Both the position numbers and the translations under genes were made by a program. Of a stretch of DNA of 30,489 nucleotides, positions 1 to 30,489 are shown piece by piece; positions within the stretch are counted from its first letter, which is position 1, and the number at the start of each line of letters is the position of its first letter. The stretch is from positions 1 through 30,489 of the IMG/VR virus record IMGVR_UViG_3300009425_000059, one strand, 5' to 3'. The notes beneath the pieces are model-generated. The model had not been told where the DNA came from and searched no databases. It worked only from the letters and a program-made list of their open reading frames with translations. This DNA comes from a virus.

Positions 1-1
1 A

Positions 2-442
2 AAGTGGTATAATAAATATTTTGTAAGACCACTTCAGAGATTCATTCAGACCATTAAAGATTTCCCATCTGAAGCTAAGTGGTTTTATCAGCGTGGAAGT
101 AGAGGTTGGTCTGATAGGTCAGTTTGGTCTATTGATACTTGGTTGGTAGATAATTTGACTCCGATGTTAGAAAGATTGAAGAACAATAAGCTCGGCACAC
201 CAGTAACAATGTTTAGAAAGAAAGATGGCGTTGATAAATATGGAAATTCAACTGATGAAGCAGATAGATTGGCAGAACAAAGGTGGGATAATGTATTGAA
301 TGAAATACTTTATGGCTTAAAGTGCGCGAAGAAGCTTCAAGATTACGATTACGAAGATAAAGAAGAAGTAAAGAAGCTAACACAGAGTTCTCGGCGTTCA
401 TTTGAGTTGATTGGAAAGCACTTATTTAATTTGTGGGATTAG
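2..442 (+). CDS. Phage protein of unknown function, 5' end cut by window
   Basis: The frame is open from the window edge to the TAG at 440-442, giving 146 residues. The true start lies outside, so an internal TTG at 143 should not be taken as the start. Visible features are a Trp/Tyr/Arg-rich stretch (WFYQRGSRGWSDRSVWSID), then LERLKNNKLGTPVTMF, then a helical, charged C-terminus with RWDNVLNEILYGL. From memory this pattern resembles a conserved hypothetical family of T4-like marine phages in which an RG(W/F)SD..W.(I/L)D block precedes a WD.(I/V)L.EI(I/L) helix. No catalytic motif is recognised. The next gene follows after one base, so both are probably on one message. Confidence 0.75.
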   Translation, partial: KWYNKYFVRPLQRFIQTIKDFPSEAKWFYQRGSRGWSDRSVWSIDTWLVDNLTPMLERLKNNKLGTPVTMFRKKDGVDKYGNSTDEADRLAEQRWDNVLNEILYGLKCAKKLQDYDYEDKEEVKKLTQSSRRSFELIGKHLFNLWD

Positions 443-443
443 T

Positions 444-620
444 ATGAAAATAGATTATCAATTAACAAAAGAAAAAATGAAAGATGTCAAGTACGAAGAA
501 TTAACAGCAATACTCATTGATTTCAGCAAACTTATAAGAAAATCTTATCATTGGGATGGAGAACATATTAGCACTGCTAACGAGATAATTAGATGGGCGG
601 ACATTCATGATGAGAATTAA
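444..620 (+). CDS. Small hypothetical protein (58 aa)
   Basis: ATG at 444 lies one base after the previous stop. The frame extends further upstream (ATG 411), but that would overlap the preceding gene by 32 bases, so 444 is preferred. The ribosome-binding site is poor: only a GTGGG-like patch is present. The product is a mostly helical, charged small protein (MKIDYQLTKEKMKDVKYEE... ending WADIHDEN) with no membrane segment or motif. Its end overlaps the next start at 607. It is not recognised. Position in a continuous chain of overlapping genes is the main support. Confidence 0.55.
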   Translation: MKIDYQLTKEKMKDVKYEELTAILIDFSKLIRKSYHWDGEHISTANEIIRWADIHDEN

Positions 621-816
621 ATCTTTGTTATACCACGTAGGAGAATTAATCAAAACTATAATTAATTACATAGTTTTCAGAGTATCAGGACATACTATAA
701 CATGGGAGGATGAGCCAGCTCCATACATTAATAATGTAGATGAGACAGATGTGGATACTCCAGTGGATTGGTCAAAGCTTGAAGCAGAAGAAGACGAGGA
801 GTTTTTAGGAATATGA
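607..816 (+). CDS. Small protein with hydrophobic N-terminus and acidic tail (69 aa)
   Basis: Two ATGs (607 and 610) lie in a row behind GATGGGCGG, and either could be used. Residues about 5-26 (LLYHVGELIKTIINYIVFRV) form a moderately hydrophobic, possibly membrane-associated helix. The C-terminal half is strongly acidic (DETDVDTPVD, EAEEDEEF). The gene overlaps the upstream gene by 14 bases and the next start (813) by 4 bases, a typical translational-coupling layout. No family is recognised. Confidence 0.6.
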   Translation: MMRIKSLLYHVGELIKTIINYIVFRVSGHTITWEDEPAPYINNVDETDVDTPVDWSKLEAEEDEEFLGI

Positions 817-1172
817 ATCCGATCTTACAATTAATACTTTATTTATTTACAGCAAATGTTATAGCGTGGTTCCAAATTCAAGGACAATTCCTAACAGGCA
901 AAGCAGGAAAACTTCTAAGCACTGATCTAGCGGTAGTGCTGCTAGGTATACCAATCGGCTGGTTGTTGTGGAAGTCAGCAGCATTATCTTACACTATATT
1001 CGGCGGCGTATGGAATATTAGGATGATAGGCTTTGGAATGGGAACAATGATCTTCGGAATACTGACATGGTCAATATTGGGAGAGACACCTGCTTGGCAT
1101 ACTACTATTTCAATTATTTTGGCTATAGCAATTATATTACTACAATTTTCAAACTTAACAATGAGGAGCTAA
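813..1172 (+). CDS. Small four-helix integral membrane protein (119 aa)
   Basis: ATG at 813 follows TTTTTAGGAAT, giving an AGGA site. Four hydrophobic segments are visible at about residues 3-20, 38-56, 70-89 and 98-114, so it is an inner-membrane protein with almost no soluble part. Small polar patches sit between them: QIQGQF after helix 1, LLWKSA at helix 2, and GGVWNIRMIGFG before helix 3. The layout recalls small DMT-like membrane proteins found in marine T4-like phages, but I cannot place it in a named family and no substrate is implied. It overlaps its upstream neighbour by 4 bases and is followed within 2 bases by the next gene. Confidence 0.75.
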   Translation: MNPILQLILYLFTANVIAWFQIQGQFLTGKAGKLLSTDLAVVLLGIPIGWLLWKSAALSYTIFGGVWNIRMIGFGMGTMIFGILTWSILGETPAWHTTISIILAIAIILLQFSNLTMRS

Positions 1173-1173
1173 T

Positions 1174-1458
1174 ATGGAATTTACTAGACTATCTGGATAC
1201 GATCAGTATATTTTACTGTCACAACAAACTCGTAATATCGGATCTAACGTGCAAGCATACGCATCGTTTGTAAAAGTTATGTCATTTCTAGAGAAGTGTT
1301 CTAAGTCTGATTCTAAGGTGGTAAATTTCGATGACAAGATCATCGAAAAACCACTAACACAACAGGAAGCACAGAGAGCATTAGAAAATATCAAAAAAAT
1401 TAAATGGGACAACACAGTTATGGGTGTTGCAAAATTCATGAAGTTAGAATTAAGATGA
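1174..1458 (+). CDS. Hypothetical protein (94 aa)
   Basis: ATG at 1174 has a good GAGGAGC site seven bases upstream, inside the end of the membrane-protein gene. The product is soluble, Lys-rich and probably helical: QYILLSQQTRNIGSNVQAY near the N-terminus and PLTQQEAQRALENIKKIKW near the C-terminus. No cysteine or histidine motif or domain is recognised. It is the last gene of the 5' chain and is followed by about 150 bases of non-coding DNA with a hairpin and U-tract, so it probably closes a transcription unit. Confidence 0.65.
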   Translation: MEFTRLSGYDQYILLSQQTRNIGSNVQAYASFVKVMSFLEKCSKSDSKVVNFDDKIIEKPLTQQEAQRALENIKKIKWDNTVMGVAKFMKLELR

Positions 1459-1498
1459 CATAATGACATTATAATTTAAAATTGTTATAGTAAAGTAT

Positions 1499-1536
1499 GT
1501 CAGTATGACACACAAAGTATACTGGCATAGTTTTTT
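1499..1536 (+). terminator. Possible weak Rho-independent terminator
   Basis: GTCAGTAT (1499-1506) pairs with ATACTGGC (1519-1526) over 8 bp including one G-U, with a 12-base loop. After a 4-base spacer comes TTTTTT (1531-1536). The stem is AT-rich and the loop large, so termination may be partial. Its place between the 1174-1458 gene and the hsp20 gene supports the call. Confidence 0.35.
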
Positions 1537-1538
1537 CT

Positions 1539-1571
1539 TATAATATAATAGGAACGCCTCTAGAGGGTTCC
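1539..1571 (+). promoter_or_regulatory. Candidate promoter -10 and leader hairpin upstream of hsp20
   Basis: Two overlapping TATAAT hexamers (1539-1544 and 1544-1549) precede a near-perfect hairpin: GGAAC (1551-1555) with GTTCC (1567-1571), and CCTC (1557-1560) with GAGG (1563-1566), with one bulged G. There is no convincing -35 box. The hairpin does not cover the hsp20 ribosome-binding site, so it may be a 5'-end stabilising structure. Promoter activity is inference. Confidence 0.4.
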
Positions 1572-1610
1572 GCAGTTAGTTCATAGAATAACACAACAAG
1601 GAGAAAAATA

Positions 1611-2087
1611 ATGAGCTTAATAGTAAAAAATGGGTTGCAATTTCCAACCATTTCAAGAGACAACTTTCTAACACCTTTTGATAAGATGTTTGATAGTATG
1701 TTTGAATCAAACTTTCCAGACTTTATGAATGAAGTCGGTGTAAAACCGTTTAGCACTTCCGCTTACCCTCGCGTAAACGTTTACGAGTACGAAGACAAGG
1801 TAACTGTTGTTGCTGAAATTCCAGGCATCAGTAAGGATAATCTTACAATCGATGTTGAGGATGGTACACTTACTATCAAAGGAAGTAAGCACGGGTTTGA
1901 AGAAGATCCAAATGCAACTGTAATTCGTAAAGAACTCAAGCATTCAGCATTCGAAAGAAAGTTTACATTGGGTGAGTCTTTAGACGGTGATAAGATTCAG
2001 GCTAATTTTAAAGATGGGTTACTATCTATTAAAATTCCGAAACTAGAACCTGAGAAACCAAAAAGAACTTTTGTAAAAATAAGTTAA
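1611..2087 (+). CDS. hsp20: Small heat-shock protein, Hsp20/alpha-crystallin family
   Basis: The 158-residue product is an ATP-independent holdase chaperone that would bind unfolding host or phage proteins in the cytoplasm. ATG at 1611 follows a strong AAGGAG. Residues 1-50 are a Phe-rich, variable N-terminal arm. The alpha-crystallin domain spans about 52-145, with the conserved AEIPGI (68-73) and the closing DGLLSIKIP (135-143). Residues 155-157 (VKI) form the I/V-X-I/V tail motif that docks on a neighbouring subunit. Length and layout fit class A-type bacterial and cyanophage Hsp20. Hsp20 is a common accessory gene of marine T4-like phages, where it is thought to aid scaffold or virion folding during infection. 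It appears to have its own promoter region (1539-1571). Confidence 0.95.
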   Translation: MSLIVKNGLQFPTISRDNFLTPFDKMFDSMFESNFPDFMNEVGVKPFSTSAYPRVNVYEYEDKVTVVAEIPGISKDNLTIDVEDGTLTIKGSKHGFEEDPNATVIRKELKHSAFERKFTLGESLDGDKIQANFKDGLLSIKIPKLEPEKPKRTFVKIS

Positions 2088-2094
2088 GGTTACA

Positions 2095-2184
2095 GTGTAT
2101 TCTAACAGAGAGGTGATTTCCGTTTTCAACAATATAGACAGGAACAACGGGATTGTGTGTAGGCTTAGGGTGGCTCTGTTATGA
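2095..2184 (+). CDS. Possible 29-codon leader ORF upstream of the 2181 gene
   Basis: GTG at 2095 is preceded by AAGG at 2086-2089. The frame runs through an in-frame GTG at 2113 to TGA at 2182-2184, which overlaps the next ATG as ATGA. The product would be basic and unremarkable (ends CRLRVALL). The overlap suggests translational coupling. However, the stretch is also bounded by inverted repeats (2103-2181), so it may instead be an untranslated structured leader. Confidence 0.25.
   Translation: MYSNREVISVFNNIDRNNGIVCRLRVALL
2103..2181 (+). promoter_or_regulatory. Nested inverted repeats in the leader of the 2181 gene
   Basis: TAACAGAG (2103-2110) is complementary to CTCTGTTA (2174-2181) over 8 bp. 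Inside, CCGTT (2120-2124) is complementary to AACGG (2146-2150). The outer 3' arm includes the first base of the ATG at 2181. The arrangement could form a multi-branched RNA that limits access to that start. The complementarity is seen directly; the regulatory role is inference. Confidence 0.3.
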
Positions 2185-2366
2185 AACGAATAATAAGCGT
2201 TGGCGACGTAATGTACTATATAAAAGGTACTCAAAACGTTGCCGGCGCTGATATTAAAGGCATGGCTTATTGGAAAAAGAAGTGGAATACAGGTCACGTA
2301 CTAAAAAATGGAAATACTTATTATTTCTGCAATGAGATAATTATAGCTGACTATACGGAGCTATAA
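2181..2366 (+). CDS. Small hypothetical protein (61 aa)
   Basis: ATG at 2181 follows an AGGGTGG patch 11-17 bases upstream, so the ribosome-binding site is loosely placed. The product looks like a compact beta-rich domain: VGDVMYYIKGTQNV, then GMAYWKKKWNTGHVLKNGNTYYFCNEIII. No membrane segment or known motif is present. It ends one base before the next start. The function is unknown; the layout (G-D-V-Y near the N-terminus, G-x-V-L-x-N-G centrally) would fit a small SH3-like barrel, but that is a guess. Confidence 0.55.
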   Translation: MKRIISVGDVMYYIKGTQNVAGADIKGMAYWKKKWNTGHVLKNGNTYYFCNEIIIADYTEL

Positions 2367-2367
2367 A

Positions 2368-3258
2368 ATGGAGTTTATTCAGAATAAAGTGTTTCCTTAC
2401 ATAGTTGCATTCAGCGCTGGGTTAGTAGCCTTTAGCGCTGCTTTCTTCTCTGTATTCGGATTATCAAAACTATTTGCCGGCGCACAGATGTCAGTAGTTA
2501 TCATGGCTGGAAGCCTTGAATTTGCGAAACTCGTTGCGGCATCTTTTCTTTATAGATACTGGGATAATGTTCCTACATTCTTAAAGAACTATCTACTTGT
2601 CGGCACATTTATTCTTATACTAATCACGTCAGCTGGTATTTTTGGTTACTTATCAAATGCATACCAGGGCGCAACAATAGAGTTTGAAAAGCAATCGACT
2701 GTATTAATATTCAAACAAGACCAATTAGAACAATTAAATGAAGACAAGATATTTCTAAAAGAAGAACTAGGGGCTGCAATCTCTGAATTACCAGAAAACT
2801 ATAGGTCAGCAAAGGCAAAATTAAGAAATGAGTACCAGCCACAGATCTCAGAGATTAACAAAACTATACTTGATATTAAACAAGACATAGGTGATTTAAA
2901 AGCTAAGCTAGTCGACACAGGTGTAGATGTAGGACCAGCAATATACTTAGCTAGAATATTTAATACTGAAATTGATACAGTTGTAAAATGGTTTATATTC
3001 GTACTAATATTTGTATTTGATCCATTAGCTGTATCGTTAGTAATTGCAGCTAATGTCGCATTTGAGTTATCTGCACCAGATAAACTCAATATTAAACAAA
3101 AGAGTAAGAAGCACCGACGCAAGTTTTGGGAGATGTACCTTGATAGAGAAACCAAAACACTGCCCAATGAATCTTCTAATGAAGAGAATGAAGAGCAAGT
3201 TACAGTTCCCAAAGTAAAAAAGAAAAAAATAATCCCCGGTGAAATTGAAGTTAATTAA
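2368..3258 (+). CDS. Four-TM membrane protein with central coiled coil
   Basis: The product has 296 residues. Three transmembrane helices are visible at about 10-32, 39-62 and 75-97. A long charged coiled-coil loop follows (about 103-185: QDQLEQLNEDKIFLKEELGA and onward to INKTILDIKQDIGDLKAKL). A fourth helix lies at about 205-230 (VVKWFIFVLIFVFDPLAVSL). The cytoplasmic tail is very basic and then mixed charged, ending VKKKKIIPGEIEVN. Marine T4-like phages often carry proteins of this pattern (AFSA.FFSV.GL.KLFAGA at the N-terminus and YLYRYW after helix 2), with no assigned function. A role in membrane remodelling or in exclusion of other phages is possible but unsupported. ATG at 2368 has CGGAGCT upstream. 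Confidence 0.85.
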   Translation: MEFIQNKVFPYIVAFSAGLVAFSAAFFSVFGLSKLFAGAQMSVVIMAGSLEFAKLVAASFLYRYWDNVPTFLKNYLLVGTFILILITSAGIFGYLSNAYQGATIEFEKQSTVLIFKQDQLEQLNEDKIFLKEELGAAISELPENYRSAKAKLRNEYQPQISEINKTILDIKQDIGDLKAKLVDTGVDVGPAIYLARIFNTEIDTVVKWFIFVLIFVFDPLAVSLVIAANVAFELSAPDKLNIKQKSKKHRRKFWEMYLDRETKTLPNESSNEENEEQVTVPKVKKKKIIPGEIEVN

Positions 3259-3283
3259 AAAAAGGCAAAAATAAGCCTTTACT
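3257..3283 (-). terminator. Hairpin with U-tract only on the minus strand
   Basis: AAAGGC (3261-3266) pairs with GCCTTT (3275-3280) around an 8-base loop. Read on the minus strand the stem is followed by about seven T, as in an intrinsic terminator. On the + strand it is followed by ACTTTG, a poor U-tract. It could act in both directions weakly, or block antisense transcription. Confidence 0.35.
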
Positions 3284-3310
3284 TTGTCGCGGATTATGCG
3301 TAGATTGTAG

Positions 3311-3316
3311 TACAAT
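3311..3316 (+). promoter_or_regulatory. Weak candidate -10 (TACAAT)
   Basis: TACAAT lies 19 bases before the ATG at 3335, in one of the few gaps of this region, directly after a hairpin. The nearest -35-like hexamer (TTGTCG, 3284-3289) is 21 bases away, longer than the usual 16-18. Confidence 0.2.
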
Positions 3317-3334
3317 AAACAAGAGGTTACAAAC

Positions 3335-3715
3335 ATGAATGAAACATTATACACAACTAGTTACTTGATTGGTGTCGAAGAACACTTATCTAGAAGCCCA
3401 ATTAAAGGCAAGCTTCGTAACATAACACTGTTAGCTTTGCTGAATGAATGCGGCTGCTTAGCAAATATACACGGCATACCCATCCCACAGAGAGAGATCG
3501 ATGAGATCAAAACTCTCTCAGTTGTCTGGAAATCGGATGGAGATGCTGGCGATATTGATATTAGCCAAGTTTACAATTATGATACTGGAGAGGTTTACTG
3601 GGAAGATCCAGATATAGGGGATGGGTTTGGTAAATGGACGAAGAATGATGAAAAACTTGTATGCTCACTTTTAATGTGGGGAAATGTAGAACAAACAACA
3701 GGAGAGCTATACTAA
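3335..3715 (+). CDS. Hypothetical protein (126 aa)
   Basis: ATG at 3335 follows AAGAGG. The N-terminal third looks helical (NITLLALLNECGCLANIHGI). The C-terminal half is acidic, rich in Asp/Gly/Trp and probably beta-rich (YNYDTGEVYWEDPDIGDGFG, then a KWTKNDEKLVCSLLMWGNVE tail). The three Cys (two as CGC, one in the tail) do not make a standard zinc motif. The stop overlaps the next ATG as TAATG. Not recognised. Confidence 0.65.
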   Translation: MNETLYTTSYLIGVEEHLSRSPIKGKLRNITLLALLNECGCLANIHGIPIPQREIDEIKTLSVVWKSDGDAGDIDISQVYNYDTGEVYWEDPDIGDGFGKWTKNDEKLVCSLLMWGNVEQTTGELY

Positions 3716-4173
3716 TGTATGTAGACAATTTAGACAGATCAGGTCAAGAAGTACTTTGTAGTGACTGCAGCAGATTAATAATTGTTTCAGAAACTGCGTC
3801 AGGTGGGACCTGCTCTAACTGTACACAAAGGAAGTGCCTTGCTTTATTAAGCGATTCAGAACGTGATAGATTATTTGGTGTTGGTGCTTCAAAGTCATCT
3901 GGGCCGGCCAGGCCGCGAGGTTGGAAGTGGATGAAGGTATTTGTGGACGCGAAAGGAAGTGTCTACTACAAGGGTGTGGAGCAGCCTAAACTTAAAGGTA
4001 CGTTACCCATCACAGATACTGCAGCTATTAAGGCAAAGCAAAAAGAGAATAAGGCAAAGCGGGGTGTTGTTGAAAATAAGAAGCTATTGATAATGGCTGC
4101 GGAAAAGAAAGCACTTAAGAAGGCTATTGAAAAACAAAAGGATTTTTTAAATCACAAAGCAGGAGATAAATAA
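3715..4173 (+). CDS. Zinc-ribbon protein with Lys-rich helical tail (152 aa)
   Basis: The frame is open from 3661, but ATG 3715 overlaps the previous stop (TAATG) and has AGGAGAG at 3700-3706, so it is the likely start. C15SDC18 and a second CSNC pair about 18 residues later make a treble-clef or ribbon-type zinc site. The middle holds RPRGWKWMKVFVDAKGSVYY and QPKLKGTLP, a pattern I recall in hypothetical proteins of T4-like marine phages. Residues from about 105 on are Lys/Ala-rich helix, likely to bind nucleic acid or ribosomes. It is directly upstream of a short gene and of the peptide deformylase in the same overlapping chain. Function unknown. Confidence 0.8.
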   Translation: MYVDNLDRSGQEVLCSDCSRLIIVSETASGGTCSNCTQRKCLALLSDSERDRLFGVGASKSSGPARPRGWKWMKVFVDAKGSVYYKGVEQPKLKGTLPITDTAAIKAKQKENKAKRGVVENKKLLIMAAEKKALKKAIEKQKDFLNHKAGDK

Positions 4174-4340
4174 TGCGCAAAGACAAATTAAAAGTTGGAC
4201 AATTTGATCACTACAAACGTTGGACGTCTAATGAAGGTTACACATTTTTAGCTAAAGATTTGGCTGATGCAGAACTATATCAAAAAAAGATGAATTTGGC
4301 TGGCAAGCTTTCGGAGGTAATAGTTGAAACAAATAATTAA
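4173..4340 (+). CDS. Small hypothetical protein (55 aa)
   Basis: ATG at 4173 overlaps the preceding stop (TAATG) and has AGGAG at 4161-4165. The product is soluble and charged ([18 protein letters not shown], then a helix [21 protein letters not shown]). It ends at TAA 4338-4340 and overlaps the start of the deformylase gene by 17 bases. The overlaps on both sides and the good ribosome-binding site argue that this short frame is a real gene. No family recognised. Confidence 0.6.
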
Positions 4341-4923
4341 TTGTCTCAAGCACAAAAATCCTGTTATAAAAAAGAAGCTTAAAGAAGTCACGCTTGAAGA
4401 AGGTGAAAAAATTGCAGCAGAATTATTTAACATTTTGGCAGAAAGAAAAGATGGTGTTGGGCTGGCTGCTAGTCAAGTTGGAATCGATGCTGCTGTTGCT
4501 GTGGTTAATGTTAGAGAACCAATTGCATTAATTAACCCTAAGGTTGTTAGTGTTGGCGATGAAGTAGCTTATTATGAAGGGTGCTTATCTTTCCCAGGCA
4601 AAGGTGTTAACACAACACGCTTTGAAACAGTTGAGATCACATCTGAAAATGTTGATGGCACCATGGTATTCAGCGGATGTGAAACACAAGGTGGTGACTC
4701 ATGGGGCACATGGGAAGCACAACATGACGCAAGTGATGATCGCGAAATGAGAATGTTAGAAGCAGTTGCTATTCAGCATGAGATCGATCACTTAAATGGT
4801 ATTGTTTGTATGGACAGAAGAATTGATGCGACAGTTAGAAGAACAGAGCCTAAGTTAGGACGTAATGATCCTTGTGAATGTGGCAGTGAAAAGAAATATA
4901 AGAAATGTTGTCTCAACAAATGA
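4324..4923 (+). CDS. def: Peptide deformylase with C-terminal SEC-C zinc motif
   Basis: Peptide deformylase removes the N-formyl group from new proteins at the ribosome exit. All three metal-site motifs are intact: motif 1 GVGLAASQ (44-51), motif 2 EGCLS (85-89, metal ligand Cys87) and motif 3 HEIDH (152-156). Between motifs 2 and 3 there is an acidic, Gly/Trp-containing stretch (about 115-145) longer than usual. Residues 179-196 are a SEC-C motif, [10 protein letters not shown] followed by KKCC (Cys184, Cys186, Cys195, Cys196), the zinc-binding element known from the SecA C-terminus. The start is TTG at 4324 behind GGAGG; no ATG lies before motif 1. Deformylases occur in cyanophages and vibriophages; the SEC-C fusion is the odd part. 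The 3' end overlaps the next gene as ATGA. Confidence 0.95.
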
Positions 4924-5132
4924 CAGATACTAAAGAATTAGCCAAATACATAAAGAAACAATTGAGAGGTTGTCGGATTAAAGGTGCTGGTGGAGAATGG
5001 TTATATATAGAGGAGCCAGCAGAGGGCACATTGGAATTTTGGATACAGCAATTCAAGACAAGAAAATGTACTGGTCATTCAGAATGGTCAGAACGATATC
5101 AATGTAATTTGTGGATAAATGATAATCAATAA
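4920..5132 (+). CDS. Small hypothetical protein (70 aa)
   Basis: ATG at 4920 overlaps the deformylase stop (ATGA), which makes it a better start than ATG 4905 in the same frame. The product is a small mixed alpha/beta protein: helix [15 protein letters not shown], then [15 protein letters not shown], then Trp-rich segments ([19 protein letters not shown]). Cys and His residues are present but without zinc spacing. Its stop overlaps the next ATG. Coupling to the deformylase gene suggests co-expression only. Unknown function. Confidence 0.65.
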
Positions 5133-5278
5133 TGGGCGATAAAATGAAAACACCATTTCAAATAATAGAACGAATGGTAAGAGACTATCCAAATGATATG
5201 ATATTGGGTAGTAAGATCAGACACTATATTCGTTGGCTAAGAGAAGCTAAGAATAGGAAAGATGAAACAAACGATTAA
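5132..5278 (+). CDS. Small hypothetical protein (48 aa)
   Basis: ATG 5132 overlaps the previous stop (TAATG); an in-frame ATG 5144 is an alternative. The product is basic and helical, with the core RDYPNDMILGSKIRHYIRWL. The PND..LG.K.R.YI pattern recalls short conserved proteins of T4-like marine phages (recollection, not checked). It overlaps the next gene by 17 bases. No function can be given. Confidence 0.55.
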   Translation: MGDKMKTPFQIIERMVRDYPNDMILGSKIRHYIRWLREAKNRKDETND

Positions 5279-5378
5279 TTGGCTTGCGACACTAGTTTGG
5301 CTAGTGTTTATACCAGTATTTATTTTTCTTAGCTATTATGGTTTAGCTAAATTAGTACGGTGGATGTTGTATGGCTAG
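5262..5378 (+). CDS. Single-TM miniprotein (38 aa)
   Basis: ATG 5262 has AGGAAAG just upstream, inside the end of the previous gene. Almost the whole product is one hydrophobic helix (LATLVWLVFIPVFIFLSYYG) followed by a short basic end (AKLVRWMLYG), so it should insert with the basic end in the cytoplasm. Its stop lies 5 bases inside the next gene. Size and shape resemble small phage membrane effectors, but there is no evidence that it is a holin. Confidence 0.5.
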   Translation: MKQTINWLATLVWLVFIPVFIFLSYYGLAKLVRWMLYG

Positions 5379-5535
5379 AGACGTATTTGGAAATAAGAGA
5401 GTAACCAAAGAAGATTTGTATACCAAAAAAAGAGTATCTCAATCTGATGTACGAGGTGAATATTTGAAAATAATACTTTGGCTTTTGTGTGCGTATTTGT
5501 ATTTTCATTTTATTATGATGGGATGGACGTGGTGA
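5371..5535 (+). CDS. Single-TM small protein (54 aa)
   Basis: ATG 5371 overlaps the preceding gene by 8 bases. Residues 1-30 are polar and basic (ARDVFGNKRVTKEDLYTKK). A C-terminal transmembrane helix follows (LKIILWLLCAYLYFHFIMMG) ending WTWW. This is a tail-anchored type of layout. Two tiny single-TM genes in overlap suggest a membrane pair, but the function is unknown. After it comes a 40-base gap with a late-promoter-like element. Confidence 0.5.
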   Translation: MARDVFGNKRVTKEDLYTKKRVSQSDVRGEYLKIILWLLCAYLYFHFIMMGWTW

Positions 5536-5562
5536 TAGGCCACACAATATCATTACTATTGG

Positions 5563-5572
5563 ATATTTATTA
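5563..5572 (+). promoter_or_regulatory. Late-promoter-like element ATATTTATTA
   Basis: This is the same decamer class seen at 9832, 25390, 27340 and 28481. Here it is only 13 bases before the ATG at 5576, against 26-29 bases for most other copies, so a transcript from it would be nearly leaderless. In AT-rich DNA a chance match is possible. Confidence 0.3.
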
Positions 5573-5575
5573 TAA

Positions 5576-6004
5576 ATGAAATTCACAACAAAAATCAATA
5601 AGCACTTTTTAATAGTTAAAAAATCATTTGTTGACAAAGAAGGCAAGCTTCTTAGATATACGCTCCCAATAGGCAGTGAGTTGGTTTACTATAAAGGATT
5701 AAGAAGAGGAGCAATAGTAAAAATACTAGTGCTTAGAAGACTATTAAAATTTAAAGTTATTACGTATAGCACTGATAAGCATAAATTGTATTTTAATGAT
5801 ATACATAAAGACGGCAACTTTTTTGGAATCAGATTCTGGTCACACAGGCACACTGTAGAAAAATCAGCAGTTGAAGATGATAAAACAATCATTACAGATG
5901 AAGTCACATTTACAACTAGGAATAGATTGCTAGATTTCATTTTAGGTATTTTCGTAAGAGTACATTTCAATATTAGAACAATCAAATATAAATTATTTTT
6001 TTAG
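5576..6004 (+). CDS. Probable SRPBCC/START-fold hydrophobic-ligand-binding protein
   Basis: The product has 142 residues. The C-terminal two thirds follow the pattern of polyketide-cyclase-like SRPBCC proteins: a strand LLKFKVITYSTDKHKLYFND, then GNFFGIRFWSHRHTVE, then DDKTIITDEVTF, then a long amphipathic C-terminal helix (LLDFILGIFVRVHFNIRTIKYKL). The F-x-D...G-x-F...W-x-H-x-H...T-x-I-x-D-E-V spacing is the recognisable signature. Such proteins hold lipids or other hydrophobic molecules in a helix-grip cavity; the ligand cannot be told. No Shine-Dalgarno site is visible before ATG 5576. Family call is from pattern memory, moderately sure. Confidence 0.6.
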   Translation: MKFTTKINKHFLIVKKSFVDKEGKLLRYTLPIGSELVYYKGLRRGAIVKILVLRRLLKFKVITYSTDKHKLYFNDIHKDGNFFGIRFWSHRHTVEKSAVEDDKTIITDEVTFTTRNRLLDFILGIFVRVHFNIRTIKYKLFF

Positions 6005-6019
6005 TTTAGGAGCAAAGAA

Positions 6020-6247
6020 ATGGGACAGAAACAATGGCCTGAAGAACGGGCAGAGATTGCTATATGGTTATCCGGATTTTTAGGCACATATAAAAAATGG
6101 GTCGATAAGATTTTGGATAATGATAATCATGAAGTAACTAAAAATAAAATAGTAGACTTACTTTCAGATTGGATAGCAAAGTTAGAAGAAGAAAGAGTTA
6201 AAATAATGAAAATGACGGACACAGTTAAGGAAGAAGACGATATTTAA
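6020..6247 (+). CDS. Small helical protein (75 aa)
   Basis: ATG 6020 has a clear AGGAG at the correct distance. The protein looks all-helical: EERAEIAIWLSGFLGTYKKW, then HEVTKNKIVDLLSDWIAKLE, then an acidic tail (TVKEEDDI). No motif is recognised. The next gene begins 4 bases after the stop. It could be a small dimeric regulator or inhibitor, but nothing in the sequence decides. Confidence 0.6.
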   Translation: MGQKQWPEERAEIAIWLSGFLGTYKKWVDKILDNDNHEVTKNKIVDLLSDWIAKLEEERVKIMKMTDTVKEEDDI

Positions 6248-6251
6248 ATAT

Positions 6252-6587
6252 ATGAAGAGACTTTGCGAAATATCAAATAACGCGGGAAGCTATTCAGCAG
6301 ATGGCGGAGAGCCAGACACTGGATGGTTACCGGGCGGAGATACAAGAACGCTGGGTTTTGAATCAGGAAAGCCAGAACCATGGTTTCATCAACTTGGTTT
6401 TGAGCAAACTGATTTTCCTACTGCTTCGTTTATTTTTGGATCTAGAGCAAAAGATAAAAAATATACAGCCCTAGTTTCAAAACGAATTCCAGTTAGCAAT
6501 CTTAGGGACACACTTAAAAGTTTAGATATAGAAATTGATGAATTAAAAAAGAATACGCAAACGATGTACAGGGATCTTAGCAGATGA
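6252..6587 (+). CDS. Hypothetical protein, Gly/Pro-rich N-terminus (111 aa)
   Basis: The N-terminal half is low in secondary structure and rich in Gly, Pro and aromatic residues (ADGGEPDTGWLPGGDTRTLG, KPEPWFHQLGFEQTDFPTA). The C-terminal half ends in a coiled-coil-like helix (LRDTLKSLDIEIDELKKNTQ). The EPDTG(W/F)(L/I)PGG...GKPEPWF pattern recalls a conserved hypothetical protein of T4-like marine phages (recollection). The ribosome-binding site is weak. The stop overlaps the next start (ATGATA at 6584). Confidence 0.6.
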   Translation: MKRLCEISNNAGSYSADGGEPDTGWLPGGDTRTLGFESGKPEPWFHQLGFEQTDFPTASFIFGSRAKDKKYTALVSKRIPVSNLRDTLKSLDIEIDELKKNTQTMYRDLSR

Positions 6588-6808
6588 TACAACAAGATGC
6601 ACCATTACTTGATTTAGGAACACTTCAATATGAGATTAGCAAAGTATGGAAAGTACTGCCTGATATTATGGGAAAAGAAGCATTTGTTGACGAAGATATT
6701 AATGAATGTGTGAATGAAGTATTTAAGGCATTAATATATGATTATGCAGCAAATAAGGCTTTAAAGAACTCTGGCGAAATTTTAAATTACAAGCTAGCAG
6801 AGAGTTAA
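6584..6808 (+). CDS. Small acidic helical protein (74 aa)
   Basis: ATG 6584 overlaps the upstream stop by 4 bases. The product is acidic and helical (LGTLQYEISKVWKVLPDIMG, then VDEDINECVNEVFKALIYDY). No transmembrane segment or motif. The next ATG follows after one base. Function unknown. Confidence 0.6.
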   Translation: MIQQDAPLLDLGTLQYEISKVWKVLPDIMGKEAFVDEDINECVNEVFKALIYDYAANKALKNSGEILNYKLAES

Positions 6809-6809
6809 A

Positions 6810-7061
6810 ATGAATGTTATATTACCCTGGGCGGCTAGCCCAAAAAGTACAACAGTAACTAGTATAAATTTACCAGCTTATCCATATTTAGTGTCAAACA
6901 AAATAGAAGGGGTAAATCATATGCTTTCACTTGAAGAAATTATTATGAGATTAGAGGCAGCATACGAAGATAAAGATTGGGATGCTGTTGATTTATTATT
7001 ACAAGATTTAAGAATCGCAGAAGAAGATATTGACCAATGGACTGAGAATTGGGGCGACTAA
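6810..7061 (+). CDS. Small acidic protein directly upstream of tmRNA
   Basis: The frame from ATG 6810 gives 83 residues. An in-frame ATG at 6921 has a better ribosome-binding site (GAAGGGG, 6906-6911 region) and would give a 46-residue acidic helical protein (MLSLEEIIMRLEAAYEDKDW and on to a WTENWGD end). The extra 37 residues of the long form are Pro/Ser/Thr-rich and less protein-like, so the short form may be the real one. It ends 7 bases before the tmRNA acceptor stem, so the RNA is likely transcribed with these genes and cut out. Confidence 0.55.
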   Translation: MNVILPWAASPKSTTVTSINLPAYPYLVSNKIEGVNHMLSLEEIIMRLEAAYEDKDWDAVDLLLQDLRIAEEDIDQWTENWGD

Positions 7062-7158
7062 AAGATATGGGCCCGCTGGGTATCGACGGGTGTTTTTTGA
7101 CAATTGAGTGCAGCAGAGTTTGAACAAGACTCGAGACAAAAGGTTCACTAATCAATAT

Positions 7159-7272
7159 GGCGATAATTCGCTAGACGGGTTGGTAATAGATTGGCATTTA
7201 GCCGATACTGATTCAGCACCATTTATTGGGGCTGAGTCGGCTTACCAACCAACTTACGCCTTCGCGGCTTAA
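7159..7272 (+). other. Proposed tmRNA tag reading frame, 37 codons
   Basis: GGC at 7159 lies 11 bases after the end of PK1, the same spacing as in E. coli, with A at position -4. The frame is open for 37 codons to TAA 7270-7272. The peptide would start GDNSLDG and end AYQPTYAFAA; the final AA after an aromatic/hydrophobic run is the usual protease-recognition end. The other two frames stop within a few codons. A later resume codon (GCT 7231 or 7240) would give an ordinary 13- or 10-residue tag but is 83 or more bases from PK1. Confidence 0.6.
7178..7250 (+). repeat. Large hairpin inside the tmRNA tag region
   Basis: GGTTGGTAA (7178-7186) is perfectly complementary to TTACCAACC (7242-7250). 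Inside it, GCC (7201-7203) pairs with GGC (7239-7241) and GATTCAGC (7210-7217) with GCTGAGTC (7231-7238, one G-U). The 3' arm is therefore 20 contiguous paired bases, with bulges only on the 5' side. It lies wholly within the tag frame. Confidence 0.75.
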
Positions 7273-7565
7273 GTTATTGGGTTGTTCAACACCCGGTTAT
7301 AAAATAAGTTGAACACAAACTCGTTGGCCATTTTGGAGTATAACCAAAACCCAGTTAAAGGATACGTTCTGCAAAAGAAATCCACATGGTTGTTTGTTGG
7401 CTACTACCGATAGAAGCTAACTAAGCTGTAACGACTCATTGCTGATGGCAAACCGGACGGGAGTTCGAATCTCCCCGGGTCCACAAAAAAATGAAAATAA
7501 GTAAAAAAAAGCCTTTCATCGCATTAAAAAATGTTATAGATTCTATTAACAACAAGGAGTACGCC

Positions 7566-8081
7566 ATGTATAATCAAAACAAATATTTGGTTATGTTAGT
7601 ATTGATCACTATAATAAACGGTTATGTATCAACTAGCTTCATGAAACAGAACAAAGAGATATATCACAATCATTATGAAACTCTAGTTCATGAAAAACAG
7701 GATCTACAAAATCAACTAGACGAATTCTATCATCACGGAATTAAAGTTGATGTAACAATGTATCAACCAACACATTACCAAACAGACGACACACCAGACA
7801 TAACAGCAGATGGTACAAAAATTAGAATAGATAAGGCTTCTGAATATAAGTTCGTAGCTTTGTCTCGCAATTTACTGAAACGTTGGGGTGGACCTTTTGA
7901 TTACGGTGATTATATTTTACTTAAGGGTGCTAATACTAAAGACGGTGTCTACCAAGTTCGTGATACTATGAATGCGAAATGGGTTAATGTTGTAGATATA
8001 TTAGAATCAAAACATGTTCAGCCTTACAAATTTGAAGACTGTAACATTATTAAAATGCCATGGGCACAGGAGAATGCATGA
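7566..8081 (+). CDS. Membrane-anchored 3D-domain protein (MltA/RlpA-like barrel)
   Basis: The frame is open from ATG 7491, but ATG 7566 has a strong AAGGAG seven bases ahead and puts a signal-anchor helix at the very N-terminus (about 7-24, YLVMLVLITIINGYVSTS), so it is preferred; 171 residues. A short coiled coil follows, then a 3D domain at about 63-150 with the typical TDDTPDITADGTKI (73-86), VALSRNLL, YGDYILLKG, and the Asp-bearing DTM (133-135) and NVVDIL (141-146). The 3D domain is the double-psi-barrel catalytic part of MltA-type lytic transglycosylases. A role in cutting or remodelling peptidoglycan at the periplasmic face is inferred. Its stop overlaps the next ATG (ATGA). Confidence 0.85.
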   Translation: MYNQNKYLVMLVLITIINGYVSTSFMKQNKEIYHNHYETLVHEKQDLQNQLDEFYHHGIKVDVTMYQPTHYQTDDTPDITADGTKIRIDKASEYKFVALSRNLLKRWGGPFDYGDYILLKGANTKDGVYQVRDTMNAKWVNVVDILESKHVQPYKFEDCNIIKMPWAQENA

Positions 8082-8824
8082 GATTAACTGCAGAACAGAT
8101 TCAAGATAATTGGTCTGAGTTACATAAAATAATAGACAGTACTTTTGAGGGTGAACGTCTAGAAAAAATTAAATCCCTTCACAAACACTTTGAAGATAGA
8201 ATGATACTTGCACCTGCATCTGGCCGGGCATGGTATCACAATGCATTCCCAGGAGGCTATGTAGCACACATTCTTAATATAATACAGTGGTCACAAAGTT
8301 ACTATGCGCTATTCGAAGCACAGGGTATGCACGTTGATGATATACCAATGGAGTCCGTTGTATTTGCGGCTATGTTTCACGACTTAGGAAAGTTAGGTAA
8401 TTTAGAAGATGACTACTATGTTCCTAACACAGATGAATGGCGAGCAAAGAAATTACAGGAACATTACAATCATAATCCAGCAATTCATTATATGACTGTT
8501 ACAGACAGGGCAATATGGATATTGAACCAATTCAATATAACCATGTCAGAATCAGAATATCTAGGCGTAAGGTTAGCAGACGGTTTATACAATGAACAAA
8601 ATACTTCTTATTATATGGAAGGCGCAGAATGGAAAGCTATGAAGACAAACCTACCCTTGATAATTTCTTTTGCTGACAACACTGCAGCTAGACAAGAGAA
8701 AGAAGTGTTTATGCTATCAGGTGAGTCACGGATTGATTTCCCCAAGTACATGAAAGGTGAATCAAAAGAAGAAGAATTAGTAAAGAATTTAGATACTAGT
8801 AAACTAAAGGAGTTATTTAAATGA
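8078..8824 (+). CDS. HD-domain metal-dependent phosphohydrolase
   Basis: ATG 8078 overlaps the upstream stop (ATGA) and has AGGAG at 8068-8072, so it is preferred over the earlier ATG 8060; 248 residues. The HD signature is visible: His64 (GGYVAHILNII), His101-Asp102 (AMFHDLGKLGN) and a distal Asp200 (ISFADNTA). The PASGRAWYHNAFPGGYVAH segment resembles the HD core of YhaM-type 3'-5' exoribonucleases and related phage HD proteins. The substrate could be a nucleotide, cyclic nucleotide or RNA; the sequence does not decide. The stop overlaps the next ATG by four bases. Confidence 0.85.
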   Translation: MRLTAEQIQDNWSELHKIIDSTFEGERLEKIKSLHKHFEDRMILAPASGRAWYHNAFPGGYVAHILNIIQWSQSYYALFEAQGMHVDDIPMESVVFAAMFHDLGKLGNLEDDYYVPNTDEWRAKKLQEHYNHNPAIHYMTVTDRAIWILNQFNITMSESEYLGVRLADGLYNEQNTSYYMEGAEWKAMKTNLPLIISFADNTAARQEKEVFMLSGESRIDFPKYMKGESKEEELVKNLDTSKLKELFK

Positions 8825-9099
8825 TTATAGAAGTTAACATGTTACTGTTTATATTATTCTGTATATTTGATATTGTTATGATTTATGTTATATTCAACCT
8901 GTATAGGAAAGTAGATTTCTTAGAAGGTGTATTGGACAGAAATTATACAGCATTACAAAATATTTTAACGAATATGCAACAGATTGATTCAACAGGACAT
9001 TTTGAAGCAGATGATGAAGTTGGTACAACATTTTCTGCATTAAAAGAAGAAATTAACAGATTAGACAGCTTAATAGAGGAACAAAACAATGCCACGTAA
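8821..9099 (+). CDS. Small membrane protein with coiled-coil tail (92 aa)
   Basis: ATG 8821 overlaps the HD gene stop (ATGA). A single transmembrane helix occupies about 7-27 (MLLFILFCIFDIVMIYVIFN). The rest is a soluble, acidic, coiled-coil-like tail (RKVDFLEGVLDRNYTALQNI, then ALKEEINRLDSLIEEQNN). Its end overlaps the late sigma gene by 11 bases, so the two are translated together. No family name. Confidence 0.75.
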   Translation: MIIEVNMLLFILFCIFDIVMIYVIFNLYRKVDFLEGVLDRNYTALQNILTNMQQIDSTGHFEADDEVGTTFSALKEEINRLDSLIEEQNNAT

Positions 9100-9823
9100 A
9101 AAATCAAAAACAAGAATGTATTTCCATGAAGGAACTGAACAGGGGATTATAGATTATAATGCTGCAGATGACTGGAGGGAAAAGAATCAAATTTATAACG
9201 AACACTTAAGACAACCTTTTGAGAAGCTTTGTGAAAATATAATCCACACATTCAAGTTTTATCATTTTGATGTGCCGTCTGAGGATGTAAAGCATGAAGT
9301 TATATCTTTTATGATTACTAGACTTGGTAAGTATAAGCAAGGCAAAGGAAAAGCATTTTCTTATTTTAGTGTAGTTGTTAAAAATTGGTTAATATGTCAT
9401 AATAATGCAAACTATAAAAAGATGAAAACGCATACTGACGTTATAGATTTGAAACACAAGGATGCGAAGAAGGTAACGTATGAGAGTAAAGAGACACAAA
9501 TGGCTGAGCATAGCATATTCTATAACAGCGTAATAGACTATTGGGAATCAAACATCCCAACAGTTTTTAAGAAGAAGCGTGATAAAGATATTGCACTTTC
9601 TATTATTGATTTAATGACACGTGTAGAGTCAATTGAGATTTTTAATAAAAAAGCCTTATATATTTTACTAAGAGAAATATCTGGTGCGCAAACACAACAC
9701 ATTACAAAAGTATTAAATATAATGCGCACACATTTTAAGTCACTCAATACTCAGTGGCAAAAACAAGGCTTTGTAAGCACAGACGGAAGCATAAAGCCAA
9801 AAGGATATCTGAAAACATTTTGA
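9089..9823 (+). CDS. 55: Late-transcription sigma factor, T4 gp55-like
   Basis: In T4, gp55 replaces the host sigma on RNA polymerase and, with the sliding clamp and gp33, directs transcription of late genes from a simple -10-type element. The 244-residue product has the region-2-like core of this family: ITRLGKYKQGKGKAFSYFSV (about 76-95) followed by VVKNWLICHNN. It is longer than T4 gp55 (185 residues), with an extra C-terminal part (about 150-244). The N-terminus is basic (PRKKSKTR). ATG 9089 has GAGGA ahead. The gene lies immediately before the block of structural genes and before the first late-promoter-like element at 9832, which fits the role. Confidence 0.85.
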   Translation: MPRKKSKTRMYFHEGTEQGIIDYNAADDWREKNQIYNEHLRQPFEKLCENIIHTFKFYHFDVPSEDVKHEVISFMITRLGKYKQGKGKAFSYFSVVVKNWLICHNNANYKKMKTHTDVIDLKHKDAKKVTYESKETQMAEHSIFYNSVIDYWESNIPTVFKKKRDKDIALSIIDLMTRVESIEIFNKKALYILLREISGAQTQHITKVLNIMRTHFKSLNTQWQKQGFVSTDGSIKPKGYLKTF

Positions 9824-9831
9824 GATTCTAT

Positions 9832-9841
9832 ATATTTATAA
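9832..9841 (+). promoter_or_regulatory. Late-promoter-like element ATATTTATAA
   Basis: It lies 9 bases after the sigma-factor stop and 26 bases before the ATG at 9858, at the head of the baseplate block. The same decamer class recurs at 25390, 27340 and 28481. Confidence 0.5.
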
Positions 9842-9857
9842 TCAAAGGGCCAGTTTT

Positions 9858-10235
9858 ATGTCTACTGATTATAAAGTATTTGATAATGTAACACTATCTG
9901 ATTTATTTAAAAAGATAAACGATAACTCAGCACGCAACAAGATTCAAATAGAAACTATCATCCAAGATATGATGGTGTTTATTAAAGATCCAAGAAGTGC
10001 TGCTGAATTATTTCCTATGATAAGTGGCTTTATGGAAACTAATGTTCGTAATGATGAGCTGCTAGTTAAGCTAGGCGCAGTGGTCCAAAGAGTTATGCAA
10101 TCTGATTCACAGAGTGGAACTGATGATTTTGGATTAACTGACAGGGAAAAAGAAGACATCCTACAAAAGATCAATTCAGCTACAGAATCTATTCAAAGTG
10201 AAATTGACGATATAACGTTACAAACACAGGAGTAA
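9858..10235 (+). CDS. Conserved phage protein upstream of baseplate hub (125 aa)
   Basis: First gene of the late block; ATG 9858 is 26 bases after the promoter-like element, with GGGCCAG as a weak ribosome-binding site. The product is acidic and all-helical: VTLSDLFKKINDNSARNKIQ, IQDMMVFIKDPRSAAELFPM, NDELLVKLGAVVQRVMQ, then an acidic tail. The DLF..I.DNS...K.QI and NDE.L.KL..VVQR patterns recur in hypothetical proteins next to baseplate genes of marine T4-like phages (recollection). It could be an assembly factor for the hub or an internal structural protein. Confidence 0.7.
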   Translation: MSTDYKVFDNVTLSDLFKKINDNSARNKIQIETIIQDMMVFIKDPRSAAELFPMISGFMETNVRNDELLVKLGAVVQRVMQSDSQSGTDDFGLTDREKEDILQKINSATESIQSEIDDITLQTQE

Positions 10236-10238
10236 CAC

Positions 10239-11483
10239 ATGGCTAGGGTTTTCGGTGGTGTCCATTTAGATCGGATAAATCCATCAAAAACAATTGAAGC
10301 ATCAAGTAAGCTGACAACACAAAAAGCTGCAAGAGATATTGCAACAAAAGTGTTTGAAGGCTTAGCAGAAGTATCTATACAGATAATTCCTGTTGAAGTG
10401 CGTGAAGTTTTTTATAACGAAGAGGACATCGATAATGATAATAGCTTATCTTATAAAGATATAGGCTGTCTAAGATTTAGGGCATTTAAGGGTTTTGAGT
10501 TTCCTAATGATTTAGCATACCCACTTTATTCAAATATTAAAAATTATCCCGTATTTGGGGAAATGGTACATGTTATTATTGTTGGAAAAGTGGCATATTG
10601 GATGACACCAATTAACCAAAAAAGAGACGTAAATAATAATTCTTCAATTGGAATGACAGGCGCCTTCCCGCTTAAGCAAGGCAAAGATACAATTTATAAT
10701 TTAACAAAAGGATTTCAGCCAACAACAAAAGCAAGGCCTACAAGACAGGTCGCCGGTGATATTGTATTCGAGGGAAGAACAGGACAATCAATAAAGCTTG
10801 GAATGAATAAACCCTATATGGTAGGCAAAGCATTAGTATCTCAACCGATTATCAAATTACGTCTATCAAATGCTAATGAGGATGTGGATGCTAGATACAA
10901 GCCTAAAGAAGAAAACATTAGTGACGATGCTGCTTCAATTTATCTTACGTACGATGAAGAGATTAGTTTAGCACCTGCTAGATTAATTTATAATGATGAT
11001 AATAAAATGACGCCGACCGTGCACACAGGAAAACAAATAATATTAGATTCTGATAGTATAGTTTTTAATACAAAATTGGGTAAAGCCCACGATATTAAAA
11101 TGTACTCAGGCGCAGATGTTAGTATTGTATCAAAGGGTGATACGAAGATAGTTGGGAAAAATGTCTATATAGGCGACGCAAGAAAAAAAGCAACGTCAAT
11201 CGATTCGCCAAAAGGCGGGTTTGCAGAACGTGCTGTTTTGGGCGCGGCACTAGTGGACCTTCTTTTTAACATGGCAATCACATTAGAAGCAGCAGGGTTT
11301 GATCTTCAGGCGGGAACAAGCATTGGTAATTTAGGCATGCCAGCTCCTGATCCACAAGCAAAGATGGCAGGATCACGTATGGCTGCTCTATTCGGACCGA
11401 ATGGGTCATTTACAAAAGAAAACTTAAGAGATGCATTGTTAAGTAATCATGTATACATTTCTAGAAACTCTCCGGGTGAATAA
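10239..11483 (+). CDS. Baseplate central hub / tail-spike protein (gp5-like)
   Basis: The product has 414 residues; ATG 10239 has AGGAG six bases ahead. Residues about 70-175 look like an OB-fold (IGCLRFRAFKGFEFPNDLAY, FGEMVHVIIVGKVAYWM). After a linker, VAGDIVFEGRTGQSIKLG (about 166-185) is the pattern seen in phage baseplate spike proteins. Residues about 260-310 are short repeating strands (QIILDSDSIVFNTKLG, IKMYSGADVSIVSKGDTKIV), consistent with the intertwined beta-prism/helix of a membrane-piercing spike. No lysozyme domain (present in T4 gp5) is seen. It would form the tip of the tail tube. Assignment by pattern and location. Confidence 0.7.
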   Translation: MARVFGGVHLDRINPSKTIEASSKLTTQKAARDIATKVFEGLAEVSIQIIPVEVREVFYNEEDIDNDNSLSYKDIGCLRFRAFKGFEFPNDLAYPLYSNIKNYPVFGEMVHVIIVGKVAYWMTPINQKRDVNNNSSIGMTGAFPLKQGKDTIYNLTKGFQPTTKARPTRQVAGDIVFEGRTGQSIKLGMNKPYMVGKALVSQPIIKLRLSNANEDVDARYKPKEENISDDAASIYLTYDEEISLAPARLIYNDDNKMTPTVHTGKQIILDSDSIVFNTKLGKAHDIKMYSGADVSIVSKGDTKIVGKNVYIGDARKKATSIDSPKGGFAERAVLGAALVDLLFNMAITLEAAGFDLQAGTSIGNLGMPAPDPQAKMAGSRMAALFGPNGSFTKENLRDALLSNHVYISRNSPGE

Positions 11484-11486
11484 ATA

Positions 11487-12986
11487 ATGGCACTACATTG
11501 TGAACATATTACAAATATAAGACGACACTTACCAGAAGGCGCAAGATTATTAATGGGAGATCAGATTGTTGAAGGGTGTGCAATAAAAGTGTCCAATACA
11601 GTTGAAAAAACTGCACAGTCTGAAGAAGAGTATAAGCAAAATATTGCAATTGCAGAAATATATGGGCTGACAGAAGAAGATTTAAGTTCTGATCCATTAG
11701 TAACAACGCCAGTCGGAACAAAAATATATGCACCTCAACCATTTTTCATTACTGAGCCTGGGTGGGAAGTGTGCGCACCTGGCGCTGAAGTTATTCATGC
11801 TGGATACGGCGGAGAAGTAAGAGCCTTCGGTCCAGGGGCTGATTTATTAGAAGGAGATCTGCTAGTTAACGGAACAGTTGTAGATCCTAACGGAGCTTCT
11901 GTTGAGGCTCCATATTTGATTCCAGGTGTTGGTTACAATGTTGGCCCTGATGGTGCTGTTATATCACCGACAGAGAGCGATGATGCAAGTGGATATTGTA
12001 GTCTTCAAGAGCTAGCTGGGCAGGGAAGAGCAGACACAAAAAGAGTTCAGGACTCCATATTCCCAGACTTAGAATTAGATTTTGAAATCCCCGGTCTAGA
12101 CATGACTTGGTGGGTCCCTATACAAGAGAAGATAACAGAGATTACATCACTACACACAAAGTTAGCTACGAAGGTCAGCGGGCTTAAAGCAAAGATAGAT
12201 GCTGATCCTGATCCGGATGCTATTTGTAAGTATATGCCACAGGCAGAAAAATTATTAGCGTTACTTCGAGATGTTCAGCGACTCATTATACAAATAAGAC
12301 AAGTTGTGCAGGTAGTCCGGACGGCAGTTGCTACTGTTAAAAAAATAATTGATACAATAGAAGCAATATTTATGATTGGTAAGGCTGTTAAACTGGCATT
12401 CGTTTACTTATTGATTAAGCAAATGATTATGGGTTTAGCACAAATGATCGATGCATTAGCAAGATCACTTTTAGATGCCAATAGAGTATTGCCACAATTA
12501 GTCGCAATGTTAGCAGCAATGATTCAAGCTTGCGCAAATCAAAGAGGGCTTGAAAGCGGATTATCTAAAGAAGACTGTGAAGCGCTTGGTGGCACATGGA
12601 TTGATGCTGGCAAAAGGAAAGGCGATGTGGGACCAGGTGAAGCCGGCGCAGGCTTTGGGGACAAGGATATACAGAATCTTATAGATGATCTAAATGATGA
12701 TTTTGATCTATATTTAAGACCAGGTTTGGTTCTTAATGCCGGTGATGAAATAAAATCTGGGTGTGTTAAGGGCGGAGATGCAGTAGAAGTAATTGCTCCA
12801 CCAATATTTATTATACCTGAAACTAATCATCCATGGGTTGTGTGTGAATCAGCTGCATCAGGAACATCAGATAACGCTGTAATATCTGAATCAGAAATTC
12901 AAGCAGTACTAAATAGTCAGCTAGTTGATCTATCTGATTGTCTAACAAGAATAGATGAAATAGAATCAACAGCAAATTTTAATTAA
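11487..12986 (+). CDS. Virion structural protein with helical core and repeated end domains
   Basis: 499 residues, ATG 11487 right after the hub gene. Residues 1-140 are beta-rich, followed by helices; about 200-350 are long hydrophobic/amphipathic helices (IIQIRQVVQVVRTAVATVKK, AFVYLLIKQMIMGLAQMI, LVAMLAAMIQACANQ). Residues about 410-475 are beta-rich again and resemble the N-terminal part (G-D-x-I-x-x-G-C ... A-P-x-x-F-I ... W-x-V-C). The Cys residues occur at equivalent places in both copies. Location between hub and wedge genes makes it a baseplate or tail component. The hydrophobic core could insert in membrane during infection (inference). Confidence 0.7.
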   Translation: MALHCEHITNIRRHLPEGARLLMGDQIVEGCAIKVSNTVEKTAQSEEEYKQNIAIAEIYGLTEEDLSSDPLVTTPVGTKIYAPQPFFITEPGWEVCAPGAEVIHAGYGGEVRAFGPGADLLEGDLLVNGTVVDPNGASVEAPYLIPGVGYNVGPDGAVISPTESDDASGYCSLQELAGQGRADTKRVQDSIFPDLELDFEIPGLDMTWWVPIQEKITEITSLHTKLATKVSGLKAKIDADPDPDAICKYMPQAEKLLALLRDVQRLIIQIRQVVQVVRTAVATVKKIIDTIEAIFMIGKAVKLAFVYLLIKQMIMGLAQMIDALARSLLDANRVLPQLVAMLAAMIQACANQRGLESGLSKEDCEALGGTWIDAGKRKGDVGPGEAGAGFGDKDIQNLIDDLNDDFDLYLRPGLVLNAGDEIKSGCVKGGDAVEVIAPPIFIIPETNHPWVVCESAASGTSDNAVISESEIQAVLNSQLVDLSDCLTRIDEIESTANFN

Positions 12987-13006
12987 AGAAGAAAGGTCAC
13001 AAAAAA

Positions 13007-13423
13007 ATGAAAGCAAATAAAATAATGGCACTTAAAAAGGTGATTAAAGAACTGGTAGAAAAAGAAGTTGCCAAACAAATCAACATTGTTGTTGAGGAAA
13101 TGAGAAGTCCAGCACCAATATCAGAAGCTGATGCAGCTGAGCACTACACTGGCACTGAGCCGCCGTATCGTCCCGAACCATTGGGCTCTAAAGAATATAC
13201 TCAGCTAGCTAAGGATCCAGTTTTAAATAGAATTTTAAATGAGACGCAAGGCGGCATATCCGATACACCTGTAAGTATGCCCGGGATGGCCCAGGAAGTG
13301 ACAGGTGTGCCAACGACTGCAAATCAAAATATTCAAGTTCCAGATTTTATGCAAAAAGCTATGAGCGGACATTCTGCAAAAGTAGTAAAAGAAATAGAGA
13401 GCAAGCATGGCACTAAGTCTTAG
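13007..13423 (+). CDS. Small virion-region protein (138 aa)
   Basis: ATG 13007 follows AAGAAAGG; ATG 13025 is an alternative. The N-terminal 35 residues are a charged helix (LKKVIKELVEKEVAKQINIV). The rest is Pro/Gly-rich and probably extended (TGTEPPYRPEPLGSKEYTQL, SDTPVSMPGMAQEVTGVPTT), typical of flexible structural or scaffolding proteins. Its 3' end overlaps the next gene by 17 bases. Function unknown. Confidence 0.65.
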   Translation: MKANKIMALKKVIKELVEKEVAKQINIVVEEMRSPAPISEADAAEHYTGTEPPYRPEPLGSKEYTQLAKDPVLNRILNETQGGISDTPVSMPGMAQEVTGVPTTANQNIQVPDFMQKAMSGHSAKVVKEIESKHGTKS

Positions 13424-13865
13424 TAGATTAATCAGAAATCTTGCAAATGTGAAGCACGGTCACACAAATCAGAATAAGTTTCTGAAAACAAAAGCCAAGA
13501 TAAAAGAGATGAAGGACAATGTACAGGAAGCTTCAAAGGACGCGATTGCTATTCATGATTATATTTCGAGAGCAGATGTCGTGTCCGGAGGCGGCGGCGG
13601 AACACCTATACTGGAGCCAAGTTCACTTAAATTTGCTGTAGATGATTTGATGATAATATTAGAAACAACAACGCCCGGAACAACAGTAAGAAATGAGTTA
13701 GTAAATAAGCTAAAGCTGAACCTAGAGATCGGTATTGTGACAACTTCTGCAGGTATTAGATATTTAACTACACGGGGGCGCGCTCTTCAATTAGGAAGAA
13801 CTTTTAGGGTGTTTAACACACAAATGCTTAAATTACTATCAAACCCGGTAGGGAAGCTTAAATAA
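13407..13865 (+). CDS. Baseplate-region protein (152 aa)
   Basis: ATG 13407 lies inside the end of the previous gene, after AGAGAGC. N-terminal basic helices (LIRNLANVKHGHTNQNKFLK, KIKEMKDNVQEASKDAIAIH) are followed by a Gly5 linker at about 63-67 and a second globular part (LKFAVDDLMIILETTTPGTT, IGIVTTSAGIRYLTTRGRAL). The stop overlaps the gp25-like start as TAATG. Its place directly before gp25 suggests a baseplate role, but I do not recognise the family. Confidence 0.65.
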   Translation: MALSLSRLIRNLANVKHGHTNQNKFLKTKAKIKEMKDNVQEASKDAIAIHDYISRADVVSGGGGGTPILEPSSLKFAVDDLMIILETTTPGTTVRNELVNKLKLNLEIGIVTTSAGIRYLTTRGRALQLGRTFRVFNTQMLKLLSNPVGKLK

Positions 13866-14302
13866 TGGCACTAGAAAACCCAAGAACAACATCAGTTAGG
13901 ACCAGAGATAAAGATCCTGATACATTTATTGGAATATCTCTTCCAGCAAGACGAGGGAGACAAGGGTGGTTTGCTTCTACAAAAACTATTGCAGAACAAA
14001 CAAAATCAAATCTTAAAAATCTCTTATTAACTGTAAAAGGTGAAAGGCCATTTCAGCCAGAATTAGGATGTGATTTATTTAATGTTTTATTTGAGCCAAT
14101 GGACGATAGCCTGGCAGCAAAAATTGATAGTTCAATTAGGGATGCTATAGAACTATGGTTACCTCACGTAAACGTGAAGGGTATAACTGTTGAGCTAGAG
14201 CCCACATCAAATTTAGTTCATGTTAGTGTAACGTTCAACACAGATGTTGATCCTAAAGCAACGGACACATTAACATTAAATTTATCGACATCAGGAGAAT
14301 AA
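13865..14302 (+). CDS. 25: Baseplate wedge protein, gp25-like (GPW/gp25 family)
   Basis: The 145-residue product fits the gp25 family (T4 gp25, 132 residues), which forms the sheath-polymerisation platform at the inner baseplate, bound to gp6. The signature is clear: a helix TIAEQTKSNLKNLLLTVKGE, then GERPFQPELGCDLF ... LFEP (59-78), then a helix IDSSIRDAIELWLPHV and strands ITVELEPTSNLVHVSVTFNT. The start overlaps the upstream stop (TAATG), and gp6 follows after 3 bases, the expected partner order. Confidence 0.92.
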   Translation: MALENPRTTSVRTRDKDPDTFIGISLPARRGRQGWFASTKTIAEQTKSNLKNLLLTVKGERPFQPELGCDLFNVLFEPMDDSLAAKIDSSIRDAIELWLPHVNVKGITVELEPTSNLVHVSVTFNTDVDPKATDTLTLNLSTSGE

Positions 14303-14305
14303 TAA

Positions 14306-16306
14306 ATGCCAATCGATAAACAAAGACCAAAAGATATAAATTTTTTAAATAAAAATTTTACAGGATTGCGTGGTGATTTAATAGATTTTGCAAAAGCATA
14401 TTTTCCAAGTTCATACTCAGACTTTAATGAAACTAGCCCGGGAATGATGTTTATAGAGATGGCTGCATATGTAGGTGACATTTTATCTTTTTATATTGAT
14501 GAACAATTTCGCGAATCATTATTAGCTTATGCTGAAGAGCGAAAAACTATTTTTGCTATAGCACAATCTTACGGATATAAACCTCAAATATCTAGACCCG
14601 CAGCGACAACACTTGAATTATCAATGACAGTTCCAGCAGCAGGAACTGGAGATAGCGCAACACCAAATTATGCTTACGGATATAGAGTAAAACAAGGAAG
14701 TGTTGTATCTGCAGATCAATACGGAAGAACTTTTAGAACTGTTGCAGAATGCGACTTCTCCACATCTAGCTCACTTGATCCAGTAACTGTCACAGAGTAT
14801 GAAAAAGTTGCTACAAATATTACAAAGTATCTACTTACAAAAAATGTTAGAGCAGTTAGCGGTGAAGTAACACAAGAAAAATTTACGTTTGGAACATCAA
14901 AGGCATATGATTCTCTTACACTGGGAAGTAAAAATGTTTTAGAAATAATATCTGTTACTGATAGTGAGGGCGGCAAGTGGTATGAAGTAGAATCACTCGC
15001 ACAAGATTTAATTTATGATGAAGTTAGAAATGACGCAGAATACGATCCAAACTTAGCAGGATATAATGAAACAACACCTTATATGTTAAAGATGATTAGA
15101 ACAAAGAAGCGATTTAAAACATATATTAAGGAAGATGGATTTGTACAACTAATGTTTGGTTCTGGAACAGCAACAGAAAATGATGAAGAAGTAATACCAA
15201 ATCCGTCAACAGTTGGAAACTCTAATGTTAACTCTAATTTTCTAAATGCCAATTCTGCTTTAGATCCTGCAAATTTTTTAGAGACGGCAGTATATGGTCA
15301 AGCACCTGCTAATACAGAATTAACTATTAAATATTCTACTGGCGGTGGCATAGAAGATAACGTGCCTAGTAAATCGATAGTATCATTAAGAAATTTAGAT
15401 GTTGCAATTAATTCAGTAGGATTAGATGCAGTACTGGTTCAAGAGTCAAAAGATTCACTTTCAGTTACAAATCCAAATCCTGCTACGGGAGGAAGAGGCT
15501 CTGAAACAATTCATGAAATAAAAGAAAATACAAAACAATATTTTCAAGCTCAACAAAGGGCCGTAACAAAAGAAGATTACATTACAAGAATTTATAGCAT
15601 GCCAGCAAAGTTCGGCAATACTGCAAAAATCTATATCACAGGTGATGACCAATTAAATTCTGGCCAGGGCGTCTTAGAAGATCAAGTGCTCACACCTCAA
15701 AAATTAATGTCAGATTATGTTATGAAAAATGAGCCGCTAAAAGTATCGGAGCTGCAAGTTAGAATACCTAACCCTATGGCATTAAATTGCTATGTAATGG
15801 GATATGATAATAATAAGAATCTTACAAAAGTAAATGAAGCAACAAAGCGAAATATTAAAACATACTTAGGACCCTACAGAATTTTAACAGATGCGCTTAA
15901 TTTAAAAGATGCCTACGTAATAAATATTGGAATTAGATTCTCTATATACGCAAAGAAAGGCTACAACAAAGAGGAAATAATATTTAAAGCAATTCAAAGA
16001 ATTAAAGCTTATTTTGATATTGACAAGTGGCAAATAAATCAACCCATTCTATTGGCAGATATAGCATATGAGATATCATTAGTTGACGGTGTAAATAGTG
16101 TTGTTCCTCCTACAATTAATAATCCTACCGGTGAGTTGATTGTTATTACAAATAAATTTGAAACCACTTCTGGGTATAGTGGAAATATTTTTGAAATGTC
16201 TAAAGCAATTAGGGATGGTGTTCTTTATCCGTCACTTGATCCTTCAATTTTTGAAGTCAAATATCCTGATATTGATATTGTTGGCAAGGTATTAGGAGAT
16301 TATTAA
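14306..16306 (+). CDS. 6: Baseplate wedge protein, gp6-like (baseplate J family)
   Basis: The 666-residue product is close in length to T4 gp6 (660), the protein that forms the inner baseplate ring and drives its opening during sheath contraction. The N-terminus has the family pattern: DINFLNKNFTGLRGDLIDFA, then SPGMMFIEMAAYVGDILSFY and IDEQFRESLLAYAEERKTIF. The middle is beta-rich. The C-terminal part carries QQRAVTKEDYITRIYSMPAK (about 413-432) and the helix/strand module IKAYFDIDKWQINQPILLAD (about 569-588), both typical of gpJ-like proteins. ATG 14306 has AGGAG upstream. The stop overlaps the next ATG (TAATG). Confidence 0.93.
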   Translation: MPIDKQRPKDINFLNKNFTGLRGDLIDFAKAYFPSSYSDFNETSPGMMFIEMAAYVGDILSFYIDEQFRESLLAYAEERKTIFAIAQSYGYKPQISRPAATTLELSMTVPAAGTGDSATPNYAYGYRVKQGSVVSADQYGRTFRTVAECDFSTSSSLDPVTVTEYEKVATNITKYLLTKNVRAVSGEVTQEKFTFGTSKAYDSLTLGSKNVLEIISVTDSEGGKWYEVESLAQDLIYDEVRNDAEYDPNLAGYNETTPYMLKMIRTKKRFKTYIKEDGFVQLMFGSGTATENDEEVIPNPSTVGNSNVNSNFLNANSALDPANFLETAVYGQAPANTELTIKYSTGGGIEDNVPSKSIVSLRNLDVAINSVGLDAVLVQESKDSLSVTNPNPATGGRGSETIHEIKENTKQYFQAQQRAVTKEDYITRIYSMPAKFGNTAKIYITGDDQLNSGQGVLEDQVLTPQKLMSDYVMKNEPLKVSELQVRIPNPMALNCYVMGYDNNKNLTKVNEATKRNIKTYLGPYRILTDALNLKDAYVINIGIRFSIYAKKGYNKEEIIFKAIQRIKAYFDIDKWQINQPILLADIAYEISLVDGVNSVVPPTINNPTGELIVITNKFETTSGYSGNIFEMSKAIRDGVLYPSLDPSIFEVKYPDIDIVGKVLGDY

Positions 16307-17421
16307 TGGCCCATTATTTTATAAAGCCGGACAAAGATGCAACACTTATAAGAGGTGCTTCGATTGAAGGGACATCTAGCAAGTTTAATTTAGGTGGTGA
16401 TGAGATACTTGAAGTTGGAAAAGCATTTGATGCCGGCTCAACATCCGTTGGCAGTATTCAAAGAGCACTAATAAAATTTCCATTGACACAAGTTTCAAAA
16501 TCAGTTGCAAATGGAGAAATTGGATCAGATGTAAAATTTTATCTTAACTTGTATGATGCAGGATCTTTTGAATTAACAAGAGATGATAACTCATTGGAAG
16601 TTTATGTTATATCTCAGAGCTGGACTGAAGGTGACGGAAAGTTAACTGACAGCCCGCATATTCAAGAAGGTGTGAGCTGGCGATATAGAACAGGTGTAAC
16701 ACAATCATTAGAATGGAAATCAGGAAGCACATCTGATTGGGGTGCTACATATTTTTCAAGCTCATTTTATTCAGCATCATTTATGTTTAGTAAGACAGGA
16801 TCAGATGCTAGAATAGATGTAACTCAAATGGTGAATACATTAATCTCTGGAAGTGCATCTAATGAGGGTTTTCTTTTAAGGCGGCCTAAGTCAATAGAGG
16901 CATTAGGCAATTCAAATAATTATGGTGTGCTTAAGTTCTTTTCAAGTGATACACACACAATATACTATCCAAAACTAGAAGCAGTTTGGGACGATGCATC
17001 ATGGTCAACAGGCTCATTAAGCTCTACTGATTTAGATGAGCTTGGAAAATTAGAAGTATACTTAACAAGCTTAAGACAACAATATAAATTAGGCTCAGTT
17101 TCAAAAATAAGAGTTTATGGAAGAGAAAGATATGTTGCAAGATCATTCGCAACGTCATCCGAATATTTAACTGTAAAATATTTTCCTTCCGCATCAAGTT
17201 TTTATTCCATCACAGATTCAAAGACGGATCATGTACTTATACCTTTCGGCAGCGGATCGAAACTAAGCTGTGATAGTACAAGTAACTTTTTTAAATTAAA
17301 GACAGATGGCTTAGAACCAGAACGTTATTATAATATCCATTTTAAAGTTGTTAGTGGCAGCGGAATTAATAAGACAGTAGAGTACTTGGACAATAAACAT
17401 TCATTTAAGATAGTAGAATAA
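16306..17421 (+). CDS. Beta-rich baseplate/tail protein, DNRLRE-like N-terminal domain
   Basis: 371 residues. The first ~200 residues resemble the DNRLRE carbohydrate-binding-like beta-sandwich: DKDATLIRG..., LEVGKA, then RALIKFPLTQ, then VYVISQSWTEGDGKL and a later GFLLRR strand. Ser/Gly/Thr are very frequent. The last ~100 residues form another beta domain (VSKIRVYGRERYVARSF). It lies between gp6 and a giant tail protein, where marine T4-like phages have further wedge components. It could bind surface sugars or simply be structural. Both ends overlap their neighbours (TAATG). Confidence 0.6.
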   Translation: MAHYFIKPDKDATLIRGASIEGTSSKFNLGGDEILEVGKAFDAGSTSVGSIQRALIKFPLTQVSKSVANGEIGSDVKFYLNLYDAGSFELTRDDNSLEVYVISQSWTEGDGKLTDSPHIQEGVSWRYRTGVTQSLEWKSGSTSDWGATYFSSSFYSASFMFSKTGSDARIDVTQMVNTLISGSASNEGFLLRRPKSIEALGNSNNYGVLKFFSSDTHTIYYPKLEAVWDDASWSTGSLSSTDLDELGKLEVYLTSLRQQYKLGSVSKIRVYGRERYVARSFATSSEYLTVKYFPSASSFYSITDSKTDHVLIPFGSGSKLSCDSTSNFFKLKTDGLEPERYYNIHFKVVSGSGINKTVEYLDNKHSFKIVE

Positions 17422-17744
17422 TGCCGTATACAGAACAAGAATTAGAAGCAAATAGCCACTATCAATCGCTTAGGGCACGGGATGAAGTTATCTACGCTGA
17501 TAAGGTGAGTAAGGTACTGCAAAGATTTTTAGATAGAGAGTTAAAAAATTATTCTAGTGAGATTCAAACAAAAAAGCAATCATTGAGAGAGTTAGATGGC
17601 TCAATTAGGTTATTTGAAGATCCACAATCTGGAGAATCTTATACAGATCCAGCACAAAATTTAAATGTAGAAATTTATCAGAGAAGATACAGAACTAAAG
17701 ACAAAACATTTGACTATATAGATAGAGACTTTAAGGAGCTGTAA
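17421..17744 (+). CDS. Small helical structural-region protein (107 aa)
   Basis: TAATG overlaps at both ends place it in the same translation chain as gp6 and the giant protein. The N-terminal two thirds are charged helices (ALRARDEVIYADKVSKVLQ-like region and KVLQRFLDRELKNYSSEIQT), probably a coiled coil. The C-terminus is Tyr/Arg/Asp-rich (VEIYQRRYRTKDKTFDYIDR). Candidate assembly partner or small subunit of the adjacent giant protein. Not recognised. Confidence 0.65.
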   Translation: MPYTEQELEANSHYQSLRARDEVIYADKVSKVLQRFLDRELKNYSSEIQTKKQSLRELDGSIRLFEDPQSGESYTDPAQNLNVEIYQRRYRTKDKTFDYIDRDFKEL

Positions 17745-20700
17745 TGGCAGGCCAACAATCAAATCAACAATCAGATCCAGATCCAGCTGAAACGTTTCAC
17801 GCAACTCATCCAGATCAGACTCAGCCAAGAAAAGAGCCTACAAACCCAAAGAGCAGAAGGCTACAGATTCTACCTGATAAGATTGCCAAGTTTGTTGTGT
17901 TACCGGATACTAATGATTGGATACCGTTTAGAGACGCAAATTATTATGAGCAATTTTCAGGTGAAGCTTACCTATCACCTAAATGGCCTGACCAACACTA
18001 TGGTGCCAGTGCAGATGATTGTATCCGTGTTAATATTCACGGCGATGATGATTCGTTAATATTAACACATTACTTAGCTAACACTGAATTCAGCAGTGAC
18101 ATTGATGTTGATTTAGCTAATAAACCACATGTACAACTCGATCCCGGAAAGATTTTAAGAGATTTAGGCTTTAGAAGAGGAACTTTTCGATTAGTCTTTT
18201 CATTTTATCGACATATGTTTGGCAGTCCGTATCCGCTTTTAGTTAATGGCAGTGAAAAAATTTATAGTGGTGGGTATGAAGAATTTAAGTCAGAGATATA
18301 TGCAACAGATGAACATACTCCTTCAGAAACAGAGCTTGGTGCAAAATTATATGTAAAAGAAGACAAAGCAATTATTACAAGATTTAGTGCTGATAGAACT
18401 GAAATTATTTTGTCACCGAACTTTGTAAATGATGCAAGTTATTTAGAAAGATTTAGAACTGCAGCATACACATGTTTAAATGATTTTAACGAAGCAGGAC
18501 AAACAGCATCATTTCCAGGAGGACAAGATTCAAATTTGATCGCGCTAGCAGGATATGATAGTATACCAAGAAGCTTTATAAATGGAAAAATAAGAATTAA
18601 TGATACCTACTTTCTTGGTAAAAGAGTAATACCAGCACTAGAAGCTAGCTATGTCGTAGAGCCAACGTTAACAACACAAGTAAAAACAGTTAATCTATTA
18701 AGAGGACGTTATCTGGACAGTACTTTTAATTGGAAGACACATAGGGTGTATCCGGATTTGAATTCTGTCAATTCACTATCAGGTGCTAATCCTAATTTAA
18801 TGATAGCTGAAACTGTTGTTGAGGACACACCAGTAGGAAATCAGGCAGTAAAAGTTGCTTATCAAACAACAGAGGTAAATCAATCCACAACGACTGCTAA
18901 CAGGGCAATATTAATTAATCCTTACCTAAAAGTATATCGACCTGTTAATAATACAGAAATGTCATTTAGTGTTTATGCTAGAGGCGGCCCGGGAACAATC
19001 GGTTCATATTGGAGATTGCAGGCTCATGCAGGATCGTGGGGACCGGCTGATCATACAAAATATTCAGAAATGTTTGAAGTTACAGATGCCTGGCAAAGAA
19101 TATCATTTGCATTTGTATTAAGTGGTTTAAGTGAAACTAATGATATATTAACGTTAAGAATAGAACACTTTCCCAATGGAAAATATAATACAGAATCAGA
19201 TGATGTTATTGGCCTACACTTTTTCTACACAGGTGCACAATTAGAATTAGGCCACACTGTAACAGAATTTACAAGAAATGAAGATGAGACATCGAAAGAT
19301 GTTCAAGTGGCAGAAAAAGGAACAATTAGATTTGCTGATCCTGCACACTCTAATCACATAGAAAGAAAACGACTAATTGCTGATCTTAATGCCACTGATG
19401 ATCCTTTTACACAAAAGATGGTGGGAAATCAAATACTCATTAAAGATGCAATAACCATAGATGACTTGTCGTCATTCATATCAGTCGAAGAAACAGATCA
19501 TAAAGAAATTGTAAATTATGCAGGAAGCTTATCTGCAGATGCTGACTGGGCAATACCAGGGAGTTATCAACCGGTCAGAATGATGAACAGCATAGAAACA
19601 AAGTGGAATAATCAACTACATGGCAAGGCTATTATTGTTGCAGATCAGTATAGCAGACGAGCATTCTCATCCGGATTTAATACCTTTAATCCTTATGCAA
19701 AATGGAGTGAAACAGGGACATCTGGAATAGGTTATCATCCACATTGGATATATAATCCAGATGATGAAGCTGAAGTAGTAATGTACTTCCCAGATATAAA
19801 TTATATTCCTGAAATTCTGGAGGCAAGAAAAGCTAGAGCATTAGAAGTATGGAATGATCCTGATGTTGGATGGTATGCCAGCAAAGGACTGACTGACCCG
19901 CGGGTAGAAAACAACTATGTAAACCAACCTTGGTGGCAACATAGATATCAAGCCATTGGTATGGATGTGGGCGGACGTACAGGTCAATCTAATGCCATAG
20001 GCTCACTAGCTTCTTCTGGCGCAAAGCCAGGAGATACTGTAAGAATTAGCTGGACGCAAAAATCTATACCTGCAAATCCTACTTTTGATGACGGCGGTCG
20101 AAAAGGTGCACATGTGAAACTGCGCCATTATAGAGAAACATTATATACATCCCCCGGGCCACCAGACATTAATGCATCAGAAGTTAGACATGAAATGTTG
20201 AATATGATCCAAAATCCATGGGCTTTTTGGCAAGAAAGAGGAAGAGACACCGAAATTGCGAATATGATTATGGATAATGATTTTGTTGTCGCAAATGCTG
20301 AAAGACCTCAAGGCGCCAATGTGTGGGATCCTAACAATGATCTACGGGGATTGCAAACATATAAGCTGGTAAAGACTACTGTTCCAGACACAACTGAACC
20401 GCTTGGTGGCACACTAACAAAAGAAGTGGTATCACAGATTGACCTCGCAAACGCCATCAGCAATGATGGCGGAAGAGTAAATTTTATAGTTTTTGGTGGA
20501 GATAATGGCCACATCTATGAAGGAAATTTTTATAATGCAACTGATATGGATGGCATTCACTCGCTAGAACAAGCTGCCAACGGCAGAGGAAAATTAATTG
20601 CTGCTAGCTTCCTACCGACAGATGATATTGGTTCGGCTATGTATGATCAGTCATTTCCCTATTGGAATACACAAGCCACATTGCCAACAGGAGAAAAGCC

Positions 20701-23700
20701 TACGGTTACGTATAATATGAGTGTTGAAGAATCAGTCGCTTTTGGTTTAATAAGGATGCCAATAGGACACACCACAACTGACTGGGTATGGCATCAAGCG
20801 GAAGGAACGTATACTATTCAGAACATACATGTTCAAAATGGATGGGAGTATAATGATGCTACTGACACCTGGTTTGGCGGTGGCAGCCAAGCAGCAAACC
20901 CAGATGGGTTAATAATACCTGCACTCATTCAGATAGGCACAGAACAATATTTATGTGAAGCACTTGGCTGGATTTGGCAAGGTAACGGTTGGAGCTCAAT
21001 TGCAAAATTATTATTAGGTGATGTATTCTATAATAGCTATTCAGTAGCAGCATACATCGGCACTTACCCCATCGTAGATAATTGGACTAATGGTGATTAT
21101 ATAGTCCCAACAAACTCAGAACAAATTTATCCATCGTATGACTATGTTCATGAACTCAATGGATTGGATGAAAAGACAACATCGGTTGATGGCATGTTTA
21201 CTTGGCATGGAGTTAATGGGTGGGTAATCACTGAGGCAGCACTCGCTGAAAATGCTAATGGTGCTGATCCTGCCCAAGTAAATGCTGACGGAACTATTAC
21301 TCTTTCTTCCATGAAGTACACTGATCTGCTGACAACACTTCCGGATGGTAATGGTGCGTCCTGGGCGCGAGGTGATTTCCCTTGCTTTGAACTTAATGAA
21401 TGGGAAGAAACTAGTTTTGATTTTATAATACCAGAGGACGGAACATTCGGACTATATAACAATGTAGGCGTTTCATTTTTTGGGCATAGAATGGGTTTTG
21501 GTGAATTATGGGTAAAAGATGCCAGAGTTGATATCTTACTTACATCCAATCAAAGAATTAAAGTCGATCAAACAGCAAAGCTAGGGCCGCTACTTTTAAC
21601 AATTGATGAAGTATTATCAAATAATGAAATTGTCGTAACAGAAGAATATGATGATGCTGCAAACAACCAAGGGCGAGTTATTGCCAATATACCAGTTAAT
21701 AAATATACTACATTTGGCGCTGGGTTTGAAATCGGGTATACTGAAGCTGATGAAGAAGTTCAGATTGTTATGGCTCGTTATGAAGCCAAAATTTTAGATA
21801 TTGTTAACAATAGCTTTGGTAAGTGTTTAGTTGTCAATAAGACATTTAGAGAAGCCGCCGGCGGAGTAAATGCCATTAGCGGAAGTTCAGATTCCCCCAA
21901 CCCAGAAGATAATTTTGATCAATTCTTTGTTAGGCACAGACTTAAAGATTCAGATAATTTATTTACAAGAATAGTTTTTGGTTCTGAGGAAGAATCACTA
22001 GTTGTCAATTTTAAACCAGTAAATGTAACAAATTATCCAGGATCAATTGCATATAAATTATTATCTCCTGTGCCAGATAAGATACAGAAGTATGATACAG
22101 CGTATATAGTGACCGAGGTCACACCTGACCTTGAAGAGACAGTTACATTACTACCTTTTATAGATGAGCTTTTACCAGAGACAGTTTTAAGAGCACCAAA
22201 GCTTGATGAAGTTGAACCAGTAATCAACAAAAGAGAAACAGAGTATAGAAGTCATACAGACTTAGTTGGTGTAGAAACAGACACAAGAAAACAATTAGAA
22301 GATAAAATATTCAGCGGAAGCTTGCTAGACGTCAGTATTAATGTTGACTATACTAATTTTGAGAATTTTTCACATTTTGGCTCTGTATCGAAAAGAATAG
22401 AAAATTATAAAACTAAGCTGACAAATATAGAGTCACATGTTGCAAAAAGTCAGTCGTATGCAGCCATTGATGCATCATCAACTGATCGAGAACATTGGGA
22501 TATGAAGAAGCGTCAGGTTGTTAACGGTCTAGACGATTTTGAAAATTATATGTATTTCCAAAGTGCTTCTTATGTTTCAAGTTCTAATGGAATTGAATAT
22601 GACAACTCATCCCCAAAAAGATCTGGTGATGGAACATTAACTAATCCTTATGTTTTATATTCTGTTACTAGTTCTAATTTTATATCTTGGTATGACAGAG
22701 TTCACGCATCAGCATCAACTTATGATAATACAAATACAAATAGAATAGTCAATCTTACACCTGCGCATATTACATATGATGCCTCTAATGAGCCCTTCGT
22801 AAGATTTATGGACATGTTAGGGCATCACTACGATATTATATGGACACATATAAAACACATGACAGATGTCCATGATAGATCTGAAGATATAACAAAAGGC
22901 ATATCTGCACAGCTTGTTCAACCGATTGCAGAATCAATGGGATTTAAAATGCTTGAAGGCAGAGATCTTGCGAGGCTGCCACAATATCATCTTGGCCTCA
23001 ACGAATCAGGATCAGGCACAGGTGTTTTTAGCGTTCGATACACAAAAAAATCACAACAAGATGTTACAAGAGAAATATGGAATAGAATACTTTCAACAAT
23101 GCCCTATATTTTAAAAACAAAAGGAACAAAACAAAGTTTAAAAGCATTGATCGCAGCATACGGTATTCCAACATCTATACTAAGAATTCAAGAATACGGC
23201 GGTCCAAAAATTTCTGGCGGTTCACCTGAATTTGAATTAACACAAAAATATACATACGCATTGGACCTTAAAGGCTCACAAAATTTAGCATCACCGTGGT
23301 ATAAGATTAATGGTAAAGCAAATGATACAATAGAACTCAGATTCAAAACAGAAACTGAAAGAGACACTATGATTGCCACAAAGAATGATTCAAATAACAA
23401 AGTTGAATCAGCAATATACATTGAAGATGTTAGTGGATCAGATACAAAAGGTAAATTAGCATTTGCAATTTCATCTAGTGATGGTTTTGTTTCAGCTAGC
23501 CTACAACCATTACCTGTCTATAACGGTGAGTACTGGTCAGTTATGGTAAGACGTAGAAGCGGTGCATCGGATTTTAGTAGCAGCTATTCTGACATGTTTA
23601 TCACAGCTGACGAAAATCCTACAACACAAAGTTTTGACATATTTGCTGGATTTTATGATTCAACGACAGATGAAATAATTACAAAAGCATCTGCAAGTAT

Positions 23701-25369
23701 AAAACTCTCTGGTTCAAGTCAATTAGTTGCTTGGCATCAGACATCATCAATTGGTGATAATTACTGGCATATAGGCGGTAAAACACAAACGGCTGAAGAA
23801 GCAACATTATACGGATCAAAGTTAACTGGGTCATTGATGGAATGGCGGCATTGGAGCACACCGTTAACAGAATCAGCATTCTGGAATCATGTCCAAGCAC
23901 CAAAGGCACTCAATGGAAATCATGAGAGCTCATCATATTTTGATATGAATTTACGCTTTTCAATGGATGACAAAGCAAATTTATATTCTAGTCCAAATAT
24001 CGTAAAAGATTATTCACTAACAGGTGATCAAGTATACGCAACAGCATCCTCATTTCCAAATGAAATTAATTTTAGTTCTGTATCAGATAGACAAAAGGCG
24101 TTTATGCCAGCTGTTGGGCTTAACAAGACATCAAATAAAATTAGAATTGAAGGAAGAGCAAAAACTATTTATACAGATGGTACTGATCCTGTATTAAGCA
24201 CAACTGAAAGAATAGAACGAGGATCATATGATACTGCGCCACTTGACTCTAATAAGCTAGGTATATTCTTCGCGCCAAGTGATGTTATAAATGAAGATAT
24301 AATTTTATCATTAGCTGACTTAGATTTTGGTTCATACATGGGTGATCCAAGAGACACATACGCTGATAGATATGTTCACGGTAAACTTGATAGTATTGCT
24401 GACACATATTGGCAAAAGTGGACAACAAAATTTAATTTTTGGGATTATTTAAAACTCATTAAGTATTATGATTTAAGTTTATTTGATCACTTGCGTCGTT
24501 TATCACCTGCAAGAGCGAAGAAAAATATTGGTATATTAATAGAACCAACTATTTTAGAAAGACCCAAAGCAGTTGTTGGCAAAAAACCATTAGTAGAAGA
24601 TTTATTAAAAGAAGTCGCACTAACTGCTACAGCACAATACAGTCAAAGCGCAGAATCAATATGGAAAGAAGATGCCATACAATATTTATACAATTTATAT
24701 CCAACATCTTCTAATGTAACATACACTGCAAACGTGTCCGGATCAGATTCTAGAAAAGATAATCGTAATGTAGAATCTTCAAATTTATTGCACCGGACTG
24801 GTATTACTGATATGCTGGGCACTAGAAAATTTTCTGGCTCTAGAGAGGACTATTCAAAAGCGTTTAGCTGGTCATTTGATGATTCAATATCGGTAAAATC
24901 AGGAAGGCATGATTATAAAACAGTATCATCATCAACAATTCCACTTCGCGCTCAAATACGCTCATTTTCGTATGATAATTTACTTGATCCAGAAGACAAC
25001 GATTACGTAGATAATTGCAATGTGTACACTGGCGGTGGAAGCAATATATTCTTTGAAACCCTACAGCCCATGGCGACTGGCTCTATAACATCACTATTTA
25101 ATGATAAGAGTATCTATCATTATAGCTCATCTGTTAGTAAATCACAAGGATTATGGTATTCAGCATCATTAGAAAAATCAAATACTGATTCACTATTTAC
25201 AACACACACTGGCCTATTTAATTTAGCGTATGGTGGCTGTAGTGAAGATGGGTCAACTGTTCCGGAAGGAAATCAAGTTGCTGTTGAAATAACTGAGGTT
25301 AATCCATACATGGTAACAACAATTTCATCTGGAGATACACTCGTGGATGTACAACTAGATCAAGAATAG
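17744..25369 (+). CDS. Giant baseplate/tail protein (2541 aa), possible gp7-position wedge
   Basis: The largest gene of the window. Residues 1-45 are a Gln/Pro/Asp-rich flexible start. About 316-512 resemble a sugar-binding jelly roll as found in phage tails (MSFSVYARGGPG, LRIEHFPNGKYN, then TGAQLELGHTVTEF). About 620-1270 are unusually rich in Trp, Gly and Asn. About 1684-1830 are the most family-like part: VRFMDMLGHHYDIIWTHIKH, REIWNRILSTMPYILKTKGT, LKALIAAYGIPTSILRIQEYGG, a pattern I recall in long baseplate proteins of marine T4-like phages. About 1840-2050 look like a LamG/concanavalin-type sandwich (DTIELRFKTE, YWSVMVRRRSG, WHIGGK). The end is beta-rich. Its position after gp6 matches gp7 in T4 (1032 residues), but it is far longer, so it may combine wedge and host-contact functions. 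Confidence 0.75.
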   Translation: MAGQQSNQQSDPDPAETFHATHPDQTQPRKEPTNPKSRRLQILPDKIAKFVVLPDTNDWIPFRDANYYEQFSGEAYLSPKWPDQHYGASADDCIRVNIHGDDDSLILTHYLANTEFSSDIDVDLANKPHVQLDPGKILRDLGFRRGTFRLVFSFYRHMFGSPYPLLVNGSEKIYSGGYEEFKSEIYATDEHTPSETELGAKLYVKEDKAIITRFSADRTEIILSPNFVNDASYLERFRTAAYTCLNDFNEAGQTASFPGGQDSNLIALAGYDSIPRSFINGKIRINDTYFLGKRVIPALEASYVVEPTLTTQVKTVNLLRGRYLDSTFNWKTHRVYPDLNSVNSLSGANPNLMIAETVVEDTPVGNQAVKVAYQTTEVNQSTTTANRAILINPYLKVYRPVNNTEMSFSVYARGGPGTIGSYWRLQAHAGSWGPADHTKYSEMFEVTDAWQRISFAFVLSGLSETNDILTLRIEHFPNGKYNTESDDVIGLHFFYTGAQLELGHTVTEFTRNEDETSKDVQVAEKGTIRFADPAHSNHIERKRLIADLNATDDPFTQKMVGNQILIKDAITIDDLSSFISVEETDHKEIVNYAGSLSADADWAIPGSYQPVRMMNSIETKWNNQLHGKAIIVADQYSRRAFSSGFNTFNPYAKWSETGTSGIGYHPHWIYNPDDEAEVVMYFPDINYIPEILEARKARALEVWNDPDVGWYASKGLTDPRVENNYVNQPWWQHRYQAIGMDVGGRTGQSNAIGSLASSGAKPGDTVRISWTQKSIPANPTFDDGGRKGAHVKLRHYRETLYTSPGPPDINASEVRHEMLNMIQNPWAFWQERGRDTEIANMIMDNDFVVANAERPQGANVWDPNNDLRGLQTYKLVKTTVPDTTEPLGGTLTKEVVSQIDLANAISNDGGRVNFIVFGGDNGHIYEGNFYNATDMDGIHSLEQAANGRGKLIAASFLPTDDIGSAMYDQSFPYWNTQATLPTGEKPTVTYNMSVEESVAFGLIRMPIGHTTTDWVWHQAEGTYTIQNIHVQNGWEYNDATDTWFGGGSQAANPDGLIIPALIQIGTEQYLCEALGWIWQGNGWSSIAKLLLGDVFYNSYSVAAYIGTYPIVDNWTNGDYIVPTNSEQIYPSYDYVHELNGLDEKTTSVDGMFTWHGVNGWVITEAALAENANGADPAQVNADGTITLSSMKYTDLLTTLPDGNGASWARGDFPCFELNEWEETSFDFIIPEDGTFGLYNNVGVSFFGHRMGFGELWVKDARVDILLTSNQRIKVDQTAKLGPLLLTIDEVLSNNEIVVTEEYDDAANNQGRVIANIPVNKYTTFGAGFEIGYTEADEEVQIVMARYEAKILDIVNNSFGKCLVVNKTFREAAGGVNAISGSSDSPNPEDNFDQFFVRHRLKDSDNLFTRIVFGSEEESLVVNFKPVNVTNYPGSIAYKLLSPVPDKIQKYDTAYIVTEVTPDLEETVTLLPFIDELLPETVLRAPKLDEVEPVINKRETEYRSHTDLVGVETDTRKQLEDKIFSGSLLDVSINVDYTNFENFSHFGSVSKRIENYKTKLTNIESHVAKSQSYAAIDASSTDREHWDMKKRQVVNGLDDFENYMYFQSASYVSSSNGIEYDNSSPKRSGDGTLTNPYVLYSVTSSNFISWYDRVHASASTYDNTNTNRIVNLTPAHITYDASNEPFVRFMDMLGHHYDIIWTHIKHMTDVHDRSEDITKGISAQLVQPIAESMGFKMLEGRDLARLPQYHLGLNESGSGTGVFSVRYTKKSQQDVTREIWNRILSTMPYILKTKGTKQSLKALIAAYGIPTSILRIQEYGGPKISGGSPEFELTQKYTYALDLKGSQNLASPWYKINGKANDTIELRFKTETERDTMIATKNDSNNKVESAIYIEDVSGSDTKGKLAFAISSSDGFVSASLQPLPVYNGEYWSVMVRRRSGASDFSSSYSDMFITADENPTTQSFDIFAGFYDSTTDEIITKASASIKLSGSSQLVAWHQTSSIGDNYWHIGGKTQTAEEATLYGSKLTGSLMEWRHWSTPLTESAFWNHVQAPKALNGNHESSSYFDMNLRFSMDDKANLYSSPNIVKDYSLTGDQVYATASSFPNEINFSSVSDRQKAFMPAVGLNKTSNKIRIEGRAKTIYTDGTDPVLSTTERIERGSYDTAPLDSNKLGIFFAPSDVINEDIILSLADLDFGSYMGDPRDTYADRYVHGKLDSIADTYWQKWTTKFNFWDYLKLIKYYDLSLFDHLRRLSPARAKKNIGILIEPTILERPKAVVGKKPLVEDLLKEVALTATAQYSQSAESIWKEDAIQYLYNLYPTSSNVTYTANVSGSDSRKDNRNVESSNLLHRTGITDMLGTRKFSGSREDYSKAFSWSFDDSISVKSGRHDYKTVSSSTIPLRAQIRSFSYDNLLDPEDNDYVDNCNVYTGGGSNIFFETLQPMATGSITSLFNDKSIYHYSSSVSKSQGLWYSASLEKSNTDSLFTTHTGLFNLAYGGCSEDGSTVPEGNQVAVEITEVNPYMVTTISSGDTLVDVQLDQE

Positions 25370-25389
25370 TAACAAAATTAAAAATCATG

Positions 25390-25399
25390 ATATTTATTA
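25390..25399 (+). promoter_or_regulatory. Late-promoter-like element ATATTTATTA
   Basis: Lies in the 68-base gap after the giant gene, 48 bases before ATG 25438. A TTATATTTAA stretch also occurs at 25410-25419, closer to the start. Confidence 0.45.
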
Positions 25400-25437
25400 A
25401 AAAGTTCTATTATATTTAAAAATTTGGAGAATAAACA

Positions 25438-26103
25438 ATGGGATATCTTAACAACGCGACTACTGTTTTAGACGCAATATTAACAAAAAAAGGAAGAGAA
25501 CTACTCTCACGTGGGGAACAAGCTTTTAATATAACAAAATTTGCTGTTTCCGATGATGAAGTAGATTATTCTCTATGGAATGTGGCACATCCGCTTGGAA
25601 CAGACTACTATGGAACTGTCATAGAAAATCTGCCGCTGTTAGAACCAACAACTGATCCTGATACTGTAATGAAGTATAAGTTGATCACAAGAAATGACAA
25701 CCCAAACAAACTTCCAGTTTTATCAACAATTGCTGATAGATCTGTGCAGTGGGTTACTGATACAGCAGGGACAGGAGAAATCATAACACCGAATATGATT
25801 AATGGTGGCTCAGTTACCGGTGACTATATGTTTACAATACTAAATTCTTCTATTGCGTACTTAACAACAGCAACCAATACAGGAACAGGAACTGGTGACA
25901 TAGATTATATAGGCAGTGTTGATTCAATAAGCCAAACAGTTAAAGGCTCAACATGCACTATTATTGCCAAAGCAATTCCAAATAATACTGCTTCCGGTGC
26001 ATCAGCAGGGCAACCTGACCCAACTACTACAGTTGTTGTAACAAGCATTGAACATGGTGCTACTGCAGCATTTACTGTAACAGTTGATTATGTATCATCA
26101 TAA
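25438..26103 (+). CDS. Virion structural protein, first of a tandem related pair (221 aa)
   Basis: ATG 25438 has TTTGGAG upstream. The N-terminal ~85 residues (GYLNNATTVLDAILTKKGRE, then KFAVSDDEVDYSLWN, then VIENLPLLEP, MKYKLITR) match the next gene's product closely. The C-terminal part is Thr/Gly/Ala-rich beta structure that the second copy shares only in part. The TKKGRELL...I..FA..DDEVDY...IENLP pattern is common in structural proteins of marine T4-like phages (recollection). Exact place in the virion unknown. It appears to be led by a late-promoter-like element. Confidence 0.75.
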   Translation: MGYLNNATTVLDAILTKKGRELLSRGEQAFNITKFAVSDDEVDYSLWNVAHPLGTDYYGTVIENLPLLEPTTDPDTVMKYKLITRNDNPNKLPVLSTIADRSVQWVTDTAGTGEIITPNMINGGSVTGDYMFTILNSSIAYLTTATNTGTGTGDIDYIGSVDSISQTVKGSTCTIIAKAIPNNTASGASAGQPDPTTTVVVTSIEHGATAAFTVTVDYVSS

Positions 26104-26137
26104 AAAGCTTAATTTTAAAATAACGCGAGGGTAAATT

Positions 26138-26584
26138 ATGTCTTTTATAGACAATTCATCATTAATAGTTGATGCTGTGCTGACTAAGGTTGGCAGAGAG
26201 AGACTATCAGAGAATGATTTTACTATTGAAAAATTTGCGCTTGGTGATGATGAAGTAGATTATAGTCTATACAACGAAGCAAATACTGCAGGACCAAATA
26301 ATTTTGGAATTGTAATAGAAAATATGCCGATACACCAAGCATTTACTGTTAATGATCTAGCTCTACAATATAAGCTAGTAACGCAACAAATTGGCCAAAA
26401 TACAACACCTGAATTGGGTGAATCTGTTCCAAGCAACATTACTGTTACCGGTGAGGGTGATACTATTGTTATTAATCCCTCTACGATAGGTGGCTTAGAT
26501 GATGAGGAATATATTTTTGAATTAGTAAATGATCTAGATGTTGTTATGACTTCTGGCGATGTAGATGCGTTAGGGGAGAGTTAA
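26138..26584 (+). CDS. Virion structural protein, second of the tandem pair (148 aa)
   Basis: ATG 26138 has GAGGG upstream. The product shares with the preceding protein the order DNSSLIVDAVLTKVGRERLS, KFALGDDEVDYSLYNEAN, VIENMP and QYKLVTQ. It lacks about 70 C-terminal residues of the first copy, ending GDVDALGES. There is no promoter-like decamer in the 34-base gap, so it is probably transcribed with the first copy. The next gene starts one base after its stop. Confidence 0.75.
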   Translation: MSFIDNSSLIVDAVLTKVGRERLSENDFTIEKFALGDDEVDYSLYNEANTAGPNNFGIVIENMPIHQAFTVNDLALQYKLVTQQIGQNTTPELGESVPSNITVTGEGDTIVINPSTIGGLDDEEYIFELVNDLDVVMTSGDVDALGES

Positions 26585-26585
26585 G

Positions 26586-27311
26586 ATGCCACCAAAAGGG
26601 AATAGGCAAAAAAATCAACAAAAGAGTAGTGAAGTTGTATCACAAAAAGAGTTTACTAAAAATAGTAAAGAAACACTAGTCCAAGCAAAGATTGATGCAA
26701 TTGAGCTAGGATTAGATCCAAAGGTACAAGCTATAGCTCATCAAGCAAAAGATGGTACATGGTTACCTGGCGCAGATGGTAAACAACTTGTAGCCATATT
26801 GGAAGACGAAAAAATAAAAGAAATGGATGATATTAGAAGTATCAAGGATAAAGTAAGAGATATTTCTACATTAGCAAAAGAAGATTTAGTTAAAAACACT
26901 AAAAACAAAGGCAGGGCAAGGGTAATAACAGCAGAAAGCGTTACATTAATTGCACGTGAAGTACAATCAAAATCTCAGGTAGAATTACTAGTAACTGGCA
27001 TAGATTCTGGAGCACAAAAAAGAGTTGTTATAACGATTATGCCTGGCACAACTAGACTAGGGAAGCTAATTAATGGTGAACTACCAAATTTTAATTTTGG
27101 TGCTGGTGATAAAAGAAGAACAAAAAAGAAGAAAAAATCCGTAAAAGGTGCAAAAAATAAGAGAGCTAAAGCAAGAAGCAAAGCTGCCGTGGATAGAGCA
27201 AAAGCATCAATTGCAGATATAGCTAACAACCTCGATGGAAACCAATCAGTTGACCCTGTCAATTATGCTGACGACGGAATTGATGATGGTATTCTTAACA
27301 TGGAAAAATAA
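26586..27311 (+). CDS. Lys-rich structural-region protein (241 aa)
   Basis: ATG 26586 lies one base after the previous stop, with GGGGAGAG ahead. The N-terminus is polar (PPKGNRQKNQQKSSEVVSQK). The middle is a helical and mixed segment (AKIDAIELGLDPKVQAIAHQ, VTLIAREVQSKSQVELLVTG). Residues about 178-208 are extremely basic (KRRTKKKKKSVKGAKNKRAK), followed by an Ala-rich helix and an acidic end (DDGIDDGILNMEK). The basic block could bind DNA or acidic partners in the virion. Family not recognised. Confidence 0.65.
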   Translation: MPPKGNRQKNQQKSSEVVSQKEFTKNSKETLVQAKIDAIELGLDPKVQAIAHQAKDGTWLPGADGKQLVAILEDEKIKEMDDIRSIKDKVRDISTLAKEDLVKNTKNKGRARVITAESVTLIAREVQSKSQVELLVTGIDSGAQKRVVITIMPGTTRLGKLINGELPNFNFGAGDKRRTKKKKKSVKGAKNKRAKARSKAAVDRAKASIADIANNLDGNQSVDPVNYADDGIDDGILNMEK

Positions 27312-27339
27312 TTAAAACATATAAAATGTTTAAACAACA

Positions 27340-27349
27340 ATATTTATAA
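27340..27349 (+). promoter_or_regulatory. Late-promoter-like element ATATTTATAA
   Basis: In the 57-base gap before ATG 27369, 29 bases upstream of that start. Identical to the element at 9832 over all ten bases. Confidence 0.5.
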
Positions 27350-27368
27350 ACGATTTAGGAGTTAAAAG

Positions 27369-28409
27369 ATGTCGATATTTACAGATTTCCATTCAACAGA
27401 TGATATAAAACCAGGACAGATAAGCATAGTATCTTCGGGTATGTGGTCCGGAGGTGTGGGTTCACTCACAGCATTTTATACATCATCGACGCAAAGTGGA
27501 AGCACAGGCGAACATTATTATGATGTTTATAACGGTGTTGTTGGCACAAACGCGACAGCATCTGTTCAATTTTCAGTAGCTTACGGACACTACGCAGGAA
27601 GTGGCTCATTAACAGGCGACTCTAATAACAGTTCAGCAAAAGCTATTTACAGACAATTAAGAAATTTATTACTGCCACAAGGTACTGAAAAATTCCAAGC
27701 AGGTGCCTTTCTAGGTGGTGGAACAGACGCTGATACTGATGTTATATGGGCACTCAGCATGAATAGGGGCAGATTAAAAGAAAAAATGGATCCAGGTAAC
27801 TGGGAACTGCGCCTTCAAGCACCAGATGCTGGAAAGATAATTCATCTAATTGATGATAGTGGTGCAACCTCTGATCCTAGCGTAAGAAGCACAGTAAGGG
27901 AATTTAATGTAATCTCAGGTTCTATTGCAACAGGAGCAGCAGTTATTGGACCTGTATCTGCAGCAACACATTCATTTGGAAAATTTTATCCTGAAACTGG
28001 CATTCTTATTTTAGATTCGACAAAAGTAAATGATGGCGGGGCAAACGGTATTTCAATGTCAGCTTATAACACAGCATCTAATACGGATGGAAATAATGCT
28101 GCTGTATTTTTTAATGCTGTAAGTAGTGGTTCATACTTTGCTGCAAGACGTGAAGAACAGATTAAATCAACACATTATTTCTGCAGAGTAAAACATAATC
28201 AATATAACCACAGCCAAAATCCTACATATACGTCAGGTAGTGATGGTGACTTAACTATCTCTTCTTTTAGAAATGATCCAAAGTCATATATTACAACTGT
28301 TGGTTTGTATAACACCACGAATGAATTATTGGCTGTTGCTAAGCTTTCAAAACCAATTTTAAAATCTAGCAGCAGGGAAGCACTCATAAAGGTTAGGCTC
28401 GACTTTTAA
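27369..28409 (+). CDS. Virion structural protein, first of second related pair (346 aa)
   Basis: ATG 27369 has TTAGGAG upstream. The protein is Ser/Gly/Thr/Ala-rich and beta-type, with a long N-terminal SSGMWSGGVGSLTAFYTSST region. The C-terminal ~90 residues contain HYFCRVKHNQYNHSQNPTY and then YITTVGLYNTTNELLAVAKL and a VRLDF end. The same C-terminal module closes the next gene's product. The IGLYN..N.LLAVAKLS...(V)R.DF end is common in structural proteins of marine T4-like phages (recollection). Abundant expression is suggested by its own promoter-like element and a strong terminator. Confidence 0.75.
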   Translation: MSIFTDFHSTDDIKPGQISIVSSGMWSGGVGSLTAFYTSSTQSGSTGEHYYDVYNGVVGTNATASVQFSVAYGHYAGSGSLTGDSNNSSAKAIYRQLRNLLLPQGTEKFQAGAFLGGGTDADTDVIWALSMNRGRLKEKMDPGNWELRLQAPDAGKIIHLIDDSGATSDPSVRSTVREFNVISGSIATGAAVIGPVSAATHSFGKFYPETGILILDSTKVNDGGANGISMSAYNTASNTDGNNAAVFFNAVSSGSYFAARREEQIKSTHYFCRVKHNQYNHSQNPTYTSGSDGDLTISSFRNDPKSYITTVGLYNTTNELLAVAKLSKPILKSSSREALIKVRLDF

Positions 28410-28427
28410 AGACATAACGTCTTGATT

Positions 28428-28456
28428 AAGCCCCTTTTATTGAGGGGCTTTTTTAT
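28428..28456 (+). terminator. Strong Rho-independent terminator
   Basis: AAGCCCCT (28428-28435) pairs perfectly with AGGGGCTT (28443-28450), with a 7-base loop, followed by TTTTATT. It lies 19 bases after the stop of the 27369 gene. A small extra stem AGAC/GTCT (28410-28422) precedes it. Confidence 0.92.
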
Positions 28457-28480
28457 TAATGAACAAAGTTATAGTATCAA

Positions 28481-28490
28481 ATATTTATTA
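28481..28490 (+). promoter_or_regulatory. Late-promoter-like element ATATTTATTA
   Basis: Directly downstream of the strong terminator and 27 bases before ATG 28508. Because transcription from upstream should stop at the terminator, a promoter is expected here; this is the best supported copy of the element. Confidence 0.6.
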
Positions 28491-28507
28491 CTAAACTGGA
28501 TAGGCAA

Positions 28508-29653
28508 ATGTTTAGAGATATATCACCAGATGATAAAGCAGTTACACCGATAACTGTACATAAGCGTTTTTTGGCACAAAAGTATGATACTGTTGACAGT
28601 ACAGCATACTTGGGTGTTATGTCAATGCAAGGCACGAAAGCTACAGATGCACAATTGCACTCATTTGAAACTGCATCTGTACATTCTGGTCCTTCTGCAT
28701 CATTTGTTTCCGGAGGAGTTACATATACAAGGTATGGTTATCTTCTATATAATCAAATCCATAATCAATTTTTTAATTATGCAACTGCACCCAACCCAAG
28801 AAATAATACAACACCACAGCCACAATGGGTATTAGATCAATATTATAAACCGTGGGGCCGCGGTGGAATTGTTTCCGGAAGCAATACAGACGCTGATTGG
28901 GAGACACTTGGCTTAAGAAAAATACATGATAAAGTTAATGTCTTTAGTATCCCACAAAGACTTTATGGAGAACAAATTAAAACCGGCTCTGTAGAAATAA
29001 CAGATTATTCTACGACTGGTGTAATAAAAATTAAAGATGATGGCTATGGAAATCTATATGATTCTGATTATGAAATAAATTTTTTAAGTGGCAGTCTTAC
29101 AGCTAATGAATCAGGTTCTTCAGTTGGGACTGTCTCATATACACATGGCTTAGTAATGATAACTGATACTGGCAGCTATGGAACTGTTGGGATGGGTACT
29201 GGTTCAAATGGTTGGAAACTAGAATGGGATGCTACAAAGACAATTCAACAGCATGAATTCACATGTATAATACCGCAAAACACATTCAATAGAACTAGAA
29301 ACATAAGTGTAACAGAAGCTAGATCTGGAAGTATGAATATAAATGCTAGCGTTGCAACGGAAAATAATTACTATTATTCGCAAAAAATAGAAAATTATGT
29401 TACACATTCAGCAGTTCAAAAATTAAGAACTTTCTTGCCAAGCCCTGCTGAAACTATGTACAATACGTCATCTGCTTACACAGCAGCGAATAATATACAA
29501 AGTTTTGCAACACATTCATTCTTTGCACCGTATATAACGACAATTGGTTTGTACAATGACTTTAATGAGTTATTGGCAGTTGCCAAATTAGGCAGTGCAA
29601 TTAGAAATGATCCTGAGTTAGCCTTGTCTTTTGTGGTAAGATTTGATATTTAA
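28508..29653 (+). CDS. Virion structural protein, second of second related pair (381 aa)
   Basis: ATG 28508; the upstream GGATAGG serves as ribosome-binding site. The N-terminus (FRDISPDDKAVTPITVHKRF) differs from the preceding protein. The middle carries SVEITDYSTTGVIKIKDDGY and a THGLVMITDTGSYG strand comparable to FYPETGILILDSTK of the first copy. The C-terminus HSFFAPYITTIGLYNDFNEL...VRFDI matches the first copy. Rich in Tyr, Asn, Ser and Gly; likely a beta-structured virion surface or tail component. It is transcribed separately because a terminator and a promoter-like element lie between the two copies. Confidence 0.75.
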   Translation: MFRDISPDDKAVTPITVHKRFLAQKYDTVDSTAYLGVMSMQGTKATDAQLHSFETASVHSGPSASFVSGGVTYTRYGYLLYNQIHNQFFNYATAPNPRNNTTPQPQWVLDQYYKPWGRGGIVSGSNTDADWETLGLRKIHDKVNVFSIPQRLYGEQIKTGSVEITDYSTTGVIKIKDDGYGNLYDSDYEINFLSGSLTANESGSSVGTVSYTHGLVMITDTGSYGTVGMGTGSNGWKLEWDATKTIQQHEFTCIIPQNTFNRTRNISVTEARSGSMNINASVATENNYYYSQKIENYVTHSAVQKLRTFLPSPAETMYNTSSAYTAANNIQSFATHSFFAPYITTIGLYNDFNELLAVAKLGSAIRNDPELALSFVVRFDI

Positions 29654-29662
29654 TATAATAGG
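29646..29662 (+). promoter_or_regulatory. Possible promoter element before the secreted-protein gene
   Basis: ATATTTAATATAATAGG overlaps the stop of the preceding gene, 26 bases before ATG 29672. It matches the late-type ATATTTA core only partly and shares 13 bases (TAATATAATAGGA) with the hsp20 upstream region at 1541-1553. Confidence 0.3.
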
Positions 29663-29671
29663 AGAAAACAG

Positions 29672-30489
29672 ATGTTAAAGAAAATATGTATTGGGTTATT
29701 ACTAACCTCATCTTTGTTTGCAGAAAATGAGATTTGGAAATTTTTTAAATATTCAACTGCTTATGCTAGCTTTAGCTTAAATGCCCCTAGATACCAAGAT
29801 GACAAATTTTCAATTGTTGGTGGTTTATCTACTGGTAACTTGCTAGTTGAACGAACTGAAGGTGAATTCAAACCGGACTTTCAAAAATCATTTGGATTAA
29901 GAAAAATTGGTAGATTTAAATACGAACCAAAAAGAGGCGTTAAGAATGCTGGCAATGGCGGAACTTGGTATGATGGATCTGAACAATCAGCAAATGAGAT
30001 GGCAACATTCGGACCTGTTAAGGGTTACGAATATTTGATTAAGTGGTCTCAAGGACGCCAGTGGGGAAATGAATATCTAAATTCAGAATACTGGTTAAGA
30101 TATGTTGGTGACTGGTTCATTGCAAAACTCGGCTGGACGGAATTAGGATTGGAAGATATCAATTATGGACAAGGCGATTTCAGATTTAAATGGACGCCCG
30201 AAGTATTAGGCAACAGAGTCAATTTCAGCATAGGTGCTAAACATAGACAACATCCTGTATATGGATTTGATGCTATGGTGTTGGATACTACATGGTACAG
30301 AGGTTCGTGGTGGGCATTTGCTGAAGATAAATTAGGTGTTGATGACAATCAATGGGGTGATGCTAATGCTCTTGATGAAGATGGAAATTGGATTCATCAA
30401 GAACTATTAGAATACATAAATGGTGAATGGGTGCCGATTGAAGGTGATGGTCCTTTTTGGAATGGTCAAGGTGAATATTGGGGACATGA
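29672..30489 (+). CDS. Secreted, aromatic-rich protein, 3' end cut by window
   Basis: ATG 29672 has a strong AGGAGA (29660-29665). The frame stays open to the window end, giving 272 codons without a stop. The N-terminus is a clear Sec signal peptide: basic MLKKICIGLL, hydrophobic core, then SLFA with likely cleavage after Ala17. The mature part is beta-rich with many Trp/Tyr/Gly (WYDGSEQSANEMA, YEYLIKWSQGRQWGNEYL, WFIAKLGWTELGLEDINYGQ, VLDTTWYRGSWWAFAEDKLG). Alternating strands with aromatic ends suggest an outer-membrane barrel or a periplasmic beta protein. A phage protein exported during late infection could change the host surface; that role is inference. Confidence 0.75.
   Translation, partial: MLKKICIGLLLTSSLFAENEIWKFFKYSTAYASFSLNAPRYQDDKFSIVGGLSTGNLLVERTEGEFKPDFQKSFGLRKIGRFKYEPKRGVKNAGNGGTWYDGSEQSANEMATFGPVKGYEYLIKWSQGRQWGNEYLNSEYWLRYVGDWFIAKLGWTELGLEDINYGQGDFRFKWTPEVLGNRVNFSIGAKHRQHPVYGFDAMVLDTTWYRGSWWAFAEDKLGVDDNQWGDANALDEDGNWIHQELLEYINGEWVPIEGDGPFWNGQGEYWGH

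Follow-up and report, generated by a model that had tools for sequence, protein, structure and literature searches.

The peptide tags encoded by tmRNAs are usually seen as short degradation signals. Mycoplasma tags are long, at roughly 25–35 residues, and are read by Lon in Mesoplasma. Hairpin-closed inserts inside a reading frame are found in the bypass of T4 gene 60 and in the mitochondrial byp elements. The G3–U70 pair of the acceptor stem is used by alanyl-tRNA synthetase. Published tag lengths span 8–35 residues (PMC8012679), and the mode has been placed at 10 residues, with extremes down to 2 (PMC11915505). Phage-encoded tmRNAs are already known (PMC4131195; PMC9004378), and Melnitz, together with many marine phages, carries a permuted two-piece tmRNA (PMC9004378). 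No report of the long-tag phage tmRNA family described here was found in the open-access papers searched.

The window, a virus record of 30,489 bases (IMGVR_UViG_3300009425_000059), encodes a one-piece tmRNA which, as judged from its sequence, is of a novel form, in that its two-part tag is long, acidic, and conserved (Table 1). ARAGORN and Rfam both call a single tmRNA, at 7069–7484 and 7069–7486, respectively, with a score against RF00023 of 70.1 bits (gathering threshold, 47) and model positions 1–374 covered in full; this collinear match rules out a permuted two-piece gene. The G3–U70 alanine identity pair can be read from the sequence of the acceptor stem (GGGCCCG with CGGGTCC), and PK1 is kept in the tmRNAs of the relatives.

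Table 1. Positions in the window of the phage tmRNA gene, its predicted tag reading frame, and the helices that overlie the frame.
Feature	Positions	Strand	Details and basis
One-piece phage tmRNA gene	7069–7484	+	416 nt; ARAGORN; Rfam match extends to 7486
Acceptor stem, 5' strand GGGCCCG	7069–7075	+	Pairs with CGGGTCC 7476–7482; sequence
Pseudoknot PK1	7116–7147	+	GAGT/ACTC, 7116–7119 with 7129–7132; TGAAC/GTTCA, 7121–7125 with 7143–7147
11-nt spacer, PK1 to resume codon	7148–7158	+	Also 11 nt in the sisters L304 and L367, which have short tags
Predicted resume codon GGC (Gly)	7159–7161	+	Sister tmRNAs, spacing
Tag reading frame, 37 codons and TAA	7159–7272	+	GDNSLDGLVIDWHLADTDSAPFIGAESAYQPTYAFAA; conserved in relatives
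Hairpin A, at the resume codon	7159–7172	+	GGCGA/TCGCT; covaries
Approximate inserted module, 28 codons	7168–7251	+	Between GDN and TYAFAA; by comparison with L304, L367 and cellular tags; boundaries approximate
Best-conserved peptide block GLVIDWHLA	7177–7203	+	pN/pS 0.14 over codons 7–14
Helix B, closes the insert	7178–7250	+	GGTTGGTAA 7178–7186 pairs with TTACCAACC 7242–7250
Small hairpin	7191–7205	+	TTGGC-ATTTA-GCCGA
Hairpin C, in the place of helix 5	7251–7275	+	AACTTACGCC/GGCTTAAGTT; contains the YAFAA end and the stop codon
PK2 segment	7284–7314	+	Served as a search handle independent of the tag

Several other genes of the window encode recognizable products. An Hsp20 small heat-shock protein (1611–2087, +) and a peptide deformylase whose C terminus carries a SEC-C metal-binding motif (4324–4923, +) make up, with the tmRNA, three protein-quality-control genes within 6 kb; the deformylase/SEC-C combination could, on its sequence, be targeted to ribosomes or SecB. 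The product of 8060–8821 (+) resembles PHROG metal-dependent phosphohydrolases, and many members of the family keep this gene close to the tmRNA. A very large ORF (17744–25369, +; 2541 aa) lies downstream of the baseplate genes, and the first 552 residues of its product matched no Pfam family.

The codon at which translation would resume can be assigned by homology. GGC 7159 is nucleotide 91 of the tmRNA and lies 11 nt past the 3' strand of PK1 (GTTCA, 7143–7147), with an A at −4 (7155) that is also present in 96 of 101 relatives. The sister phage tmRNAs L304 and L367 have the same PK1 and 11-nt spacer, followed by ordinary tags of 9 residues that start with GGC AAT (GNTANFAYA and GNQVNFAYA); a more distant phage tmRNA, L041, bears the tag GNEYQYMAVA. 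By this homology, GGC 7159 is the predicted resume site, and the exact position of the first codon rests on the spacing and the sister tmRNAs, because codons 1–6 carry no coding signal (pN/pS 1.05), the hairpin there fixing their third positions. The earlier note had recognized a tmRNA with a G3–U acceptor stem, PK1, and PK2, and had placed its resume codon at GGC 7159, 11 nt after PK1; the gene proves to be real, with ARAGORN calling it and the covariance model (Rfam RF00023) matching it above the curated cut-off, and the short-tag sisters resume at the matching GGC.

From this codon, the sense codons span 7159–7269 and are followed by TAA at 7270–7272, so the encoded peptide ends in YAFAA. 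A single frame of 37 codons is weak evidence by itself, since approximately 15% of composition shuffles also yield one; a chance open frame is rejected because all 101 distinct homologous tag regions keep the frame. Among the loci fetched by the neighbour gene at 8060–8821, for which the tag was not consulted, many contain tmRNA homologs, and the long frame is present in all aligned homologs except the distant L041 (examples are GDNSLDGLVIDWHMAEYDVPANVSTAPVLDTGLAYQPTYSYAA and GEVSLQGLEIDWHLAEYDFPSTVHVAGVSQPTFAYA). Further relatives were obtained from IMG/VR through tag-pattern and peptide searches, plus two scans outside the tag (PK2 and helix 2). The 101 distinct tag regions from IMG/VR include 100 with 34–43 codons, the true length being one more than counted in L144, L267, L281, L291, and L294, which have an extra codon before GL. 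The exception, L108, has 49 codons: it lacks the stop that normally follows YAYA, and its frame continues as QVSELSNTRT. All 101 tags stop at TAA or TAG and stay in frame as far as an end of the Y-A type (AYAA in 39, YAYA in 37, and a few others), and the differences in length are therefore whole codons; at the positions matching 7159–7231, neither a stop nor a frameshift was found in any homolog.

At least one neighbour gene is common to 85 of the 101 loci within the fetched flanks, and the identities of the neighbour proteins fall to ~31–44%, which argues that the tag is old. In L003–L011, L015–L018, and L032, which are close by the 8060–8821 gene, no tmRNA homolog was found in the fetched flank (some flanks are short); many phages of this group thus have the tmRNA, but probably not all of them do. 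A search for related loci using the 414-aa protein returned none.

The tags have net charges of −3 to −9, and 71 of the 101 are without K or R. The earlier note had described the frame as open for 37 codons with a YAFAA-stop end, as acidic, and as at or beyond the long end of known tag lengths, and each part of this description agrees with the comparison, the 37 encoded residues lying just past the published range of 8–35. The note also suggested that such a tag could alter protease choice or be a functional peptide; what the sequences show of it is its acidity and a conserved internal motif.

Constraint on the encoded peptide was assessed by pN/pS, as pooled pairwise counts over related sequences with no use of a tree. 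As tag-pattern searches select for the motif, the test was redone on 84 tag-independent sequences, which PK2, helix 2, or the neighbour gene had picked out, and the outcome was the same. Over codons 7–14 of this subset, pS is 0.433 and pN is 0.061 (ratio 0.14), whereas the two shifted frames give 0.60 and 1.02; the QPTYA block gives 0.34 in frame and 1.79 and 1.60 in the shifted frames. The earlier note had named synonymous changes across a conserved frame as support for it, and the changes upstream of the alternative starts are mostly synonymous. Since codons 7–14 lie upstream of all the proposed alternative starts, translation must begin before them, and these comparisons give strong support to translation of the frame over its whole length.

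The same stretch of RNA is predicted to fold into hairpin A, helix B, the small hairpin, and hairpin C. In 30 diverse sequences, 93.7% of the cells in these four helices are paired, and the helices contain 33 double changes compared with 8.7 in shuffles (0 of 500 shuffles matched), a covariation signal that is lost when the helix partners are slid. This covariation, and the tracking of the hairpin rather than of protein by codons 1–6, would be expected if the insert were kept mainly for RNA structure that shields the tag or sets its timing, and were translated into a peptide of no importance. Such an explanation is unlikely, however, as changes at the unpaired bases in the loop of the small hairpin stay within codon degeneracy (His CAT/CAC; Leu TTA/CTA/TTG), GL-x-IDWH is retained in the 3 of 30 aligned sequences in which the small hairpin is weakened by loss of the pair at columns 53–63, and pN/pS is low in codons 7–14. 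The covarying helices and the coding constraint together argue that RNA and peptide are both constrained, and the two kinds of constraint can coexist.

A downstream start, at the 7204 of ARAGORN or at GCT 7231 or 7240, would give a tag of 10–22 residues and make the upstream part an RNA spacer. ARAGORN does report a 22-residue tag (DTDSAP...) from 7204, and ordinary-looking 11-residue tags in L019, L033, L084, L219, and L271, all of the long-tag family (e.g., GNDQPTYAYAA among the relatives). However, the start that it chooses shifts among relatives from 136 to 171 within the gene, the frame upstream of these starts is conserved as protein, and in the short-tag sisters the resume codon is the GGC close to PK1, making a downstream start highly improbable; the call at 7204 is a mis-call, given the coding constraint on codons 7–14. 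As standard software reports wrong but ordinary-looking tags for members of the family, surveys relying on ARAGORN would miss the long tags, and long tags may have gone unnoticed elsewhere. It is scarcely credible that the insert is skipped, by a ribosome hop over helix B or by excision, to give GDN-TYAFAA: the insert does lie between the halves of a host-like tag and has its ends paired by helix B, but nothing would oblige a segment that is skipped to remain open or to vary by whole codons, as this one does in 101 sequences, and the protein-like substitution within it leads to the rejection of both routes on coding constraint.

Because the short-tag sisters share PK1, the spacing, and GGC, the long tag resembles a short tag with ~28 additional codons, and short cellular tags such as ADNYAYAA suggest that a normal tag of the form GDN...YAYAA has been split by this insertion. 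One match was found in 84,980 species genomes, on a small contig of the metagenomic bin of bacterium TMED198, where the genes nearby and a cluster of tRNAs have a viral appearance. The tmRNA of this bin itself encodes ADYGYAAAA, and other cellular tags in its phylum are ADNYAYAA, ADNFAYAA, and ANNYAYAA; their likeness to the phage tag, GDN...YAYAA, is no more than a hint about the host. A Bacteroidota host, considered by likeness to tags of the GENNYALAA type, is not decisively indicated, as GESNYALAA and ADNYAYAA both occur in one phylum. The tag had no match in the 50,697 phage records searched, in which no isolate phage carries it and the tmRNA matched only short chance or tRNA-domain stretches, and no second copy of the tag was found elsewhere in the 12 records searched. 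A Pfam search of the tag peptide gave a best match of E = 0.18 and no family, and an AlphaFold model was without secondary structure and of low confidence (pLDDT 62); with neither a family match nor a confident fold, the tag points to no particular partner. The controls of a PF05367 search gave no match.

The reading favoured here, with a probability of roughly 0.88, is that of a one-piece phage tmRNA that resumes at GGC 7159 and adds a 37-codon two-part tag, with YAFAA as the likely degradation signal and an insert that may alter delivery. The phage tmRNA would free stalled ribosomes with SmpB from elsewhere, most likely from the host; SmpB was not found in 13 phage contigs (up to 216 kb), whose fragmentary state makes this absence weak. 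Alanine would pass from the charged tmRNA, and translation would restart at GGC 7159 and read 37 codons before it stops at TAA 7270; the stalled protein would in this way gain Ala and 37 residues. This tag would consist of an ordinary-looking part, GDN...TYAFAA, and an acidic insert of ~28 codons, mostly without Lys or Arg, bearing the conserved motif GL-x-IDWHLA. The YAFAA/YAYAA end is most likely still a degradation signal for host ClpXP-type proteases, and the insert may alter the delivery of tagged proteins by serving as a further binding site or as a flexible handle. A more specific proposal, that the GL-x-IDWHLA module is a functional peptide that docks tagged proteins on a specific partner, such as an adaptor of a protease or a protein of the phage, for phage-controlled sorting or host takeover, is possible and is offered tentatively. 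The retention of a 34–43-residue tag while the neighbour proteins diverged argues for an added function of trans-translation in infection; many IMG/VR phages bear such a tmRNA, which may redirect the fate of unfinished proteins in infected cells.

The phage tmRNA shares with bacterial ssrA (RF00023) the tRNA-like domain with G3–U70, PK1, PK2, the A at −4, a stop codon in a hairpin, and a Y-A-type C-terminus, and differs from it in a tag of ~34–43 codons, a conserved acidic internal motif, and extra covarying helices in the frame. Mycobacteriophages Bxz1 and Wildcat, Bacillus phage G, and marine phage Melnitz likewise carry a complete tmRNA on the phage genome; in contrast to the permuted two-piece form of Melnitz, the tmRNA at 7069–7484 is one-piece. 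In the mycoplasmas, too, a tmRNA that is otherwise normal encodes a long tag; these tags are not known to resemble the phage tag in sequence, and they provide a precedent for a changed choice of protease. A translational bypass element is ruled out, as the frame is open and constrained inside the insert in 101 sequences; unlike the hairpin-closed inserts of T4 gene 60 and the byp elements, the insert of the phage tag keeps the reading frame and is constrained as coding sequence.

Follow-up and report, generated by a model that had tools for sequence, protein, structure and literature searches.

A long, conserved tag frame folded as RNA in the tmRNA of marine T4-like phages

What is a folded segment doing in the middle of the tag frame of a phage-encoded tmRNA? 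The question is raised by a T4-like phage piece of 30,489 bases from IMG/VR (hereafter the window) in which baseplate-wedge and peptide deformylase genes are present. ARAGORN and the Rfam model RF00023 agree on one tmRNA (ssrA) gene in the window, at 7069-7486 on the plus strand, the strand of all parts of the gene described below; its covariance-model score of 70.1 bits exceeds the gathering score of 47, and the alignment spans model positions 1-374. Both gene ends form the tRNA-like domain, which in the RF00023 alignment has an acceptor G3-U70 pair, the G-U pair that confers alanine identity, while CCA is not encoded at the 3' end, which reads CAA. Pseudoknot 1 (PK1, 7116-7147) was read from the sequence and lies in the PK1 region of the RF00023 alignment, with GAG at 7116-7118 pairing with CTC at 7130-7132 and TGAAC at 7121-7125 pairing with GTTCA at 7143-7147. 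Downstream of the tag, the alignment and the relatives identify a PK2-like segment (GTTCAAC...GTTGAAC) at 7276-7318.

Between these two elements an open frame (7159-7272) runs from GGC at 7159 through 37 codons to the stop TAA at 7270-7272, encoding a 37-residue tag, GDNSLDGLVIDWHLADTDSAPFIGAESAYQPTYAFAA (7159-7269). ARAGORN places the tag start at 7204, inside the structure described below; we judged this call to be wrong and infer that GGC 7159-7161 is the better start, because it lies 11 nt past the last base of PK1 (as read by eye) and has an A at -4. That A, which we take to correspond to A86 of E. coli, was present in 96 of 101 distinct relatives, and the other five, which are longer by a codon, had it one codon further upstream. 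Both the short step after PK1 and the A at -4 that mark a tmRNA resume codon are therefore found in the window. In E. coli the resume codon follows PK1 by 12 nt (PMC2481249). Across the 101 distinct tmRNAs the tags were 34-43 residues long, mostly 35-39, with one of 49 in which the usual stop was lost, and the length differences kept the frame. Frame 0 held no stop in 3765 codons, against 234 and 459 stops in the other two frames, in a count for which the frame downstream of the conserved motif was read up to its first stop; that this first stop always fell within the same narrow range, the single long case apart, is therefore the sign of a kept frame. The long case was L117, in which the tag passes the usual stop, reaches 49 residues and ends in NTRT; the tag of L168 does the same, and the tmRNA sequence of that locus is the same as that of L117 by score and span.

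Folded alone, the segment at 7178-7250 reached -36.2 kcal/mol, compared with -15.4 +/- 2.8 for 200 dinucleotide shuffles, none of which was as good (z = -7.54), and the minimum free energy structure of the whole tmRNA contains the same fold. The preliminary description of a palindromic element within the tag frame was thus upheld, with its shape corrected from a simple hairpin to a three-way junction, in which a 9-bp stem closes off two arms. The strands of the closing stem, both supported by the fold and by covariation, are GGTTGGTAA at 7178-7186 and TTACCAACC at 7242-7250, the latter over the YQP codons. In the fold, arm 1 (7190-7206) covers the IDWHLAD codons and arm 2 (7208-7240), which differs between subfamilies, covers the variable middle of the tag. 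Within 7231-7250, all 20 bases of which had been described as complementary to upstream segments, 19 are paired. On either side of the junction stand a start hairpin at the resume codon (TGGCGA-TAAT-TCGCTA, 7158-7173), recognised from pairing in the relatives, and a tag-end hairpin over TYAFAA and the stop (7251-7275), seen in the consensus fold. The latter is the equivalent of helix 5 and is separate from the element, as had been proposed; it also holds that the element is in frame and that the tag would be of normal length without it.

At least 101 distinct complete relatives with the long tag were collected. Of 80 loci obtained by searching with the HD-domain protein encoded nearby, 14 had the tmRNA by nhmmer, whose listing also includes the window's own copy (L001) and L003, which shares its contig with L015. 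IMG/VR was also scanned with a degenerate codon pattern for GLxIDWHxA, which gave at least 134 loci including the window and its copy, and all 134 viral loci among the matches listed were tmRNAs of the long-tag family. Because this pattern itself forces the motif, the search was extended to two patterns from outside the tag, located in the PK2 segment and in the 5' part of the tmRNA, respectively. Among the loci collected, 140 had an outside-tag pattern, seven of them cut by a contig end, and the long tag was present in all 133 readable relatives; no relative without the segment was found among the 133, both patterns being derived from the long-tag family and thus liable to miss more distant tmRNAs. 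The outside-tag set keeps IDWQF-type variants, and its core variants are IDWQF and VDWH. The set of 101 leaves out 16 of 156 loci, whose tmRNA was cut or lay at an edge, and a further 2 of 103 distinct sequences (three loci) that are IDWQF variants, because the motif expression required His; it includes one contig of a metagenome-assembled bacterial genome (L223). Applied to 84,980 genomes of bacteria and archaea, the codon pattern matched 23 stretches: a long-tag tmRNA with a strong score in MAG bacterium TMED198, two Pedobacter loci whose match to the tmRNA model was limited to the motif and its surroundings (28 positions), and 20 stretches that did not match the model. The INPHARED phages gave no tag match to an approximate query, composed by hand from several family tags.

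The peptide itself is under selection. In 89 distinct tags of the outside-tag set, sampled without using the tag, pN/pS for the core codons 7-15 was 0.15 in frame, compared with 0.53 and 1.08 in the shifted frames, and for codons 1-18 it was 0.48, compared with 1.26 and 1.08. The C-terminal codons of the 101 set gave 0.25 in frame and 1.96 and 1.90 in the shifted frames. For codons 16-19 the value was 0.84, and for codons 1-6 it was about 1.1 in both tag sets, with no purifying signal, perhaps because the start hairpin limits synonymous change. Protein-level selection thus acts on the core and the C-terminal end and was not detected in the first six codons. The conserved front reads GDxSLxGLxIDWHLA[E/D/N], with the IDWH core and the QPTY/YAYA end strongly conserved; the tag ends in YAFAA in the window and in YAYAA or YAYA in relatives. 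Searches with the tag peptides yielded only chance-level matches in the PDB and no family in Pfam or PHROG, and AlphaFold models of 40 tags had a pLDDT of 65 and no confident fold.

The RNA is conserved beyond the need to encode this peptide. Each of the 101 tags was more stable than versions of itself shuffled among synonymous codons, at a mean z of -2.05 and with 60 tags below -2; with family codon usage as the reference, the mean folding z was -2.80. The closing-stem pair 9.3-39.1 (codon and codon position) was formed in 93 of the 101, as six standard pair types, against 54 expected if the two positions were independent; it ranked third in excess pairing among 3741 position pairs, and on a tree built without the tag, 18 pair-keeping double changes were inferred at this pair against 6 breaks. 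The neighbouring pair 9.2-39.2 was often broken, being kept in only 51 of 101. In the start hairpin, GGC/TCG was found in most sequences and GGT/TCA in 3 of 101, and in the tag-end hairpin the pair between the third bases of codons 45 and 47 showed one of the strongest excesses. A comparison of six relatives of equal length revealed changes on both sides, in at least one sequence, for 12 of the 49 consensus pairs, and the interior arms of the junction varied between subfamilies. At the core, Gly7 was encoded by GGG in 89 of 89 tags and Leu8 by TTG in 85 of 89. The preliminary description had held that presence of the segment in all relatives, with no compensatory changes in its stems, would speak against it; the segment is indeed in all 133, but the stems do show such changes.

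Based on these data, we concluded, with a probability of roughly 0.78, that the element forms the central part of a long tag, translated and structured, in a phage-encoded tmRNA. A tmRNA is loaded with SmpB and adds its own alanine followed by the tag, and the front of the E. coli tag is the docking site of SspB. By analogy, host SmpB and alanyl-tRNA synthetase would load the phage tmRNA on stalled ribosomes and decoding would resume at GGC 7159, the ribosome unwinding the start hairpin, then the three-way junction and then the tag-end hairpin, so that alanine plus 37 residues would be appended to the stalled chain. The best reading of the tag is a bipartite one, with a usual C-terminal degron and a conserved N-terminal motif encoded in folded RNA. 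The YAFAA, YAYAA or YAYA end would act as an SsrA-type degron, and the conserved front motif, in parallel to the E. coli tag, probably docks a protein partner; candidates are a protease adaptor and other factors of phage or host. Folding would hold this stretch of about 110 nt compactly within the tmRNA and may set the pace of tagging. No SmpB match was found in 11 large family records (67-165 kb, possibly fragments), and host SmpB would therefore be needed; in the same 11 records plus the window (12 in all, possibly fragments) there was likewise no SspB or Lon match, while two of them have a ClpP-fold match that may represent a head protease. The long conserved tag and its folded RNA together suggest that these phages change the fate of rescued proteins.

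A more specific version of this last idea, a trans-translation system peculiar to these phages with a dual-coded tag, in which GLxIDWHLA is an effector or docking motif that directs rescued proteins of host and phage to a fate other than ordinary ClpXP turnover, and the overlapping junction sets the speed of tag reading or the host in which it takes place, we regard as possible but tentative. It is unlikely that length alone matters, with a tag about as long as the exit tunnel pushing the whole stalled chain out of the ribosome and its sequence being incidental. The narrow length distribution, kept despite a freely varying middle, would fit such a role, as would the tmRNA of the uncultured phage LR756508.1, which has an unrelated open frame of similar length; the conservation of the IDWH core and the QPTY/YAYA end, however, speaks against length as the sole reason.

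Slightly less likely again is a short real tag of about 10-22 residues, with the junction as an RNA domain that separates PK1 from the tag and is not translated. ARAGORN does start the tag inside or after the junction, predicting GNDQPTYAYAA in L020 and L034, and, apart from the core, conservation is highest in the C-terminal codons. The core codons upstream of the ARAGORN start, however, have their low pN/pS only in this one frame, which survives the length differences, and a GGY codon with the expected A at -4 stands 11 nt beyond PK1.

In contrast to these possibilities, a mobile element of the Rickettsia type inserted in the tag is very improbable, and we rejected the preliminary comparison along with any stray or mobile insertion: the element belongs to the long tag that defines a tmRNA family of marine T4-like phages. 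Rickettsia palindromic elements are folded segments within a frame, and the phage element shares this property and could be removed with the frame unchanged. Bacteroidota tags such as GENNYALAA also resemble the two ends of the phage tag (GDN...YAYAA), which makes an ancient insertion conceivable. Rickettsia elements, however, are dispersed as copies in unrelated genes and occur in one homolog while its close relatives lack them, whereas the phage element is single and its core codons are under purifying selection. No second copy of the palindrome, which the preliminary description had suggested looking for, was found in the window or in any of the 101 related loci, the motif occurred only in tmRNAs among the matches listed, and none of the 133 readable relatives had an empty site. 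Just as improbable is programmed bypassing or excision, by which the junction would be skipped or cut out to leave a normal tag: as a stem-closed segment in frame it resembles the gap of phage T4 gene 60, but codon-level selection and exact frame-keeping within the segment argue against both, and unless the ends were rejoined, cutting would interrupt the tag message.

The long, structured tag sets this tmRNA apart from those already known. Compared with bacterial one-piece tmRNAs, it shares the tRNA-like ends, PK1, the context of the resume codon, an SsrA-like degron end and the tag-end hairpin, but its tags of 34-43 residues, some fourfold the usual length, contrast with 8-10 in most sampled bacteria, and it adds the conserved inner motif and an in-frame three-way junction. 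Among 66 tmRNAs called by ARAGORN, nearly all bacterial (the two phage ones being L253 and L318), tags were 8-10 residues long except for three of 14, 20 and 21; that of 20 (L253) belongs to the phage family and results from an ARAGORN tag start set too far downstream, and that of 14 (L273) we judged a doubtful call. The tag of Mesoplasma florum tmRNA has 27 residues and is read by Lon. Mesoplasma and Mycoplasma tags are similarly longer than usual and end like YAFA, but are shorter than the phage tag and unrelated to it in sequence, and they are not known to contain an RNA junction. Reviews give a tag range of 8-35 residues, descriptive and not defining; the tag of the window, with 37 residues, lies above it, and those of the relatives have 34-43, with the one of 49. 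The marine myophages Melnitz and Mosig also carry ssrA, described as a permuted two-piece tmRNA of alphaproteobacterial type (PMC9004378), whereas the tmRNA here is one-piece with a Gly resume codon. In the literature searched, as far as its full text was accessible, we found no paper on so long a phage tag. Conservation in known tmRNAs is confined to the resume codon and its successor, and the remaining frame is replaceable (PMC4236655). The tag here is long, conserved and folded, so that selection seems to act on the tag itself, which supplies a concrete peptide and RNA for asking why phages carry tmRNA and whether trans-translation is affected by structure within the frame.

Other window genes, most often those directly downstream of the tmRNA, were shared by 96 of the 101 loci. 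The closest matches to the baseplate protein were in Microcystis phage Mel-JY01, LR756508.1 and Flavobacterium phage immuto, and the only near isolate for the HD protein was phage immuto, in which no tmRNA was found. A tree of tmRNA ends placed 27 phage sequences in one clade (support 0.999) beside four Bacteroidota with GENNYALAA-like tags, the latter placement with a support of only 0.679. The loci L004-L012, L016-L019 and L033 are close relatives by the HD protein (81-86% identity), with no tmRNA found in the stretch examined; the tmRNA may have been gained or lost within this clade or may be located elsewhere. The peptide deformylase of the window (4324-4923, from PHROG matches) has a C-terminal CxC...CC tail that looks to us like a SEC-C zinc motif. 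The tmRNA of LR756508.1 lies at 92434-92877 (L318:1501-1944), and its open frame of about 35 codons, unrelated to the long-tag family, has a GGC with A at -4 and ends in KPAAV; a search for further tmRNAs like it found nothing more. The same phage also encodes, at 414804-414915 (L320), an RNA of 112 nt whose match to tmRNA, at 58 bits, is limited to the tRNA-like ends and which resembles the TLD-only RNA reported for mycobacteriophage DS6A.
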